This document shows, piece after piece, positions 1 through 64,000 of a stretch of 64,000 bases of DNA. The stretch comes from Nitrospira sp. (GTDB lineage Bacteria; Nitrospirota; Nitrospiria; Nitrospirales; Nitrospiraceae), in NCBI GenBank assembly GCA_022226935.1, contig CP092081.1, positions 2,752,181-2,816,180 on the forward strand. The letters are read 5' to 3'. The first letter of the stretch is position 1. Each line of letters starts with the position of its first letter. Under the pieces are notes generated by a model. It was not told where the DNA came from and did no database searches. It saw nothing but the letters and a program-made list of their open reading frames with translations. A program made the position numbers and the translations under genes.

Positions 1-372
1 AGCCCGCTGCATCGCGCCATTCCACCCCCGCGGGCCTCAGATGGAACGACGTCTCAGCCTAAATTAGGCTGCGAGTGCCAGTTCTTGGTTGGCAGTTGCG
101 TTTTTCCCGGAATTTTACGAGTTCCCGAGATCTCGACATGCGACGATGGCGTCAATATCCCCGTCGAAACCGGTCGCCCCCTTTCTTTTCGTGCGTGAAA
201 TGTCAGACGTAAACCGTGAAAGGTGGCCTGTTCCACGTTTAACGTTTAACTTTTCACGTCTCACAGCTTAGATGCTCATCATATCGCACGGGTCAAGAGG
301 AAGCCAGCCCGGAATCGCTCCTCTTGCGCCCAACCCGGGCGATCTTTTATCACTCACATGACTACCCCTCTA
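1..372. other. Intergenic stretch, no gene recognised
   Basis: No frame here gives a recognisable protein. It holds a perfect odd palindrome at 55-71 (CAGCCTAA-A-TTAGGCTG). A short foldable tract at about 213-258 has CGTGAAAG facing TTTTCACG around ACGTTTAAC repeats. Similar CGTGAAA repeats lie between gyrB and gyrA at 45152-45167, so this may be a degenerate extragenic repeat. A weak GCCCGG/CCGGGC stem near 308-345 is followed by a short T run and could be a terminator for a plus-strand gene ending before the window. Confidence 0.4.
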
Positions 373-417
373 ACATTGACAATTAACAAGACTGCACATT
401 GACAATACATTGACAAT
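373..417 (+). repeat. Three direct repeats, candidate operator
   Basis: The 11-mer ACATTGACAAT occurs perfectly three times, at 373-383, 396-406 and 407-417. The start-to-start spacings are 23 and 11 bp. The last copy ends 16 bp before the GTG start of the HTH-ATPase gene. Direct repeats this close to a DNA-binding protein's own start suggest an autoregulatory site. TTGACA is also a sigma-70 -35 sequence, so some copies may be promoter elements instead. Confidence 0.55.
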
Positions 418-433
418 ATGACACCGTTCTTGC

Positions 434-1456
434 GTGAAGCCCAAGCAAAAGATCCTGGCATTTCTCGCACGGAGAGTCTCGGCTACGGGAGGTGAGCTCC
501 GTGAACACCTCGGTTTCAGCCGACAAGCCCTCAGCCTGCATCTGCGAAGCCTGCTTGAAACCCATCAGATCGTCCGATCCGGAACGACCCGTGGCGCTCG
601 CTATAGCCTGGAGGGAAAGGCCAAGAAACCGGCCACGATTGCCCGGATCCTCCCCCTCCGCGGCTGCGATGAGGATCGCGTATGGAAGCAGCTGGCGGTG
701 CAACTCAACCTTGAGCGAGCGCTAAGGCCGAATGTGTTGGCTATGGTTCGCTACGCATTTACCGAAATGCTGAACAATGCGATCGATCATTCACAAGCAG
801 AACGTTGTTCCATTCGGTTCACAGTGAGCGCGAGCATGGTCAGTTTTGAGATCCGCGATGCTGGTATCGGCGTGTTCCATTCCATTGCAAGCAAACACGG
901 TCTGCCTGACGAAGAGACAGCCTTAGTCGAATTGTTGAAAGGCAAAACCACTACGATGCCGGAGGCGCACGCGGGGGAAGGGATTTTTTTCACCTCCCGC
1001 ATCGGTGACGATTTCATCGTGCGCTCTCATCGCCTCCAGATGGAATGGAAGCGCGCCAAACATGATGTCTTCGTGTCTCAACAGCGAAATCTCTCCGGAA
1101 CCGCCATCCACTTTACCGTCCACCGCAGCGCCCGCCACAAGCTAGAAGCGGTGTTCGAGGAGTTTGCCCCGGAGGAATACAACTTTGAGTTCCAGAAAAC
1201 CAAGATATTGGTGAAACTTCTCAGACGGGATTATGTTTCTCGATCAGAGGCGAAACGCCTGCTGGCCAACCTGGAAAAGTTCAGAGAAATCAGCCTCGAC
1301 TTTCGTGACGTCCGATCCGTCGGGCAGGGGTTTGCCGATGAAGTCTTTCGCGTCTTTGCCAATCGCCATCCCGGTATCGTCATCCACCCCGAGCACGCCA
1401 GCCCCGCCGTTCTGGCCATGATCAACCATGTTCGCCCTGCCACTCCACCGCAGTAG
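434..1456 (+). CDS. HTH / histidine-kinase-like ATPase / STAS-like (DUF4325) regulator
   Basis: This 340-residue protein has three parts. Residues 1-65 form a winged-helix HTH. Residues about 80-225 form a GHKL-type ATPase: the N-box is EMLNNAIDHS and the G1-like box is IRDAGIGV. Residues about 260-335 carry the DUF4325 signature FRDVRSVGQGFADEVFRVF. No His phosphoacceptor or receiver domain is seen, so it is not a classical sensor kinase. An anti-sigma-like or ATP-gated DNA-binding regulator is more likely. The GTG start is forced because an in-frame TGA lies at 419-421. The direct repeats immediately upstream suggest autoregulation. Target genes are unknown. Confidence 0.8.
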   Translation: MKPKQKILAFLARRVSATGGELREHLGFSRQALSLHLRSLLETHQIVRSGTTRGARYSLEGKAKKPATIARILPLRGCDEDRVWKQLAVQLNLERALRPNVLAMVRYAFTEMLNNAIDHSQAERCSIRFTVSASMVSFEIRDAGIGVFHSIASKHGLPDEETALVELLKGKTTTMPEAHAGEGIFFTSRIGDDFIVRSHRLQMEWKRAKHDVFVSQQRNLSGTAIHFTVHRSARHKLEAVFEEFAPEEYNFEFQKTKILVKLLRRDYVSRSEAKRLLANLEKFREISLDFRDVRSVGQGFADEVFRVFANRHPGIVIHPEHASPAVLAMINHVRPATPPQ

Positions 1457-1536
1457 ATGTTGGGAGATCACCGCATCGGCCCAAGGGGAAGCCAGAGGAG
1501 AAGCAGAGGTACCTCACCGTTCACTGATCGGTGCGA

Positions 1537-2157
1537 CTACGGTAACGGCGTAAACGTCCAGATCCAGCCCTGATCCTGCTGTTTCAACACCTGCCCCTTC
1601 GGCACCGGCCCAGCCAACAGTTCCGGCGGCACACTTACAAGCAACTGCTCCTCGCGAACCTGCCCTTGAACAGGATGAATACCTTTGCAGCCGCCTCCGC
1701 CGACGTATTCCTCCATGTCCGGGGTTCTCCGCTCTCCAAGCAGACCGAACATGGCGCCAATCACCGCGATGCTCTTGAGATCGAAGTGTTCATAAGTGCC
1801 TTTGAGCACCGGCGCCGGACAGACTGCCGAGCCATCACGGAGGTTGTCCACTTTCGTCGGAATATTCGGAAGCACCCTGGGCTGTGCTCCTTCCGCAAGC
1901 GGCCAGGTAAATTCAAATTCGACCTGCTCGGTGATATCAGCCACGGCAGATCCCCCGATAAACTGTTTGTCGCGCTGGAACACGCCCACGACCTTATACG
2001 TCACTCCTGCGGCCTTCTGACGCGAAGGACTCTTCAGCGCCCAGATCGCATATGTATCGAGGTCCGGCTTCCAGTCTCTCCGTGCGCTCGCCTCCACCCC
2101 GCCGGAGAGCAGCACGACTCCTGCGATCACGGGAAGCACCAGGCCCGTCATAGGCAT
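1537..2157 (-). CDS. Secreted hypothetical protein
   Basis: This 206-residue protein has an N-terminal hydrophobic segment (residues about 4-22) ending in ASA, consistent with a Sec signal peptide. The mature part is polar with two cysteines (CPAP and GGGGCKG regions) and no family I recognise. It is followed on the same strand, 31 bp upstream, by the DedA-rhodanese gene, so the two may be co-transcribed. Function unknown; probably periplasmic. Confidence 0.65.
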   Translation of the reverse strand: MPMTGLVLPVIAGVVLLSGGVEASARRDWKPDLDTYAIWALKSPSRQKAAGVTYKVVGVFQRDKQFIGGSAVADITEQVEFEFTWPLAEGAQPRVLPNIPTKVDNLRDGSAVCPAPVLKGTYEHFDLKSIAVIGAMFGLLGERRTPDMEEYVGGGGCKGIHPVQGQVREEQLLVSVPPELLAGPVPKGQVLKQQDQGWIWTFTPLP

Positions 2158-2188
2158 CGTCCTTTCCTCGCGTGAAGATTCCGCAAAC

Positions 2189-3139
2189 TCACTGACCCAG
2201 CCCGATATTGACCTGCCGCTCTACGGGAAACTGACGCTCCCTCCAGGCATCCAACCCGCCTTCCAGAGGCCGCACCCGGTGAATGCCTTTCTTCTTCAGC
2301 AAAAAGGCCGTTCTGGCGCTGGAGACTTCATTCGGACAACTGCAGTAGAGCACAATGTCGCGATCGCGCGGAATTTCGTGATGCCGATGTTCGATGTCTT
2401 CCAAAGTAAAGTTGATGGCGCCGGGAATGCTTTCGGGATCCAGATCGAGCGCGAGCGGATGCCGGACATCAACCACGCTGATGGCTTCCCCGGCATCCAT
2501 ACGCCGCTTGAGCTCATCGACCGAAATTTTCGCCATGCGCAGATGCCGCAGGAATTTCTGCCGATGATAAAACTTATAGCCGACGAATCCGGCCAAACTC
2601 AGGAGAAGGATCACCAGCATCATTCCTCCCGCCTGGTCAAAGAGCCCGATGAGCTGTTCCAGCTGATTGCTGAACAATGCTCCGACGCCGACACTGACCG
2701 CCGCCCAAATCACGGTGCCCCCGATATCGTACAAGACAAACGTCCTGACGGGCATGCCGACAATACCGGCCAGAGGAGGCGCCACCGTGCTGAATCCGGG
2801 AACGAATTTGGCCAACAGCAAAGCGCGCGGCCCGTTCCGGTGAAACAGATTCTCCGTATCCCGCACGCAAGAATCCGGCTCCAACGACAGGCGGCAGAGA
2901 AAACCCAGCACCTTGCCGCCCTTCTGACGACCCAGGTAATACCAGGCAAGATCCGGCAAAAGAGAAGCGGCAACCGGCACCAGCACTGCCGTCGCCAGGC
3001 TCATGTTTCCTGTCGCAACCAGCGCGCCTGCGGCCACGAGGAATGGAAGGGCAGGAAGCGGAAAGCCGATCTGCTCGACGAAGATGACCCAGAAGAGCAC
3101 CGAGGCCCCATGCTCGGCGAGAAAGTCAAACGTATGCAT
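2189..3139 (-). CDS. DedA-family membrane protein fused to rhodanese
   Basis: Residues 1-200 are a DedA (SNARE-associated) domain: a re-entrant FPLPALPFL segment, the PDLAWYYLGR stretch and KFVPGFSTVAPPLAG, then a C-terminal membrane helix. Residues about 205-310 are a rhodanese domain with the active-site loop CSCPNEVSSA, whose first Cys sits at the catalytic position. DedA proteins act in lipid-carrier transport or membrane-potential maintenance. Rhodaneses move sulfane sulfur or sense redox state. The fusion puts the rhodanese on the cytoplasmic side of the membrane. It is next to a BT1-like transporter on the same strand (21 bp gap). Confidence 0.9.
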   Translation of the reverse strand: MHTFDFLAEHGASVLFWVIFVEQIGFPLPALPFLVAAGALVATGNMSLATAVLVPVAASLLPDLAWYYLGRQKGGKVLGFLCRLSLEPDSCVRDTENLFHRNGPRALLLAKFVPGFSTVAPPLAGIVGMPVRTFVLYDIGGTVIWAAVSVGVGALFSNQLEQLIGLFDQAGGMMLVILLLSLAGFVGYKFYHRQKFLRHLRMAKISVDELKRRMDAGEAISVVDVRHPLALDLDPESIPGAINFTLEDIEHRHHEIPRDRDIVLYCSCPNEVSSARTAFLLKKKGIHRVRPLEGGLDAWRERQFPVERQVNIGLGQ

Positions 3140-3159
3140 AGCGGATGACGCCCTCCCGC

Positions 3160-4785
3160 TCAGGCACTCCGGAAACGCGAGAACCGCGAAAAGAGAATAG
3201 CCGCGAAGGGGAGTGCGAGACCCAACACGGTCTGCACAATCAGCAATATTCCCAGCTGACTGTAATCGTCAGGCGTCTGAATGGCGTTCGTCACCGGATC
3301 GCGCACCTCTCGGGTGACCACGAACACCTCGTTGAGATATTTTGTCCCGAGTTGGCTGAGCGACAAGGCGAGGTTCGTGAACGACGCCATCACGGCAAAA
3401 TACGTGGCTTTGAGGTTAGCCGGCGCAGAGTTCGCAATCCAGGCGAGCATGGGAATCATCGAGATTTGGCCCAGCGGGGATTCGAGCGCCGTATTCACCA
3501 AGGCGATAAACCGCGCATCCACCAGGCCGCCGGTCAAGGCCGCGGTCCATTCGTGAAGACCATAATACATACTGACGATGGGGAGCCCGAGGACAAAGGC
3601 CGCCACGGTCAGAAAGCCGACGACATAGGCGATGGACCGTTCCGCCATAAAGCGGCGAAACAGAAACATGCCCGCCAGCGTCAGGGCGCTGCCGATGAGT
3701 GACAACACCGAAAGAAAATGCTGATCGAAGCCCAGCTTGTCGATCATCCACCAGGTCGCGCCTTCGCCGGGTCCCGGCACCGAGCGAAAGACAAACACCA
3801 CCAGCGCCGTGCCCACGAGCACATGCCTGGCGTCGGGAGCCAGTTCGCGAGTCAGGCGCACCATCAAGACCGACACGATGGCCATCGAACCGGCGAAGAC
3901 AATTTCTTCGTTGAACGGAAAATCCGCCATGCCCACCGTCAGGGTAAACAACACGAACAGCAAGCTACCTCCGAGAATCCACCAATTGGGCTGGGTCGGT
4001 TCCTCAGGCCTGTCCAAGAGCGCGGCAACCTGAGCAGACGTCATGCCTTGGCGGAGTAACCGGCGCTTGGCCCGCAGCCGAAGCGCCGACGCGGTGATGA
4101 CGCCGAGCACCGACACCGCCGGGATGGTCAGGGCGAGGAGATAGACATGCTGGTAAATCTCGGCGACTTTGTCTTTCGGTAGATCCTCGACGCCCGTAAA
4201 CAGGTACAGATTGATGAGGGCGACCAGGATCCCGCCGCTGATGATGGCCACGCGGCCGAGCGTTTGCATCGTCGTGTGCATCAGCTTCAGCTTGGCTTCC
4301 TCGATGGGAAGCCCTCGTTCGTCCACTCTCGGGACCGCCTCCACCGTCATGGCATCAGCGACCGTGTCTTGAATCACATAGCCGATGGGTGCGAGCAGCG
4401 CGCTCAGCACATACCAGACTTCGGCCGGCATCACCGCCGCCATCGCCTCACGATGACCGATCAGCCCGACCATGATCAGCAGACTGGCGGCAATGACCGC
4501 CGCGCCGAAATAGACGAGGAAACTCTTCCAGCGCCACAGTAGGTCAACGAGATGGCCGAACGGCATTTTGAGCGCCCAGGGAATACCGGCCCAGAATCCC
4601 AATGCGGCGAGAAAGGACGCGGAGAGACCGAGATAATCTTTCACGAAGAAGGTGCCGACAATCCCGGTGAGCCCGGAAATACCGGCCGCCATGTAGACCA
4701 TGAGGGGAGGCAAATAGGACAGTTGGAAGTCGCGCGCGAGTTCCAGAATATTGCGGTCGATCCAGCGGGAAACGGCAGTCATCAT
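3160..4785 (-). CDS. MFS transporter, BT1 (folate-biopterin) type
   Basis: The protein has 541 residues and about 12 hydrophobic segments. The N-terminal stretch VKDYLGLSASFLAALGFWAG and PWALKMPFGHLVDL match the loop 2-3 pattern of BT1/folate-biopterin transporters of the major facilitator superfamily. A QDTVADAM motif lies in the fourth helix region. Substrate cannot be read from sequence; BT1 members carry pteridines or folates. It ends 21 bp from the DedA-rhodanese start and may share a transcript with it. Confidence 0.8.
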   Translation of the reverse strand: MMTAVSRWIDRNILELARDFQLSYLPPLMVYMAAGISGLTGIVGTFFVKDYLGLSASFLAALGFWAGIPWALKMPFGHLVDLLWRWKSFLVYFGAAVIAASLLIMVGLIGHREAMAAVMPAEVWYVLSALLAPIGYVIQDTVADAMTVEAVPRVDERGLPIEEAKLKLMHTTMQTLGRVAIISGGILVALINLYLFTGVEDLPKDKVAEIYQHVYLLALTIPAVSVLGVITASALRLRAKRRLLRQGMTSAQVAALLDRPEEPTQPNWWILGGSLLFVLFTLTVGMADFPFNEEIVFAGSMAIVSVLMVRLTRELAPDARHVLVGTALVVFVFRSVPGPGEGATWWMIDKLGFDQHFLSVLSLIGSALTLAGMFLFRRFMAERSIAYVVGFLTVAAFVLGLPIVSMYYGLHEWTAALTGGLVDARFIALVNTALESPLGQISMIPMLAWIANSAPANLKATYFAVMASFTNLALSLSQLGTKYLNEVFVVTREVRDPVTNAIQTPDDYSQLGILLIVQTVLGLALPFAAILFSRFSRFRSA

Positions 4786-4926
4786 ATGGCGGTAACCAGA
4801 ACCGGTGCAGGCTCCATTGCCTTCCTTTCTGTTACCCGTACCGGCCAGGGATTTGCAAGCAGGGGCCGGCAGTCGGACGAGAGGGACCGGCGTCTTAAAC
4901 CCGATCCCCTCGTCTTGATGTCGCCG

Positions 4927-6000
4927 TTACTTGGGAAACTCAATGGGCGCCGCCACCTGCTGCCAGCCTTCGCCGTTGAGCGATCGCAAGAACGCCACGA
5001 CATCCTGCTCTTCCGTCTCGGTGAGTTCGAGCGGAATGATCGTATTGTCCTGGTGGGGATTCTGAATGCCCCCCTGATTGTAAAAATGGACCACCTCCTC
5101 AAGCGTCGCGAACCGCCCGTCGTGCATGTAGGGTGCGGTGCGCGCAATTTCACGCAAGGTCGGCGTCTTGAACGCGCCGATATCCTCAGGGTTCTTGGTT
5201 ACCATGTAGCGGCCGAGATCCAGGGTGTTGGTATCCCATCCGATACCCAGGTTGTGAAATTTTTCGTCGGTGAAATTGAAGCCGGAGTGGCAACGCGTGC
5301 AGCGAGCTTTGCCGCGGAACAATTCCAGGCCTCGCTTGGCCGAAGCGCTCAAGGCCTGTTCGTCGCCGCCGGAATCGAATCGATCCGCAGGACTGTTGCC
5401 GGAGATTAGCGTCCGTTGAAAACTGGCAATCGCCTTGCCGATGTTCTTCTCCGTAATCTCATCGTGAAACACTTCTTGGAAGAGCTGACGGTAGCCGCTC
5501 AGCTTCTTCATCTTCGCCGTCATCTCCTCATAGTCGAGAAAGCCATGTTCGACCGGATTGATGAAAGGCCCCGTCGATTGTTCCTCCAGGGTCTGAGCAC
5601 GCCCGTCCCAAAACTGCACCTTGCTATAGACGCGATTAATGGCTGTGGGAGCGCTTCGACCACCCTGCAGCCGGTTGATTCCCATGGACACGGCTTGCCC
5701 GTCGGTGAACGCCAAGCCGGGCATGTGGCAATTCGCACAGGCTACGGTATTGGTCTTGGACAGCCGCTTGTCAAAAAATAAGATTCGCCCGAGCTCGATC
5801 TTCTTGGCGGTCTGCTGGTTGTCGGCGGGAATATAGGCCGCGGGATCCTCCAACCCGAGCGGCACCTCCTGCGTAATAGCAGCCGACCCAGATGGCGGTG
5901 TCGACGAGTCGCCCATGACTTTTGTGGCCGCTAGGCCCATCACGCCCACCATGATCCCTGCCGCCACTCCAGCAACCCATCGCATTCTTCTCTTGTCCAT
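4927..6000 (-). CDS. Di-haem cytochrome c peroxidase (MauG/CcpA family)
   Basis: It has two c-type haem sites, CANCH and CTRCH, the usual arrangement of bacterial di-haem peroxidases that reduce H2O2 in the periplasm with electrons from cytochrome c. An N-terminal hydrophobic segment (VAGVAAGIMVGVMG) acts as signal or anchor. MHDGRFATLEEVVHFYNQGG is the conserved C-terminal motif. I place the start at 6000 (MDKRR) because GGGAGG lies 4 bp upstream; an in-frame ATG at 6012 is possible. The gene lies beside a small lipoprotein and divergent to oxyR, which fits peroxide induction. Confidence 0.92.
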   Translation of the reverse strand: MDKRRMRWVAGVAAGIMVGVMGLAATKVMGDSSTPPSGSAAITQEVPLGLEDPAAYIPADNQQTAKKIELGRILFFDKRLSKTNTVACANCHMPGLAFTDGQAVSMGINRLQGGRSAPTAINRVYSKVQFWDGRAQTLEEQSTGPFINPVEHGFLDYEEMTAKMKKLSGYRQLFQEVFHDEITEKNIGKAIASFQRTLISGNSPADRFDSGGDEQALSASAKRGLELFRGKARCTRCHSGFNFTDEKFHNLGIGWDTNTLDLGRYMVTKNPEDIGAFKTPTLREIARTAPYMHDGRFATLEEVVHFYNQGGIQNPHQDNTIIPLELTETEEQDVVAFLRSLNGEGWQQVAAPIEFPK

Positions 6001-6036
6001 GGCTCCTCCCATCCTTCCTTTCTTCTTGGACGCCGA

Positions 6037-6243
6037 TCATCGAAACATCAATGTCGTACCGGGCCGGTCCTGTCGATCCAGGCGCCGTTCAACCTTCTTG
6101 ACGAACTCCTCATCGGTTGCGCCCGTCCCTCCTTCTTCGGAGAAGGCCACGGTATCGTGACTGACGCGCGTAGACGGTGCGGCACAACCTTGCATCAGAA
6201 CCACGAAGAACCCGATCCCGATGAGGGCCACGATCTGTCGCAT
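6037..6243 (-). CDS. Small lipoprotein upstream of the peroxidase
   Basis: This 68-residue protein has a signal peptide with lipobox LMQGC at about residue 20 and a short charged tail. No family is recognised. It is the first gene of the peroxidase transcript and faces oxyR across a 124-bp gap. Its start is supported by GGAGG a few bases upstream. A peroxide-linked outer-membrane role is inference from context only. Confidence 0.65.
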   Translation of the reverse strand: MRQIVALIGIGFFVVLMQGCAAPSTRVSHDTVAFSEEGGTGATDEEFVKKVERRLDRQDRPGTTLMFR

Positions 6244-6367
6244 GCTTCACCTCCTTTGTTGCCTGTGTTCGACTCATGGCGTCACGATATCCGGTTGCCG
6301 AATGATCAGTCCAATTGATAGTGTATGGATTAACGATTAGCGAAACTTATTTCTTGGGGCTGGCGTT
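6244..6367. promoter_or_regulatory. oxyR / peroxidase divergent intergenic region
   Basis: This gap separates oxyR (plus) from the lipoprotein-peroxidase genes (minus). Around 6318-6345 there is GATAG, then TGTATGG, then ATTA and GATTAG, a loose match to the ATAG-N7-repeat layout of OxyR sites. A LysR regulator commonly controls a divergent gene pair. The match is weak and no single promoter is certain. Confidence 0.35.
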
Positions 6368-7282
6368 ATGACTTTGACTGAGCTGCAGTACATCGTCGCA
6401 CTTGCACATGAACGGCATTTCGGCCGGGCAGCCGAGCGGAGTTTCGTGACCCAACCGGCGCTGAGTCTGGCCATCAAAAAGCTGGAGGAGGAGCTGGGGG
6501 TGACGATCTTTGAACGGCGCAAGCACCAGGCGGTTCTCACCCCGCTGGGCGAGCAGATCGTCCACCAAGCTCAGCGGGTGCTGGAAGAAGTGGATCACAT
6601 CAAGCTCCTCGCGGCCCAAGGAAAGAATCAGCTGGTTGGCGCCTTGCGCCTCGGCGCTATCGCGACGGTGGGCCCTTATCTGCTGCCCGATCTGGTACCG
6701 CTCCTGCACAAACGAGCGCCTGAGATGCCGCTGGAGATCGAGGAGAATTTGACGGTCAACCTGACGGCTATGTTAAAGAGCGGGAAGCTCGACGTCATCA
6801 TGATCGCGCTGCCGTTTGAGGAACCAGGGATTCTAGTGCAAGCCTTATACGACGAACCATTCAAGGCCGTTGTGCCGGCGGATCATCGACTGGCTAAGAA
6901 AGGGCACATCGATCCCTCCGCCATGACCGGTGAGCGCGTCCTCCTGCCTCATGCCGGTCATTGCTTCAGACATCAGGTGCTGGAGGCTTGTCCGGAACTG
7001 AGTCGATCGGATGCAGAAGGCTTGCAGGGCAATTCGTTGGAAACGATCCGCCAGATGGTGGCCTCCGGACTGGGAATCACCGTCATGCCCTGCAGCGCGG
7101 TGACGAACAGACATTTGAACAAACGACTCACCGTAGTGGAATTTGTTAAACCGGTTCCCGAGCGGCGCATTGCCCTGGCATGGCGCAAGGGATTTGCCAG
7201 ACCAGCCGTCATCGCGGTGATTCATGAGGCGGTGGGGATGCTAAAGATCCCTGGACTAGAGCCGATTTCCGCACAGGCCTGA
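6368..7282 (+). CDS. oxyR: OxyR, hydrogen-peroxide-sensing LysR activator
   Basis: This 304-residue LysR-type regulator has an N-terminal winged HTH (residues 1-60, FGRAAERSFVTQPALSLAIK) and a substrate-binding-like sensor domain. Cysteines fall at residues 199 and 208 in GHCFRHQVLEAC, exactly the peroxidatic and resolving positions of E. coli OxyR. The following SLETIRQMVASGLGIT block also matches. The family activates peroxide-defence genes after forming the 199-208 disulfide. The divergent di-haem peroxidase is the obvious target. Confidence 0.95.
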   Translation: MTLTELQYIVALAHERHFGRAAERSFVTQPALSLAIKKLEEELGVTIFERRKHQAVLTPLGEQIVHQAQRVLEEVDHIKLLAAQGKNQLVGALRLGAIATVGPYLLPDLVPLLHKRAPEMPLEIEENLTVNLTAMLKSGKLDVIMIALPFEEPGILVQALYDEPFKAVVPADHRLAKKGHIDPSAMTGERVLLPHAGHCFRHQVLEACPELSRSDAEGLQGNSLETIRQMVASGLGITVMPCSAVTNRHLNKRLTVVEFVKPVPERRIALAWRKGFARPAVIAVIHEAVGMLKIPGLEPISAQA

Positions 7283-7306
7283 CCGAAAGCGCGAAAGGAG
7301 TCCTTC

Positions 7307-7660
7307 ATGGCCGATGCGCATCGCATCAGCATCCATGTGTTGGATCAATCACAAGGACGGCCGGCTGAAGGCATTCCGGTGACGTTGGAGATTCGAGGTC
7401 TCACGGGCCTCTGGAAAGAGCTTGGCCGAGGCAGAACCGATGCGGACGGTCGCAGCGCCGACCTCTACCCGGCCGGCCTTCGCCTGCAAACCGGCACCTA
7501 TCGGCTCACATTCGACGTGGCCGGCTATTTTCGGAAGAGAAACGTGGCGACGTTCTTCCCGGAGGTGGCAGTCGTATTTGCCGTGCAAGAGGTAACGCAA
7601 AGCTACCATATCCCGCTGCTACTCAGTCCCTTCGGCTATAGCGTCTATCGGGGCAGTTGA
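7307..7660 (+). CDS. uraH: 5-Hydroxyisourate hydrolase (transthyretin-like)
   Basis: It has 117 residues, the usual length. It opens with ISIHVLDQSQGRPAEGIPV, has RTDADGR in the middle and ends in the diagnostic YRGS. The family hydrolyses 5-hydroxyisourate from uricase action to OHCU. It lies 24 bp after oxyR with a GAAAGGAG ribosome site, so it probably shares the oxyR transcript. No uricase, OHCU decarboxylase or other purine-degradation gene is in the window. Confidence 0.9.
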   Translation: MADAHRISIHVLDQSQGRPAEGIPVTLEIRGLTGLWKELGRGRTDADGRSADLYPAGLRLQTGTYRLTFDVAGYFRKRNVATFFPEVAVVFAVQEVTQSYHIPLLLSPFGYSVYRGS

Positions 7661-7679
7661 GCGAGGGACTCGGGTCGGT

Positions 7680-8351
7680 CTATTCGCGCGCTCCTGCCGC
7701 CACGAGCAGATCTGCAATTGCCCGATACCCCTTCTGCCTGGCATGCCGCAGCGGCGTGACACCATGGTGATCGGCAAGATTCGGATTCGCTCCGGCTGTC
7801 AGCAACAGGCGAACGATTTCTTGATGCGCCGTCCCGCCGTCACTCAAGAGAATGGCCTCCAGTAAGGCCGTCCATCCCAAGCGGTTCACGTGATTCACAT
7901 CGATGCTGGTCGTGAGCAATGCCTTCACCACCTCAACATGGCCGCGCTCGCAGGCCGGGATCAATGCGGTGCCTCCGAAACGATTGTAGACGGTGAAGTT
8001 CGGGCGCGCGGCCAATGTCATGCGCAAGATATCCAGATAGCCACTCGCCCCGGCCAGCAGCAGTGGACTGTTTTGCATGGAGTCCTGCGCATTCACGTCC
8101 GAACCGGCTTCGATCAGCACCCTTGCCACCTCGACATGGTTGCGATAGGTCGCGGCCATAAGCGCCGTGCGCCCCTGCGCATCACGTGCCTGAACACCGG
8201 CACCGTCTCGCAACAACCGTTTCACCGACTCCACATCATTACGTTCCGTTGCCTCGATCAAGAGAGCGTCTTTGTCGGAAGCAGGGGATGCAGTGACGGC
8301 CATGCCTAGAACGATCAGCGTGGCACATATCGTCGCCAGCAGAACGTTCAT
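7680..8351 (-). CDS. Exported ankyrin-repeat protein
   Basis: About 223 residues from the ATG at 8351: a signal peptide (MNVLLATICATLIVLGMAV...) and then five to six ankyrin repeats (for example DAQGRTALMAATYRNHVEVARVL). I chose this start over a longer reading because it gives a signal peptide. It also overlaps the upstream gene's stop as ATGA (8348-8351), which implies translational coupling. Ankyrin proteins bind other proteins; the partner is unknown. Confidence 0.85.
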   Translation of the reverse strand: MNVLLATICATLIVLGMAVTASPASDKDALLIEATERNDVESVKRLLRDGAGVQARDAQGRTALMAATYRNHVEVARVLIEAGSDVNAQDSMQNSPLLLAGASGYLDILRMTLAARPNFTVYNRFGGTALIPACERGHVEVVKALLTTSIDVNHVNRLGWTALLEAILLSDGGTAHQEIVRLLLTAGANPNLADHHGVTPLRHARQKGYRAIADLLVAAGARE

Positions 8352-9226
8352 GACGGCCGCCTTCCGTCTCGACGACGGACTAACGTTTGCAATGCCATCC
8401 GCATGTCCGCCTGAGGCAAATGGATCCGTCCTCCATGACCGGCCAGTACCCATTCGAATGAATAGGATGTCAACGTCGCGATCGATTGCCGCAACGCGTC
8501 GGCATCCCAGACTAATTGCTGAGGGGAGCCTAATTCATTGGTCTCCGGATCCCACCAGAGATGGTCACCCGTGAACAAGAACCGATCACGATAGAGGAGA
8601 CAGAGGCTGCCCGCCGTATGGCCGGGGACCGGGATGATCCGAAACTCCGGTCGATAGGAAATTGCATCGATACCCTCCACGATGTCCTCCGCCTCCGGCA
8701 TAGCATGGACATCCGCTCGGTGAATGATGCGTCTCGCCCCAAATCGGTGCGCGTACCGGGCGGCATCGGCCACATCGTCTTCGTGCGTCAGGAAGATGTG
8801 CGTGATCCCTCCCATCCGGTCGAAGGCCTCGACCAGAGGCTTGAGATATCGCGGCGAATCGATCAGCCAGTTGCCCTCTGGATGCCGGACGAAGAAGCTG
8901 TTCGCGCCAAAGGATTGTTCTGAATTGAAGCCGCAATAGTAGACGTCGTCTTCCATGAGGAGAGGGAAATCGGCCTTCGCTGCCTGCAGCACGGCGTTGT
9001 CGCTCTGCTCGGTTCCAATCGATCCGGTGGGGCAGGCGAGAAGAGCACGGTAGGCCGACCTGACTTGCTGCTCGGTGACGGGTTGATGCAGCACGGCGGA
9101 GTACTCTCCGACTTCCTCAAAGCTGGCAGGGGCGAGCTGTCGGCAGGCATCGCAGTTGATGCAGGTGGCGTCGACATAGAAGTTACCGTTAACATTCGCA
9201 TCAAGCCTTTTTTTATAGTCAGCCAT
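8348..9226 (-). CDS. Ferredoxin-domain / metallo-beta-lactamase-fold hydrolase
   Basis: The protein has 292 residues. Residues about 20-75 are a small ferredoxin with CINCDAC and a later CPTG, which fits one Fe-S cluster. Residues about 95-285 are an MBL fold with THEDDVADA, VPGHTAGS, FTGDHLW and AGHGG. The usual THxHxDH is altered: only the first His and the acidic residues are kept, so metal binding may differ. Substrate unknown. It is coupled to the ankyrin gene by a 4-bp overlap. Confidence 0.85.
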   Translation of the reverse strand: MADYKKRLDANVNGNFYVDATCINCDACRQLAPASFEEVGEYSAVLHQPVTEQQVRSAYRALLACPTGSIGTEQSDNAVLQAAKADFPLLMEDDVYYCGFNSEQSFGANSFFVRHPEGNWLIDSPRYLKPLVEAFDRMGGITHIFLTHEDDVADAARYAHRFGARRIIHRADVHAMPEAEDIVEGIDAISYRPEFRIIPVPGHTAGSLCLLYRDRFLFTGDHLWWDPETNELGSPQQLVWDADALRQSIATLTSYSFEWVLAGHGGRIHLPQADMRMALQTLVRRRDGRRPS

Positions 9227-9233
9227 GGAACTA

Positions 9234-9989
9234 CTACGGCTTCAGTGTGGCGATTGACTTCAATCTGTTTGCGAGCTCTGGACCAAACGACTCAAAAGCT
9301 AGCCTCTTTGCCTCTGCAACAGAGTCTTTATCCTGGAGAACCAGCTGCGGCCCCATTTTTGATCCAAGACCTTCGGACTCCACGCTTAAATAAAGATATT
9401 GGTTCTTTACGTCCCACATAGCTCCATCCAACACGAACAATGAATCGGCATGAGTTCCAGGGACGAGCCACAGGCCAACGACCGTCAAGTACAAGAATGC
9501 TGCGTAATTATTGTACCGATCGACATCGGCAATTCCGTTGATGACAAGAACGGCATCGGCCCCATGTTCCGCAGCTGCCAGTCTTATGCCCTCGATGTTA
9601 TTCCTCGACACCCTCGCTTGAGGAATGATGAACATATCGGAAATCACACCATCCGACTTCAGCTTATCGGCCAGGGATAATATTTGATTCTTGTCATCCC
9701 CCTCCCATCTCCAGTCCTTCGCCTCAACAGGCACTCGAAGTGGTGGCGCAGCATGAGGTGTCCGTTCGTAATTAAGCGTATCCACTGTCCCTGGCTGCAT
9801 ATAAACAGCTAGGCGAAATGGAAACTTCAGTTGTGGCTTGAGTTCGAGCGCTCGCTGAATATCAGAGCTCGTTATGTGCGGCGGTGCCTCATGGGTCATC
9901 TGCTGGCGAAGAGCTCCCCGATCAAAACCCCTCGCGGCACAACCAGCCATCAACAACGCCACTACTACCGCGAGAATCCGCTTCGACAT
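9234..9989 (-). CDS. Lipoprotein of unknown function
   Basis: About 251 residues starting at 9989, where GAGGGAGG lies 4-5 bp upstream; the longer in-frame reading lacks this. It has a lipobox LLMAGC near residue 17. The body mixes alpha and beta, with one hydrophobic stretch (YAAFLYLTVVGLWLVPG) near residue 170 and a GADAVLVINGIADV motif seen in several outer-membrane-associated lipoproteins. No confident family name. It ends 8 bp before the ferredoxin-MBL start. Confidence 0.75.
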   Translation of the reverse strand: MSKRILAVVVALLMAGCAARGFDRGALRQQMTHEAPPHITSSDIQRALELKPQLKFPFRLAVYMQPGTVDTLNYERTPHAAPPLRVPVEAKDWRWEGDDKNQILSLADKLKSDGVISDMFIIPQARVSRNNIEGIRLAAAEHGADAVLVINGIADVDRYNNYAAFLYLTVVGLWLVPGTHADSLFVLDGAMWDVKNQYLYLSVESEGLGSKMGPQLVLQDKDSVAEAKRLAFESFGPELANRLKSIATLKP

Positions 9990-10085
9990 ATTTCCTCCCT
10001 CAATAAAGGAATTCATAGCGTCGCTCTCAACACTTATCATGTTCCTAATGCGCTTATGGATCACTAGATCATTGACGGGACACTC

Positions 10086-10721
10086 TTACCGCAGGTTTGT
10101 TTTCTTGATTCGATCCACCGCCCGCCACAGATACCAGGCGGCGGCAGTACGGTACGGCCGCCACCGTTCTCCGTATCGTAACAGTTCTTGAGGGGTCGGC
10201 ATCACCGGCCGCTTGTAAGCAATCCGGAATCCATTCCGCACGCCAAAGTCATCGACCGGCAGGACGTCGGGACGGCCCAGTTGAAAGATCAACAACATTT
10301 CCACGGTCCACCGGCCAATCCCTCGGACCGCCACCAGCCTGTCGACAATGGCGTCGTCGTCGAGCCGCCGAATGACAGCCGCGGTGGGGAGGGTGCCATC
10401 GATCGCTTTCGCCGCCAGGTCCTGCAGCGCGGCAATCTTCGCGCGAGAGAATCCCGCCTCTCGGATTCTCTCCGGCGCCAAGGCCAACACGTCTGCCGGT
10501 TGGGGAAACCGACGCCCCGGGCACAAGGCGATGAATCGCGTGAGAATACACTCCGCCGCCTTCTCATGCAGTTGCTGATACGCGATGGCACGAACCAGGG
10601 ATTCAAATGGAGAGCGCCTTGGCGGAGGAGGCAGCGCATAGGGTCCCACCTGGCCGATCAGGGTTTTCATGACCGGATCGATCCTGCACAGGTGGGCAAT
10701 TTCAAAGGAGGGCTGGTTCAT
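10086..10721 (-). CDS. DNA-3-methyladenine glycosylase II, AlkA type
   Basis: It has 211 residues. A helix-hairpin-helix/GPD motif is seen at VRGIGRWTVEMLLIFQLG, followed by the catalytic aspartate in LPVDDFGVRNG. This family excises alkylated bases in base-excision repair. It lacks the N-terminal beta domain of E. coli AlkA, as many bacterial short forms do. Stand-alone gene. Confidence 0.92.
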   Translation of the reverse strand: MNQPSFEIAHLCRIDPVMKTLIGQVGPYALPPPPRRSPFESLVRAIAYQQLHEKAAECILTRFIALCPGRRFPQPADVLALAPERIREAGFSRAKIAALQDLAAKAIDGTLPTAAVIRRLDDDAIVDRLVAVRGIGRWTVEMLLIFQLGRPDVLPVDDFGVRNGFRIAYKRPVMPTPQELLRYGERWRPYRTAAAWYLWRAVDRIKKTNLR

Positions 10722-10851
10722 GCGACTTCACCTGGAACATGCTATCCGCCAAAGAGACGTGACTGACCACGGCGCTGCCTTACGCGTCACCTGTCACAAT
10801 CCACATTTGCGGCTGCCGGAAACGGTGTGAGCGGACATTTTCGGCAACCGG

Positions 10852-11235
10852 TTACGCGACGATGGCATCAGCTTCAATTTCGACTAGCATGTCCGGATCG
10901 ATCAAGCGCTTCACCTCCACCATGGTGGTCGCGGGCCTGACCGCCCCGAAGACTTCCCCGTGTGCGCGGCCGACTTCCTGCCATTGATCGATATTGGCCA
11001 TATAAATGCGCGTCCGCACCACGTCCGCGATCGATGCACCGGCCTGCACGAGCGCCGCTTCAATCGTCTTCAAGGCCTGAATGGTCTGCTCGTAGGGATC
11101 ATCCTTCCCTACGAGTCCCGCCCCCGTCATCGCGGTCGTCCCCGAGACCTGCACGGACTGGCCGACGCGCACTGCACGCGAATAGCCGATTTTGCCTTCC
11201 CAAGGTCCCCCCGTCGAAACGTTCTGCCTCGCCAT
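10852..11235 (-). CDS. RidA family protein (enamine/imine deaminase)
   Basis: 127 residues with the RidA pattern: VSGTTAMTG, VVRTRIYMANI with the conserved Arg, RPATTMVEV and the C-terminal VEIEADAI. RidA proteins hydrolyse reactive enamines or imines. It lies 39 bp downstream of an SDR gene on the same strand. Confidence 0.9.
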   Translation of the reverse strand: MARQNVSTGGPWEGKIGYSRAVRVGQSVQVSGTTAMTGAGLVGKDDPYEQTIQALKTIEAALVQAGASIADVVRTRIYMANIDQWQEVGRAHGEVFGAVRPATTMVEVKRLIDPDMLVEIEADAIVA

Positions 11236-11274
11236 GATTCCTCCTTTGATCGTTTGCAGTAATCTTGCTTGGGG

Positions 11275-12036
11275 TCACATCACCAGACCACCGCCCGCCT
11301 GGATCACCTGCCCGGTCAACCATCGCGCCTGTTCACTCACCAAGAACGCCACCACATCGGCGATATCGGAGGGAAGCCCGAGCCGCTGCGTGGGGGACAT
11401 CTGCGCGCCCATCTCCCGATAGGGCTCCGTCAAGACTCCGGTGTCCGTAAAACCAGGAAGCACCGTGTTGACCGTAATGCCTCGGGTAGCCAATTCCTGG
11501 GCAAGGCCTTTGCCGTACTGTTCCAGCGCCGCTTTGCTCCCCAAGTGTGCGGTGGCACCCGGAAACTTCAGATGGGTGAGCGCTGACGAAATATTCACGA
11601 TGCGTCCACCGTCGCTGAGCACTCGCGCTGCGGCCTGCATGGCAAAGTAGGGTCCCTTCGCGTTCAGCGCGAGAATCGCGTCGAACTCCTCTTCAGTCGT
11701 CTCCAGCAAGGGACGAGGAAGAAACCGGCCCGCATTGTTCACAAGGATATCCAGACGGCTCAATTCCTTCACCGTCTCCCGCACCAAACGCTGAGCTTCG
11801 GCTACGCGGCTCATGTCGGCTTGTCGCACCAAGGCCCGTCCTCCGCTGGACTGAATGCCTTCGGCCACTTGCTGGGCTTTCTCGGCATGCACATGGTAGT
11901 GGACGACCACCGTCGCGCCATCCCGAGCCAATCGTTCGGCAATCGCCCTGCCGATGCCGCTGGACGACCCGGTGACAATGGCGACTTTGCCCGTCAAGGA
12001 TCCCATTTCGGTATCTCTGACAGTCATGTGATCCAT
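11275..12036 (-). CDS. SDR-family oxidoreductase with altered catalytic Tyr
   Basis: It has about 253 residues. The TGSSSGIG cofactor motif, NNAG, and the catalytic-Ser region NISSALTH are present. The YxxxK motif instead reads H-L-G-S-K (AHLGSKAALEQY): the catalytic Tyr is His, a single TAC to CAC change. It may be inactive or use a different acid. The start is uncertain: ATGs at 12036, 12027 and 12006 are all in frame, and the reading further upstream has no support. Confidence 0.85.
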   Translation of the reverse strand: MDHMTVRDTEMGSLTGKVAIVTGSSSGIGRAIAERLARDGATVVVHYHVHAEKAQQVAEGIQSSGGRALVRQADMSRVAEAQRLVRETVKELSRLDILVNNAGRFLPRPLLETTEEEFDAILALNAKGPYFAMQAAARVLSDGGRIVNISSALTHLKFPGATAHLGSKAALEQYGKGLAQELATRGITVNTVLPGFTDTGVLTEPYREMGAQMSPTQRLGLPSDIADVVAFLVSEQARWLTGQVIQAGGGLVM

Positions 12037-12347
12037 GGATAATCCCGTTCGTGCGATCGTGGTGAAATAGAAAGACGGTTGCACCGAGCCCGAGCATTTT
12101 GCGACAGACAGCCCGGCGCCTGCACACTGTATCAATTCACCTGAGCCGAGATCCAACGGCAATTCTTATGGGACCTACACAGCAGACACAGGGGCGAGAA
12201 TATAGGGTGAGGAGTGGCACGGGCGAGGATCAGACCGCGATGTCTGCTCTACGGTCATTCGGTTGTTGGGGGGAGAAATCCTCGAGCCGCTCGTTTCATT
12301 TCGATTTCTTAACGAATCCAACGCGACAAGAAAGAGAGCGACCTCTC

Positions 12348-12953
12348 CTACGGTTTCAACCATTCAGGCTGATGATTCCAAGTTCCGTGAGAGACGAATT
12401 CCGTGCTGAATTTTCGTTCCCGCGGTTTCACTTCTCGTTCGCGCAGATAGTCTGGCAGTGCGGCTGCATCACCAGGATACCCGACCGCGATCATCGCCAC
12501 CGGCTCATGCCCCGCCGGCACACCGAGGTCTGTGCGTGCCTTCTCCATGTCGAAGCCCGCCATCTGGTGCGCGATTAATCCCATCGCGGTGGCCTGCAAG
12601 CAGAGACTGAGCGCCGCCATTCCCGTGTCATGCAACGCGTGCCGGTTTGGCGTGCCCTCGTCCTCGAAATTCAGCCGCGCGACGGAGAGCATCAGCACGG
12701 GCGCCCGGAACGCCCATTTCTTGTTGCCTTCCTTGAGACAGGCAAACAGCCGGTCATACGCCACCTGATCGGCCTTCGTCCCGACGATGAAATGCCACGG
12801 CTGTTCGTTGTTTGACGAGGGAGCCCATCTGGCCGCTTCAAACAGACTTCTCAATTTTTCCGGTTCGACCATGCGTTCCGAATAGGCCCGTGGGCTCCAG
12901 CGTTGCCGAAGCACATCATGGATCGGATATTGCGTCTCAGCGGGCTTTTCCAT
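12348..12953 (-). CDS. Nitroreductase-family FMN oxidoreductase
   Basis: 201 residues. RQRWSPRAYSERMV and AARWAPSSNNEQPWHFIV are the FMN-phosphate binding blocks of the nitroreductase fold, and AVGYPGD is near the end. The family reduces nitroaromatics, quinones or flavins with NAD(P)H. It follows the acetyltransferase gene by 18 bp on the same strand. Substrate cannot be read. Confidence 0.9.
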   Translation of the reverse strand: MEKPAETQYPIHDVLRQRWSPRAYSERMVEPEKLRSLFEAARWAPSSNNEQPWHFIVGTKADQVAYDRLFACLKEGNKKWAFRAPVLMLSVARLNFEDEGTPNRHALHDTGMAALSLCLQATAMGLIAHQMAGFDMEKARTDLGVPAGHEPVAMIAVGYPGDAAALPDYLREREVKPRERKFSTEFVSHGTWNHQPEWLKP

Positions 12954-12971
12954 GAACGATCCTTTCGTGAA

Positions 12972-13556
12972 TTATTCCGTTGTGAGGGGAGGTGAGACCG
13001 ATGTGCGCACCACGCGTGCCGGATTGCCGACCGCGACACAATCGGCGGGAACTGAGCGTACGACCACGCTGCCCGCACCCACCACACTGCGATCACCAAT
13101 CGTCACACCGGGCAGAATCACCGCTCCGCCCCCGATCCAGACGTCATTACCGATACGGATCGGTCGTGCTGATTCCAATCCAGACCGGCGCACATCTGCG
13201 TCGAGCGGATGTTGTGCCGTGTAGAGCTGCACGGATGGGCCGACTTGCACGTCATTCCCGATGTCGATAGGAGCACAGTCGAGAAAAATGCAGTGATAGT
13301 TGATGAACACGTTCCGGCCCAGGCGGATGTTGTAGCCGTAGTCGCAAGTGAACTGAGGCATAATGACGGTTCCCTCTCCGACGGAACCCATCACATCACG
13401 GAGCAGTGACAGAAGCAGATCAGGCTCACCATCCGAGATGGCATTATAGCGAGCGAGCATCATCTGCGCGCGCCGACGCTCCATGGTGAGCTCAGCCGAG
13501 GATGCGCGGTACAATTCGCCCGCCAACATTTTTGTTTTGTCGGATGTTTGAGGCAT
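12972..13556 (-). CDS. Maltose/galactoside O-acetyltransferase-like, hexapeptide repeat
   Basis: 194 residues. MLAGELYRASSAEL is the N-terminal mac domain, and left-handed beta-helix hexapeptide repeats follow (IGNDVQVGPSV, IGNDVWIGGGAVILPGVTIG). AQHPLDADVRR carries the catalytic His. It transfers acetyl from acetyl-CoA to a sugar hydroxyl. It lies 17 bp downstream of the HAD phosphatase gene. Confidence 0.9.
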   Translation of the reverse strand: MPQTSDKTKMLAGELYRASSAELTMERRRAQMMLARYNAISDGEPDLLLSLLRDVMGSVGEGTVIMPQFTCDYGYNIRLGRNVFINYHCIFLDCAPIDIGNDVQVGPSVQLYTAQHPLDADVRRSGLESARPIRIGNDVWIGGGAVILPGVTIGDRSVVGAGSVVVRSVPADCVAVGNPARVVRTSVSPPLTTE

Positions 13557-13573
13557 GGCGTTCGCCCCGTCTC

Positions 13574-14272
13574 TTACATGAGCGGGTCAGGCCGAACCCC
13601 GCATTCATCCAGATGACGCAGAAGGTCGGCCGGATCATGGTAAGTACGGTATGCACCTGCCCGCTCCAATTCTTCCCGGCCGTAGCCGCCCGACAACAGG
13701 CCAACACCAAGGGCAGAGGCACGCCGAGCTGCCAAGAGATCCCAGACACTGTCTCCAACCACGATGCACTTTGCAATGGGAACCTTGAGCTGTTCGGCAG
13801 CGGCGAGAAACAAATCCGGATCCGGCTTGGCCCGTTTCACCTGATCCCGTGTCACCACCGGCGTGCCTTCAGGCAGCTTCAGCAATTTCAAGGTGTGCTG
13901 CGCGCTCTGCAGTCGTCCGCTGGTGGCAATGGCATAGGGCACACGACCCGCCGTCAGCGCATCCAGCAGGTCCTGCGCGCCGGGCAATGTCCGGAGCGAT
14001 GGTGCCTGCCTTACGAAGGCTTCGGCATGTACTCGCTGAATGCGCTCCGCCTCTTCCTTCGACACCGGGCGACCCGTTTCGCGCAAGAGGGCATGTAGCA
14101 TGAGGCCGCCGCTCATGCCGATTTGGCGATGGATCCTCCAGACCGGCAATTCAATGCCTGCGGCTTGAGTGGCTTCACGCCAGGCCAGCACATGCTGATA
14201 GACACTGTCGACCAACGTGCCGTCCAGGTCGAAGAGAAACGCGATCCCATCACGATCATGCCCTATAGCCAT
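13574..14272 (-). CDS. HAD-superfamily phosphatase
   Basis: About 232 residues from the ATG at 14272, 5 bp after the osmC-like stop. Motif I FLFDLDGTLVDS, motif II ATSG, motif III RAKPDP and motif IV VVGDSVWDLLAA are all intact. It resembles phosphoglycolate phosphatase or beta-phosphoglucomutase types; the substrate is not determined. The longer reading to 14371 would run into the upstream gene and is not supported. Confidence 0.9.
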   Translation of the reverse strand: MAIGHDRDGIAFLFDLDGTLVDSVYQHVLAWREATQAAGIELPVWRIHRQIGMSGGLMLHALLRETGRPVSKEEAERIQRVHAEAFVRQAPSLRTLPGAQDLLDALTAGRVPYAIATSGRLQSAQHTLKLLKLPEGTPVVTRDQVKRAKPDPDLFLAAAEQLKVPIAKCIVVGDSVWDLLAARRASALGVGLLSGGYGREELERAGAYRTYHDPADLLRHLDECGVRPDPLM

Positions 14273-14277
14273 AGCTG

Positions 14278-14703
14278 TCAGCTCTCCAACTTGGCATCCA
14301 TGGTGATGGTGGTATTCAAGAGGCGGGAAATGGGGCAGCCGGTTTTGGCTGCCGTAGTCGCTTTCTCCCATGCCGCATTGTCAGCCTTAGGCACCTTCCC
14401 CTTGACGTCGAGATGAATGCCGGTGACGGTCCATCCTGCGTCGAGCTTCTCCATGGTGACCGTGGCGGTCGTCGCCAACTGGTCGGCCACGAGATTTGCC
14501 GCGCCCAACTGCCCTGAGAGGGCCATGGTAAAACAGCCGGCATGGGCGGCGGCGATCAACTCTTCCGGGTTCGTTCCTTTACCATTCTCGAACCTAGTAC
14601 TAAATGAGTATTGCGTGCCGGCCAACACACCGCTGTCGGTCGAGACCGTCCCTTTGCCGGTTTTGAGGTCTCCCTGCCATTGTGCCGACGCATTCCGTTT
14701 CAT
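14278..14703 (-). CDS. OsmC-family organic hydroperoxide reductase
   Basis: 141 residues, usual for OsmC. The two redox cysteines are in AHAGCFTMAL and KTGCPISR, and the NPEEL glutamate is present. These thiol peroxidases reduce organic hydroperoxides. It lies 14 bp after the alcohol dehydrogenase gene, so the two are likely co-transcribed as stress genes. Confidence 0.93.
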   Translation of the reverse strand: MKRNASAQWQGDLKTGKGTVSTDSGVLAGTQYSFSTRFENGKGTNPEELIAAAHAGCFTMALSGQLGAANLVADQLATTATVTMEKLDAGWTVTGIHLDVKGKVPKADNAAWEKATTAAKTGCPISRLLNTTITMDAKLES

Positions 14704-14717
14704 GACCGCCTCCGTTG

Positions 14718-15737
14718 TTAAGGGTTCATCGTCAGGACGGCGCGAAAGCGCGCCTTGCCGCTCATCATCTGTTGATAGGCTTCTTGTGCGCGTGCCAGCG
14801 GATACCGCTCGATCATCGGTCGCACGCCAGTCATGGCGCTGAACCGTAACGTGTCTTCAGAATCCTTCGCCGTGCCAGATGGCCAGCCTTGGACGGAGGC
14901 GCGCTTGCCGATCAAGGTAATGGCATTCACCATGACCGGCTCACCGGGGGCAGCGACGACCAGCAATGTGCCGTTCGCGCCCAGTCCGTCGACCATCGAG
15001 GCGATCGCTTTGCTGTCCGGCGCGGTCGCAAGAATCACCCGCGCACCGCCCAGTCGCTGAAGTTCCTCGGCTGGATTCACCACCGCGGCATCGAGGTAGA
15101 CCGCCGCACCAAGCTGACGGGCCAGCGGCTCCTTGTCTTTGCCGCGTCCGACCGCAACAGTTTTCAAACCCATCTTCGAGGCATACTGAATGCCGAGATG
15201 TCCCAGTCCCCCGATGCCTTGTATTGCGACCAGGTCCCCGGACCGCGCGCCACTGTGACGCAAACTATTGAAGGTCGTAATGCCGGCGCACAGCAGTGGA
15301 GCGGCTTCTTCGAACGACAACTCATCCGGCAGGGCAGCGACGGCTTCCTTCGGCACCACCACATATTCCGCCCAACCGCCGTCGTAGCTGATCCCGCAGA
15401 CCTGGCCCGAACGGCACACAATAAAATCTCCCCGGCGACAGGCATCACACTGGCCGCAATGACCTCCATGCCAACCGACACCGACACGTTGACCCGGTTT
15501 CCATGCCGTGACAGTAGATCCCACCTCATCGACCAATCCGGCAATTTCATGTCCCGGGATACGGGGAAATTGCAGCCCCGGCCAATGTCCTTCTTTCACG
15601 AACATGTCACTATGGCAGACGCCGCAAGCTTGGACCTTCACCCGCACCTGCCCGGGTTGTGGTGTGGGAACTTCGCGTTCGACCAGCTCCCATTCGGCCC
15701 CCGGTCGTGTGGCTTGAATAGCCTTCATCCGCGCCAT
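14718..15737 (-). CDS. Zinc-dependent alcohol dehydrogenase
   Basis: 339 residues. The catalytic zinc site is CGVCHSD plus GHE; the structural zinc cysteines are in HCGQCDACRRGDFIVC; the NAD-binding loop is GIGGLGHLG. It is close to AdhP-type medium-chain dehydrogenases. A GGAGGAGG ribosome site precedes the ATG at 15737, and the gene overlaps the preceding small ORF by 13 bp. Confidence 0.93.
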   Translation of the reverse strand: MARMKAIQATRPGAEWELVEREVPTPQPGQVRVKVQACGVCHSDMFVKEGHWPGLQFPRIPGHEIAGLVDEVGSTVTAWKPGQRVGVGWHGGHCGQCDACRRGDFIVCRSGQVCGISYDGGWAEYVVVPKEAVAALPDELSFEEAAPLLCAGITTFNSLRHSGARSGDLVAIQGIGGLGHLGIQYASKMGLKTVAVGRGKDKEPLARQLGAAVYLDAAVVNPAEELQRLGGARVILATAPDSKAIASMVDGLGANGTLLVVAAPGEPVMVNAITLIGKRASVQGWPSGTAKDSEDTLRFSAMTGVRPMIERYPLARAQEAYQQMMSGKARFRAVLTMNP

Positions 15738-15922
15738 GGCTGGTCCTCCTCCGTTCCCTTCTCGATTTCACATCCATCGTCCTTCCACCAACGCCATCCG
15801 CCACCCAACTCCACCATAGGGTAGTCCTTGCCGGAGCACATCGAACCGGTCGTAAAAGCCTTTTTTGCCTCGAACCCCTCTTTCGCCTGCGCCGGTTCGT
15901 TGAACGTCGCTTGTGTCGCCAT
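15725..15922 (-). CDS. Small hypothetical protein before the alcohol dehydrogenase
   Basis: A 65-residue ORF with a strong ribosome site (AAGGAGG, 8 bp before ATG). It overlaps the dehydrogenase start by 13 bp, so the dehydrogenase ribosome site lies inside it. It is rich in Trp, Gly and Lys near the C-terminus (GGGWRWWKDD) with two cysteines. I recognise no family. The ribosome site and coupling favour a real gene. Confidence 0.55.
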   Translation of the reverse strand: MATQATFNEPAQAKEGFEAKKAFTTGSMCSGKDYPMVELGGGWRWWKDDGCEIEKGTEEDQPWRG

Positions 15923-16052
15923 GCTTCGGCCTCCTTATTTGTGGGCACTGCGCCTACTACTCGTCGTTCGATCGTGCCGGTCATGTCGTAATGCATCCGC
16001 CTCGACGGAGTTCCATCACGGTCACTTCGATCCTAAGCATCCTGACACGATC

Positions 16053-16258
16053 TTAGCGTTCTGTGCCGCACTGAGCAATGAGCCGCACGTAGAATCGACA
16101 GCCCGGTCCCTTTTGACCCTCATCGGTCTCGGAGTTGCCCTTCGTCGAGACTGATGGAACTCCCCCGCAGACCACCAAATACGCGAGACCGCCGATGATC
16201 GCAAGGTTCTTCATCACATGCACGGTGAGTCCGAAATAATGACGCCCGCCGGTGTCTA
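16053..16258 (-). pseudogene. Remnant of a DoxX-family gene
   Basis: Reading minus from about 16258 gives HYFGLTVHVMKNLAIIGGLAYL, which matches the last helix of the tandem DoxX protein at 20450-21283 (FAKNLAIIGGLCYVGAYG). No start or N-terminal helices remain, and the tail after the helix is unrelated to DoxX. The frame runs past the 3' end of the NDH-2 fusion gene, so the N-terminal part was probably lost at this junction. An 11-bp inverted repeat (GGAGTTCCATC at 16007-16017, its complement at 16153-16163) flanks part of it. No gene is seen in 15923-16052. Confidence 0.7.
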
Positions 16259-18313
16259 TGCTCTTCTGAGCTGTTCCGAAGCCGAGGCAGGTTCATCCAA
16301 TCGCTGTGATAGCAGATGCCTCAACATCCGCTCCGAACGGATCACGCCGATCATCCGTCGCAAATCATGGTTCTCGACCACCGGCAGCCAATCGAGATCG
16401 TGCTTGTTCATCAGATCGCCGGCCATCAGGCTCGTGTCACCCTGAGTGATCACCAAGGGATCGACGCGCATAAACTCCTGCGCCTGGGTCGCCGGGTTCT
16501 GCCCTTGCGCAAAGGCCTCAAACAGCTCGTTCCTGGTGACGATCCCGTTCAAACGAGCATGCTCATCCAAGACACAGAGCCACTCGACCGCATGCTGGTC
16601 GAACAGGCGCACGGCCTCTTCAAACGTATCGGCGACAGACAAGCGATGCTCCGGCACCGGCTCCAGGAAGGTGGATAAAGGCGCGCGTTCGAGGGCAGCC
16701 CATGATTGGGCCAACCGTGGATTCAATCGAGGCCGCCGCCATCTCAGGGCCTGAGCCAGAAGATTGCGGAAGGGAGTGAGCGTACCGAAAATTTGCGAGA
16801 ACACCTCTTTCCCCATCACGAGCACTTCGACCGCCGTGCGGGCGCGCACACTCCCAATTCGCACGCTGCCGTCGAGGAGCGCGATCTCGCCGAAAAACTC
16901 TCCCGGCCCGAACCGCGCGAGAATCCTCGGCTGCCCCGCCGAGTCACGCTTGATGGCTTCGACCTCACCCTGTTCAATGACGTAAAAATACACCGCTGGG
17001 TCACCTTCGACGAAGATGTCATCACCCGGGCGATAATGCGCCCGCACGATCCGTTCGGTTCGATCGACCCTGGGATAGGCCAGATCACGAGGAAAGAACA
17101 GCTCCCAGGTCCAATCGAACGCGACCTTGATGCGGCGGGACCAGGAGGGAGATTTTAGCCAATAGACGGTCCTCCAGAGCCACCAGGCCGGAAACCCCGA
17201 GAGGCGGACACCCAAAATTTCAGCCACCGCGTTTTTCTCTCCGATGCCGCAGAGTTGCCCCAACGGTCTATAGGAAAATGGTCGGGTCGGTCGTCCCTTC
17301 AGCAGATGGATGATATTCTTCGCTGCTTGCTGGCCCTGCCGCTCGGCAAACTGGCCCGTCGTCGGCGACGGGTGGTTGTCGTACGCGTTGACGACCAGCG
17401 CGCAGTCGCCGATGGCCCAGACGTTCGACGCCCCGCGCAGCCGCAGGTCTGGATCGGTGAGCAACCGGCCGGCCTCCTTGGGAGCATCGAGCCGCTGCAC
17501 CAACTGCGGCATCGCCGTACCAATCGTGCAGACCAGGGTAGCCCCGCGGATCATCCGGCCATCTTGAAGCTCCACTCCCTCCGCGGTGGCCAGCACCGCT
17601 CGGGCCTGTAAGACCATCTGGATCCCGGCCTGCTCCATCTTCACCCTGGCAAACTCCCGTAACGCGGGGCTCACCTCAGGCAGAATATGATCACGGCTAT
17701 GGACCAGGGTCACGGTCACATCCTTAGCGCTGAAGTTGTTGTAAAATTTCGCGCTGACTCGAACCAGATCATTGATCTCGCCCGCCACCTCCACGCCGCT
17801 GAACCCCCCGCCGACCACCACGAACGACAGATACCAGCGCCGTCGTTCGGGGTCGTCGCAGACCTCGGCCTTCTCAAGCTGCTCGGTCACGTGAAACCGC
17901 AAGGCGATGGCATCGCCCACCGACTTCAACGGAAACGCATGATCGGCCATGCCCGGCACAAGGGTGAGGTTTACGGCGGCCCCGCATGCGATCACGGCAT
18001 GGTCGAACGGCATGCGGTTCAGGCGGCCGGCGTCCCCCATATATTCCACCTCGGACACAGGGAGATCGATCCGGCGTACTTCTTCCGTGCGGCATCGGAC
18101 TCCCGGCAACATCTGCCGCAGCGGCACCGTGACCGCACCGGGGTTGATCGCCGCGCCGGCCACTTCCGCCAGCAGCGGATAGAAGACCATGCTGTTTTCT
18201 CGGCTGAACAACACGATCTCGCAGGATTCCAGCCGCAATCGCTTGCGTAGAATCCTCGCGCATTTCACCCCGGCAAATCCGCCACCGACGATGATGATTC
18301 TCGTGATTGCCAT
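16256..18313 (-). CDS. Type II NADH dehydrogenase fused to cNMP-binding and CBS domains
   Basis: 685 residues. Residues 1-400 are a type II NADH:quinone oxidoreductase: FAD motif GGGFAG (10-15), NAD motif VVVGGGFSG (165-173) and NVWAIGDCA (297-305). Residues about 418-520 are a cyclic-nucleotide-binding domain with a cassette at 474-491 (FGEIALLDGS...). Residues about 551-670 are a CBS pair. The fusion implies NADH oxidation gated by a nucleotide, perhaps cAMP/c-di-GMP through cNMP and ATP/AMP through CBS; the ligands are inferred. Upstream lie CTGTCG-TG-CGACAG at 18343-18356 and a DNA palindrome at 18335-18344. Confidence 0.92.
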   Translation of the reverse strand: MAITRIIIVGGGFAGVKCARILRKRLRLESCEIVLFSRENSMVFYPLLAEVAGAAINPGAVTVPLRQMLPGVRCRTEEVRRIDLPVSEVEYMGDAGRLNRMPFDHAVIACGAAVNLTLVPGMADHAFPLKSVGDAIALRFHVTEQLEKAEVCDDPERRRWYLSFVVVGGGFSGVEVAGEINDLVRVSAKFYNNFSAKDVTVTLVHSRDHILPEVSPALREFARVKMEQAGIQMVLQARAVLATAEGVELQDGRMIRGATLVCTIGTAMPQLVQRLDAPKEAGRLLTDPDLRLRGASNVWAIGDCALVVNAYDNHPSPTTGQFAERQGQQAAKNIIHLLKGRPTRPFSYRPLGQLCGIGEKNAVAEILGVRLSGFPAWWLWRTVYWLKSPSWSRRIKVAFDWTWELFFPRDLAYPRVDRTERIVRAHYRPGDDIFVEGDPAVYFYVIEQGEVEAIKRDSAGQPRILARFGPGEFFGEIALLDGSVRIGSVRARTAVEVLVMGKEVFSQIFGTLTPFRNLLAQALRWRRPRLNPRLAQSWAALERAPLSTFLEPVPEHRLSVADTFEEAVRLFDQHAVEWLCVLDEHARLNGIVTRNELFEAFAQGQNPATQAQEFMRVDPLVITQGDTSLMAGDLMNKHDLDWLPVVENHDLRRMIGVIRSERMLRHLLSQRLDEPASASEQLRRA

Positions 18314-18440
18314 GTACCAATTCCTTCACTGCGCAGCGATCGCTGTCGTGCGACAGGGCCATATGAGGTAACATGACGTGGTGAGCAGACGTTGCGTTCG
18401 CACCTGATTCGGCCTTTGAACGAGAATTGAAAGCTGCGCG

Positions 18441-19130
18441 TTACGGCTGGTCCTTCCATAGTCGAAAGCCGCCGAGAAAGGCATTGCCATTGTCGCCGAG
18501 CCGCGCCCCTTCCGGGAGGTCCTTCAGTTTTTTCGCGTTGCCGCCGCCCAGCACGACATACTCGACTTGCAGCGCCCGGCGAAGGGCCTCCGTCACCGCC
18601 GCCACCTGCCGGCGCCACCGTTTTTTTCCGCAGCGCTTGAGACCCTGCAGTCCCACATACTGTTCATAGGTTCGGCCTCGGCTGTAAGGCAGATGGGCCA
18701 GTTCCATGGGTGCGAGGACCCCGTCGATCACCAAGGCCGAGCCCAACCCGGTGCCGAGGCCGAGGAACAACATTCTGCCGCCTTCGTAGCTGCCGAGGGC
18801 TTGCATCGCCGCGTCGTTGATGATTCGGACCGGTTTCTCGAAGGCTCGCTGAAAATCGTACGTGACCAAGCCTCCCCCGAGATTGTTCGGTTCGGCGAGC
18901 GGACGTCCGGCACGCACCGGTCCCGGATAGCCGATCGACACCACGTCATAGGTCCAACCTGCCACGGCACGCTTCACCGCGCCGACCATTTTGCTTGCCG
19001 TCATGGTCGGACCGGAAGGGATCTTGAGCGGTTCAGGCTGGCCGGTTCCCAGTACCTTCACATTGGTGCCGCCCACGTCGATCACGAGCACCTTGAGAGG
19101 GTCGGGGGAGGTTCGGCTCTGTTTTCTCAT
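18441..19130 (-). CDS. ROK-family kinase, polyphosphate-glucokinase-like
   Basis: 229 residues. The phosphate-binding motif is LVIDVGGTNVKV. IPSGPTMTASKMV, INDAAMQALGSYEGG with the catalytic Asp, and LGLGTGLGSALV match PpgK-type ROK proteins, which phosphorylate glucose with polyphosphate or ATP. The ROK zinc motif is absent, as in PpgK. It is one of a series of minus-strand genes with no clear partner. Confidence 0.8.
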   Translation of the reverse strand: MRKQSRTSPDPLKVLVIDVGGTNVKVLGTGQPEPLKIPSGPTMTASKMVGAVKRAVAGWTYDVVSIGYPGPVRAGRPLAEPNNLGGGLVTYDFQRAFEKPVRIINDAAMQALGSYEGGRMLFLGLGTGLGSALVIDGVLAPMELAHLPYSRGRTYEQYVGLQGLKRCGKKRWRRQVAAVTEALRRALQVEYVVLGGGNAKKLKDLPEGARLGDNGNAFLGGFRLWKDQP

Positions 19131-19189
19131 TCATGATCTCCATCCCGGCGGGGAGGCTGAGGCCTCCCCGCCGGCCACATCGATCGACG

Positions 19190-19528
19190 TTACTGCACCT
19201 CAACCGTGATGGCATCGCTCGCGGCGAGGTGATCGTGGTCATGGGTCGCGGCCTGTACCTTGATTTCGTGCGTTCCCTTACTCAGTCCCTTGAAAGTCCC
19301 GGGAAATTTTTTCTGCGGCTCGCCGTCCAAATAGACATGTCCATGCGCCGCCTTGGAGCCCTTGACGAGTTCATATTTGAGCTCAAAGGTATCGCCGACC
19401 TTGTCCCCGTTCTTCGGCGAGGTGATCGTAATTTTCGAACCGTCATCTACCTCGGCGAAGACGGGGTTGATCGATGCGATCATAGAGACGGCAACCATCG
19501 CAAGACCGGACAACAACATTCGTTTCAT
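19190..19528 (-). CDS. Small periplasmic beta-sandwich protein
   Basis: 112 residues with a signal peptide (ending VFA-E). The mature domain has SPKNGDKVGDTFELKYELV, then HGHVYLDGEPQKKFPG and GLSKGTHEIKVQAATHDHDHLAAS. This fits a small Ig-like fold of the DUF4399/DUF6130 kind. The His-rich HDHDHLAAS loop and a preceding AAHGHVYLDG could bind a metal, but that is inference. It is preceded by a GGAGG ribosome site. Confidence 0.7.
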   Translation of the reverse strand: MKRMLLSGLAMVAVSMIASINPVFAEVDDGSKITITSPKNGDKVGDTFELKYELVKGSKAAHGHVYLDGEPQKKFPGTFKGLSKGTHEIKVQAATHDHDHLAASDAITVEVQ

Positions 19529-19550
19529 GGAAACCTCCTTCGGGCAAGTA

Positions 19551-19571
19551 GGCCTGAATCTCGATGATTCA
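19551..19571. other. Hairpin in 19529-19729 gap
   Basis: CCTGAATC and GATTCAGG form an 8-bp stem with a 5-base loop. A second perfect pair, GGCGCCG and CGGCGCC, lies at about 19582-19625. They sit between the NmrA-like gene and the small periplasmic gene. No T run follows on the minus strand, so a terminator is doubtful. Confidence 0.35.
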
Positions 19572-19729
19572 GGGTGGATGATGGCGCCGCAGTCTCACGT
19601 ACGGTGACGCTCGTGACCGGCGCCGGTGGAAACACCTTCTGTGTCGGACTCGCACACCGCTCCGACAGAATGCACACCTTTCTCAGTGGGAGACCCATCG
19701 GACAAGAAAATAGGCCGGGTGCTCTTGAT

Positions 19730-20371
19730 TCAATAGCCCACCGTAAAACGTTGGCGGAGGTGGGCCGGCTTCTCCACTTCGTCGATCATGGCCATCGCAT
19801 AATCCTCGGTCGAAATGCGGCTCTGTCCGCTCGCATCGCGCAACATCTGATCCTTGCCGAGCCGGAACTTGCCCGTCCGTCGGCCGGGAGCAATGTCGGC
19901 CGAGGGAGATAAGAAGGACCAGTCGAGTCCCATTTCCTTGCGCAGCACGTTCAGGGTCTCGCGGGTCGCGAGGGCGCCCTGTTTGTACTCGGCGGGGAAG
20001 CTCGGCAGATCCAAGGCCTGCACTCCCGGCTTGACCTCCAAACTCCCGGCGCCCCCGACGAACAACAGTCGTTTGATGCCGGCTTTCTTGACCCCATTGA
20101 TGATGGCCTGCACGCCTTTGACCTGCTGGTTGTAGATGTCCTGATTGCTCCAGCCGGGATTGAAGGCACTGATGACGGCATGGTGCCCTGCGACCACACG
20201 GGCCACTTCATCGTCGTTGTAGACGTCCCCCTTCTGGGGATGAAGCTTCGGGTGCGGCGTGAGTTTTTCCGGATGCCGCACGATGGCCGTCACCTCATGG
20301 CCCCGATCCAACGCCTCTTTCAAAATCGCCGACCCGACAAACCCCGTGGCTCCGATCAATGCAATCTTCAT
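19730..20371 (-). CDS. NAD(P)-dependent epimerase / NmrA-like oxidoreductase
   Basis: About 213 residues from the ATG at 20371, which has GGAAAGGAG upstream. The glycine-rich start KIALIGATGFVGSAIL and FVGGAGSLEV are typical of atypical SDR proteins of the NAD(P)-binding NmrA group (BlvRB/YwnB-like). These bind NAD(P)H and often act in flavin or redox reactions. It lies 78 bp downstream of the tandem DoxX gene on the same strand, likely one transcript. Confidence 0.85.
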   Translation of the reverse strand: MKIALIGATGFVGSAILKEALDRGHEVTAIVRHPEKLTPHPKLHPQKGDVYNDDEVARVVAGHHAVISAFNPGWSNQDIYNQQVKGVQAIINGVKKAGIKRLLFVGGAGSLEVKPGVQALDLPSFPAEYKQGALATRETLNVLRKEMGLDWSFLSPSADIAPGRRTGKFRLGKDQMLRDASGQSRISTEDYAMAMIDEVEKPAHLRQRFTVGY

Positions 20372-20449
20372 GGCCTCTCCTTTCCAACCTTCTGTCATTC
20401 CGATACGGTCGCTCGTCTCATGCATCACAACGATCCGGAAAGCCGACTT

Positions 20450-21283
20450 CTATCGGACCGAATTTCGCCTCGCATCGAGACTCAGGGACCCAGCCCCCTG
20501 CGCCAAGACACAGATGAGGCCGCCCAGGATCGCGAAGTTTTTCATCATGTGAAACTGTTGGTCTTGAAGCGTCGCATCCAAAACAAAACTCATGGACGTC
20601 CGATGAAACATCATGGTTGCAGGAACGATGACGAGGATCAATACCGCTGCGCCGGCCCTGGTCCACCAGCCAAGCCATAAACACAAGGCGCCGATCATTT
20701 CCAATATGATCGCTCCGGCGTAGAACAGCTCCGCGCCCGGGAACGGTCCCATGGCTTCTATGTATGGTCGAGCTCTTTCCGGATTCAGAATATTGTTCAT
20801 GCCCGACAACACAAAGATGGCGCCCAGCAAAATGCGGCCCGCCAACGCCAGCACAGCGTGATGGGGCTCCGCGATGGCAACGTTCCTCGACACATGGTCC
20901 TGCGCATCCATACTGCGGGTGCCCGGTCCATACGCGCCGACATAGCAGAGTCCGCCGATGATGGCGAGATTCTTGGCAAAGTGGACGAGTTGGTTCGGAT
21001 CGGTCAGATGGGTGTGAAAAATTCCGGTCACCATCATCATGAACAGCACGAGCAAAAAGACCGCTTCGCGAGTGGTATGACCGAGAGCGAGGGCGATGCC
21101 GCCGCCGAATTCAATCACGGTGGCTCCGAGATACAGCAGCATGGTACCCGCGGTCAGACCATAGGCCGCCATATACTGTTGTGTGCCTTCAGGATTGAAG
21201 ACCTTATGGAGACCGGCCCACAGGAATAGGGCCGCGAGCAAAAGACGACCCGTCAAGCTGAGGGCCGGTTCATATTGCTGCAT
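20450..21283 (-). CDS. Tandem DoxX-family membrane protein
   Basis: 277 residues containing two DoxX domains in a row, about eight helices in total. Repeat 1 covers residues about 10-125 (LLAALFLWAGLHKVFNPEG to FAKNLAIIGGLCYVGAYG). Repeat 2 covers about 145-265 (ILLGAIFVLSGMNNILNPE to HMMKNFAILGGLICVLAQG). DoxX proteins are usually four-helix and linked to terminal oxidases, thiosulfate:quinone reduction or thiol oxidative stress. The DoxX remnant at 16053-16258 derives from this type. Confidence 0.88.
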   Translation of the reverse strand: MQQYEPALSLTGRLLLAALFLWAGLHKVFNPEGTQQYMAAYGLTAGTMLLYLGATVIEFGGGIALALGHTTREAVFLLVLFMMMVTGIFHTHLTDPNQLVHFAKNLAIIGGLCYVGAYGPGTRSMDAQDHVSRNVAIAEPHHAVLALAGRILLGAIFVLSGMNNILNPERARPYIEAMGPFPGAELFYAGAIILEMIGALCLWLGWWTRAGAAVLILVIVPATMMFHRTSMSFVLDATLQDQQFHMMKNFAILGGLICVLAQGAGSLSLDARRNSVR

Positions 21284-21803
21284 GATCGGCTCCTTTCAAG
21301 ATGTCCGACTCTCAGCCACCAGCGAACACTGCCAAGGAAGCCACGCCGTCTCAACGCGCCTCGGCGTGCACATCGCCCTGGATGGCGAGCACCTCATGCC
21401 GGGTAACCGCTCCTTCACGCCAAAAGCGAAGGTCGACCGATGCCTTGCTGATCCAGAGCCGACGGACCGTAAGACGGTCATCGGCCGCTGTTTCAACCAT
21501 GTATGCACGGCTTGCACCTCGTCCGGAGCGACTGTCATGACAAGATCTACGACGAGCACGTGGTATGAGAGTGGGCCTTCTACGCTTTCCTGCATCCGCG
21601 TCCATATGAGACCCGCTTTTTTCTACTTTCGGCATCTCTTCCATCAACTCAACCCCGGACAACCGTCGGAACCGTCGCCTTCACAACGACCGGTTCCGCC
21701 CGAGGATCGTAGGCCCTTTTCAGATCGATGGAGGGAATCCTTACTCGCCCATCATCGGCGAATGCCTGTCGCAGAGGACAGACTTCATCGCCCGATTCGC
21801 AAC
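21284..21803. other. Non-coding or degenerate stretch
   Basis: Several open frames cross this 520-bp stretch on both strands, but none shows a domain, good ribosome site or consistent codon use. It lies between the tandem DoxX gene and the Spy remnant and may be decayed coding DNA of the duplicated operon. I see no promoter that I would defend and no binding array of the 23.1/24.4/31.8-kb type. Confidence 0.45.
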
Positions 21804-21866
21804 TCAATGGTCCCCATACCGATCCATCCACTTGCGGATATGTTCAAGGGACTGAAACCACAGTAA
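21804..21866 (-). pseudogene. Terminal remnant of a Spy/CpxP-like gene
   Basis: The frame reads LEHIRKWMDRYGDH and stop, the same ending as the intact Spy-like lipoprotein at 30047-30487. The DNA is nearly identical over about 34 bp (21815-21847 versus 30057-30089). A stop codon at 21867-21869 closes the frame just upstream, so only the last codons survive. It marks the end of the duplicated operon. Confidence 0.75.
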
Positions 21867-21949
21867 TCAGCCTAACCGGCATGTTGCACCGTCCTTTCGG
21901 CGATCCGTGTGTTAAATTGCCGCTGCCGGCAGCCATCCTGGCACGGCTA

Positions 21950-22246
21950 TCACCCTCCGCCTCCGTGATCCCCGGCCCGTATCTTGCTCAAGTCCTGCAC
22001 GATGGCCTTGGTCATACAGCCTTTCGCGTGAATCCTGACCCCCTCGCGATCCATCTGGGAGAGAAGCGTCCGTCCAGCCTCATCGATAAAGGTCACCTCA
22101 CGAAGATCGATCTGGCAATGGGTGGGATCGTCGAACTCCGCCCGCGTCCAACATTGCCTGAGCTCCTGGACCCAGGGCCCCACCAACCGCCCGGAGAGCG
22201 TGAAAGTGATCCCCGGATGCTCGTTCGACACCGTAATTTTCAACAT
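21950..22246 (-). CDS. STAS-domain protein, full copy
   Basis: 98 residues with a single STAS domain: ITFTLSGRLVGPWVQEL at the start and IDLREVTFIDEAGRTLL, where an Asp/Glu replaces the usual phosphorylatable Ser. Anti-sigma-factor-antagonist-type STAS proteins bind partner kinases. The first 34 residues closely match the truncated copy at 30831-30965. It is the third gene of the operon from the promoter at 23005-23018, 39 bp after the DoxX gene. Confidence 0.85.
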   Translation of the reverse strand: MLKITVSNEHPGITFTLSGRLVGPWVQELRQCWTRAEFDDPTHCQIDLREVTFIDEAGRTLLSQMDREGVRIHAKGCMTKAIVQDLSKIRAGDHGGGG

Positions 22247-22285
22247 GATCGTCCAGCCTCCGCGTGACGCGACTCACACGTCGCT

Positions 22286-22792
22286 TTACAAGCTGCGGAA
22301 GGCATATGCCGACTTGCCGGGCTCCGAGGGCTGAACCTTCGCCGGTTCACCCAGCCATTTTGCGATCAATCCATCCAGCGACCACTTGCCGCCACCGATG
22401 ATGAACAGCGCCGCACTCATCGCGATGACGAGCAGGTGATATTCGAACCCTTCGCCTTGTTGTTGCCCGAACCAATTCATGAAAAACCCCTGCGGCAAGT
22501 GCACGGTCACGATCGCCCCGAGCATGATGACGACAAAGCTCGCCGCCGTGAATCGCGTGAACAGGCCCGCGATCAATCCGAGACTGCCGATGGACTCCCC
22601 GATGATGACCAGGAACGCGATCAGCCAGGGCAGCCCCATCTTCTGCGTGAAGAATCCCATGGTTCCTTCGAAACCGAACCCGCCGAACCAGCCAAGCAGC
22701 TTCTGCGCGCCGTGCGCAACAATGACCCCGCCCAGAACCACTCGCAGAATCAAACCCGCCCAAGACTCATCTGTTTTGAAAAATGTGTACAT
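22286..22792 (-). CDS. DoxX-family membrane protein, copy 1
   Basis: 168 residues, four helices. [23 protein letters not shown] and the C-terminal [22 protein letters not shown] are DoxX hallmarks. It is nearly identical to copy 2 at 31026-31532; the visible differences are conservative. In related bacteria DoxX-type proteins act in membrane redox or thiol-stress complexes. It lies between the 37-residue membrane peptide and the STAS gene, downstream of a sigma-54 promoter. Confidence 0.92.
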
Positions 22793-22844
22793 GTCGCACC
22801 TCCTGTGTGTGGTCGAATGGATTACCGTTCGCTGCGTTGAATTC

Positions 22845-22958
22845 TCACTTGCGCCAGGCCGGCTGCACGATCCAATCCCTGCTCAGCAGACTCAGGGTGA
22901 CGAGTGGAAGGCTTGCCAAGAGTCCATACCACCAGAGCCATACCGCCGCGTTTTTCAT
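22845..22958 (-). CDS. 37-residue membrane peptide, copy 1
   Basis: A short ORF begins [18 protein letters not shown] and ends ...QPAWRK. One transmembrane helix fills most of it, with a basic tail. GGAGGG lies 7 bp before the ATG, and the gene sits 35 bp downstream of the inferred sigma-54 start site. The paralogue at 31554-31685 has the same layout (MKDITLWVGWYGMLVTLP...). Conservation of both position and WYG-L-LP spacing supports a real peptide, perhaps an accessory subunit of the following DoxX protein. Confidence 0.7.
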
Positions 22959-23003
22959 GGATTCACCCTCCGTTCTCTCAATGCGTGGCTATGCATCCGT
23001 ATC

Positions 23004-23019
23004 AGCAAAGGCCGTTCCT
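23004..23019 (-). promoter_or_regulatory. Sigma-54 promoter P1
   Basis: On the minus strand the sequence AGGAACGGCCTTTGCT has the invariant GG and GC separated by 10 bp (GG at 23018-23017, GC at 23006-23005), with TTTGC at -12. Transcription would begin near 22993, ahead of the 37-residue peptide at 22958. Two similar promoters with the same upstream array lie at 24329-24345 and 31729-31745. Confidence 0.75.
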
Positions 23020-23111
23020 CACGACATCCCTCCTAAGAAAATCCATCCAACACATTGATATCGCAGGAACATTTCTCCTGAGATTCACAGCCGAAGGCCA
23101 GGGACCGATTC

Positions 23112-23166
23112 GTCGTGACGAATGAGTCGCGACGAGGCCTCGTCAGGTGACGACGCGCTCGTCACG
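23112..23166. promoter_or_regulatory. Upstream activator array U1
   Basis: TGACGA at 23116-23121 is followed after 18 bp by TCGTCAGGTGACGA at 23140-23153 and after 5 bp by TCGTCA at 23159-23164. A perfect 14-bp palindrome GACGAGGCCTCGTC overlaps at 23131-23144. The first TGACGA is 98 bp from the -24 GG of P1. The array repeats at 24440-24489 and 31839-31888 with nearly the same spacing. Sigma-54 activators bind such dyads 80-200 bp upstream of the promoter. Confidence 0.75.
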
Positions 23167-23205
23167 TTCGGAGAGCAACCAGTCGCCCAATGATCGAGGC
23201 GAGAA

Positions 23206-23248
23206 AATCCAAAGGCCACGCCGGTTATTACGACATGGCCTTTGGATT
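23206..23248 (-). terminator. Intrinsic terminator of the two-repeat secreted protein
   Basis: Perfect 13-bp arms AATCCAAAGGCCA (23206-23218) and TGGCCTTTGGATT (23236-23248) enclose a 17-base loop. On the minus strand the stem is followed by TTTTCTC. It lies 35 bp after the stop of the gene ending at 23283. Confidence 0.75.
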
Positions 23249-23282
23249 GGCAGAACAGCGGATGGTAAACGCGCCGCACCCG

Positions 23283-24254
23283 TTACAGCGCGGCCTTTCT
23301 GAGATCGATCACCCTCCCACTTTCATCCAACTCCACAATAACCGTCGTGCCTTCGGCAATCGGCTTGGTCTTCACTTCCATTCGATCCAAGGGGAACACT
23401 TTCTCGCCTTCAGGGGTCCACAGTTTGATTTCTTTTTTGGTGAGTCCCGCGTACACGAGTTTGCCGGTAATCAAGCGATGCGCCCCCGGCTTGTTCTTGT
23501 GTTTGCCATGGTGGTCGATCACCATATTCTCCTCGTTCAACCATAACGTCACCTCGTCACCCACCGCTGCATCGGGTGGCGCCGTCTTCTCGCTGATCGT
23601 GTACCGCCCAACAGGCGTCTGCACATAGACCAATCCCGATTGAATTTTCGTCACCTCACCGTTCAAGGTCAGGTGCGAGCCGGACAACGTGTGGGGATGT
23701 TCATCAATCTCCAACTCCACCGTGAGGCGATGGATATCGATGACCTTCCCGGCCTCATTCAGTTCGACGGCAATCGGCGTGCCTTCGCTTACGCCCGACA
23801 GTTGCGACCGCCCTGTCTGGACGGCAAAGATTTTTTCTCCTTCAGGCGTCCAGAGCTTGATTTCTCGTCTGTCCAATGACGCATAGGCCAGCTTGCCGGA
23901 CACGAAGCGGTGGGAATGGGAAGGGTCCCCTTTCCGGTGCACATCGACGACCACATTATTCTCGTTGACCTGCATCTCGACTTCCTCGCCCACCTCCAAA
24001 TTGTTCGGCGCTGTGGCAGAGGCAATGCGCACTCGACCCCACGATGTCTTCACGGTCAGGAGGTCAGGCTGTACGTGGGAGACTACCCCGGTCACGTTCA
24101 TATGGGTACCCGGTCGCTGCGTAGGTCTGTCGACGTCATCGGCCCAACCAGGCGCTGCAGCCAGCAACAGGCTCATCATCATGACGCCTGACAGGGATTG
24201 CGCTCCGGACCAACGCAACTGTGCACGTTCTGCTGAGTGACGATAGTTCATCAT
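23283..24254 (-). CDS. Secreted protein with two homologous repeats
   Basis: 323 residues from ATG-ATG at 24254, where GGAGGAGG precedes; the longer reading is rejected. A signal peptide ends near PGWA-DD. The mature protein is two repeats of about 120 residues. Each has a V-V-T-P/S-WGR-like strand block, N-E-N-N/M-V-V-D/I-D-H, then GKLAYASL/GKLVYAGL, IKLWTPEGEK and VIDIHRL/VIDLRKA. I know no named family. It is the sole gene of the transcript from P2, so probably an envelope protein of the same stress response. Confidence 0.7.
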   Translation of the reverse strand: MMNYRHSAERAQLRWSGAQSLSGVMMMSLLLAAAPGWADDVDRPTQRPGTHMNVTGVVSHVQPDLLTVKTSWGRVRIASATAPNNLEVGEEVEMQVNENNVVVDVHRKGDPSHSHRFVSGKLAYASLDRREIKLWTPEGEKIFAVQTGRSQLSGVSEGTPIAVELNEAGKVIDIHRLTVELEIDEHPHTLSGSHLTLNGEVTKIQSGLVYVQTPVGRYTISEKTAPPDAAVGDEVTLWLNEENMVIDHHGKHKNKPGAHRLITGKLVYAGLTKKEIKLWTPEGEKVFPLDRMEVKTKPIAEGTTVIVELDESGRVIDLRKAAL

Positions 24255-24328
24255 GGCCTCCTCCTTGGTGTGGTGTTCCTCTTGGGTCCCCGCATCACCC
24301 CTGGTCATGCGGTCCTGCCCGGTTGAAT

Positions 24329-24345
24329 GGCAAACCGCATTCCAG
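24329..24345 (-). promoter_or_regulatory. Sigma-54 promoter P2
   Basis: The minus-strand sequence CTGGAATGCGGTTTGCC carries GG at 24343-24342 and GC at 24331-24330, 10 bp apart. The TGGAAT -24 element and TTTGCC -12 element are close to consensus. The predicted start is near 24318, 64 bp before the ATG at 24254. The array U2 lies 97 bp upstream. Confidence 0.78.
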
Positions 24346-24433
24346 CGGAATGCCTGCCTGGAGGATCGGATCCAACTGATTGAATCAACGTGAGAAACAG
24401 CTGCTGCCTGAGAGAAGATTTTCTGAACCAGAA

Positions 24434-24497
24434 GCACAGTGACGAATGAGTCGCGACGAGGCCTCGTCAGGTGACGACGTTGCTCGTCACGCTGTGC
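24434..24497. promoter_or_regulatory. Upstream activator array U2
   Basis: Same plan as U1: TGACGA at 24440-24445, 18 bp, TCGTCAGGTGACGA at 24464-24477, 6 bp, TCGTCA at 24484-24489. The block from GTGACGAATGAGTCGCGACG through GGTGACGACG is identical in U1 and U2. GCACAG/CTGTGC outer arms add further symmetry. It is 25 bp beyond the stop of the ABC permease gene ending at 24523. Confidence 0.78.
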
Positions 24498-24522
24498 GCG
24501 GGCCGGATCGCCGATTGTCCGC

Positions 24523-25677
24523 TCACTGGAATTGCCGTCGAAACCGCCACATACCAGAACCGAACAACGTCCCGCCCAACAGGAGCATGGCACCGACTGG
24601 CTTCCACAACAGATCCAAGCCGGCTCCCTTCAACATCACGCCGTAGGTGATGTCGATGTAATAACGCAGAGGGGAGAACGTCATGATCGCCTGCACCCAC
24701 TGAGGCATCGATTCGAACGGCGAGGTGATGCCTGACAACAACAGCATCGGGCCGACGGCGAAAAGCGCCATCATGGCCACTTGGGCCTGATTCTTAGCGA
24801 GCGTCGCCGCCACCAGCCCGAAGCCGGCGGTGGTGAAGACATGCAAGCCGGTCAGCAGAAAAAAGAGGGCCGCCGACCCCTTCATCGGCACATGAAACAG
24901 GGGATGCAACACGCCGTACAGGGCCAATGCGGTCGCGAGGAGAATGACTCCCGACATGGCGAGCACTTTCGAAAACATGATCTGAAACGGCGACAACGGC
25001 GAGACCAGCAATTGCTCGACCGTGCCTCGTTCCTTTTCACGCACCAGTGCGGCGGCCGGCAACAACACCGCAAAGAGGGTGATCATGCGCAACAGATGCG
25101 AAATGGACTGGAACCATCGTTCATCCTGAGTCGGGTTGAACCAGACACGATGGGCACTGGACACGAGCGGCATGCTCGCCTTCGCTCCGGACAGACCTGC
25201 GGAAGCGAGAGCCGTCTCGGTGCCGAACGAGGCGGCAATGCGCACGGTATAGGCGGCGGCGGAAAGCCCTTGAGGCGCGTTGGTGGTATCGACCAGCAGC
25301 TGGACCGCCGTTCGTTCTCCGCTCATGAGGGCTTCGTGAAATCGCGGAGGAACGTCCAACACCAACATCGCCCGGCCTTGGTCCAATTGCCGGAGCCCTT
25401 GGCGAGGATCGCTGATCGCTCCCGCCAACGCAAAATAGGGAGGCTGAAACCGATGAATCAGCTCGCGGGACGAGGGGCTTTGATCCTCATCCTGCACCAG
25501 CAACTCCGCGTTGGTGAGCTGCATCGTAATCCCGGCTCCGCTGACCAGCACCGAGAGGGAAAATGAATAGATCAGGAACAATAACAGCGGCACATCGCGC
25601 GACAGTTGCAAGAGCTCCTTCCACGTCAGCGCCGCGAGTCGTTGTCCCCACGTGGCTGCCCGCTGACCGGCCGTCAT
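24523..25677 (-). CDS. ABC-2-type permease B
   Basis: About 384 residues from ATG 25677. One N-terminal helix, a large periplasmic domain (residues about 60-200), then five C-terminal helices with VREKERGTVEQLLVSPL, the ABC-2 EKExGT coupling motif. It resembles YbhR-type permeases of four-part YbhGFSR exporters. The start lies 11 bp after the previous permease stop. Confidence 0.88.
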   Translation of the reverse strand: MTAGQRAATWGQRLAALTWKELLQLSRDVPLLLFLIYSFSLSVLVSGAGITMQLTNAELLVQDEDQSPSSRELIHRFQPPYFALAGAISDPRQGLRQLDQGRAMLVLDVPPRFHEALMSGERTAVQLLVDTTNAPQGLSAAAYTVRIAASFGTETALASAGLSGAKASMPLVSSAHRVWFNPTQDERWFQSISHLLRMITLFAVLLPAAALVREKERGTVEQLLVSPLSPFQIMFSKVLAMSGVILLATALALYGVLHPLFHVPMKGSAALFFLLTGLHVFTTAGFGLVAATLAKNQAQVAMMALFAVGPMLLLSGITSPFESMPQWVQAIMTFSPLRYYIDITYGVMLKGAGLDLLWKPVGAMLLLGGTLFGSGMWRFRRQFQ

Positions 25678-25687
25678 GCCATGCCTC

Positions 25688-26818
25688 TCATGCCTTCGGT
25701 CGCTTGGTAAAGAGGTGATACGTGAGCCCGCCCAGCGCGCCGGCAAAGCTCGCCAGCGCCAGCAGATCGATCCACAGGACCTCCGCCCCGACACCCTTCA
25801 GAAAACTGCCTCGCACAATATTGGTGAAGTACATGGCCGGGAAGAGATGCGCCTGGACCTTCGCGCCTCGTGTCAATGAGGCGACGGGGACCAGGAGGCC
25901 GGAAAACAAAATGGTCGGAATCATCGCCACGACCATCGTGATGATCAGCGCCGCCATTTGCGTCTGCACCAGCAGCGAAATCAGCAGACCGATTCCCGTG
26001 GTACAGCAGACGAAGAGCATCGACGCGAACAAGAACAAGAGGAAGTCCCCCTTAAAAGGCACCTGAAAGAGGCCCACGGCCATCAGCCATAACACGCAGA
26101 CGTTCACGAGGGAAATGAGGATATAGGGCAGCAGCTTCCCGGTGAGAAACTCGGCTCGGCTCACAGTGGAACTGTAGATGTTGTAGATCGAACCTGTTTC
26201 CTTTTCCCGCACCACGCCGAGCGCCGTCAGCAGAGGAGACGCGAGCATCAACGTGAACATGACCAGCGCCGGGACCATGGACCAGGTACTGCGAACCTCC
26301 TCGTTGTACAGATACCGAACCTCTACGCTCAGCGGCCGCACGAGGACGCCGGCTTGCTCCTGGGTGAGACCGCGAGCGCGGCGCAGGAAATCGATGAGCC
26401 GATCCTCAGTAAACGCCTGGTTGATGGCGATGACATAGCCCTTGGCGATATCCGTATGGAGCGGAAAAGTCCCGTCGAGCAACGTCTGCACGGCGACCGG
26501 TTCGCCGGCGACCAATTGTTCCTGAAACCGCTCGGGCACGATGATCGCCGCCCGGATCTTCGTTTCGGTCAACAGGCGATCCAGGGTGCGCTCGTCGTCG
26601 GCATAGCCTCGAAACGAAAAATACCGCGACTGAATGAACCGCTGGAGATAGTCCCGGCTGAACTCACTATGATCCCGATCCAAGACCGCGAACGGAATGT
26701 CCTCGACGTCTAGATTGAGCCCGTACCCGAACACCACGAGCCAGAGAGCCGGCAGAAGAAAGGCCAGCAGCAAGAACAGCCGGTCTCTGGTAGTCTCCTT
26801 CCACTCCTTGAGCGCCAC
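25688..26818 (-). CDS. ABC-2-type permease A
   Basis: 376 residues. An N-terminal helix (LFLLLAFLLPALWLVVFGYG), a periplasmic domain and five C-terminal helices with VVREKETGSIYNIYSS. It pairs with permease B and a two-ATPase protein as in YbhGFSR. The start is a GTG at 26818; a CTG or other upstream codon is possible since homologues often begin near NLQRIRAVALKEW. Confidence 0.85.
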   Translation of the reverse strand: MALKEWKETTRDRLFLLLAFLLPALWLVVFGYGLNLDVEDIPFAVLDRDHSEFSRDYLQRFIQSRYFSFRGYADDERTLDRLLTETKIRAAIIVPERFQEQLVAGEPVAVQTLLDGTFPLHTDIAKGYVIAINQAFTEDRLIDFLRRARGLTQEQAGVLVRPLSVEVRYLYNEEVRSTWSMVPALVMFTLMLASPLLTALGVVREKETGSIYNIYSSTVSRAEFLTGKLLPYILISLVNVCVLWLMAVGLFQVPFKGDFLLFLFASMLFVCCTTGIGLLISLLVQTQMAALIITMVVAMIPTILFSGLLVPVASLTRGAKVQAHLFPAMYFTNIVRGSFLKGVGAEVLWIDLLALASFAGALGGLTYHLFTKRPKA

Positions 26819-26838
26819 CGCGCGGATGCGTTGCAGAT

Positions 26839-28818
26839 TCAGGGAGCCTCCTTTTTGTGCGCCGCCCGTTCGAGCGCCATGACGCGTGACACAAACACGT
26901 CCTCCAGGCTGAGCATCCGCGGACGCACCGCCGCTATCGTCATGCCGACGCGCGCCAACACCTCCCGGAGACGCGCCTCGTCGCGGGATGGATCGCGTGA
27001 GAGCACATGGATCTTCGTGCCGAAGAGCGCGGCGCCGGTGAAACCTGCCTTCGCCACCTGCGCGAGTGCGGCGCCCGGTTTATCCACGGCAATCTCCAGC
27101 AGTTGCCCGACTTCCCGCTCCACCTGTGTTTTGAGATCCGACGGTGTCCCCTCGGCCACGATACGGCCGGCATACATGAGGGCCAGCCGATCACAATGTT
27201 CCGCTTCGCTCAGGTAATGTGTGGTGATGAGGCTCGCGACGCCCTCTTCGCGAGCCAACCGCGACAGCAGCTCCCAGAACCGCCGACGGCCGATAGGATC
27301 CACGCCGGACGTCGGTTCATCGAGGAACAAGACCCGGGGGCTGTGGACGAGTGCGCAACCCAATGCGAGACGCTGCCGCACCCCCATGGGCAGGCGACCC
27401 GTCCGATCATGCTCATAACCGCTGAGGCCGGCCATGTCCACGATCCATGCCGTCCGTTGTTGCGCCTGTCGACGAGCCAATCCATAGATGTCCGCAAAGA
27501 GCCGGATGTTCTCGATCACGGTGAGGTCCAAATAGAGAGAAAAGGCCTGGGACATGTAGCCGATGCGTTCTTTGATCGCACCACCGGCCGTCCGCATGTC
27601 GGCGCCGGCCACACGTCCTGCTCCGCCTGTCGGCGGCACGATCCCCGTGAGCATCTTAATCACAGTGGTTTTGCCTGCGCCGTTCGCTCCCAAGAGTCCG
27701 AAGATTTCGCCCTGTTTCATGTCAAAGCTGACTCGGTCCACCGCTCGAAATGAACCAAAGTCACGAATCAGCTCCTTGGCCTCGACGGCTGGTCCGTCAA
27801 ACTGCGGCATGGTCGCCGAGACGGCTGACGGGCCCAATCGTTCCGACACTCTAGCCTGACCATCCTGTTCTTTCAGCAAGAGCGCCACCACGACATCTTC
27901 CAGCTCCGGTTCATCCGTGTGGAGATGGGCCACCGGCAAAGGCTCCAGCGCCTGCCGAATCCCGGCCACGGCAGCCTCTTCCTCCTGCTCCGGAGTGAAC
28001 ACGTGCAGCGACGGGCCCAACGACTCCACCTGGGTGTAGCGGCGTTTCAGACGGGCGGCCGCTTCGAGTTGCGGGGTCGATTCGAAGGTGACGACTAGGC
28101 CGGGCACTAACGATTGAACGTGTGCGGGAGTGCCGAATGCCAGCACGCGTCCATGCGAGAGAAACGAGAGTCGATGAAAGCGGACCGCTTCGTCCATATA
28201 GGCGGTCGAAACGAGCGCGGTCATGCCCTTGACCGCCTGCCATTCCGCGAGAATGGCCCAGAAATCGCGGCGCGACACCGGGTCGACACCGGTCGTCGGC
28301 TCATCGAGAATGGCGAGCTCCGGCTCATGAATCAGCGTGCAGATCAGGCCGAGCTTTTGCTTCATGCCGCCTGAAAGCTGTTTCATCAGCCGGCTGCGAA
28401 AGCGATCTAAGCGCGTGATGGCCAGCAGCCGCGCTTTGCGCTCACGCAGGTCCGCCTCGGGAACCAACCGCAGTTTGGCGAAAAAATCGATGTTCTCCTC
28501 GACAGAGAGCTCGGGGTAGAGATTGAGTCCCAATCCTTGAGGAAGAAATCCGATCCGCCGCTTCACCTGTTCCGCCGCTTGCTCGGAATCCAACAGGGTC
28601 TCGAACACTTCGGCGGTTCCCCCTTCGTAGCCCAGTACCCCCGCGATCGCCTTCATCACACTGCTCTTGCCCGCACCATCCGGGCCGATGAGGCCGTAGA
28701 TCTCCCCTCGGTGCACCGTGAAGTCCAGACCGTTGACCGCAAGATGCTGCTTGTATCGCTTGACGAAGCCGGACACCCGGACGACCACGTCCGGCGACGA
28801 TGCAGACGGGCTCATCAT
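26839..28818 (-). CDS. Duplicated ABC-transporter ATPase (YbhF-like)
   Basis: 659 residues, two nucleotide-binding domains. Domain 1 (about 10-245) has Walker A GPDGAGKS, signature LSGGMKQKL and Walker B LAILDEPTTG. Domain 2 (about 330-570) has GANGAGKT, an atypical signature LPMGVRQRL and VLFLDEPTSG. It overlaps the membrane-fusion gene by ATGA (28815-28818). The set drives efflux of an unidentified substrate across the envelope. Confidence 0.93.
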   Translation of the reverse strand: MMSPSASSPDVVVRVSGFVKRYKQHLAVNGLDFTVHRGEIYGLIGPDGAGKSSVMKAIAGVLGYEGGTAEVFETLLDSEQAAEQVKRRIGFLPQGLGLNLYPELSVEENIDFFAKLRLVPEADLRERKARLLAITRLDRFRSRLMKQLSGGMKQKLGLICTLIHEPELAILDEPTTGVDPVSRRDFWAILAEWQAVKGMTALVSTAYMDEAVRFHRLSFLSHGRVLAFGTPAHVQSLVPGLVVTFESTPQLEAAARLKRRYTQVESLGPSLHVFTPEQEEEAAVAGIRQALEPLPVAHLHTDEPELEDVVVALLLKEQDGQARVSERLGPSAVSATMPQFDGPAVEAKELIRDFGSFRAVDRVSFDMKQGEIFGLLGANGAGKTTVIKMLTGIVPPTGGAGRVAGADMRTAGGAIKERIGYMSQAFSLYLDLTVIENIRLFADIYGLARRQAQQRTAWIVDMAGLSGYEHDRTGRLPMGVRQRLALGCALVHSPRVLFLDEPTSGVDPIGRRRFWELLSRLAREEGVASLITTHYLSEAEHCDRLALMYAGRIVAEGTPSDLKTQVEREVGQLLEIAVDKPGAALAQVAKAGFTGAALFGTKIHVLSRDPSRDEARLREVLARVGMTIAAVRPRMLSLEDVFVSRVMALERAAHKKEAP

Positions 28819-29918
28819 CGAGGCTTCGACCAGGCGACGTCGTCCTTCCAGCGGATCACCGCGTCCGCCGGAAGACCCGGCGTCAGCCGATGATTTGGAT
28901 TCGCCGTAAGATAGAGCCGGACGGCATAGATCAACTTGATCCGTTCGTCCGGGGTTTGGACTTCTTTGGGTGTGAATTCCGCTTTCGAGGCGAGGTATCG
29001 GACGGTCGCATCGAAGGGTTGATCGGGAAACGCATCCGTGTGAATGCGGGCCGGCAAATCCAGGCGGACTTTGCCGATCTGGAGTTCCGGGACATAGACC
29101 TGCAGGTACAGACGGTCGAGGTCCACCAATTCGAGAAGAGGCGCCCCGGTGGCCACGACTTCGCCGACGTCCACCATGCGCGTGGTCACCGTCCCGTTCG
29201 TCGGGGCCACAATCGTCAGATCATCGAGCACGCTGCGGGCCTCCGCCAGCGTCGCATCCGCTTGGTCACGTTGCCGTTCGAGCGCCGCGACTTCCGCTTC
29301 TTTTGATCGGATTCGTTCCCGCCCCAATTCGGCCTGCGCCAATTCCTTGCCGGCTTGATCATGGGCGGCTTGCGCCACGGCAATCTCGGTAACGGCGATC
29401 GTCCACCGCGCATCAGCCTGATCCACTTGCTGTTGCGACACCGCCTGCTCCGGAAGCAGGGCGCGGATGCGCTCCGCGTCCCGACGGGCTTCGTATTCGA
29501 TGGCCCGAGCCTTCCGGATCACGGCGCGCGCGCTCTCCACTTTGGCGGCCGCCGCTTCGATGCTCAGCGGGACTTCGAGGTTCAGAACCGCGAGCGCCGT
29601 ATGGGCCGCCTCCACTTGCGCCATCAAGCTATCGACCAGCCGCGCGGCTTGATCGACCTTCGCCTTTGTCTGCGCATCGTCGAGTCGGATCAGGATGCTG
29701 CCTTTGAGCACCTCCGTTCCCTCACGCGCTGCCAGCTCGACGACACGTCCCGGGAATTTGCTCGCCACAGTGACATGGTCGCCTTCGATCCGCCCATTGG
29801 CCTGAATCAGCCCCTCCGGCAGCCCGTTGTGCCCCACCAACCGATCGAGGAAGACATATCCGGCTATCACTACGAAGACGAGGACGGCGGCTGCCGTCAT
29901 GGAGGTACGGATAGTCAT
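28815..29918 (-). CDS. HlyD-family membrane-fusion protein
   Basis: 367 residues: one N-terminal membrane helix, lipoyl half ASKFPGRVVELAAREGTEVLKGS, a long alpha-helical hairpin (about 100-220) and barrel region LTIVAPTNGTVTTRMVDVGEVV. Functions as periplasmic adaptor for the ABC exporter genes that follow. It lies 128 bp after the Spy-like gene, so it may belong to the P3 transcript. Confidence 0.9.
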   Translation of the reverse strand: MTIRTSMTAAAVLVFVVIAGYVFLDRLVGHNGLPEGLIQANGRIEGDHVTVASKFPGRVVELAAREGTEVLKGSILIRLDDAQTKAKVDQAARLVDSLMAQVEAAHTALAVLNLEVPLSIEAAAAKVESARAVIRKARAIEYEARRDAERIRALLPEQAVSQQQVDQADARWTIAVTEIAVAQAAHDQAGKELAQAELGRERIRSKEAEVAALERQRDQADATLAEARSVLDDLTIVAPTNGTVTTRMVDVGEVVATGAPLLELVDLDRLYLQVYVPELQIGKVRLDLPARIHTDAFPDQPFDATVRYLASKAEFTPKEVQTPDERIKLIYAVRLYLTANPNHRLTPGLPADAVIRWKDDVAWSKPR

Positions 29919-30046
29919 GCAATCAGTCTGTGCAGACGATCAATATCGCAAGCCAATCGCTCTCGCGTCGACACTGTAGTCGATGGTGGACCTTTTTGCC
30001 AGAGAAGAGCGCCTCCGGCACATCGGCCCACCGTCGACCTGATGAC
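29919..30046. other. Gap with imperfect hairpin
   Basis: GTCGATGGTGG and CCACCGTCGAC can pair at 10 of 11 positions between the Spy-like gene and the membrane-fusion gene. No T run follows, so it might tune expression across the operon rather than end it. No gene is seen. Confidence 0.3.
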
Positions 30047-30487
30047 TCAGTGATCTCCGTACCGATCCATCCACTTGCGGATGTGCTCCACGGCTTCAGC
30101 CTTCTGTTCCGGCCGGAGAGTCGCATGCCAGTCCGCCACCTTCGGCAATACGCGCTGCATCACGCGCTTCTGTTCTGCTTGGTGCCGCTCCATCAGTTGC
30201 GTCAGCTTGGCCTGGTCCAGCCGGTCACTCTTCACCTGAGCGATCACGTCTTCCATGATGGCGTTGTGCTCCGGCTGCGACTCGGCACGAGCCGCCACCA
30301 TTTCGTCCCTCACAGCCATCAGCTTCGCCTTTTGTTGGTCATCGAGATTCAAATGTTTGGCAATCTTGCTCGTCATCCAGTCGGCGCGTTCTGCCGGCGT
30401 GTGGTGACGATGACACCCCGCACCGACCAGTGCTCCGGCCAGAACCAGCGTCCCGATCGCAACCCGAACCGTCTTGTGCATGTGCAT
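30047..30487 (-). CDS. Spy/CpxP-like periplasmic lipoprotein
   Basis: 146 residues with a signal peptide and lipobox VGAGC. The mature part is helical: MTSKIAKHLNLDDQQKAKL and LRPEQKAEAVEHIRKWMD contain LTxxQ-like repeats of the Spy/CpxP family, which are envelope chaperones or metal sensors. HRHH after the lipid Cys could bind metal. Its C-terminus has a remnant copy at 21804-21866. Confidence 0.85.
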   Translation of the reverse strand: MHMHKTVRVAIGTLVLAGALVGAGCHRHHTPAERADWMTSKIAKHLNLDDQQKAKLMAVRDEMVAARAESQPEHNAIMEDVIAQVKSDRLDQAKLTQLMERHQAEQKRVMQRVLPKVADWHATLRPEQKAEAVEHIRKWMDRYGDH

Positions 30488-30534
30488 GCTGCCCTCCTTG
30501 ATGAAGTTGGTGGATGCCTTCCATAACCATTAAA

Positions 30535-30834
30535 TCAGTATTCGAAGGCAATGTGATAGAGCGCCGGCGTCATCTCCACCCCGAGTTGCCCGAGCCTGGC
30601 CTTCATGGGGGTGACACTCTTCTCATAGGCTTTCCAGTACACGTCCTCATTGTCCCAGATGGCCACGTTGATATAGTTGAACCGGCTGTCCGGCGTGATG
30701 CTCTTGTGAAAGGTCCCGCTGATGAATCCCTCCTGTTTCGTGATGTGCGCCTTCACATCCTGCCACCACTGCACGAAGTCTGCTTCTTTCGCCGCGGGGA
30801 CCGAAAACACGTTGATCAATGTCACCGGCATCAT
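30535..30834 (-). CDS. Antibiotic-biosynthesis-monooxygenase (ABM) fold protein
   Basis: 99 residues, a single dimeric alpha-beta barrel ABM domain: TLINVFSVPAAKEADFVQWW, FISGTFHKS and FNYINVAIWDNED. Members break down haem or oxidise quinols; the substrate here is unknown. Its ATG overlaps the stop of the truncated STAS gene as ATGA (30831-30834), so translation is probably coupled. Confidence 0.85.
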   Translation of the reverse strand: MMPVTLINVFSVPAAKEADFVQWWQDVKAHITKQEGFISGTFHKSITPDSRFNYINVAIWDNEDVYWKAYEKSVTPMKARLGQLGVEMTPALYHIAFEY

Positions 30835-30965
30835 GCACCTCCTTGAAGAGAAAAGACTGCACGTGATTCACACGTCCGCAGCTCGTCGACCCAGAGACCA
30901 GCCAGCCGCCCGGAAAGAACGAACAGAGTTCCCGGGTTTATGTTCGACACCGTGATCTTCAGCAT
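30831..30965 (-). CDS. Truncated STAS protein, copy 2
   Basis: A 44-residue ORF starting MLKITVSNINPGTLFVLSGR that matches the first third of the full STAS protein at 21950-22246, then diverges into a short unrelated tail. AAAGGAG precedes the ATG, so it is probably still translated. It is now mainly a coupler for the following ABM gene, with which it shares ATGA. It can also be called a pseudogene. Confidence 0.7.
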   Translation of the reverse strand: MLKITVSNINPGTLFVLSGRLAGLWVDELRTCESRAVFSLQGGA

Positions 30966-31025
30966 GGCCGTGGCTCCTTTCGTCCCTCGAGTCCGGCCGG
31001 GCCGATGCCCGGCCTACCATGACAC

Positions 31026-31532
31026 TCAGAACATGCGCAAAGCGAAATGTGCCTCCCGCGCCTTCGGATCCGGCGAAGTCGCCCGTTCCCCAAGCCAGCG
31101 GGCGATGACACCATCTAACGCCCACTTTCCTCCGCCCACGATCAATAACGCCAGGCTCATGCCAATGACCAGCAGGTGATATTCAAACCCTTCACCGGTC
31201 TGCTGCCCGAACCAGTTCATGAAGAACCCTTGCGGCAAGTGCACGGTCATGATCGCGCCCAGCATGATCACGATAAAGCTCGCCGCTGTGAACCGCGTGA
31301 GCAGGCCGGCAATCAGCCCAAGACTGCCGATGGACTCCCCGATGATGACGAGGAATGCGACCACCCAGGGGAGGCCCATTTTTTGAGTAAAGAACCCCAT
31401 CGTGCCCTCAAACCCGAACCCGCCGTACCAGCCCAATAGCTTCTGAGCGCCGTGCGCGAAGATCACGCCTCCCAGCACCACCCGCAAAATCAAACCTGCC
31501 CAAGAATCATCTGTTTTGAAAAAGCGGTACAT
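31026..31532 (-). CDS. DoxX-family membrane protein, copy 2
   Basis: 168 residues, the same length as copy 1 at 22286-22792 and nearly identical from residue 1 to about 160. The C-terminal tail differs (ERATSPDPKAREAHFALRMF). Four helices with [13 protein letters not shown]. It follows the 43-residue membrane peptide by 21 bp, downstream of P3. Confidence 0.92.
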   Translation of the reverse strand: MYRFFKTDDSWAGLILRVVLGGVIFAHGAQKLLGWYGGFGFEGTMGFFTQKMGLPWVVAFLVIIGESIGSLGLIAGLLTRFTAASFIVIMLGAIMTVHLPQGFFMNWFGQQTGEGFEYHLLVIGMSLALLIVGGGKWALDGVIARWLGERATSPDPKAREAHFALRMF

Positions 31533-31553
31533 GTCACACCTCCTTGATATGAA

Positions 31554-31685
31554 TTACCGTCGGTGGCTCCGCACCCATTGCGGAACCGCACTCGCCATTC
31601 GAGCTTTCACCCACAGCCCTGCAACGAAGAGCGGCAGAGTCACAAGCATTCCGTACCAGCCAACCCACAGCGTGATGTCTTTCAT
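31554..31685 (-). CDS. 43-residue membrane peptide, copy 2
   Basis: MKDITLWVGWYGMLVTLPLF starts a single transmembrane helix followed by a basic tail. The ATG at 31685 is preceded by GGGAGG. The gene is 33 bp after the inferred P3 start site and 21 bp before DoxX copy 2. It is the paralogue of the peptide at 22845-22958. A longer in-frame reading to 31778 would extend across the promoter and is rejected. Confidence 0.7.
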   Translation of the reverse strand: MKDITLWVGWYGMLVTLPLFVAGLWVKARMASAVPQWVRSHRR

Positions 31686-31728
31686 GAAATCCTCCCGATA
31701 CCCTTGTGCGTTGCTGTCCACCGGTAAT

Positions 31729-31745
31729 GGCAAGGCCCGTTCCAG
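31729..31745 (-). promoter_or_regulatory. Sigma-54 promoter P3
   Basis: Minus-strand CTGGAACGGGCCTTGCC has GG at 31743-31742 and GC at 31731-31730 with 10 bp between. It is the best of the three promoters (TGGAACG and CTTGCC). The start would be near 31718, before the membrane peptide at 31685. Array U3 is 96 bp upstream. Confidence 0.8.
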
Positions 31746-31835
31746 CCGGTGAGCAATCACGCAATAGCATCCAACCACTGGAAATCATGAGATGATTTGA
31801 TAGGGATGGGAGAACACGCCGCGAGGGCGAATGGA

Positions 31836-31891
31836 GAGTGACGAAGGGCGACTGACTGGAGGTCGTCAGGTGACGAAGCGGATCGTCACTC
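31836..31891. promoter_or_regulatory. Upstream activator array U3
   Basis: TGACGA at 31839-31844, 18 bp, TCGTCAGGTGACGA at 31863-31876, 6 bp, TCGTCA at 31883-31888. The outer arms extend to a perfect pair GAGTGACGA/TCGTCACTC. Between the arms the bases differ from U1 and U2, while the motif and spacing are kept. The last half-site overlaps the stop codon (31886-31888) of the activator gene. Confidence 0.78.
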
Positions 31892-33988
31892 GCGAGGACG
31901 GAAGATGCCGAGCTTTTTGATCTTCGAAGTGAGTGTCGTACGTTTTAAGCCCAGCCTGGCCGCTGCGCCATCCGGGCCGCCGATGACCCATCGTGTGTCG
32001 CGCAGAGTCTTCAAGATCTGCTCGCGTTCAGCATCCTGGAGTGTGGCGGCTGGAGCCGGATCCTGCCGCGCCTCGATCTTCAACTCCTGAAGCGGCACAT
32101 GCAGCTGCATCCCCTGGGTGAGGATCACGGCTCGCTCAACCAGGTTCTCCAATTCCCGAATGTTGCCGGGCCAGTGATAACGGGACAGGGCCTCCAGCGT
32201 CGGAGCGGGAACGGATTCGATGGTCTTTTTCATGCGCGCGGCATAGTGCTGCGTGAAATACCGCACGAGCATCGGAATGTCTTCTCGCCGATCCCGGAGC
32301 GGCGGCAGGTTGAGGGGAAACACGTTCAGCCGGTAATACAAATCGCTGCGAAACCGGCCCTCCTCGACCAATGTGGCCAGGTCACGATTCGTGGCAGCCA
32401 CCAGACGGATATCCACGCGAATCGTGCGGGTACTCCCAAGGCGTTCGAATTCCTGTTCTTGCAGCACCCGGAGGAGTTTGGACTGCAGCTCCAGCGGAAT
32501 TTCCCCCACCTCGTCCAGAAAGATCGTGCCGCCATGAGCCAGCTCGAACCGGCCGACTTTCTGGGCGATGGCCCCGGTGAACGCCCCCCGTTCGTGACCG
32601 AACAGCTCACTTTCCAGCAATCCGGTGGGAATGGCGGCGCAGTTGAGTTTGACGAACGTGCGCGCATGCCGACCGCTCAAGCGATGGATCGCCCTGGCGA
32701 TGAGTTCTTTCCCCGTACCGGTTTCCCCCAGGATCAGCACCGTGGCGTCGGTCGGCGCCACGATTTCGACTTGTCCCAAGATCTGCTTGAGCGCCCGGCT
32801 GTCGCCGATGATGTCGTCGAAGCCGTGTTCCACACGAATTTCCTCTTCCAGGTACAACTTCTCCTCGGTCAACCGATCTTTGAGCGTGTGAATCTCCTGA
32901 TACGCCACGGCATTGTCGACGGCCAACGCGATCTGCCCCGCCACCTGGCTCAAGAATTCGACATCCTGCTCGCCGAAGGCTTGCTCGTGATGACTCGCCA
33001 GATTCAAGCAACCGATCACGCGGTCACGGGACAGCAGCGGAAGCGAGCACATGGAGCGAAACCCTTTCCTCACCAAGAGTTGAGGCACCGCGTGAGAAAA
33101 CGCTTTCAGGTCCAACAGAGTATTGGCAATCGCGGGGCGCCTCCGCTCAAACGCCAGACCAGCCAGAGAACCGGCGGCATCCGACAGTGCCCCCTCGGTC
33201 AACGCGCCTTCATTGTCGGGAAAATCGAGGGCATGGAGACGGACGCGCTGCGTCTCGCCGTCGCAGAGAATCAGACTGGCATATTCCTGCGGGACCATCT
33301 CGCGCAGACAGAGACTCACTGCCCGGAATACTTCTCGCAAATCCAACGTCGATGCGATGGTATTCGTCATGCGCAACAGCAGACTGAAGCGATCCCGCTG
33401 CCGTTCCACATCACGCCGTAACGCCTCCGCGGCTTCGCGGTTGAGCACATTCTCCACGGCCACCGCCACCTGCCGGCCGACTTGCTGCATCAGCTCCATA
33501 TCTGCAACGCCATACGCCTTCGGCGCCAGGCTCGAAAATTCCAATGAGCCCAATCGCCGAGCCACGGAAGTCAGCGGCACCAGACAACAGGATTGCACGC
33601 CGTCCTCACGCATCAATTCCATCACGGTCGGCCAACGCCGTTCGGCGGACAGATCGCTCAACAACAGCGGCTGCTGAGTTTCCCACACCAGGCCGGCCGG
33701 CGTGTCCCCCGGTTCGCTTTCGTGCCCCCCGATGATGTCCGCGGGGACATTCGCGCGGAGCACATGCAGGCGCATCACGCCGCGATGAGGATCGTACAGG
33801 GACAGACCGACAAAATTGACCGGCACGACTGACGGCAACAACCTCGCGAGATCCTGCACCAGCGCGGACAAGTCGGAATGACTGGCAATGGCCTCGGCCA
33901 CGCGCAACAGGGTGCGATACCTGTCGAGGCTGGAAAGATCGCTCTCGTTCACCGGGTTCCTGTCTTGTGTCATCACGGAATGGGCCAC
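31886..33988 (-). CDS. Sigma-54-dependent activator, GAF-GAF-AAA+-Fis (FhlA-like)
   Basis: 700 residues. Two GAF sensor domains (about 21-180 and 200-360), a short coiled linker, then the AAA+ domain with Walker A GETGTGKE (421-428), the sigma-54 contact loop GAFTGA (468-473) and Walker B IFLDEVGEIP (489-498). A Fis-type HTH is at about 655-700 (GAAARLGLKRTTLTSKIKKL). Having no receiver domain, it is FhlA-like and responds to a small ligand or redox cofactor in GAF. It lies just upstream of P3 and its array, and is the natural candidate to bind all three arrays. Confidence 0.95.
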   Translation of the reverse strand: MAHSVMTQDRNPVNESDLSSLDRYRTLLRVAEAIASHSDLSALVQDLARLLPSVVPVNFVGLSLYDPHRGVMRLHVLRANVPADIIGGHESEPGDTPAGLVWETQQPLLLSDLSAERRWPTVMELMREDGVQSCCLVPLTSVARRLGSLEFSSLAPKAYGVADMELMQQVGRQVAVAVENVLNREAAEALRRDVERQRDRFSLLLRMTNTIASTLDLREVFRAVSLCLREMVPQEYASLILCDGETQRVRLHALDFPDNEGALTEGALSDAAGSLAGLAFERRRPAIANTLLDLKAFSHAVPQLLVRKGFRSMCSLPLLSRDRVIGCLNLASHHEQAFGEQDVEFLSQVAGQIALAVDNAVAYQEIHTLKDRLTEEKLYLEEEIRVEHGFDDIIGDSRALKQILGQVEIVAPTDATVLILGETGTGKELIARAIHRLSGRHARTFVKLNCAAIPTGLLESELFGHERGAFTGAIAQKVGRFELAHGGTIFLDEVGEIPLELQSKLLRVLQEQEFERLGSTRTIRVDIRLVAATNRDLATLVEEGRFRSDLYYRLNVFPLNLPPLRDRREDIPMLVRYFTQHYAARMKKTIESVPAPTLEALSRYHWPGNIRELENLVERAVILTQGMQLHVPLQELKIEARQDPAPAATLQDAEREQILKTLRDTRWVIGGPDGAAARLGLKRTTLTSKIKKLGIFRPRE

Positions 33989-34021
33989 GTCGCGGCATGA
34001 CGCAGCGGCGTGGCCGTCGCT

Positions 34022-35110
34022 TCAGTGGTTGCCAAAGTCGAATACGTCATGGGACTCGGTCACCACTCGCATGCCGGTGATGCCCGCAGACTGGATGTCG
34101 CCGCTGACCAGGTGGAAACGATCTCCGACGACTGAACCGGCCAACCCGTGCCGAGGCATGGGCATCATGGGAAGCTCCGTCCAGCGATTGGTGGCCGGAT
34201 CGTATGCTTCCACGGCGCGAAATGCCGCCATGAGATGCCCATCCTGATGTTCCCCGCCCGCCACATAAATGCGCTCATTGTGAACGCCCCAGGCTCCACC
34301 GCTTCGCGCCGTCGGCATGCGGGCCTTGACCAGACCCCATTGGTCGGTGGCGGGATCATATTCTTCGACCACATTCGTATTGCTGGCGGTAAAAATGAAG
34401 GCGCTACCCAGCCGACCGCCGATGACATACACTTTCCCGCGGACGACACCAATGGCGGCGTGGTTGCGCGCGGTCGGCATCGACGAACGAGCCGACCAGC
34501 TGTTGGTCTGCGGATCGTACTCTTCCACCGTATCCACGGACCGGTGAGGACGGGTGGGATGCAAGGCGGGCTCATTCGAACCAGGATGCATGGCCGCACC
34601 ACCAATCACGTAGAGCTTGCCGTTCACGGCGGCGGCCACCGCTGAGCCCCGCTTCGTCGGCATAGGGGCTAAGGCCTTCCATATGTCTGAGCCTGGGTCA
34701 TATTCCCATGCGTTATTGATCGGCACCCAGGCAGGGGGCCCCGACTCAGGTGGCACAAAGCCGCCGAACGCATACAATTTCCCGTTCAACTCGCAAAACG
34801 CGACATGATGCGCAGGCAACGCCATCGGGTGTTTCTTCGTCCACCTGTCGGTTTCCCCATCATACTCATAGACAAGGCCTTGAGGAATCCACCCAGGCCC
34901 GAGGCCGCCGAACACATACAACTTCCCCCCGGCCGCACCTCCGACGAGTTCCTCGGACGGTTCGGGAAAGGGCGCTCGCTTACTCCATGCGCCGGCTGCC
35001 GTCGACTCGCAGGGAGCCAGGAGCGCCACGACCCCCGCCATCACGATCAACACCAGTGCCGGCATCACCTTCCCCCTACGCCTCCACCATTGTCGCGTCA
35101 GCTTCATCAT
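34022..35110 (-). CDS. Exported kelch-repeat protein
   Basis: About 362 residues from ATG-ATG at 35110, with GAGGAG upstream. A signal or anchor helix (MPALVLIVMAGVVALLAP) and then about six kelch repeats (for example GGKLYVFGG, NGKLYAFGG, NGKLYVIGG, RGKVYVIGG, NERIYVAGG) that form a beta-propeller. Probably periplasmic. It precedes the activator gene by 33 bp on the same strand, so both may be transcribed from the pirin-operon promoter. Confidence 0.9.
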   Translation of the reverse strand: MMKLTRQWWRRRGKVMPALVLIVMAGVVALLAPCESTAAGAWSKRAPFPEPSEELVGGAAGGKLYVFGGLGPGWIPQGLVYEYDGETDRWTKKHPMALPAHHVAFCELNGKLYAFGGFVPPESGPPAWVPINNAWEYDPGSDIWKALAPMPTKRGSAVAAAVNGKLYVIGGAAMHPGSNEPALHPTRPHRSVDTVEEYDPQTNSWSARSSMPTARNHAAIGVVRGKVYVIGGRLGSAFIFTASNTNVVEEYDPATDQWGLVKARMPTARSGGAWGVHNERIYVAGGEHQDGHLMAAFRAVEAYDPATNRWTELPMMPMPRHGLAGSVVGDRFHLVSGDIQSAGITGMRVVTESHDVFDFGNH

Positions 35111-35124
35111 TGGCTCCTCATGCG

Positions 35125-35865
35125 TTAGTAGCCGGCGAACTTTTCCGTACGAATGTCGCTGTCGTCGATGCCCGCTTCTTTGAGCATGGCTCGTAGCGCG
35201 ACGACCATACCCGGCGGGCCGACGACATAATAGATCGGCTTCTCGATATTCACGAGATGTTTGGCGAGCAAGGCCGCGTTGAGGTATCCCGTCTCGCCCT
35301 GCCAAGGACGGGAAGACGTAGCGGGCTCGGTCAGAGTTCCTACGAAGCGATAGTGAGGATTTTTCTCCTGCAAGGCCTGCAGCTCATCGAGAAACGGCGC
35401 ATCCTCCGGACGCCGGTTGGAGTAGAACAGCACCATGCGGTGCGGCGCTCGCTGCAGCGCCGCATGCACGGCCATGCTGCGAAACGGGGTAATGCCGATC
35501 CCGCCCGCCAGAAAGACGGCAGGGCGGGTCTGGTCGGCATGCAGCACGAGTTTGCCGAACGGTCCTTCCATCTTGACGGTTGAGCCGATCGGCATACGCT
35601 GCAGTTCGCGTTTAAAAGCAGTATCACGGAGGCGGGTGGCCACCATCAGGGTCGGTTCCTGCGGCGCACTCGCAAGGGAAAAGGCTCTGGTGTTGCCGGC
35701 CGCATCAGTTTCAGAGGGCTCGGTGAGCGTCAGATCCACAAACTGGCCCGGCGTGAAGACAAACCCCGCCGGCTTGTCGAAGTGAAACGCCATCGTTCCC
35801 TCGGCCACCAGTCGCCGCTCGGTGAGCCCGATCGAATACCCATTTTGACTCGTCGCCTCACCCAT
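35125..35865 (-). CDS. FAD-dependent ferredoxin/flavodoxin-NADP reductase-like oxidoreductase
   Basis: 246 residues: an FAD-binding barrel (RAFSLASAP, the RxYS-like motif) and an NAD(P)-binding half with LAGGIGITPFRSM, FYSNRRPEDAPF and YYVVGPPGMV. No ferredoxin domain is attached. It passes electrons between NAD(P)H and a partner; nearby Rieske and CDGSH proteins are plausible partners. Confidence 0.9.
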   Translation of the reverse strand: MGEATSQNGYSIGLTERRLVAEGTMAFHFDKPAGFVFTPGQFVDLTLTEPSETDAAGNTRAFSLASAPQEPTLMVATRLRDTAFKRELQRMPIGSTVKMEGPFGKLVLHADQTRPAVFLAGGIGITPFRSMAVHAALQRAPHRMVLFYSNRRPEDAPFLDELQALQEKNPHYRFVGTLTEPATSSRPWQGETGYLNAALLAKHLVNIEKPIYYVVGPPGMVVALRAMLKEAGIDDSDIRTEKFAGY

Positions 35866-35918
35866 GCCGTACCTCCTGCATCACGCGCGACCGATGCGCT
35901 CTCGCCGCCTAGGGAGCT

Positions 35919-36155
35919 TCAGAGCGATTTATGCGTCCCGTCGCAAAACGGAGGCGTTTTCGTCATCTTGCACTGGCATAAGGCGACGGTTTTTTTCTCT
36001 GTCGCGGTGAATTCCATGGGGGCGAAGCCGGTCCCTTGGTGAGATCCGTCACAAAACGGCTGCTTCTTTGAAAGCCCGCAGCGGCACCAATAATAGGTCC
36101 CCGCTTCCAACTCCAATATCGCCGGCTGCTTCGCTGCAATCACTGGTTTCTCCAT
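35919..36155 (-). CDS. Dual CDGSH iron-sulfur protein
   Basis: 78 residues with two CDGSH-type sites: CRCGLSKKQPFCDGSH and CQCKMTKTPPFCDGTH. Each has the Cys3-His1 pattern for a 2Fe-2S cluster, as in type-3 mitoNEET-like proteins. These transfer electrons or clusters. It lies between the FNR-like gene and a VOC gene on one strand. Confidence 0.93.
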   Translation of the reverse strand: MEKPVIAAKQPAILELEAGTYYWCRCGLSKKQPFCDGSHQGTGFAPMEFTATEKKTVALCQCKMTKTPPFCDGTHKSL

Positions 36156-36175
36156 GAATACCTCTCCCTCCTCGT

Positions 36176-36622
36176 TTATAACGATAATGGTTTGATCGGC
36201 GAGACGACCGCGTCAGGATTGTTTTTCCAGATCGCCTCGTCCGCATCGACGTACAGCTCGACCTCATTGCCGTCCGGATCGCGAAGGTAGAGGCTCTGGC
36301 TGACGGTATGGTCGCTCATGCCGTCGATCGCGATGCCGGCCTGCTCCAACTCGCGTTTGGCCGTTCGCAGTTCGTCCAGGCTGTCACCGACTTTGATGCC
36401 GATGTGATACAGCCCTCGCCTGCGCCCCGGCGGGGGTCCCGGCGCATCGCCGACCTGGATCAGCAGCAATTCATGATGCGTGCGGCCGGATGTCAGCGCG
36501 GCGGCGGCGCCATTGAAGATCCGCCCGACTTCGTGGAATCCCAGCAAGTCCCGGTAGAAGGCCAGCGAACGCTGCAGCTCTTTCACATAAAACACGACAT
36601 GCCCCAAATAGTGCGCTTTCAT
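36176..36622 (-). CDS. Glyoxalase/dioxygenase-type VOC protein
   Basis: About 148 residues from the ATG at 36622, which has AGGAAGGAG upstream; the alternative at 36655 overlaps the previous gene. HVVFYVKELQRSLAFYRDLLG, HHELLLIQ and LRDPDGNEVELYVD fit one vicinal-oxygen-chelate domain pair with metal residues His and Glu. Substrate unknown. Confidence 0.88.
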   Translation of the reverse strand: MKAHYLGHVVFYVKELQRSLAFYRDLLGFHEVGRIFNGAAAALTSGRTHHELLLIQVGDAPGPPPGRRRGLYHIGIKVGDSLDELRTAKRELEQAGIAIDGMSDHTVSQSLYLRDPDGNEVELYVDADEAIWKNNPDAVVSPIKPLSL

Positions 36623-36651
36623 CGTCGTAACTCCTTCCTGGGCCTGTCCCG

Positions 36652-37044
36652 TCATCGAAGCAGCGCCCGAACCGCCGCGTGGGCCAACACCACATCAGGC
36701 TCTCGTTGCAAGGCATCATAATAGTTCCGGCCGAAACCATTGCCGTCTTCGGAAGGCGTCAACAGCGTTCGCACCGATCCGATCACCGCGGTGATCTCGT
36801 CGCGGTCTGGAGCCTCTGTGTCTTCGGACAGCTCATCCAACCGCGCCATCAGTTGGGACAGAGGACGCAACCACGCAAACCAGGCATCCCCGAGGACCAA
36901 GTGAAAAAATGCGCCATTGGTCGGGATGCGCCCATGCACCCGCTCGTAGGACACCCGTTCGCCGTCCAGCAACGCTTTGTGCAGGCGCAACAACGCCCGG
37001 GAAAGGTTATCGAGATGTGCCGCGGCATGATCCTGACCCGACAT
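36652..37044 (-). CDS. Hypothetical cytosolic protein
   Basis: 130 residues, mainly helical (NLSRALLRLHKALLDGERVSYERVHG, DAWFAWLRPLSQLMARLDEL), with no signal peptide or recognised motif. It lies within the redox gene run between the Rieske-flavodoxin and a VOC protein, 29 bp from the former. Confidence 0.6.
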   Translation of the reverse strand: MSGQDHAAAHLDNLSRALLRLHKALLDGERVSYERVHGRIPTNGAFFHLVLGDAWFAWLRPLSQLMARLDELSEDTEAPDRDEITAVIGSVRTLLTPSEDGNGFGRNYYDALQREPDVVLAHAAVRALLR

Positions 37045-37073
37045 ACGTCCGCCTCCTTACGAATGGCTCTCCA

Positions 37074-38180
37074 TCATCCCGTCGGTTCACTATCGAGTTG
37101 ATGCGCTTTGCGCCCGCCCCGGGCAAGGGGAGCGGCAGTCACCCGGGCCTCAAGCATGAGCCGCGCCAAATCCGCCGCGCGGGTGACGAGCGCTTCGGCG
37201 CCTTCACGCAACGCCAGGCTCTCCTGCACCTCGCGATTGTTCCGCTCCATGTCTTCCGCGCTCCATCCGCGCGAGTGGGCGATAAAGGGAAATTGCGGGA
37301 ACTGACAGCCGACTTCGGCGAAAAAGGTCATCAACTGTCCGGCAACACCCTGCACATTATCCTGCCCGCCCATAATGATGAAGGCAGCGACTTTGTCCTT
37401 GAGGAGATGCCGGTTGGCGATCGTTTCCTGATTTTGAATGCAGTTCAGCCGTTCGACCATTTTGTAATACAGGCTGCTGGCCCCGCCCCATCTGATCGGT
37501 GTCGACACCAGAATCACGTCGGCCCAATGAACAATGCCCTCATACACTCGATCCATTTGATCCGCCGGGTCCATTTGGGTAATCGAACAGGGCCAGGTGC
37601 AGGCTTCCGCCGCTTTCGAATAAAACCCTTCGCAGGGTCGGAACGACAACTCCCGCAGCCGAATGAGTTGCGTGTCGAGCTGCAACTGCTCGCGCGCATG
37701 GTCCAGCGCGGCTTCCAGCAGCGCGTCGGACGCGCTATACCGCGGCTGACCCGCCGTCATTGCCGTTGCGGCAATACCGAGTATGCGGATGGGGCCTTCG
37801 GCCCGCACAATCGGACGAGCCAGCGGATGCGGTGCCTTCGCCTGCTTCCGGCGCTTTGTGCCTGAGGCCAGATCCACATAGAGACGTCCGTTCTCGATGA
37901 TCACCGGATATGAAGGGACCCGATCTTCTTCGTATCCCGGCTCTCCTTGACCGGTCAGGCGATGAAACTTCCAATAGTGCCAGGGGCAGACGACGTAGTC
38001 GCCGTCGAGCCGCCCCTCGCTCAAGGGCCCGCCGATGTGATTGCAGATTCCAGAGATCGCCGCGAACTGGCCATCCTTGTAGCTGAGGACCAGCTTCGTG
38101 TTCCCGCAGACGACTTCCTGCAGTGTCTTCCGCTTCAGTTCCTCAACCGCCCCGATCTCTGTCCACCTCGCATCCGGCAT
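37074..38180 (-). CDS. Rieske ferredoxin fused to NADPH-dependent FMN reductase
   Basis: 368 residues. Residues 1-110 are a Rieske domain with CNHIGG and CPWHYWKF, the Cys-His pairs for one 2Fe-2S cluster. Residues about 130-345 are a flavodoxin-like FMN reductase (ILGIAATAM, STPIRWGGASSLYYKMVERL, IIMGGQDNVQG). This joins a Rieske centre to an FMN site in one chain, so electron flow between NAD(P)H, FMN and Fe-S is implied. The natural acceptor is unknown. Confidence 0.9.
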   Translation of the reverse strand: MPDARWTEIGAVEELKRKTLQEVVCGNTKLVLSYKDGQFAAISGICNHIGGPLSEGRLDGDYVVCPWHYWKFHRLTGQGEPGYEEDRVPSYPVIIENGRLYVDLASGTKRRKQAKAPHPLARPIVRAEGPIRILGIAATAMTAGQPRYSASDALLEAALDHAREQLQLDTQLIRLRELSFRPCEGFYSKAAEACTWPCSITQMDPADQMDRVYEGIVHWADVILVSTPIRWGGASSLYYKMVERLNCIQNQETIANRHLLKDKVAAFIIMGGQDNVQGVAGQLMTFFAEVGCQFPQFPFIAHSRGWSAEDMERNNREVQESLALREGAEALVTRAADLARLMLEARVTAAPLARGGRKAHQLDSEPTG

Positions 38181-38217
38181 GTCACATTCCTATCGGCGTC
38201 TGCGGCGGGGCCGCTCG

Positions 38218-38676
38218 TCACAAACGCTTCTCTTCAAGATCATACACATCGAAATAGGTGTAGACGGGGCGGTGGCTCGGTACATATTTCGGAATATAGT
38301 CTTCCATATACGCTTGCACCGCGGGAGCCATCTCGGAGAGGCGCAGATCCCGCATCTTATTGTTCCATTCAATGATCGCCTGTCGATCCCGTACCTTGCT
38401 GTGGACCTTGAGCCAGTCACCGACCTCCTCGTCGGTCGCGCCGGTCGCGACAATCTCCTGGAACTGCTCCGGGCTGATGCCCGTGAAGGTGAACAGCAAC
38501 GCGGCCAGCGAACAGGGCCAATAGTTATATTCGCCGTTGATACCCAGGAGAAACGCCCGGCACTTATCGACACAACGAGCGCCGATGACATACCCTCCCA
38601 GCATTTCCCTCGGGCTGCGAGGATAGGTCTTGGTGAGATCTTTCGCAAGCGCGCCCACGCGCACCAGATCCTTCAT
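38218..38676 (-). CDS. DUF5069-family protein
   Basis: 152 residues matching the DUF5069 pattern: LTKTYPRSPREMLGGYVI and RCVDKCRAFLLGINGEYNYWP, then a helical C-terminal half. Function of the family is not known to me. It overlaps the VOC gene by 4 bp (ATGA, 38673-38676), so the two are coupled. Confidence 0.82.
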   Translation of the reverse strand: MKDLVRVGALAKDLTKTYPRSPREMLGGYVIGARCVDKCRAFLLGINGEYNYWPCSLAALLFTFTGISPEQFQEIVATGATDEEVGDWLKVHSKVRDRQAIIEWNNKMRDLRLSEMAPAVQAYMEDYIPKYVPSHRPVYTYFDVYDLEEKRL

Positions 38677-39119
38677 GTTGTCGCTCCTTTTCTTGATCCG
38701 GCGCGCGACGGCTTGGAGAACGTGATGCCCGCCTTCTGGACTTCCTGATAGGGAAGCAGCCAGACCAACGATTCATCCGACAGGTCTCCCACTTGAATGC
38801 GATTGCCCCAGGGGTCGCGAAAATCGCAACGGAAATGGGGCTCCATCTTCAGCTTATACTTTTGAGTGAGCTTGCGCCGGACTTCTTTGATCTGTTCGGC
38901 ATCGCGGACCATCAGACCGAAATGTTTCACGCGATCCGGCTGAAGCTGCTCGACTTCGAAAATGGCCATGAACTGGTGCTCGCCCAGTTTGCACCAGGCG
39001 GCGCCTTCTCCTCCGCGTAACATCTCTAAGCCGAACACATCCGAATAGAACTTCACCGCCTTCTTGGCATCGGTGACTTCGATGACGATATGGTTGCATC
39101 CATAGACGTGAACCGCCAT
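38673..39119 (-). CDS. VOC-family (glyoxalase-like) protein
   Basis: 148 residues. GCNHIVIEVTDAKKAVKFYSDVFGL, KHFGLMVRD and FRDPWGNRIQVGDL give a VOC fold with likely metal ligands His, His and a Gln/Glu. Substrate unknown. The stop overlaps the DUF5069 start. Confidence 0.87.
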   Translation of the reverse strand: MAVHVYGCNHIVIEVTDAKKAVKFYSDVFGLEMLRGGEGAAWCKLGEHQFMAIFEVEQLQPDRVKHFGLMVRDAEQIKEVRRKLTQKYKLKMEPHFRCDFRDPWGNRIQVGDLSDESLVWLLPYQEVQKAGITFSKPSRAGSRKGATT

Positions 39120-39131
39120 GTCGGTGTCTCC

Positions 39132-39773
39132 TCACCTGGTTGTCTGCTCGATGGCCTCGAGAAATGTCTCGACCGGCTGCGCGCCGGAAATAGCCGTCTT
39201 CCCGTTCAACACGAAATAGGGAACCCCTCTGATGCCCAGCTGACGGCCGTGGGCCTCCTCCTGCCGCACGGCATCAACACCCTGGTGAGCCTGCAGCAGA
39301 CACTCCGCTGCTTTGCCATCCAGCCCCGCCCGGACGGCGAGGGCAATCAGCGTCTCAGGTTGCCCGATATGCAGCCCCTCCGTGAAGTAGCCGTGAAAGA
39401 GCTCTTCAACCACGGCATCCTGGCGGCCCTGTTGCTGGGCGAACCAAATCAACCGATGGGCATCGAACGTATTCGGCGTGCGAGCAATGCGATCGAACGC
39501 GAACTCGATGCCCACGCTCCTTCCCACCGACGCGACGCGATCTTGGATCGCCTTCATTTCGCCGGGCCCGCCGAACTTCGCTTCGAGATACACCCGGCGA
39601 TCCATGCCGGTCTTGGGCATGGTCGGATTGAGCTGGAACGGGCGCCAGAACACGCGCGCCGTCGCTTGTGCCTGTACCGATTCCAGCGCCTGTTCAAGCC
39701 GCCGCTTCCCGACATAACACCAGGGACAGACCACGTCCGAATACACGTCGATCGCCAGCACCGGCGCGGTCAT
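39132..39773 (-). CDS. FrnE/DsbA-family oxidoreductase
   Basis: 213 residues. VYSDVVCPWCYVGKRRLEQAL holds a CPWC motif of FrnE-type DsbA-like proteins and 2-hydroxychromene isomerases, followed by GIRGVPYFVLNG with the cis-Pro. These cytosolic thiol oxidoreductases act in disulfide or quinone stress. It overlaps the pirin stop-start by ATGA (39770-39773). Confidence 0.92.
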   Translation of the reverse strand: MTAPVLAIDVYSDVVCPWCYVGKRRLEQALESVQAQATARVFWRPFQLNPTMPKTGMDRRVYLEAKFGGPGEMKAIQDRVASVGRSVGIEFAFDRIARTPNTFDAHRLIWFAQQQGRQDAVVEELFHGYFTEGLHIGQPETLIALAVRAGLDGKAAECLLQAHQGVDAVRQEEAHGRQLGIRGVPYFVLNGKTAISGAQPVETFLEAIEQTTR

Positions 39774-40654
39774 GATAAGTGTCCCATCTTTCCCGCCTGG
39801 TAATCCTGCACGGCTTGGATGATCTCATCGCGTGTGTTCATCACAAACGGACCGTACCGGGCGATCGGCTCGGCAATCGGTTCGCCGCTCAGCACGAGGA
39901 TAGTCGAGTCCTGTTTGGCCTCGAGCGATACCCGTTCGCCCTTCTGCCCGAGCACGGCAAGCTCAACTTCCCCCACGACGTGCGATCCGTTCACCGTAAC
40001 CTGCCCGTGCAATACGAACAGCGCCGAATTGAATCCTTCCGGCAGACGCAGTTCAGTCCGATGTCCCGCCGTCAATCGTACATCATAGAGATGAACCGGG
40101 CTGAACGTCTTTGCCGGACCTTTCACCGCGCGAAACTCTCCGGCGATCACACGCACTCGGCCGGCTCCTTTCTCGAGCTCGACCGCAGGGATCTCCGCGT
40201 CGACCAGCGTCTGATAACGGGGCGCGGTCATCTTAAACGCCTTGGGCAGATTCACCCACAGTTGGACCCCTTCCAAGAGACCGCCTTTTTCCGCAAATTC
40301 TTTCTCATGCAGTTCCTCGTGCACGACGCCGGACGCGGCCGTCATCCACTGCACATCACCTGGTCCGATGACGCCTCCGCTCCCGGTCGAGTCACGATGC
40401 GCCACTTTTCCGTGATACATGATCGTCACCGTCTCAAACCCTCGATGTGGATGTTCGCCCACGCCAAGTCGGCGCGTGGTCGGCGAAAATTCTTCGGGGC
40501 CCATATAGTCGAGCATCAAGAAGGGAGACAGTTGTTCCTCAACCCCGGCGCCCGGAATCATGTTGCGCACCGGAAAGCCGTCTCCAACCATATGATGCGA
40601 CCCGGCCTGGTAGACTCCCACGAGATCTTTGGCGCTGATTGTCTCTGTTCGCAT
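39770..40654 (-). CDS. Pirin-family protein
   Basis: About 294 residues from the ATG at 40654 (AAAGGAGG upstream). The N-terminal cupin has HPHRGFETVTIM, HRDSTG and HEEL, giving the His-His-His-Glu iron site of pirins; some pirins oxidise quercetin or sense iron/redox. First gene of the redox run downstream of the promoter at 40918-40945. The C-terminal part contains a second cupin. Confidence 0.9.
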   Translation of the reverse strand: MRTETISAKDLVGVYQAGSHHMVGDGFPVRNMIPGAGVEEQLSPFLMLDYMGPEEFSPTTRRLGVGEHPHRGFETVTIMYHGKVAHRDSTGSGGVIGPGDVQWMTAASGVVHEELHEKEFAEKGGLLEGVQLWVNLPKAFKMTAPRYQTLVDAEIPAVELEKGAGRVRVIAGEFRAVKGPAKTFSPVHLYDVRLTAGHRTELRLPEGFNSALFVLHGQVTVNGSHVVGEVELAVLGQKGERVSLEAKQDSTILVLSGEPIAEPIARYGPFVMNTRDEIIQAVQDYQAGKMGHLS

Positions 40655-41044
40655 GTCGGCCTCCTTTCTTACGCCATCTCCCGCAATGCTTCCGCAAGAG
40701 AGACGGTTTTCAGCACGAGTGACTCGGAACGCGCACCCTGACGGCGCCCGTGGAAAAAGACGTGCACATCTCTTCACACCATCCAGCTACGTCGGCTGAG
40801 AATCCCGTCACGCCCAGCGGCCACATGTTCAGGACTGTACTCTTCCGGGCCCGCGAGTTCCACAATCGCATGGCTCCTGCCTCCGGCGATCCAGCGATCC
40901 GTTGCGCGTACCCCACTATAATAGTTCTATCTAGAACCAAGTCAAGTGCAAGGCAGAACAAATGGGAGGATATGACTGTGACGGCACGCAGTGGAAAAGG
41001 AGGGAGACGACGACCGAGGGGGCCAATCGGCAATGTGGGAAACG
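40655..41044 (-). promoter_or_regulatory. Promoter and operator region of the pirin operon
   Basis: On the minus strand TTGACT (40945-40940) and TATTAT (40923-40918) are 16 bp apart, an excellent sigma-70 promoter. The whole spacer is filled by the dyad GTTCTA-TC-TAGAAC (40924-40937). A repressor bound there would block polymerase; MarR- or HxlR-like proteins bind such sites. The leader to 40654 is long and has one weak ORF (40710-40871, 53 codons, CAGGAG ahead of ATG) that I do not count as a gene. Confidence 0.75.
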
Positions 41045-41524
41045 CTATTTCCGGCTCTTGATCGCCCGTTCGACTTCGCGGCCGGCTTCACGAGCCTTGA
41101 TGGACTCGCGGCGGTCGTACTGCTTTTTGCCCTTGGCGAGGGCCAGCTCTACTTTCGCATGGCCGCGTTTCGAAAAATAGATGCGGAGGGGGACGAGAGT
41201 GAGCCCCTTGAGCTGGGTTTTCCCGATCAGTTTATTGATCTCCTTGCGATGCAGCAGGAGCTTCCGTTTACGGAGGGGATCATGATTCATCAGATTGCCA
41301 TGCGAGTAGGGGCTGATGTGGCAATGGTTCAGGTACACTTCGCCGTCATCGACCGACGCATAACTGTCTTGAAGGTTCACGCGGCCCTCGCGCAGCGATT
41401 TCACCTCGGTTCCACGCAGGATCACACCCGCCTCAAACTTCTCTTCGACAAAATAATCGTGGTAGGCCTTTCTGTTCGTGGCCACCACCTTATACTGATC
41501 GTCTGTATCGTGTGTTTTGGTCAT
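41045..41524 (-). CDS. smpB: SmpB, tmRNA-binding protein
   Basis: 159 residues with the SmpB fold: [50 protein letters not shown] (broken here by length limits is not needed; key blocks are [13 protein letters not shown] and NLQDSYAS) and the lysine/arginine-rich tail [19 protein letters not shown]. It brings tmRNA to stalled ribosomes. No tmRNA gene is recognised in the window. It ends at 41045, just before the pirin promoter region. Confidence 0.95.
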
Positions 41525-41576
41525 ATTGCTGCGACGACCGCTGTTTCACTCGCCCGCATTTTGCTATGATGCCGCC

Positions 41577-42071
41577 ATGCGCGGACAGAGCAGACTCGAT
41601 TCCTTCGGCACTATTCTAGCAGGTGTCGCCCATCGGTTGGGCTTCGAGAGCAAACTCTTCGAGGCGCGTCTACGGCGCCAGTGGCCCGACATTGTGGGTG
41701 AACCGATCGCGACCCACACGCGCCCCGATCAAATCCGATTCAAAAAACTCCACGTCTACGTCCATAACTCCGTGTGGCTACAGCAACTCACCTTCCTAAA
41801 ACCGGTACTCTTGGAGAAAGTGAATGGGATGGCCGGAGACCAGCTGGTGACGGAAATCGTCCTGCGCATCGGGGAGTTTTCCGCCGAGCGGAGAGTGAAC
41901 GCACCGGCAGCGACCGTGAAAGAGCCTCCATCCCAACCGAGCGCCGAATTGCTGCGGGAAGCCACACTTCACACGCAGGGCATTCAGGATCCGGCCCTCA
42001 GAGAACAGCTGGCAGCCGTCATGGCGCAGGCGTTGTCGGTGACGCCGCCGGACTCGCGACGGGCCCCTTAA
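41577..42071 (+). CDS. DciA-like (DUF721) DnaB-helicase operator
   Basis: About 164 residues from the ATG at 41577 (MRGQSRLDS). LRRQWPDIVGEPIATHTRP and LHVYVHNSVWLQQLTFLKP are the KH-like core of DUF721/DciA, the ancestral helper that loads the replicative helicase. Its place near dnaA-gyrA supports that role. The C-terminus overlaps the convergent gene at 42019 by 53 bp. The upstream alternative start at 41517 would extend into smpB. Confidence 0.85.
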   Translation: MRGQSRLDSFGTILAGVAHRLGFESKLFEARLRRQWPDIVGEPIATHTRPDQIRFKKLHVYVHNSVWLQQLTFLKPVLLEKVNGMAGDQLVTEIVLRIGEFSAERRVNAPAATVKEPPSQPSAELLREATLHTQGIQDPALREQLAAVMAQALSVTPPDSRRAP

Positions 42072-42630
42072 ACAACTGCCGCGAATAGACTGCGGTGGCC
42101 GCGCTGTCTTTCCCTCTGAGAACGGGTCCGATGCGGCCCTCTTCTTCCCGCTCATCCAACTTGTAGAAACCTCGCACCGATCCTTCGAATCCGTCCCGCA
42201 CCGCCGCGTCATCGCCCGTCACATACTTGTGCAGCATGTCGGGTTCCGTCCACCCCTCGTCCGTGAAAACATAAATCGCGATACGTTGGTAGCGCCCTTT
42301 CGGATCGTCTGCGGTCGTCGGGCGGATTTTCATGGGACCGAAATTTCTTGACTCTGCACCCACCTTGCGGAAGCGTTCGATCAAGGTTTCGATTTCGGTA
42401 TCGCTCGTCCAGGACGGGACGTGCACCGCGACGATGTGGCCTTCCTGGGACCCGATGCTATAGGGAGGAATCGACCGATCCGGCCGGCTGAGAAACATGC
42501 CGCCCCAGATCAACGCAAAGGAGCTGAACAGGACGCCCAGCGCCAATTTGACGACCGTATCGAGGGGACGTTTCGCTGGACGTCCCGCGGAAGTTGCAGC
42601 GGACGGCGGAGTCTGGAGGTTCATAGCCAT
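42019..42630 (-). CDS. Membrane-anchored hypothetical protein
   Basis: 203 residues: a cytoplasmic basic head, one helix (LALGVLFSSFALIWGGMFL, about 28-47), then a periplasmic domain with HIVAVHVPSW and IETLIERFRKVG, which suggests a small alpha-beta domain. It lies 39 bp downstream of gyrA and tail-to-tail with dciA, which it overlaps by 53 bp. No family recognised. Confidence 0.7.
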   Translation of the reverse strand: MAMNLQTPPSAATSAGRPAKRPLDTVVKLALGVLFSSFALIWGGMFLSRPDRSIPPYSIGSQEGHIVAVHVPSWTSDTEIETLIERFRKVGAESRNFGPMKIRPTTADDPKGRYQRIAIYVFTDEGWTEPDMLHKYVTGDDAAVRDGFEGSVRGFYKLDEREEEGRIGPVLRGKDSAATAVYSRQLFKGPVASPAASPTTPAP

Positions 42631-42669
42631 GCTGAAGGCCGCATGAAAGCGCCGCCGATCACGGAGTCG

Positions 42670-45129
42670 CTAGTCGCCCTCTTCGGGCACCCCTTCTTCG
42701 CGTTCGACCAGCCGCACCACGGCCACGACGCGGTCCTCATCACCATCCATATCGAGCAGGCGTACGCCTTGGGTGTTCCGTCCGATTTCACGAATGTCGT
42801 CCACTTTGCAGCGCAACACTTTGCCTTGCGCAGCCATCAGCATAATTTCATCCTCGTCCCGAACCTGGAGGAATCCAACGGCCGCGCCGTTCCGCTCCGT
42901 AGTCTTCACGCTGATGATGCCCTTGCCGCCACGACCCTGCACGCGATACTCATTGACCGGCGTGCGCTTCCCGTAACCGCCTTCGGTCACCGTGAGAATC
43001 GCTGTCGTGGAATCGGGCGTGATGGTCTCCATGCCGATCACCTCATCACCCGCCTCCAGTGTAATTCCGCGTACGCCGTGGGCCGTGCGTCCCATGGCCC
43101 GCACATCTTCTTCCTTGAACCGAATGGTAATGCCCTGCTTGGTGCCTAACAGAATTTCTCGCTGGCCGTCGGTGAGGTCCACGCCGATTAATTTATCACC
43201 CGCATCGAGCGAGAGCGCAATGATGCCACCCTGGCGAGGATTGCTGTAGGCCGACAGTTCCGTCTTCTTGATGACGCCCTGCTTGGTGCCCATGATGACA
43301 AACCGGTCGGCCCGGTATTCTTTGACCGGCAGCGTGGCGGTGACCTTCTCGTCTTTGGAGAGAGCCAGCAAATTGACCAAGGCTTTGCCCTTGGCGGCCC
43401 GGCTCGCCTCGGGAATTTCGTGCACCTTGAGCCAATAGACCTTGCCCGCGTCGGTAAAGAAGAGTAGGGCGTCGTGCGTGGAGGCCGTGAAGAGGGTTTC
43501 GACAAAATCCTCTTCCTTGATGCCCATGGCAATCTTCCCTTTACCGCCCCGCCGCTGCGCGCGATACAGGGTGACCGCGTTCCGCTTGATATACCCGGCA
43601 TGCGAGATCGTCACCACGACTTCTTCTTCGGCAATCAGGTCCTCAAGCGTCAGTTCCGCTTCTTCTTTGACGATCTTCGTGCGCCGTTCGTCCTGATACT
43701 TCTCTTTAATCTCCGACAGTTCATCACGGATGATCTTACGCACTAACGCTTCACTGCCGAGAACTGAGCGCAGGTATTCAATGGTCTTCAGGACTTCGCG
43801 ATACTCTTCCACCAACTTGTCGCGCTCCAGTTGCGTGAGCCGCTGGAGCCGCATTTCGAGGATCGCGTTGGCTTGGATTTCCGACAACTGGAACTGCTGC
43901 ATCAAGCCCGCGCGCGCCACGTCGGGCGATTGCGAGCGCCGGATCAGGGCAATGACGGCATCCAGGTTATCCAGGGCGATCTTGAGCCCTTCGAGGATAT
44001 GGGCGCGTTCTTCCGCCTTGCGCAGATCGTACGCCGTGCGTCGCACGACGACTTCGCGCCGGTGCTCGACAAAGGCTTCGAGGATCCGCTTGAGGTTCAA
44101 CACCTCCGGCCGGTTATTGACGAGGGCCAGCATGTTGACGCCGAAGGTCGTCTGCAACTGACTGTGTTTATACAAATTGTTCAACACCACGAGCGGAATC
44201 TCATTGCGCTTCAGTTCGATGACGACCCGGACCCCCTCGCGGTCGGACTCGTCCCGAATATCCGAAATGCCGGTTACGCGGTCTTCCTGCGCCAAGTCCG
44301 CAATTTTTTCGATCAGCTTGGACTTATTCACCTGGTACGGAATTTCAGTGATGATGAGGCGCTCGCGATCGGTGCGTTCGTCCGTCTCGATGGCCACCTT
44401 GGCCCGGACCGTGAGAAGCCCGCGACCAGTCTCATACGCATCCTTGATGCCGGACGTGCCGTAGATGAATCCAGCGGTTGGGAAGTCCGGCCCAGGAATT
44501 TTTTTCATCAGCTGCGCAATTGTCACCTCGGGGTTTTCAAGCAGCAGGAGCAACCCCTCGATGACTTCGCCCAAATTATGCGTGGGAATGTTGGTCGCAT
44601 ACCCGACGGCAATGCCGCCCGCGCCGTTGACGAGGAGATTCGGCACCCGCGAGGGCAAGACGAGCGGCTCGACGCGCGACTCGTCGTAGTTGGGCCCGAA
44701 GTCGACCGTCTCTTTTTCGATATCCGCCAGCAATTCCTCGGCCAGCTTGGTCAACCGGGCCTCGGTATACCGCATGGCCGCCGCTGCATCGCCGTCCATC
44801 GATCCATAGTTGCCCTGGCCGTCCACCAGCATGTAGCGCATGTTGAAGTTCTGCGCCATCCGCACCAGCGTGTCATAGATCGCGGAGTCGCCATGGGGAT
44901 GGTAATTACCCATGATTTCGCCGACGATTTTCGCCGATTTGCGGTAGGGCCGGTTGGCAGCCAGCCCCATCTCGTTCATGCCGTGCAAAATGCGACGGTG
45001 GACCGGTTTCAACCCGTCTCGCACATCGGGCAGCGCGCGACCGACGATCACGCTCATCGCGTAATCAAGGTACGACGAGCGCATCTCGTCTTCGATCGCA
45101 ATTTGGCCTAGTCGTTCATCTGGCGGCAT
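42670..45129 (-). CDS. gyrA: DNA gyrase subunit A
   Basis: 819 residues. The catalytic Tyr is in AAAMRYTEARL. The quinolone region has HPHGDSAIYDTL with Ser and Asp at the positions that change in resistant strains, so it is the sensitive form. The GyrA box QRRGGKG identifies gyrase rather than topoisomerase IV. Gyrase introduces negative supercoils. It follows gyrB after 127 bp on the same strand. Confidence 0.98.
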   Translation of the reverse strand: MPPDERLGQIAIEDEMRSSYLDYAMSVIVGRALPDVRDGLKPVHRRILHGMNEMGLAANRPYRKSAKIVGEIMGNYHPHGDSAIYDTLVRMAQNFNMRYMLVDGQGNYGSMDGDAAAAMRYTEARLTKLAEELLADIEKETVDFGPNYDESRVEPLVLPSRVPNLLVNGAGGIAVGYATNIPTHNLGEVIEGLLLLLENPEVTIAQLMKKIPGPDFPTAGFIYGTSGIKDAYETGRGLLTVRAKVAIETDERTDRERLIITEIPYQVNKSKLIEKIADLAQEDRVTGISDIRDESDREGVRVVIELKRNEIPLVVLNNLYKHSQLQTTFGVNMLALVNNRPEVLNLKRILEAFVEHRREVVVRRTAYDLRKAEERAHILEGLKIALDNLDAVIALIRRSQSPDVARAGLMQQFQLSEIQANAILEMRLQRLTQLERDKLVEEYREVLKTIEYLRSVLGSEALVRKIIRDELSEIKEKYQDERRTKIVKEEAELTLEDLIAEEEVVVTISHAGYIKRNAVTLYRAQRRGGKGKIAMGIKEEDFVETLFTASTHDALLFFTDAGKVYWLKVHEIPEASRAAKGKALVNLLALSKDEKVTATLPVKEYRADRFVIMGTKQGVIKKTELSAYSNPRQGGIIALSLDAGDKLIGVDLTDGQREILLGTKQGITIRFKEEDVRAMGRTAHGVRGITLEAGDEVIGMETITPDSTTAILTVTEGGYGKRTPVNEYRVQGRGGKGIISVKTTERNGAAVGFLQVRDEDEIMLMAAQGKVLRCKVDDIREIGRNTQGVRLLDMDGDEDRVVAVVRLVEREEGVPEEGD

Positions 45130-45151
45130 GTTTCCCTCGTGAAGCGCCCAT

Positions 45152-45167
45152 CGTGAAACGTGAAACG
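45152..45167. repeat. CGTGAAA direct repeat between gyrB and gyrA
   Basis: Two copies of CGTGAAA in tandem, then CGTTCATG. It resembles the ACGTTT/CGTGAAA material at 213-258. The gyrB-gyrA gap (45130-45256) otherwise holds no gene and no clear terminator, so read-through is possible. Confidence 0.4.
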
Positions 45168-45256
45168 TTCATGATTAAGTTTGGTATCGTGCAGCACGAT
45201 CCTCTATTCCGACTCGCGACGAACGACGAGATACGAGCGACGCTTCACACGCGGCG

Positions 45257-47731
<2,475 letters not shown>

Positions 47732-47743
47732 TCAGCTCCTAGC

Positions 47744-47864
47744 AGGATACTGAACACATCCGCCGGCGGCGTTCTCGCATCGTGCAGGCCCTCAACGTAC
47801 CGCCAGGGTACGCCTCGGCCCTCCACTCGCTGCGGCCTTGCCGGACGATTGTGTTGAGTATCCT
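47744..47864 (+). repeat. Foldable extragenic repeat, copy A
   Basis: A 121-bp element between dnaN and gyrB. Terminal arms AGGATACTGAACACA (47744-47758) and TGTGTTGAGTATCCT (47850-47864) pair at 14 of 15 positions. CGTACC/GGTACG at 47796-47812 forms an inner hairpin. CTGCGGCCTTGC lies near the right side. Copy B, in reverse orientation, is at 56983-57105. Confidence 0.75.
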
Positions 47865-47884
47865 GAAACAGGTCATGTTTGATG

Positions 47885-49015
47885 CTAGATCTTGATCGGC
47901 ATCACGACGCATTTGAATCCCGGGCTCTCGGCTTCCTGAATCAGGCAGGGGCTCAAGGCCGTGTCCATCTGCAACGAGACCGATTCTCCGTCCATGACGC
48001 TCAAGGCGTCCAAAAGGTATCGGGCGTTGAAGCCGGTATGCAGCGTTTCACCCTCGTACCGAGCCGCCAATTCTTCCGTGGCTTCCCCATAATCCGGATT
48101 ACTGGAGAACAATGTCATGCCGCCCGGGGCGAACGACACCTTGACCGCGTTGGCCTTGTCCTTCGACAACACCGACACACGGCGCAAGGCACTCTCCAAC
48201 AATCCTCGATGGACCACAATGCGCTTGCCGCTTTCCTTCGGCACCACCTGCTGATAGTTGGGATAATTCCCTTCCATGAGGCGCGAGGTCAGCAGCAGGC
48301 CGCTCTTGCGGAAGATCATCAGGTTTTTCGTAAACCCGATCAGCGGCTCTTCGTCGCCTCCCTCTTCGAGCAGGCGCCGCATTTCCTGAGCGGCCTTCTT
48401 CGGGATGATCGCCTTGATGTCCTGCGCCAGGGGTTTCGTGTTCGGGCTCCCGACCTCTCGTTCCGCCACCGCCAGGCGATGACCGTCGGTGCCGACCAGG
48501 CGCAACAGCGTCGTCTTCTTTTCGGTCGTCGTCAAGCTGACGAGCAGGCCGTTGAGGATGTAACGAGCGTCGTTGTCACCGGCGGCAAAGAGGGTTTTGC
48601 GGATCAATTCCAACAGGCCCGCCCCGGCCAGCGGCGTCAGTCCCTCCCGTTCGATCGAGGGCAGCGCGGGATAATCGCCGCTCGGGAGGCCGACGACTTT
48701 GAATTGGCTTTTTCCGAATTGGATGGTCGTCCAGTTGTTATCGCCGGAGGTGAGTTCGATCTCGCCGCTCGGCAGTTCCTTGATGATCTCGTACAGTTTG
48801 CGCGCCGAAATGGTGACGCCGCCGGCCTCCAACACCGTGGCCTTATACAACCCCCGCATGCCGATCTCGAGATCCGTCGCGACGATTTCAGCCCCGTCGT
48901 GTTTGGCCTCCAGCAGAATGTTCGAGAGGATCGGCATGGTGTTGCGTTTTTCCACGACACCCTGCACGCGCTGCAGGCCCGTCAACAATTCCTCTCGTCC
49001 GATGCGTACCTTCAT
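47885..49015 (-). CDS. dnaN: DNA polymerase III sliding clamp, beta subunit
   Basis: 376 residues, usual length. Three similar domains, with the ends MKVRIGREELLTGLQRVQGVVEKRNTMPILSNIL (first blocks) and the C-terminal VVMPIKI. It encircles DNA as a processivity clamp. Placed 23 bp after dnaA on the same strand. Confidence 0.97.
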   Translation of the reverse strand: MKVRIGREELLTGLQRVQGVVEKRNTMPILSNILLEAKHDGAEIVATDLEIGMRGLYKATVLEAGGVTISARKLYEIIKELPSGEIELTSGDNNWTTIQFGKSQFKVVGLPSGDYPALPSIEREGLTPLAGAGLLELIRKTLFAAGDNDARYILNGLLVSLTTTEKKTTLLRLVGTDGHRLAVAEREVGSPNTKPLAQDIKAIIPKKAAQEMRRLLEEGGDEEPLIGFTKNLMIFRKSGLLLTSRLMEGNYPNYQQVVPKESGKRIVVHRGLLESALRRVSVLSKDKANAVKVSFAPGGMTLFSSNPDYGEATEELAARYEGETLHTGFNARYLLDALSVMDGESVSLQMDTALSPCLIQEAESPGFKCVVMPIKI

Positions 49016-49038
49016 GGTCGGTCTCCCTCAGAGGGCGC

Positions 49039-50382
49039 TCAGGCCCTCAAGATCTGTTCTTTCAAGCCTTCCAGCGTCGTGTGCAAAGCGCTGTCGGCCT
49101 CTTTGGCTTTCGTGATCTGCCGGCAGGCGTGAATGATCGTGGTGTGATCCTTCCCCCCGAACTGGCGGCCGATCTCAGGAAATGAGGCGTCGGTCAGTTC
49201 ACGGCAGAGATACATGGCGATCTGGCGGGGATGCACCAGCGTTTTACTCCGCCGGCGCGATTTCAGATCGGCAATTTTCACATGGTATTTCGATCCCACG
49301 GCCTCTTGGATGTCTTCGATGGACACGATCTTCTTTTTATCGCCGATGAGATCGCGCAAGACGTTCTTCGCCATCTCCAGCGTAATCGCTTGCCCCGTCA
49401 GCGAGGAATAGGCGCCGACTCGCACGAGGGAGCCTTCCAACTCACGGATGTTGTTCTTCATCGTGTTCGCCAGAAAATGGATCACGTCTTCGGGCAGGGC
49501 AATCCGTTCATCCTCGGATTTCTTCCGCAGAATGGCGATCCGGGTTTCGACGTCCGGCGGCTGCAGATCGGCGATGAGCCCCCATTCAAACCGAGACCGA
49601 AGCCGCTCTTCAATATCGGGCATGTCCTTCGGAAAACGGTCGCTTGAGAGGACGATCTGTTTATGCGCTTCATACAGGGTATTGAAGGTGTGAAAGAATT
49701 CTTCCTGCGTCCGCTCCTTGCCCGCCAAAAACTGAATGTCGTCGATCATCAACATATCGACGTTGCGGTAGCGCTTCCGGAGGTCGATCATTTTGTCGTA
49801 GCGAATGGAGTTGATGACCTCATTCGTAAACTGTTCCGTCGTCAGATAGGCGATCCGCAGATCACTGCGCTCAGCCAGATAGTTTCCAATGGCATTCAGC
49901 AGATGGGTCTTCCCCAATCCCACACCGCCATACAGAAATAACGGGTTGTAGGCTTTCGCCGGTTGCTCGGCCACGGCCATACAGGCGGCGTGGGCGAACT
50001 GGTTTCCGGCGCCGACCACGAAACTTTTGAACGTATATTTAGGATTGAGCTGAATGCCGCGCTTGGAGCGCGAGGCCATGAATCCGCGCCCGGCCGTATC
50101 CGGCGCAGACTGATCCGGCTGTGCCTGAGCGGGAGCCTGTTTCTGATTGACCACGAAGGAGACGTCCAGACGCCCGCCGCCCTGGGCAGCTGAGACCGCT
50201 TCCGCCAGCAAATCGTGATAATGCTCCCCGAGCCAGTCGCCGAAGAACTTGTTCGGAACGGCGAGATAGGCGGTCGTCTCTTCAATCCGGTCCAGCACCA
50301 CCGGAGTGAACCAGGTTTCATAGACCTGTTTCGGCACCTTCTCCTGAATGTACTCCAATGCGTCGTTCCACATCTGATTCAT
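49039..50382 (-). CDS. dnaA: Chromosomal replication initiator DnaA
   Basis: 447 residues. N-terminal oligomerisation domain, a Gln/Ala/Pro linker (about 88-110), AAA+ domain with Walker A GGVGLGKT and Walker [10 protein letters not shown], and the C-terminal DnaA-box binding HTH with [16 protein letters not shown]. It opens oriC. Directly downstream (minus strand) of the candidate origin. Confidence 0.98.
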
Positions 50383-50730
50383 CTTTGCATTTCAATTACT
50401 TACGAATGTTCACAGGCTTATACACAGGTGTGGACAAATACATAGGACCACGCGATTCTATTGATGCGGCGCTGGGAATCTTTTCGGCGTTCCTGTGGAC
50501 ATCGAATCATTCCTACAATCATCGCAATCCCTCGTACACAGGCCCCCTCACGTTATCCCTGAAGGCCCCCTGCCTTATACACCATCTCATCAACATGGGC
50601 CAGGATCTTCCATCGTCAATACCCACGCAGTACTTCACGTTCATCCACAGAACCCACACGTCCTACTCCTACTCCGACGGCTCCGGATCTTCTCTTTATT
50701 AAGAAGATATATAAGAGAAGAGCGTCCGGA
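50383..50730. other. Candidate replication origin (oriC)
   Basis: Upstream of dnaA this 348-bp gap holds a perfect DnaA box TTATACACA (50418-50426) and near-boxes: TGTGGACAA (50429-50437), TGTGGACAT (50494-50502), TTATACACC (50575-50583) and TCATCCACA (50642-50650). An A+T-rich inverted repeat, CTTCTCTT to AAGAGAAG, lies at about 50690-50720 and could be the unwinding element or the terminator of the DsrH-like gene. A dnaA-linked box cluster is the classical bacterial oriC layout. Confidence 0.7.
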
Positions 50731-51009
50731 TCACAGCACAATGGTCGAATGATGCTCAGCAATCAAGGTGACCAGCTCTCGATAGGAAATTGGTTTTCCG
50801 GAACAACCTTGAATCGGTGTACCAGAGTCATGGTGGAGGATATAGATGGGGCCGGGAAATAAAGGAGTCGTAGATACAGCGGCCTCTAGAAGAACGAGGG
50901 ATACTCGATCAGCAAGTTGAGCATCGGCCGCAGAGGGTAACAGCGACCCGGCCGGATCAGAAATCGGCCGGCGAAGGAGGTAGAGAGTCTTATGCTTTGC
51001 CATCGACAC
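50731..51009 (-). CDS. DsrH/TusB-like small protein
   Basis: 92 residues. The end lies at the edge of the candidate origin. KTLYLLRRPISDPAG and DAQLADRVSLVLLEAAV recall the TusB/DsrH fold, and GCSGKPISYREL carries one Cys. The similarity is weak. It lies 8 bp from a DsrE-like gene, the third of a TusBCD-like set. Confidence 0.55.
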   Translation of the reverse strand: MSMAKHKTLYLLRRPISDPAGSLLPSAADAQLADRVSLVLLEAAVSTTPLFPGPIYILHHDSGTPIQGCSGKPISYRELVTLIAEHHSTIVL

Positions 51010-51016
51010 CCCCCTT

Positions 51017-51367
51017 CTAAAACACCAAGACCCGGTCAGCTGCTTCCATGGCCTGCCGGGCCGATTCTACTGTACCGTCGGTGACCGCAAATCCTTCCTG
51101 CATGTCAGGGCGCGGGCCCGAAGGGTACACGAGAATAAATGGAATCTGCAGATGCTCGAAGGAAGGGAGATATTTTTCGAGGATCTCCAGATCGATAATA
51201 TCGTCCGACTCTTCAACCAAGAGATGAACCGCAGGTCCCATCAGAATGACGGTGATGGGATTTTCACCCGCAGCCAACCCCAAGGCAATGCGAAGGGCCT
51301 CGACCGGAACGGCGGATGTCAGAGGATTGGCACGGATAATCAGCGCAATGGAAGCGGTCGCGGTCAC
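51017..51367 (-). CDS. DsrE/TusC-like protein
   Basis: 116 residues, alpha-beta fold like DsrE/DsrF: SIALIIRANPLTSAVPVEALRIALGLAAG and ITVILMGPAVHLL. It has no cysteine at the DsrE active position, as in TusC, which is structural. It is the middle gene of the set. Confidence 0.65.
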   Translation of the reverse strand: MTATASIALIIRANPLTSAVPVEALRIALGLAAGENPITVILMGPAVHLLVEESDDIIDLEILEKYLPSFEHLQIPFILVYPSGPRPDMQEGFAVTDGTVESARQAMEAADRVLVF

Positions 51368-51388
51368 AATACAATCCCTACGAAACCA

Positions 51389-51709
51389 TTAGGTGAAGGC
51401 CAGAAATCGGTCGCAGCCGTTCACGATATTCGACAGCACGACTAACCCACAGAGTGAGATGCGGGGATCGAGTTGATCCGTCGATACGCCATGTTGCTGA
51501 CACCCGTACGCACAGACGAACAACTTCATCCCGCGACCGACGAGTTCCGCATACCGGGGGTCACGAAGATTCTTCACCCCTTCGTCGATGCAGTACACAT
51601 ACACGTCGGCACCTTGGCCTAATGCTTCAGACGAGAGAGCGGCCACCGTCTCCACGCTCGGGTGTGACGGGGGTGTGGATAACAGGAGACCAATCTTCAG
51701 CGCGCCCAT
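51389..51709 (-). CDS. DsrE/TusD-like protein with active-site Cys
   Basis: 106 residues: KIGLLLSTPPSHPSVETVAALSSEAL is the first strand-helix, and MKLFVCAYGCQQHGVS puts a Cys at the sulfur-accepting TusD/DsrE position. TusBCD passes persulfide for tRNA thiolation; DsrEFH acts in sulfur oxidation. No other sulfur genes are near, so tRNA thiolation is more likely if active. A perfect DnaA box TGTGGATAA (51674-51682) lies inside the gene. Confidence 0.7.
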   Translation of the reverse strand: MGALKIGLLLSTPPSHPSVETVAALSSEALGQGADVYVYCIDEGVKNLRDPRYAELVGRGMKLFVCAYGCQQHGVSTDQLDPRISLCGLVVLSNIVNGCDRFLAFT

Positions 51710-51829
51710 AAAAAAATGTGCCTGTGGAAAAACTTTAGTATATCTTAATAATCAAATACTTATATATTCGATCTTGCAAGCGGAGCGTACGAATTTTGGG
51801 CGTGAAAGTCAACTAGAAAAGGAGCGGGA
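51710..51829. other. A+T-rich gap between the TusD-like gene and hisS
   Basis: The 43-bp tract around 51729-51770 is almost all A and T (TTTAGTATATCTTAATAATC...), striking in this G+C-rich window. A DnaA-like box TGTGGAAAA (51723-51731) and the perfect box at 51674-51682 are next to it. It may be a second part of a bipartite origin or just the hisS/tus promoter region. No gene. Confidence 0.5.
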
Positions 51830-53086
51830 TTACTTGTTGAGAAGTCGGTCCCGGAATGCGGCCGCGAGATCGTGGATGGGAACCTCTTCCTGCGATTTCG
51901 TCTGCATATTGCGGACGGTGGCAATGCCTTTGTCGACCTCATCATCGCCCAGCAGAATGGTGTAGAGAGCTCCAAGGCGATCGGCTTGCCTGAGATGAGC
52001 CTTGAGGGACGTGGAGCGAAAATCCATATCCGCCGGCACACCGGTCCGGCGAAGCTCATCAAGCAGGACGAACCCGGCATCCACTGCCTGGGTGCCGAAG
52101 GCCGCGACATAGACTCTCGGGGTGGAGGGCACAATGAACGTCTCGGGCAACATCAACGCAATCCGTTCAAGGCCGACGGCAAATCCTACCGCCGGGACAG
52201 CGGCTCCCCCTAGCTGTTCGACGAGACCGTCGTAGCGTCCGCCGGCACCCACGGCGTTTTGCGCCCCTAAGTGCGAACAGGTGACCTCGAAGGCCGTGAG
52301 ACAATAATAATCAAGGCCCCGAACCAGGCGCGGGTTCATATGAAAGGGAATGCCAACCGACCGGAGGCCTGCCGTCACCCGTTCGAAATGGTCTCGTGCC
52401 GGCGGTGACAGGGAATCAGCCAAGCGGGGCGCCTCATCGGTGGCGGCCCGGCATTCAGGAACCTTGCAGTCCAATACCCGCAATGGATTCGCCTCGATCC
52501 GGCGCTGGCAATTCCCGCAGAGACGGCTTTCGACACCCTTCAAAAACGCCACGAGCAGCGGTTTGTACCGGGCCCGATCCTCGGCATACCCGAGGTTGTT
52601 GATTTCAAGGGTCAACCCCGGCAGGGTGAGATCAGAGAGCAATCTCCATAGGAGCGATAGGACCTCGACATCGGCCCGTGGATCGGATACGCCGAAGGAT
52701 TCCACCCCGAACTGATGAAACTGCCGCAGCCGTCCGGCCTGTGGCCGTTCGTGCCGGAACATGGGACCGGCATAACAATATTTCTGCGGTCTGGGATCGG
52801 CGGCGCGGTTATGTTCGATGAACGCGCGAACCGTCCCGGCCGTCCCTTCCGGCCGCAGGGTCAGGGACGAGCCGTCGCGATCCGCGAAGGTGTACATTTC
52901 CTTCTCGACGATGTCCGTCGTCGCCCCGATACTGCGCGCAAACAACGTCGTGGTCTCGAAGATCGGGACGCGAATTTCCTGAAATCCGTAGTTGAGCGCC
53001 CAGCGCCGCGCGGTATCCTCGATGAATCGCCAACGCGGGGACTCTTCCGGCAGGAGATCTTTAACGCCTTTGATGGCCTTAATCAT
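51830..53086 (-). CDS. hisS: Histidyl-tRNA synthetase
   Basis: 418 residues, class II synthetase. RGVKDLLPEE is the N-terminal motif, motif 2 is FRHERPQAGRLRQFHQFGVE, motif 3 is GVGFAVGLERIAL (here VPAVGFAVGLERI), and the anticodon-binding domain ends it. Charges tRNA-His. Divergent from thyX-like gene across 53087-53370. Confidence 0.97.
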   Translation of the reverse strand: MIKAIKGVKDLLPEESPRWRFIEDTARRWALNYGFQEIRVPIFETTTLFARSIGATTDIVEKEMYTFADRDGSSLTLRPEGTAGTVRAFIEHNRAADPRPQKYCYAGPMFRHERPQAGRLRQFHQFGVESFGVSDPRADVEVLSLLWRLLSDLTLPGLTLEINNLGYAEDRARYKPLLVAFLKGVESRLCGNCQRRIEANPLRVLDCKVPECRAATDEAPRLADSLSPPARDHFERVTAGLRSVGIPFHMNPRLVRGLDYYCLTAFEVTCSHLGAQNAVGAGGRYDGLVEQLGGAAVPAVGFAVGLERIALMLPETFIVPSTPRVYVAAFGTQAVDAGFVLLDELRRTGVPADMDFRSTSLKAHLRQADRLGALYTILLGDDEVDKGIATVRNMQTKSQEEVPIHDLAAAFRDRLLNK

Positions 53087-53259
53087 GGCTCTAGTCGTGG
53101 ATTCGCGGTTGTTCGAGCGGGACTATAACGGCGGGCTTGCGGGCAAGTCAACGCAGTGGGCGGTCTATCCGGTGAAACAGGATGAGGAACGACTCACGAG
53201 GTGATCATCGAGCAAGAGACCGTATCTCGCCGAGACCATGGGTGACGAAAGACGCCGAT

Positions 53260-53290
53260 GTTGCACCCTCTTCGCTGCGGGCGTATAGTG
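53260..53290 (+). promoter_or_regulatory. Sigma-70 promoter of the ThyX-like gene
   Basis: TTGCAC (53261-53266) and TATAGT (53284-53289) are 17 bp apart, with a start near 53296. This fits the ATG at 53371. The rest of 53087-53370 has no gene. Confidence 0.65.
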
Positions 53291-53370
53291 CCCTCCTTGT
53301 AAAAAATGGCATGGTACCGTCGCGGCAGCACGTTCGCTTCAGAAGCCGCTCTCTCTCATACTTCAAGCCT

Positions 53371-54852
53371 ATGACGACTTCAGCCCGCCGCGTGATCGCC
53401 CTGGCTCCGATGCCTCCGGAGAAGTCCGCCTATGCCCTCGCGCGGTATAGCCGGTCTCCGGACTCGATCGAAGAGAGCATCAAGTGGGTGCACGGCCATT
53501 CATCCGAAAAATTCTGGGAACAGTTTTATTTCGACTATGGGCATGGGTCGATCGCCGACCTCGGCCACGTCATTATCTGCTTCGAGCAGATTTCCGAACT
53601 CGCCGCCATCCGACTGGAGGACGAACCGGTGTGGGACGGGCAGGCCAAGTCGAGCCGGTATCAGAATTTTGCCACCTCGAGCTGGTTTGTACCCGGCACC
53701 ATTCGCGGACAGGAGATCGAGGCGAGTTATCTCGGCATTCTGCGCGGGCTCTCGACCGTCTATCGCGCCCTGCATGACCCCTTGAGTCAGTTCCTCACCG
53801 AGCGTGAGCCTCGCCCGGAAAGCATGACCCCCGCTGCCTATCAACGGGCCATCACCGCGCGCGCCTTCGATGTCACTCGCTACCTGCTGCCTTTGGCGGC
53901 GCAGACCAATGTCGGGCAGGTCGTCAGCATCAGGACGCTCGAAAAACAGATCACCCGATTGCTGTCTTCGCAGATGCCGGAATTGCGCCAGATTGGGGAG
54001 GATTTACAGGAAGCCTGTCGCAAGCCGCCGGTCAATCTCTGGGGTGAGTTGTCGGGTCAGGCGGCCGGATCAGGCGAGCCGATGGCTCCGACCCTGGCGC
54101 GGTACGCAAAACCGAATGTCTATCAAGCCGACGTGTACAGTGACCTTGCCCGCTACGCGAAGGACGTGCTGAAAGGCACCGGATTGGATGAACCATCCGC
54201 CTATGGGGCCGCAGAGCCAGTGGATTTGATCGAGCCCCACGACCCGTTGGACGAAGTGGTGACGACATTGCTCTATCGGGCTTCTCAAGCCCCGTATCGA
54301 AAGATTCTCGCCGTCGTCCGGGACTGGACCGACAAACAAAAGCAAGACACCCTGGAAGTCGCGTTTCAGAAACGCGGTCCGTATGATGAATTGATCAAGG
54401 AATTTCGCAGCGGATACGCCTTTATTTTCGACGTCCTGATGGATATCGGCGGCTGGCGCGATATGCACCGGCATCGCCGCTGCCAGCAGGTGCAGCAGAA
54501 TTTCACCACCGTGCATGGGTTCGACACGCCGCCCATCCTGGCCGAAGCCGGGCTCGAACAGGAATATCGAGAAGCGATGGGGCATGTGAAGTCGGATATC
54601 GAACGGCTGAAGAAATCCAGCCAGGAAGCCGCGCTCTACGCCATTCCGTTCGGGTTTTCCGTGCGCTGCCTGTTCAAGATGGACTATGCCGAAGCGGAAT
54701 ACATCGCCAAATTGCGATCCGGCGTGAAGGGGCACTGGTCCTATCGCACCATCGCCTGGCTCATGAAAGAAAAAATCACCGCACGGTATCCCATCCTCGG
54801 CGCGCGCATGCAGGCGACCTCGCCGGATGTGCAGGATGCATTGACGCGCTGA
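53371..54852 (+). CDS. Two-domain ThyX-like (FAD-dependent thymidylate synthase) protein
   Basis: 493 residues in two ThyX-like halves. The N half has YGHGSIADLGHVIICFEQ and KSSRYQNF, the last part of the ThyX motif, but lacks RHR. The C half has MHRHRRCQQVQQNF, keeping RHR but not the SRY part. Thus the canonical RHRxxSxNExSxRY is split between halves. The start at 53371 has no strong ribosome site, but the promoter supports it. It may be a composite enzyme or a non-catalytic form. Divergent from hisS. Confidence 0.8.
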   Translation: MTTSARRVIALAPMPPEKSAYALARYSRSPDSIEESIKWVHGHSSEKFWEQFYFDYGHGSIADLGHVIICFEQISELAAIRLEDEPVWDGQAKSSRYQNFATSSWFVPGTIRGQEIEASYLGILRGLSTVYRALHDPLSQFLTEREPRPESMTPAAYQRAITARAFDVTRYLLPLAAQTNVGQVVSIRTLEKQITRLLSSQMPELRQIGEDLQEACRKPPVNLWGELSGQAAGSGEPMAPTLARYAKPNVYQADVYSDLARYAKDVLKGTGLDEPSAYGAAEPVDLIEPHDPLDEVVTTLLYRASQAPYRKILAVVRDWTDKQKQDTLEVAFQKRGPYDELIKEFRSGYAFIFDVLMDIGGWRDMHRHRRCQQVQQNFTTVHGFDTPPILAEAGLEQEYREAMGHVKSDIERLKKSSQEAALYAIPFGFSVRCLFKMDYAEAEYIAKLRSGVKGHWSYRTIAWLMKEKITARYPILGARMQATSPDVQDALTR

Positions 54853-54872
54853 CCGGCGCACTGAACCATCTC

Positions 54873-55910
54873 ATGAATCAGCCTATCAACCAGATTGAAA
54901 CGGCCCTCCTTGCGGGTGATTGGGACCGGTTAGGGTATGAAGCCGGGACCTGGGTCCGAGCGCTCGAAGCCACCGGCGAAAAGGACCCCCGTGCCTACTT
55001 CGCCTTGAACGTCACGCATCTGATTCGCGCCGAGTATGCCGACGCCTGGCGGGTCCATGCGCATGCATTGCAGGAAACGGGGGACATCGAGCGGGTAGGG
55101 GAATGGGTACAAACCGTCCTGAAGCAGCATCCCGACAATCCGCACATGAACCTGGTGCAAGGCCTGTTCCTGGCGCAATCCGGCCAATCGGAACAATCGG
55201 TGGTGTTCTACAAAGAAGCCGCGCGGCTGGCGCCGCAGTCCGCCTATCCCCATTATTTCCTGGCCCAGATCCACGAGCGGGCGAACCATCTCGAAATGGC
55301 GATCAAAGAATACCGGGAAGCGGTGAAACTCGATCCGGCATTCGCCGCCGCGCGCACGAACCTGGGCGTCGCCTATCAGGAGCAGGGCCGGCTCGAAATG
55401 GCCATTCCCCAATATCGCGAAGTGATCAAGCTGAATCCGAACGACGGCGTCGCCCATGCGAATCTCGGCTGCGCGCTGGCAGAGCAGGGGAAGTTCGAAC
55501 CGGCGCTCCAGGCTTACAAGGAGGCGCTGCGCCTGAACCCGAACGATGCGGAAATTCACTTCGCGTTGGGCGGGGTGTACGAAACCAAAGGCCGCATGGA
55601 TCTCGCCGTCAAAGAGTATCGTGCGGCCACGGAAGCCAACCCGGACCTCGCCCCGGCTCACACCGCGCTGGGCTGGTTGTTGATGGAGCAATCCCGCCCG
55701 ACCGAGGCGATGGAGTCCTTCAATCGCGCCGTGAAAGCCAACCCCGAGGAGGCGCAAGCGCTCTACGGCATCGGCAGAATCTACGCCGCCAAGGGCAAGC
55801 GGGAAAGCGCCGCCGAAAACTTCTCCAAAGCCATCCGCTTCGAAAAAGATCCCGCCAAGAAAAACGCTATCATGAACGCCCTCCACGCCAGTGGCCAGAC
55901 AGGGGATTGA
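54873..55910 (+). CDS. Tetratricopeptide-repeat protein
   Basis: 345 residues, about eight TPR units (for example MAIKEYREAVKLDPAFAAA, MAIPQYREVIKLNPNDGVA). No signal peptide, so cytoplasmic. TPRs scaffold protein complexes. It follows the ThyX-like gene by 20 bp on the same strand. Confidence 0.9.
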   Translation: MNQPINQIETALLAGDWDRLGYEAGTWVRALEATGEKDPRAYFALNVTHLIRAEYADAWRVHAHALQETGDIERVGEWVQTVLKQHPDNPHMNLVQGLFLAQSGQSEQSVVFYKEAARLAPQSAYPHYFLAQIHERANHLEMAIKEYREAVKLDPAFAAARTNLGVAYQEQGRLEMAIPQYREVIKLNPNDGVAHANLGCALAEQGKFEPALQAYKEALRLNPNDAEIHFALGGVYETKGRMDLAVKEYRAATEANPDLAPAHTALGWLLMEQSRPTEAMESFNRAVKANPEEAQALYGIGRIYAAKGKRESAAENFSKAIRFEKDPAKKNAIMNALHASGQTGD

Positions 55911-56028
55911 GGGCCAACCTCTGATCCTATATGGCTCGCGGGTCGCGTGCGAAGGCGCAGATTGCGGGCTCTTTTGATGCTAATCTTCCGAATCCGCATG
56001 AGTCGCTCTCGCTGGGAGGCGGTTGACG
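55911..56028. other. Spacer before the HNH pseudogene
   Basis: Nothing recognised between the TPR gene and the first codon of the decayed HNH gene. Codon use and base composition here begin to differ from the flanking core genes, with more A+T. Confidence 0.4.
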
Positions 56029-56916
56029 ATGCCCTCGACTCGGCGGAAAGATGTGGTGCTAAATGCATTCGAGAAGGCGAGCAGGTTATTGACCAGCTAA
56101 GCATGTTCTACGATCCATCGTATCCGGTTGAGTCTGGAGGGATACTGGTATGCGCCCACTGAGGAGGTGTTGGATGTCCTGCGAGAGATCTTGACTGCCT
56201 ACTCTGCAAGCGCGTCAAAGCATTCTGCATCTGACGTCCCCTTGGAGGCGGTGCGGAAGGTTGCCACACGCGAGCTCGCCGCGCACCGTTTTAGCAATTA
56301 CGATTCTGCGGAAAGATCTATTCATGATGCATGCACCCGACGGCTGAGGCTGAATGCTGAAGCATTCGACGAGCGTGTCGTCCGTTGGCTTTCGGGTGAT
56401 CTCAGGAGAACTGCGCGCCGTTTTAAGCGCAGCGAGTGGTTACTTCAACGCCCGCGCTGCAGTCGAGTCGTTACTTAGCGAGCGGGTCCGCTCTGAACAT
56501 CCTGTTTCACCCCAGAAAGATAGCACCACCTTTTTCATACCACGGTGAATTAATTGCAAGCGATGTCGATGACGCGACAGATCCAGAGCGGCGGAAGACG
56601 ATTCTGCAAAGGGTCATTCGCGATACAGAAGCAGTACGAGCTCTTAAGCTCCGTCATCATAACCAATGTCAGATGTATGGTCTTGCTGTTCCTCTGGGGA
56701 TGGTTTGACTATGCGGAAGCACACCACCTCCGACCGCTTGGCTATCTTCACAATGGCCCGGACTTGCCAAGCAACATGCTTGTGCTTTGCCCGAATCATC
56801 ACGCTCAATGTGACCTGGGTGCGATTAGACTGAATCTACCGTCGCTTCGACAGCTTCCCGACCATGTCATTGATGCGGAGTACATCCAGGATCATACTAA
56901 AACGATCGCTAAGTGA
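56029..56916 (+). pseudogene. Broken HNH endonuclease gene
   Basis: The frame starting at 56029 (MPSTRRKDVVLNAFEKASRLL) meets a stop at about 56098, yet continues as SLEGYWYAPTEEVLDVLREILT. The HNH end is readable: KLRHHNQCQMYG in one frame to about 56700, then YAEAHHLRPLG and NMLVLCPNHHAQCD in the next. So at least one stop and two frameshifts break it, and one zinc Cys is Tyr. Intact relatives are small restriction-type HNH nucleases. Likely acquired and decayed. Confidence 0.75.
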
Positions 56917-56982
56917 TGGCCGTCAAGCAAGAGATCATAGACGAGCCTTCAATCGTAGAGGGAGAAGGTATTCGTTAATTCA

Positions 56983-57105
56983 CCGGTTGCTCAAACGGAC
57001 GGCCAGCAAGGCCGCAGTCGAGGAAAACACCGCAAGCGTACCCTCGGGGTACGGTGAGGATGTTTCGAGCCGAGAACGAAGTTGGCCGCCTGTTTCAGCA
57101 ACCGG
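56983..57105 (-). repeat. Foldable extragenic repeat, copy B
   Basis: 123 bp. Arms CCGGTTGCTCAAACGGACGGCC (56983-57004) and GGCCGCCTGTTTCAGCAACC+GG (57084-57105) match at 19 of 22 pairs. CGTACC/GGTACG at 57037-57053 forms the inner hairpin, and CTGCGGCCTTGC is shared with copy A in reverse orientation. Different arms but the same fold suggest compensating change. Confidence 0.75.
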
Positions 57106-57106
57106 A

Positions 57107-57376
57107 TTAGAGCTCCCGGATGGCGCCCTGCAGGACGGTCATCTGGGTCATGGGGTCGCCGGAGGCTTGGAGTTCCCCGCGGATCTGTTCTTTGAGGTAG
57201 GTGGTGTAGCCGATTTTGTCGATGAGGAGGTCGAGGAAACGTTCGGAGGACAACAGGCTGTGCTCCTTCAGTTCGTCGATGGTCTCGTCGCTCACCGGCA
57301 CGTAGCTGCTGCCGATGTGGAAAATGATGTTGTAGTGGCGATCGCGCCCGAGCCGTTCGAACCGTAATCCCTTCAC
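57107..57376 (-). CDS. Small hypothetical protein
   Basis: 89 residues, compact and soluble: FERLGRDRHYNIIFHIGSSYVPVSDET, then helices and DPMTQMTVLQGAIREL. No family recognised. It stops 2 bp beyond repeat B. Confidence 0.55.
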   Translation of the reverse strand: MKGLRFERLGRDRHYNIIFHIGSSYVPVSDETIDELKEHSLLSSERFLDLLIDKIGYTTYLKEQIRGELQASGDPMTQMTVLQGAIREL

Positions 57377-57492
57377 GTGCCGTCCTTCCTCTTACAGGCC
57401 AACGGGGGCACATTGTAGACAATCACTCATGAGAAGACAAGGTCGGTCTCGGCTCCTGCGGGCTCGCCAGCCGCGGCTTCCCGGTCTCCCCG

Positions 57493-57834
57493 TCAGGATG
57501 GACTGCTCTTCTTTCCGAAATATTCCCGCCGGCTGACGGACACATCGGACACGAACATGACCCCTGAGTGACGGTCGAACAGCGGCCGCAATCCGGCCAA
57601 CACCGGCTCCACTTTTTCTTGCGGTACCACCGCCATGATCATGACCAGGCTTTCCTGCTCGCTGAACATGAAGTGCGCCTCGCGCACGCCATGGTGCCCC
57701 TTCCCCGAAATGTTGCCGATGATCGTGTACCCGGTCGCCTCGACCTTATCCAGCAATTCCGTGACGAACGGCCGGTGCTCTCCGGACACGATGACGCGAA
57801 TTTCCTTCATGGGATGCAATGTGAGTGCGGCCAT
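57493..57834 (-). CDS. PII-like protein of the DAB operon
   Basis: 113 residues from the ATG at 57834 (AAAGGAG upstream). KEIRVIVSGEHRPFVTELLDKVEATGY and GVREAHFMFSEQESLVMIMAVVP fit the PII-like ferredoxin fold; a glycine-rich T-loop GNISGKGHHGVREAH replaces the usual uridylylated Tyr. It follows dabA by 45 bp. Similar proteins (SbtB, CPII) sense nucleotides or bicarbonate and control carbon uptake. Confidence 0.8.
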   Translation of the reverse strand: MAALTLHPMKEIRVIVSGEHRPFVTELLDKVEATGYTIIGNISGKGHHGVREAHFMFSEQESLVMIMAVVPQEKVEPVLAGLRPLFDRHSGVMFVSDVSVSRREYFGKKSSPS

Positions 57835-57879
57835 GTCTCGACTCCTTTGAAAGTGATCGCAGTATGCCACATCGGGTGT

Positions 57880-60800
57880 TTACCCAGCCTGTGCGGTCTC
57901 GCTTGGATGCTGAACCCTTCGCCAGACTCCCGACGGCATGTAGCGGTACCAGGTGCCGTCCTCAGGATCCAACGCGGCCAGGTGGACCCATTCGTTGTGA
58001 TAGAAATGTTGCAGAATCTCGTGCCGCGCGATGAGTTTTTCGATCCGGGATCGCGAGGCTTCCACCAGCGTCATCAAGCGCATCGGCTCATGGTAGGGCA
58101 GCTCATCGTTCATGACGGTTTGCCAGGCCAGGCCGAGGCGAAGATCGCTCCAGGGGCCTGACATGATCCCGAGGCGGCCGACGACGTTGTGATAAATCTT
58201 GCTCCCGCTTCCATACACGTCGTTGTCCACGGCCGAGAAATAATGCTCCATGTTGATCCACTGCGCCACCACTTGCGGGGCGGTGAGGAGCACTTCGAGC
58301 CAGCGATCCGTCGGGTCTTCGCGATAATCGTAGGATTGCAGAAAAATGCGCCCGGACAGGTTCAGCCCCTTTGTCAGTTCCCGCCGGCCGATAATGAAGG
58401 CGGTATTGCCGGACAAGCCCCACTCGGGCCGCACCTGACTCCAGTCCGCGCTTCGTGCGGCCACATGGCCTGATGCCTTGTCCAATGGCAGGACAGCACC
58501 GACGTCGGGAAATCTGGTGCAGCGCTCCTGGCTGGTAAGCTGGGCCGCTTCCCGTAAATCGTCATACAGGCGAGCCACATCCTTGCGGTGAGTCGGCGGC
58601 GCGTCTTCGAGATCGAACAGCTGCACGTCATCGGTCGTGGTATCGACCTGCCCCGCCAGGAAATGCGTATCCGGCGGAATGACGAGGCCGCGTTTCGCCA
58701 GTCGCTCCCGCACCGGAGCGCGGTTGGCCATCGCGGCCAGCACACGGGCATTGGGTTTCCCCTCGTTCCCGCCGCAGGCGCCGCAGTCCAGCGCCGACTC
58801 AAACGGATTGTTTTCTGTCGTGCTGCCGTGAGCGCAGAAGAGTACCAATCGAGCGAAATTTCGCACCAGGCCCATCATACGCAAGGCCGTTTCGAGGGTC
58901 AGGACCTGCTCGTCGAGAGTAAAACCGGTGCGAGTGATGCGTTCCTTCTGGCGCGATGCCGCGCGCCGGTTGATCCGGTAGTGCCGCCGCAATTCATCCA
59001 CAAACGTGGTCAATTGCTCGCTCGACAGATCGACTGCCCGGGCGGCCTCGCTGAGGAAAGGTTCCACCGGCGCATCCTCGTCCAAGGCCCGCCGTCGCAG
59101 TGCCTCGACAAACTCGGCTTCGACTCGCGAACCGTGCAGGCCAAGCCGATCGCGCAGGGCTTTCCAGATCAGCGCGCGTTGCTCGGAGACCACCATTTCT
59201 TCGGTTTCCGCCGGCGCCAGCTTGTCGACGGTTAAAATGGTCGCGATCGGCGGGACAAACAACCGGCGGATCCAGTTGGTCAGGCGTTTGTACAGGGCGG
59301 GCAGGAAGGTCTTGCCAATCATGGGCAGGACGTAAAACCAGCCGAGCGATTCGACCATCACATACGGCGTGACGACGTTTTCTTTCAAGTCGTGCAGCAG
59401 CGTGTGACCCGCGTGGACCAGTTTGGCCCGGGACTGGTGTTTCGACACATAGTGGTCCAAATAGCTGCGGGGGATTTCCCGGACTTCGTTCTTGGCGCGC
59501 ATGATGACCGGAAACTGCTCCGTGTCATGCTCCTTGCCCCACGCGCGGTATCGAATGAGGGCGGCGAAAAATCCTGCGAAGCCGTAGGTCTCGTTGGCGC
59601 CGGTCGATTCCAGGTGACGGCGGAACGGCTCGGATCGCACGTCGATGCACAAGACCGATTGAGAATGGGGGCGGACCGGCGGTTGCCCGTCCGGTGCAGC
59701 CGGTTGCGGTTTGGTCGGCGCTCGCCGCAGCATGCCGAACAGATGATCTTGATAGCCGGCCTCAAACGCCTTCAGCCAGACCGGGCCATGCGCCGACTCG
59801 GGAAAGGTGGCCATCCAATCCAGGAGCCGGCGAAGAGCGGCCGGGTGTGCGTCCATCAAGAGGGTCGGCACGATCTCAAGCGCCTGGGCGAGCGTGAGCA
59901 GGCGTCGCGCCATCGCCCGTTGCGTGGCCCGTTCCCGGCGCGGGCCGAATTCGATCTGATAATGATGGGTGAGTTGCTCCCATTCGCGGGAGAGAGCCGC
60001 CCTGTTTTGCTGGCGACCCGCTTGCGCGTGCAGGCGTGCCACCCGATCCGCAGAGGCGGCCGGCAGGCGGCCGGCGACCCATTCCTTGCGCATGAAGTAT
60101 CCGGCCGACTGCTGGTCCATAAACCGCAGCACCGCGCGATAGTTTCCCTCGATGCCTAATTCTTCTTGGCAGACTTTCTCGACAAGTTCGCGCACATACC
60201 ACAGCCGCACGGCGAGAAATTTCACCAGACCGACAGGGTACGCCTGTTGCCAGGCATAGTCGTTTTCTTCGGCCCGCCATTTGATGAAACCGGCCCAACC
60301 GGGAAGCGCGGCGAGTTGGAGGGCCAGATAGTCCTGCCGAAATTCTGGCGGGATGGCCAACGCTTCCAGACAATCCAGCACCGTGTCTTCCGGATGTTCG
60401 GGCAACGCCGCAATTTTTCGGCGACTGTCGGCAATGCCGCAGGTGGCCCATTCATTCGCGGCCACCTGCTTCCAGGCTGCATACAGCCCCTGGCGCCGTC
60501 CCGGCATCGACCAGGTGGCATGACCTTCGTCGAGGAAGGCTTCGCACCATTTGATCAGTTCGCCGTTGATCTGATCCACGATCCGGGTGCCCAGGGTCCG
60601 GTCGCACCAGCTCGATAAGGTGAGGTCTCGTCCCAGAGCGGCCACATCTTCGCGCACCGTGGCGGCCATCCGTTCCTTCACGGTCGGCACGGCAAAGGCG
60701 ACGAGGCGTTCGGCCAAGACGTCTACCTGTTCCTCGTTCGGTTCTCGTTCCATGAGCCGGTCGAGCGGTTCCTCGGCCGGGCGAGAGAGACCATGGGTGA

Positions 60801-61158
60801 GACAGGCACGCATGACGTCCCGCTGTGAAATGCGGCAGGACCCGAGGTCGACCTCTTCATCCTTCGCCAGGGAGGCCAACGCGTCGTCGATGTGGTGAAT
60901 CAGAATCCGCCCTGTTTTGACGTATCGGCGATACAGGTCGCCGGGAAGGTATCCGTTGCCGCCGAGGAACTGCTGGCCACGGCGGACCGTTTCGGTAAAC
61001 GGCAGATACTCGAGGCTGTGCAGCGGATTATGGTGCACAAAGGTTCGCATGGGCCAATACTGCGCGATGACTTCACTGGCAAGCCGGATCATGCCCCGCA
61101 ATTCCATGCGGCGCGGTTCGAGATCGGCCGGCTCGTCGGTGCGAATCATCGGGTCCAT
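57880..61158 (-). CDS. dabA: DabA, inorganic-carbon uptake subunit (DUF2309)
   Basis: 1092 residues. Zinc-type residues match the known DabA: Cys504 and Asp506 (LCIDVRSE), His777 and Cys792 (FCAHGST, ALDCGACGG), with spacing identical to the characterised protein. DabA acts as a vectorial carbonic anhydrase driven by DabB and proton flux. It overlaps the NuoM-like gene by 13 bp. Longer than the roughly 800-residue original, mainly through an extended N-terminus. Confidence 0.95.
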   Translation of the reverse strand: MDPMIRTDEPADLEPRRMELRGMIRLASEVIAQYWPMRTFVHHNPLHSLEYLPFTETVRRGQQFLGGNGYLPGDLYRRYVKTGRILIHHIDDALASLAKDEEVDLGSCRISQRDVMRACLTHGLSRPAEEPLDRLMEREPNEEQVDVLAERLVAFAVPTVKERMAATVREDVAALGRDLTLSSWCDRTLGTRIVDQINGELIKWCEAFLDEGHATWSMPGRRQGLYAAWKQVAANEWATCGIADSRRKIAALPEHPEDTVLDCLEALAIPPEFRQDYLALQLAALPGWAGFIKWRAEENDYAWQQAYPVGLVKFLAVRLWYVRELVEKVCQEELGIEGNYRAVLRFMDQQSAGYFMRKEWVAGRLPAASADRVARLHAQAGRQQNRAALSREWEQLTHHYQIEFGPRRERATQRAMARRLLTLAQALEIVPTLLMDAHPAALRRLLDWMATFPESAHGPVWLKAFEAGYQDHLFGMLRRAPTKPQPAAPDGQPPVRPHSQSVLCIDVRSEPFRRHLESTGANETYGFAGFFAALIRYRAWGKEHDTEQFPVIMRAKNEVREIPRSYLDHYVSKHQSRAKLVHAGHTLLHDLKENVVTPYVMVESLGWFYVLPMIGKTFLPALYKRLTNWIRRLFVPPIATILTVDKLAPAETEEMVVSEQRALIWKALRDRLGLHGSRVEAEFVEALRRRALDEDAPVEPFLSEAARAVDLSSEQLTTFVDELRRHYRINRRAASRQKERITRTGFTLDEQVLTLETALRMMGLVRNFARLVLFCAHGSTTENNPFESALDCGACGGNEGKPNARVLAAMANRAPVRERLAKRGLVIPPDTHFLAGQVDTTTDDVQLFDLEDAPPTHRKDVARLYDDLREAAQLTSQERCTRFPDVGAVLPLDKASGHVAARSADWSQVRPEWGLSGNTAFIIGRRELTKGLNLSGRIFLQSYDYREDPTDRWLEVLLTAPQVVAQWINMEHYFSAVDNDVYGSGSKIYHNVVGRLGIMSGPWSDLRLGLAWQTVMNDELPYHEPMRLMTLVEASRSRIEKLIARHEILQHFYHNEWVHLAALDPEDGTWYRYMPSGVWRRVQHPSETAQAG

Positions 61159-62453
61159 GGCTCACCCTTCATGGCGACCGTGGCAGATGGACCAGCGGCG
61201 TGCGACTCGAACACCCGGGACGGGGCCATGCCCAAGATCAGAAGCAACAGCAACATCAGCATGAGCGAGATCCATTCCGTCTGGCGCAAATCTTCATGCC
61301 GCACGTCCAGGTGTGATCGTCCGAACAGGACCTGTTGGATGAGATCGGTGTAGTACCAGGAGGCCGTGAGCCAGACGAGCATGATGATGGCGAACGATCC
61401 GGACGGCGTGAATGCGGGCGTGAGCAGCATGCCTAGGAAGCCGGAAAAGACGCCGAACGGTGGCATACCCAGAGCGGCAAGCCCCAACAGCGCCAGGAGC
61501 GTGCTGAAACGAGGCATGGGATAGGCGAGCCCGCCGAGGGCCCGGAAATCGATATCCCCGTACCGCGCGCGGATGGCGTACCACGCCATCAGGAGTCCGC
61601 TGGTGGTGAGCCCCACGGCGCTGAGATAGACCAGGGCCTGGACCGGTGCGGTTCCCGTATCTGCCACGTACCACCAGAGCATGCAGAAGAACGCCGATGA
61701 GGCATATCCCAGACGAGGCAGCGGATGCGACTGAATCAAGGCCCGCAACGACCCATACACGGCGCCGGCCAAGGCCAGGAGAGCCACCGTTTGGAGTACC
61801 GTACCGGAGAGCGACGGAAGCAGCAGGTACAGGCTCTGGAATCCGACCGTCGGCAGAATAAACGCCAACAATGCGGGAAGATTGCCCGGTAGTCCGCTCA
61901 GTGCAGCCACGAATCCGCTGTGCAGGGGCAGCAGGGGCAGCAGCGTGGCGCAGGTGGCCAGCGAGGCGATCGTCGAGGCCGGTGCTGGAAGCGCCAACGC
62001 CATCAAGGCAGTGATGATGCCCAGGATGAATGAAGACATCCCTCGCCAGGTCGCCGGCGCAGAGCCCGGTTGATGACGATACAGCAAGCCGCAGACGAGA
62101 CCGAGGAGCAGTATGAGCAAGAGCTCATGCGCGGCCGTGTGGCTCGTGAGAATACCCAGCGCCACACCCAGCAGAATTAGGGTCATCATCCAGGCTGAAC
62201 TGTTATCCCGGTGCAAGGGTTGCCCGAGCAAGGTGAGAAACGCCGTGGCCGGGAGCAGGCACAACAGCGACAGGGCGGCAGCCGGTTCACTCTGTGCCAG
62301 GGACGTGCTGATGACGGCGAGCAGGCTCACGCCGGTCGTCGACAGGGCCACCGTCTTCATTCGCTGAAGGGAGGCCCTCAGCAGCAGGCCGAGACCTGCG
62401 CCCAACAGAGGAATTGCCAGGAGTAGCCAGGGCGTCATCCAACTCTCAATCAT
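61146..62453 (-). CDS. NuoM/complex-I-like membrane subunit of the DAB operon
   Basis: About 435 residues from the ATG at 62453. Around 12-14 helices. LGLAALGMPPFGVFSGFLGM is the proton-channel-subunit signature near the C-terminus. It lies between dabB-like and dabA genes and overlaps dabA by 13 bp. The founding DAB system has only two subunits, so this is a third one. Charged residues of a full antiporter subunit are fewer here. Confidence 0.85.
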   Translation of the reverse strand: MIESWMTPWLLLAIPLLGAGLGLLLRASLQRMKTVALSTTGVSLLAVISTSLAQSEPAAALSLLCLLPATAFLTLLGQPLHRDNSSAWMMTLILLGVALGILTSHTAAHELLLILLLGLVCGLLYRHQPGSAPATWRGMSSFILGIITALMALALPAPASTIASLATCATLLPLLPLHSGFVAALSGLPGNLPALLAFILPTVGFQSLYLLLPSLSGTVLQTVALLALAGAVYGSLRALIQSHPLPRLGYASSAFFCMLWWYVADTGTAPVQALVYLSAVGLTTSGLLMAWYAIRARYGDIDFRALGGLAYPMPRFSTLLALLGLAALGMPPFGVFSGFLGMLLTPAFTPSGSFAIIMLVWLTASWYYTDLIQQVLFGRSHLDVRHEDLRQTEWISLMLMLLLLLILGMAPSRVFESHAAGPSATVAMKGEPWTR

Positions 62454-62511
62454 GACCGGACTCCGATCACGGACGCAGCGGCGCCACAAGAGCTGCGCAA
62501 TCTGAGTGTGG

Positions 62512-64000
62512 TCACGATAGCCGTTTCTCCAGGCGATGGGCGACCTGCGTGACGACGCGACCGATGTTGAGATAGAGCTGATCCAAGTAGAGCCGGTTCA
62601 TGAACAGGACATACAGGCGCACGAGGAAGGCCTCGATCCATGCGGGGATGGTGATGGTGCGTCCGTGGGCGTGGGCATACAGATACATCCAGCTCAGAAT
62701 CGTCAACAACGTCGTGCCCATGACCAAACTGTCGAACAGTCGTCCGGGCAGCGCGGCGGCCTTGAAATAGGAGGCCACCTCGTCGGGGTTCGGGTACAGA
62801 AAATGGGTGAAGCTTTCCACCGCAAAGAGATAGGTGAAGACGACGATCATCAGCGTCACCAGCATGGCGGCGGACACTTTCCAGGAGGCGACGGCGCGGA
62901 TGCGCGTCAGCGAGAGGATCGCCTGCGAGGAGGTGACCCAAATAAAGAAGAGAAAAATCACCGTTCCTTGCGATTCGAGCAGTGGGATTCGCAGCACGCC
63001 GTGAGTGACCAACAGAATGACCAGGGGCAGCAACAGAGTCGTGAAAAACCCGGTCGACCAGGTCAGGTTGGAGAATTCGCGTTCCTCCGTCTCGCGGTCG
63101 ATCGGCGGGAACGAAGGCTCCTGGCGGGCCTTATGAATCACGTTGCCGCAGTTCAGGAACACCGTCCCTTTGAACAGGCCGTGCGCGATCAGATGAAAGA
63201 CGGCAAGGGAAAACGCGCCGAGGCCGCATTCCATGATCATGTAGCCCATCTGCCCGATGGTGGAAAATCCGAGAGTCTTCTTGATGTCGTTCTGTGTCAA
63301 CATCATGGTGGCGCCGAGGATCGCGGTCAGCATGCCGATGACGAAGACGACATGCAGCGTCGTCGGGCTCAGGCCGTACAGCGGGGCAAGCCGATTCAGC
63401 AGGAACCCCCCCGCGTTGATGATGCCGGCATGCAGCAGCGCATGGATCGGCGTCGGCGCGTACAACGATCGCGGCAGCCAGGTGTGAATCGGGAATTGCG
63501 CCGATTTTCCCATGGCGCCGCCGAAAATGAGCAGGGTCACCGCGGTGACGCCGTTCATCTCCCAGCCGAGAGCCGGCCAGATCGACAAGGTCACCGGGGT
63601 TTCCGCGGCGCGTGTGAACAGCGTCTGAAACTCGAACGTGCCGTACAGCGAATAGGCCAGGACAATGCCCGCGAGAAAGGCCGCATCGCTCAGTCGCAAC
63701 GTCGTAAACGTATTGGAGGCGCCGGACAATGTCGCCGCATGCCCGTGATTGTGCGCCAGGAGAAACAACAGCCAGGAGAGAATCTGCCAGAAAATGAACA
63801 GCATCACGAGATTGGCGCTGGAGACCATACAGAGCAGGATGGTCGTGGTGATGCCGAGCATGCCCAGATACCGGCGATACCCGCGATCCTGATACATGTA
63901 GCCCATCGAATACCGGTAGATGAGCGTGGTGACGCCCGTGATCAGGACCATCATGACGGCGCTGAGCCGGTCGATGTAGACGCCGATAGGGAAGGCGAGA
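62512..64000 (-). CDS. dabB: DabB / NuoL-like proton-conducting subunit, partial
   Basis: The frame stays open past the right edge of the window, so only the C-terminal 496 residues are seen. GGAMGKSAQFPIHTWLP and THALLHAG-type blocks, plus LTQNDIKKTLGFSTIGQMGYM, carry the Lys and His residues of the NuoL/MrpA antiporter channel. LSAVMMVLITGVTTLIYRYS at the edge also matches NuoL. It supplies proton flux to DabA. Confidence 0.93.
   Translation of the reverse strand, partial: LAFPIGVYIDRLSAVMMVLITGVTTLIYRYSMGYMYQDRGYRRYLGMLGITTTILLCMVSSANLVMLFIFWQILSWLLFLLAHNHGHAATLSGASNTFTTLRLSDAAFLAGIVLAYSLYGTFEFQTLFTRAAETPVTLSIWPALGWEMNGVTAVTLLIFGGAMGKSAQFPIHTWLPRSLYAPTPIHALLHAGIINAGGFLLNRLAPLYGLSPTTLHVVFVIGMLTAILGATMMLTQNDIKKTLGFSTIGQMGYMIMECGLGAFSLAVFHLIAHGLFKGTVFLNCGNVIHKARQEPSFPPIDRETEEREFSNLTWSTGFFTTLLLPLVILLVTHGVLRIPLLESQGTVIFLFFIWVTSSQAILSLTRIRAVASWKVSAAMLVTLMIVVFTYLFAVESFTHFLYPNPDEVASYFKAAALPGRLFDSLVMGTTLLTILSWMYLYAHAHGRTITIPAWIEAFLVRLYVLFMNRLYLDQLYLNIGRVVTQVAHRLEKRLS

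Follow-up and report, generated by a model that had tools for sequence, protein, structure and literature searches.

A predicted type II NAD(P)H:quinone oxidoreductase with a putative cyclic-nucleotide/CBS sensor module in Nitrospira and about ten phyla

Type II NADH dehydrogenases (NDH-2) are a main electron entry point in many respiratory chains. To our knowledge, direct allosteric control of NDH-2 is known mainly for the calcium EF-hand forms of plants and fungi. Some EF-hand NDH-2s take NADPH as donor and carry a non-acidic selector residue (PMC5299459, PMC6134880), and S. aureus NDH-2B has been assayed as an NADPH:quinone oxidoreductase that prefers NADPH over NADH (PMC11302666). A survey of 1762 NDH-2s left out sequences with other fused domains (PMC5299459). 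NDH-2s with added regulatory parts (EF-hands) as well as enzymes fused to a cyclic-nucleotide-binding (cNMP) domain are already known; of the combination of NDH-2, cNMP domain and CBS pair described here, we found no earlier description in the open-access literature searched.

The gene under study lies on the minus strand of a 64,000 nt window from a Nitrospira sp. genome, where the window is the whole stretch of DNA that was analysed. Its open reading frame runs from ATG to stop without internal stops, and every Pfam match on the encoded 685-residue chain exceeds the gathering cut-off. Respective coordinates are listed in Table 1. A sequence-only reading of the window, which named no strand, had proposed an NDH-2 followed by a cNMP domain and a CBS pair; this identity and order of domains is confirmed by Pfam, by structure matches and by relatives with the same order. 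In our reading, to which we give a probability of about 0.58, the protein is a type II NAD(P)H:quinone oxidoreductase that docks monotopically at the membrane, and a C-terminal cAMP/CBS sensor module would set its turnover.

Table 1. Features of the NDH-2-cNMP-CBS gene and of nearby DoxX genes (window positions).
Feature	Position	Strand	Basis
Whole gene, NDH-2 - cNMP-binding - CBS pair, 685 aa	16256..18313	-	ORF, Pfam, AlphaFold2 model
FAD/NAD(P)H two-dinucleotide-binding fold (Pyr_redox_2), residues 5-327	17333..18301	-	Pfam 2e-38
Glu175, equivalent of NDH-2 catalytic Glu172 (S. aureus)	17789..17791	-	alignment to 4nwz
His205-Ser206-Arg207, end of second beta-strand of NAD(P)H domain; Glu in ordinary NDH-2s	17693..17701	-	alignment
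Quinone-site motif GQFAER (AQxAxR-type variant), residues 320-325	17339..17356	-	alignment
NDH2_C, membrane-docking amphipathic helices, residues 352-410	17084..17260	-	Pfam 5e-11, model
Cyclic-nucleotide-binding domain (cNMP_binding, PF00027), residues 426-509	16787..17038	-	Pfam 1.5e-22, 79.8 bits
Phosphate-binding cassette GEFFGEIALLDGSVRIGSV, residues 471-489 (Glu476, Ala478, Arg485)	16847..16903	-	alignment of relatives
CBS pair (Bateman module), residues ~546-668	16310..16678	-	Pfam CBS x2, 5e-12
DoxX-family membrane protein, two DoxX repeats, possible functional associate	20450..21283	-	
Second DoxX-family gene, possible functional associate	22286..22792	-	
Third DoxX gene	~31029-31553	same strand as fusion	

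The AlphaFold2 model of the fusion has a mean pLDDT of 86.5 and a pTM of 0.60. Between the membrane-docking helices and the cNMP domain lies a short flexible linker (residues ~411-421), and a long helix (502-530) bridges the cNMP domain and the CBS pair. Given this pTM and a pLDDT below 50 for linker residues 415-420, the position of the sensor relative to the enzyme is not predicted by the model. A frameshift fusion, a chimera or an assembly artefact is ruled out by about 75 relatives that are full length or nearly so, and relatives in other genomes rule out a fusion unique to the source genome. Phage origin was likewise rejected, as no phage record spans 80% of the fusion. A promoter and terminator scan on the gene's strand gave no signal above chance.

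The combination had been called unusual, which does not hold: the fusion family is found in about 10 phyla and is monophyletic with the same domain order, some members being without CBS. While the family is thus widespread, neither a report nor a published role of an NDH-2-cNMP-CBS fusion was found in the open-access literature searched; a mention in the main NDH-2 survey of 2016 (cited in PMC5299459) is possible. About 30 of the 396 sampled Nitrospirota genomes have an NDH-2-cNMP fusion. Respective sequences form three groups, i.e., full-length Nitrospira members with CBS (70-81% identical), members with CBS from another family of the order (~37% identical; one is shorter), and CBS-less fusions that are more distantly related. 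Named relatives of 69-77% identity are mostly Nitrospira MAGs. Scanning GTDB (one genome per species) yielded 60 loci, which are for the most part full length, from Verrucomicrobiota (mainly Opitutaceae), Acidobacteriota, Planctomycetota, Thermodesulfobacteriota and Myxococcota as well as Ignavibacteriota, SAR324, Melainabacteria, Chloroflexota and others; since the query was an alignment near the Nitrospira clade, this distribution is a lower bound that is biased to that clade's relatives. Full-length copies in many phyla are 43-59% identical, and a Gemmatirosa megaplasmid (Gemmatimonadota) carries a copy with 51% identity. Most carriers are MAGs, such that a few taxon labels may be wrong.

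In a tree of the NDH-2 domain, 42 of the fusion rows (37 with and 5 without CBS) form one clade with support 100/99, which stands well apart from the ordinary NDH-2s of Nitrospira genomes. When members are compared pair by pair, the identities of the three parts (NDH-2, cNMP and CBS) are correlated (r 0.89-0.95; Mantel r 0.90-0.95). That is, the parts diverge in step and the chain is therefore inherited as a unit. CBS-less members are placed at separate positions within the clade, which suggests CBS loss.

For the first 410 residues, the best solved structures by sequence are the NDH-2s of C. thermarum (1.1e-41) and S. aureus (2e-40), and the predicted fold matches NDH-2 structures with a target TM of 0.90-0.91. 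Two dinucleotide-binding motifs of the GxGxxG type are present (GGGFAG, 10-15; GGGFSG, 168-173). Both Glu175 and Gln321 are invariant among 46 aligned relatives; for comparison, the catalytic Glu172 is 97% conserved in NDH-2s, whose quinone motif is known in the variants AQxAxQ, AQxAxR and APxAxQ (PMC5299459). Elsewhere the motif reads AQFAxR, its first Ala being replaced by Gly in most of the fusion clade. The C-terminal membrane-interacting helices are found at 374-386 and 391-406 of the AlphaFold2 model, with NDH2_C above its cut-off. As an alternative identity we considered a sulfide:quinone oxidoreductase. This was rejected, since the top matches by sequence and by fold are NDH-2s throughout and the respective structure 3hyv is only found at rank 33 (target TM 0.71).

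Fold and motifs are hence those of the quinone-reducing NDH-2 that had been claimed, but NADH as its donor is uncertain, because the selector Glu is replaced by His-Ser-Arg. Across the fusion family, the selector position is His in 78/83 members, followed by Ser (69/83) and Arg (57/83). The ordinary NDH-2 of the source genome keeps the selector Glu. A group of unfused NDH-2s from the same bacterial family (L129-L135; 36-38% identical) shows Ser, His or Asn instead of Glu. The closest unfused relatives also are without the selector Glu, and the change thus goes with a wider group and not with the fusion itself. In fungal and plant NDH-2s, a non-acidic selector residue is a sign of NADPH use (PMC6134880). 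Given the replacement of the acidic selector, the donor of the fusion may be NADPH, or the enzyme may show dual specificity, in which case the name NADH dehydrogenase is possibly a misnomer.

The cNMP domain had been proposed to keep most ligand residues of its phosphate-binding cassette, and this stands up among relatives. CRP and PKA hold the ribose and the phosphate through these cassette residues, Glu and Arg among them. In the 83 aligned fusions, Gly475 and Glu476 are found without exception (83/83), position 478 is Ala or Ser in 81/83, and Arg485 is present in 78/83, with His or Tyr in the other 5; a loss of the ligand residues in all relatives is therefore not what we observe. Gly475, Glu476 and Arg485 rank with the best-conserved columns of the domain, whereas the loop residues next to them are free to vary. 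When the C-terminal ~270 residues are modelled alone, they match cAMP-bound MtbCRP as well as Bd1971 with Z ~15.6 (15.6 across 103 residues for MtbCRP-cAMP). The best profile matches of the module include PKG, PKA-R, SthK and Bd1971, i.e., cyclic-nucleotide binders.

Similarly, the claimed CBS pair is there as two CBS domains, of which CBS1 retains the canonical G-h-h-S/T-x-x-D/E motif (G590-T593-x-x-E596), but the motif of CBS2 is lost in most of the family. For CBS1, G590 is kept in 67/69, T/S593 in 62/69 and D/E596 in 66/69 relatives. CBS2 shows R659..R662 in place of S/T-x-x-D, where Arg659 is found in 55/69 relatives and position 662 is mostly Lys or Arg. The pair as modelled in the C-terminal part matches CBS-pair proteins crystallised with AMP (Z ~16). 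It is the least conserved part of the chain (mean identity 34% vs 60% for NDH-2 and 52% for cNMP) and is missing from some Planctomycetota, Acidobacteriota and other members. Judged from these motifs, our best guess is one adenylate-type CBS site that is perhaps aided by basic residues.

With regard to ligand supply, the single class III nucleotide cyclase encoded in the source genome (4.23 Mb, one contig) is of the CHASE2 type. Its motifs FSDI, NKYLGD and VTGDSVNLASR are in place, both metal aspartate motifs are present, and it has the K and D residues that are usually linked to ATP use. Carrying the K, D, N and R expected of an active ATP-using enzyme, it would be a candidate source of cAMP. 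A class III cyclase is found in 28/29 genomes of the genus, with or without the fusion, and no signal of co-occurrence is seen among these 29 genomes. The cyclase thus shows supply but not linkage. Besides the fusion, the genome has an NDH-2 of the ordinary kind, which is distantly related to it, and complex I is represented by two NuoH genes. Outside the window, it further encodes an MscS-type mechanosensitive channel with a C-terminal cNMP domain and the canonical cassette GKFFGEMSLLTGEPRSATV (L138), which is possibly another cAMP effector in the same cell.

Among the neighbouring genes, those of the DoxX family stand out. Three of the four DoxX genes of the source genome are located 2.1-12.7 kb upstream of the fusion on the same strand, and DoxX genes are rare (~0.8 per Mb in 12 genomes). 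At 7 loci DoxX is found at most 450 nt from the fusion, in each case on the strand of the fusion. Five of these genes lie 6-122 nt upstream (one in a Blastocatellia member, one in a further Acidobacteriota, two in Thermodesulfobacteriota and one in Myxococcota), and a sixth, in a Nitrospira, lies 438 nt upstream; in one member of Nitrospirota, DoxX is 249 nt downstream. As a control, 1 DoxX gene was found around 20 unfused NDH-2 loci. The Poisson probability of seven DoxX genes within 450 nt is ~3e-15, to be read with the loci being non-independent and representing about five lineages. In many members, and in every one of the Opitutaceae examined, no DoxX lies near the fusion. Neighbour clustering revealed no operon logic common to all members, i.e., DoxX association apart, no neighbour family occurs in more than 9 loci. 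We consider DoxX as partner or anchor in several lineages a lead that may hold rather than a result.

Some further observations concern the surroundings of the fusion. Directly past its stop (window 16100-16243, minus strand), a short frame HYFGLTVHVMKNLAIIGGLAYLVVCGG resembles, by eye, the C-terminal end of DoxX and is possibly a DoxX remnant. At ~15738-15922 (minus strand), immediately 5' of the gene for the zinc alcohol dehydrogenase, a small ORF of no assigned family (MATQATFNEPAQAKEGFEAKK...) has a good ribosome-binding site. In two genomes (L057:5774-7438 in G171, L058:5313-8054 in G199), a second copy lies beside an intact NDH-2-cNMP gene. Its NDH-2 part is without the catalytic Glu and the quinone Gln, and an N-terminal membrane region precedes it, which is DoxX-like below the Pfam cut-off; a DoxX model search gave no match. 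This copy is perhaps a pseudoenzyme partner and anchor. In a Blastocatellia MAG, the gene directly 3' of the fusion encodes an ankyrin-repeat Ser/Thr protein kinase (L115:8034-10667).

The sensor data allow for other readings. The C-terminal module could be structural, i.e., serve oligomerisation or membrane docking after ligand binding was lost, such that the enzyme would be a constitutive NDH-2. The loss of the CBS2 motif in most members would fit, as would a CBS pair that is dispensable in several lineages and the five members without Arg485. However, Gly475, Glu476 and Arg485 are kept at 94-100% across phyla while their loop neighbours are free to change, a pattern that one would hardly expect of a domain without ligand, and we hold this reading to be unlikely. 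Slightly less probable still is that the sensor answers not to cAMP but to cGMP, c-di-GMP or some different nucleotide, as is the case for some CRP-like domains, and gates the enzyme accordingly. Here, the first Foldseek rows for the sensor are Clp, annotated there as c-di-GMP-responsive, the genome encodes several GGDEF proteins, and I486-G487-S488 following Arg485 differ from CRP and PKA. Against this, the cassette is PKA/PKG/SthK-like with Glu, Ala and Arg in their usual places, and the motifs of the sole class III cyclase point to ATP use.

A very unlikely reading in our view is that enzyme and DoxX form a redox-stress or sulfur/thiol membrane complex apart from general respiration, with the cNMP domain as stress input. 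It would account for DoxX genes adjoining the fusion in Acidobacteriota, Thermodesulfobacteriota, Myxococcota and Nitrospirota, for the presence of three out of the four DoxX genes of the genome on the fusion's strand at a distance of no more than 13 kb, and for the OsmC, nitroreductase, zinc alcohol dehydrogenase and NAD(P)-binding protein genes in the neighbourhood of the fusion. It is at odds with the many members, among them the Opitutaceae, that are without DoxX nearby, as well as with an enzymatic core and quinone motif of NDH-2 type, given that sulfide:quinone reductases rank far lower.

For the preferred reading, a sensor-gated NAD(P)H:quinone oxidoreductase, the following mechanism would apply. 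Fold and conserved catalytic residues suggest that NAD(P)H reduces FAD, which in turn would reduce quinone at the amphipathic-helix face. The CRP/PKA-type domain probably binds cAMP from the single CHASE2 class III cyclase, and the CBS pair, based on its motifs, probably has one site that responds to an adenine nucleotide. Ligand binding would then, by way of the linker past the membrane helices, shift the sensor with respect to the membrane face or the dimer, such that access of quinone or NAD(P)H is opened or closed; our guess for the effect of cAMP is relief of autoinhibition. A membrane protein of the DoxX family may join as partner or anchor in several of the lineages.

In Nitrospira, NADH has to come from nitrite via reverse electron flow (PMC6606698, PMC12342949). 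This route is costly, and an ungated NDH-2 would form a futile cycle, which makes gating physiologically sensible. For heterotrophic members, to which we do not extend this nitrite-oxidiser argument, the general role would be to balance NAD(P)H against energy charge. If true, bacteria would gain post-translational, second-messenger control of NAD(P)H oxidation via cAMP and adenylate sensors on the NDH-2 itself, and the coexistence of a non-pumping NDH-2 with complex I reverse electron flow in nitrite oxidisers would be explained; respiration may then be switched directly by a signalling molecule. A more far-reaching picture, namely an undescribed cross-phylum class of cAMP-/adenylate-gated NADPH:quinone oxidoreductases, DoxX-partnered in several lineages and acting as a valve from NADPH (or NADH) to quinone, is speculative and rather doubtful as a whole.

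Compared with known systems, the fusion shares with the NDH-2s of C. thermarum (4nwz) and S. aureus (5na1) the fold (target TM 0.90), the FAD motif, the catalytic Glu, the AQxAxR-type quinone motif and the C-terminal membrane helices. It differs from them by ~270 extra C-terminal residues (cNMP and CBS) and by His-Ser-Arg in place of the NADH-selecting Glu. S. aureus NDH-2B shows the donor preference suggested for the fusion (PMC11302666), while it is not known to carry a sensor domain. In B. subtilis YjlD-YjlC (PDB 9a63, 9pxk), an NDH-2 also has a partner, but this is a separate polypeptide, and there is no fused nucleotide sensor. Enzyme-fused cNMP domains are found in the EAL phosphodiesterase Bd1971, which aligns to the fusion's sensor with Z 15.6 and 30% identity, and in the mycobacterial acetyltransferase Pat, whose model match is below the cut-off; in both cases, the enzyme as well as the position and coupling of the sensor are different. 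DarB, CbpB and AcuB share the fold of the fusion's CBS pair (Z ~16) and were crystallised with AMP, ADP, ATP or c-di-AMP, but they are stand-alone proteins, and CBS2 of the fusion is without the usual nucleotide motif. Finally, the plant and fungal EF-hand NDH-2s (NDB type) resemble the fusion in that a regulatory ligand-binding part is added on the NDH-2 chain; in their case this part is a calcium EF-hand that follows the GD motif as an insertion, and in the fusion it is a C-terminal cNMP-CBS module.

Follow-up and report, generated by a model that had tools for sequence, protein, structure and literature searches.

Sequence and structural-model analysis of REP, a predicted tandem OB-fold protein of a putative sigma-54 regulon in Nitrospira

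The stretch of DNA analysed in this study, hereafter the window, comprises 64,000 nucleotides of a Nitrospira sp. genome (assembly GCA_022226935.1, contig CP092081.1, positions 2,752,181 to 2,816,180) and carries a gene for a two-repeat protein of 323 aa, here called REP. This gene is preceded by a -24/-12 (sigma-54) site, with TGACGA/TCGTCA half-sites arrayed further upstream, and is followed by a hairpin terminator; it forms the middle one of three array-bearing units, the other two being short-peptide/DoxX units. The relevant features are listed below in window positions.

21950..22246 (-), small STAS-like protein (PF01740, 9e-4, 19.4 bits against a cut-off of 22.6)
22286..22792 (-), DoxX2, DoxX family (PF07681, 1.2e-21)
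22845..22958 (-), 37-aa hydrophobic peptide ORF before DoxX2
23004..23019 (-), -24/-12 site of the DoxX2 unit, AGGAACGGCCTTTGCT
23116..23164 (-), second array, N5 variant, upstream of peptide 2 and DoxX2 (pattern search)
23206..23248 (-), REP hairpin terminator, 18-bp stem, -31.3 kcal/mol (folding)
23283..24254 (-), REP, 323 aa, two repeats of ~130 aa (ORF call and translation)
23286..23699 (-), repeat 2, 138 aa used in alignment A2, with D247, H249 and H259
23697..24110 (-), repeat 1, 138 aa used in alignment A2, with D104, H106 and H115
24329..24344 (-), -24/-12 (sigma-54) site of REP, TGGAATGCGGTTTGCC, GG-N10-GC spacing
24440..24489 (-), REP upstream array, TGACGA-N6-TCGTCA-N2-TGACGA-N18-TCGTCA (pattern search)
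24523..25677 (-), ABC-2 type permease 2 (reading of sequence)
25688..26818 (-), ABC-2 type permease 1 (reading of sequence)
26839..28818 (-), twin ABC ATPase (reading of sequence)
28815..29918 (-), HlyD-like membrane-fusion protein (reading of sequence; syntenic in L041, L052 and L053)
30047..30487 (-), LTXXQ (Spy/CpxP-like) periplasmic protein (PF07813, 2.1e-9)
30535..30834 (-), ABM monooxygenase-like protein (PF03992, 2.7e-7)
31026..31532 (-), DoxX1, placed in the family of DoxX2 by alignment
31554..31685 (-), 43-aa peptide ORF before DoxX1
31729..31744 (-), -24/-12 site of the DoxX1 unit, TGGAACGGGCCTTGCC
31839..31888 (-), third array, upstream of peptide 1 and DoxX1 (pattern search)
31886..33988 (-), sigma-54 activator, GAF-GAF-AAA+-HTH (Fis-type) (profile search; GAFTGA read in translation)

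Translation of REP starts at an ATG at 24254, with a strong AAGGAGGAGG ribosome-binding site just 5' of it, and stops at 23283-23285. In a single comparison (E=5e-39) the two repeats were 43% identical across 129 aligned aa, and both contain EIKLWTPEGEK, which bears out the internal duplication with a repeated IKLWTPEGEK block that the original prediction had described. The alignment of REP orthologues holds 19 rows with a mean identity of 73%. By inspection, residues ~1-38 resemble a signal peptide, with a hydrophobic stretch followed by GWA|DD (...ALADQGG in orthologues), and the Sec-signal-like character of this N-terminus, judged by eye, would fit a probable export of REP to the periplasm, as in its earlier designation as secreted. 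The promoter, array and terminator attributed to the gene were likewise each located by sequence as the -24/-12 site, the half-sites and the 18-bp hairpin, respectively. None of 200 shuffled sequences folded as stably as the terminator hairpin, which is absent from the list returned by a generic terminator consensus scan.

When the 4.23-Mb genome was searched for TGACGA-N18-TCGTCA-N2-TGACGA with at most two mismatches, exactly three arrays were retrieved, all of them in the window (23116, 24440 and 31839) and within 8.8 kb, while the reversed pattern, used as a control, gave no match in this genome or in 29 genomes of the genus. A -24/-12 site with GG-N10-GC was found for all three window arrays. 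Across the genus, 25 arrays were identified in 20 of 29 Nitrospira genomes, their consensus being TGACGA-N5/6-TCGTCA-N2-TGACGA-N18-TCGTCA (no more than one mismatch within the searched part). At every one of these 25 loci a -24/-12 site lies 92-96 bp downstream of the array; an interval of 5 nt would contain one by chance with a probability of 0.0043. Family-wide, the array pattern occurs in 44 of 175 Nitrospiraceae genomes, the genus included, and the chromosome of N. defluvii retains a degenerate array. The genome also encodes RpoN (PF04552, 6.5e-57). Taken on sequence grounds, the regulation of REP by a dedicated sigma-54 regulon appears well supported.

The units placed behind these arrays are predominantly of the DoxX type. 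In the tally of array loci, the array leads a DoxX unit in 20/25, REP itself in 4/25 and another gene in 1/25; REP is visible downstream in 11 of the 20 DoxX-led units within the 1.5 kb fetched. Array-driven DoxX units often begin with a peptide of 37-45 aa and continue with a STAS-like gene, which is conserved next to DoxX in such units of the genus. REP-like genes of 65-77% identity were moreover found at seven loci (L042, L043 and L045-L049) where the fetched stretch, which is short for L042 and L048, holds neither an exact array nor DoxX. Since such co-orthologues without an exact array exist, the role of REP is not tied to the regulon. The exclusive placement in the regulon and the central role once proposed for REP find no support in these comparisons, as two of the three arrays and promoters in the genome lead DoxX units and most relatives have DoxX as the array-driven unit.

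The candidate regulator is the activator whose gene adjoins the third array and whose product matches PF00158 (5.4e-73) and PF02954 (2.4e-6). It comes nearest to FhlA, although the match remains below the cut-off (606.7 of 830 bits), as does that to NorR (380.5 of 476). It resembles both in its GAF-type input, its AAA+ domain with GAFTGA, its Fis HTH and the dyads upstream of its putative targets, and differs from them in its target genes as well as in falling below both cut-offs. Orthologues with at least 79% identity are present in 21/29 genus genomes and the array in 20/29, with both in 19/29 and neither in 7/29 (Fisher p=1.7e-4, to be read as indicative only because the genomes are often incomplete and related); two genomes (G001 and G025) have the activator without an array. 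At 8/25 array loci, that of the third window array included, the array is directly adjoined by a long activator match. This co-occurrence and adjacency speak against the arrays and -24/-12 sites being read by another activator, a reading which we hold to be quite improbable despite a second one in the genome that shares this architecture at 58% identity, and despite one genome (G015) that has an array and no close activator orthologue.

At the level of sequence, no Pfam or NCBIfam model reached its cut-off for REP itself, the sub-threshold rows including MazE_antitoxin and TOBE_2, and the REP family is for this reason uncurated. Several memberships were considered and rejected. Among the orthologues scanned singly, the LysM_OapA cut-off is passed by one (L057; 23.8 of 22.3 bits, 4.9e-5) over only 25 residues, and the best CusF_Ec value (7.8e-6, again L057) stays below its cut-off at 26.1 of 27 bits. 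Sequence matches in the PDB were unconvincing, namely a tandem adhesin (E 4e-4, in four weak stretches), prefoldin and a proteasomal OB domain (E 0.75).

A search with short peptide patterns, which detects close relatives only, returned 20 relatives in named genome contigs, all from Nitrospira and including Ca. N. defluvii. In a sample of 295 genomes of the phylum, a profile of the repeat (E 1e-5) gave matches in 79, distributed over the genus (16), the rest of the family (57), the order (2) and the class (4), and the protein family is best read as centred on the Nitrospiraceae. Family members occur in all 29 genus genomes examined. Besides REP, the present genome holds six further matching places, of which two lie in one two-repeat protein of 345 aa and the remainder are single-repeat or weaker. 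Among 13 loci examined, the 345-aa form is held by eight (L002:455-2529 and L030-L036), and in all eight genes for an ECF sigma factor and a putative anti-sigma factor come directly after it in the same orientation, a neighbourhood that we counted for an envelope theme in the REP family. At L006:3-2073 in this genome, a gene for a sigma-54 response regulator stands opposite a weak paralogue of REP. A shortened REP copy at L059:9869-10480, in which repeat 1 seems to run into repeat 2 after an in-frame loss, means that the two-repeat form is not fixed.

The fold of REP, described at the outset as unknown, can now be predicted. The full-length model (pLDDT 69.9, pTM 0.36) places the strands in four sets of five, and the model of one repeat (pLDDT 77.7, pTM 0.49), the check that had been proposed, gives two sets of five. 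The leading Foldseek rows are tandem OB proteins, with TM values low over two barrels and identities of 5-18% in the rows shown. A second structure comparison gave Z values of 7.4-8.5 with SilF, RecO, RuvB-like 2, EF-P, SSB and CusF, mostly over 57-73 residues; SilF ranked best (Z 8.5, rmsd 2.2 over 65 residues), with the EF-P OB domain at Z 8.1 and CusF at Z 7.4-7.6, and a Z near 8 is the level at which the tool warns of a merely common arrangement. A prediction of four OB barrels, two per repeat, is well supported by these models of middling confidence, and one repeat modelled as two OB barrels has a known fold. The fold is better settled than the function, because the matches concern one domain of a very common fold. 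As to the possibility that REP would match a known general-purpose family, this holds for its fold (OB) and fails for its sequence family. Within a repeat, hhalign matched OB1 to OB2 with 95% probability; since this match covers only 24 columns, a further duplication giving rise to each repeat is no more than suggested.

Each repeat contains an Asp-x-His...His cluster. In a set of 110 repeats from 64 family ORFs, which are not independent, the corresponding D62, H64 and H74 of alignment A2 are invariant in 80/80 high-scoring repeats, whereas among the other 30 D62 is kept in 27, H64 in 10 and H74 in 21. This pattern hints at a candidate metal or ligand site, one per repeat. It also lends something, together with the CusF_Ec value in one orthologue and the position of SilF as best structural row with CusF rows near it, to the idea of REP as a CusF/SilF-type metal chaperone that would pass Cu or Ag on to the ABC exporter. 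CusF and SilF are indeed small periplasmic OB barrels like those predicted for REP, but each consists of a single barrel. The ligands of SilF are His63, Trp71, Met74 and Met76 (PMC10656224), and the corresponding H-x7-W-x2-M-x-M pattern is present in 0/64 family ORFs. Membership of CusF/SilF, considered because of the fold rows, was rejected on the absence of these ligands. As CusF_Ec moreover matches just 2/19 orthologues at E 0.1, with no row for the window protein, and as many unrelated OB proteins score equally high structurally, we consider a chaperone of this type unlikely.

The gene content surrounding the arrays offers some indication of the circumstances in which REP may act. DoxX, LTXXQ and ABC efflux genes together suggest envelope stress. 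REP orthologues are often found near genes for Rieske-flavodoxin, glyoxalase, DsbA-like, pirin and ferredoxin-reductase-like proteins, as is the case at 34-41 kb of the window, and among these the glyoxalase, pirin and reductase genes would point to electrophile stress. As a literature search on quinone/electrophile stress for the DoxX/pirin/glyoxalase neighbourhood gave nothing useful, electrophile or quinone stress is a lead only.

Parallels may also be sought among other OB proteins. YgiW, YdeI and SipA, whose type of protein carries the family name BOF, have one OB domain each as against four in REP; they are periplasmic and stress-induced, and REP is like them in its predicted OB fold, may share their periplasmic location and stress induction, and is unlike them in its sigma-54 control. 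The BOF Pfam profile gave no row for the window protein at E values up to 1. YgiW and SipA are described as periplasmic OB-fold stress proteins connected with peptide, cadmium and peroxide stress, and YgiW-type proteins as binding porins and peptides (PMC6370654). Mpa/ARC (OB-OB), Unr (cold-shock domains), S1 and EF-P, the kinds of protein that head the Foldseek rows, form chains of OB barrels as REP would. These tandem proteins are cytoplasmic or nuclear and mostly linked to nucleic acids or ATPases, in which they would differ from REP.

The reading we favour, and judge to be somewhat probable, is that REP is a periplasmic four-OB protein with a ligand-binding role in stress, made from one of the three units of a dedicated Nitrospira sigma-54 regulon. 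A small molecule or redox signal would act on the GAF domains of the activator, which would bind the TGACGA/TCGTCA array and loop to the RpoN holoenzyme ~95 bp away. Under envelope or electrophile stress, REP would then be produced alongside the DoxX, STAS-like, ABM, LTXXQ and ABC-efflux proteins; the stress theme is taken from the neighbouring genes only. The weakest step is that exported REP may bind a metal ion, peptide or small molecule through its OB surfaces and Asp-x-His...His clusters, possibly working like YgiW/SipA or CusF/SilF while standing outside their families.

The tandem barrels, conserved TPEGEK motif and signal-like N-terminus of REP would also suit an envelope scaffold or a cell-wall or exopolymer binder, in which the OB surfaces hold glycans, peptidoglycan or an outer-membrane partner rather than a small ligand. 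Sugar-kinase-like genes (kinase by reading of sequence) occur in the neighbourhood of several REP co-orthologues, and the porin and peptide binding of YgiW-type proteins points in the same direction. However, no carbohydrate- or peptidoglycan-binding family reached its cut-off in the window protein, the short LysM_OapA match being confined to one orthologue, and we regard a scaffold or binder of this kind as rather doubtful, if worth bearing in mind.

The family of REP is without description in the libraries searched, while its fold and control are not exotic. Nitrospira are major nitrite oxidisers, and no description of this regulon or its stress theme was found by the literature searches on the genus, as judged at listing level. 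It is conceivable, if speculative and in our estimation improbable, that REP is the founding member of a Nitrospiraceae family whose secreted tandem-OB proteins carry a novel kind of metal or ligand site (Asp-x-His...His) at each OB-OB junction, one per repeat, are repeatedly coupled to alternative sigma factors (sigma-54 with its activator for REP, an ECF sigma with a putative anti-sigma for the 345-aa paralogue) and serve as an envelope-side carrier or sensor in the stress response of nitrite oxidisers. The regulon provides one activator and a motif whose geometry is fixed, with its targets defined throughout the genus, and because the conserved array gives an exact handle, both the signal and the role of the tandem-OB family are directly testable.

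Other features of the locus were also noted. In many genomes (L063-L066, L069, L070, L072, L076, L078, L080 and L081, in addition to the two cases in the window), the interval from the sigma-54 promoter to DoxX holds a hydrophobic peptide ORF of 37-45 aa (like MKDITLWVGWYGMLVTLPLF...) that matches no Pfam family. At 16256-18313 (-) the window encodes a type-II NADH dehydrogenase-like flavoprotein fused to cyclic-nucleotide-binding-like and CBS-like parts (sub-threshold rows), and at 20450-21283 (-) a tandem DoxX protein with a sub-threshold match (51.8 of 80 bits) to the HvfX copper-RiPP maturation family.
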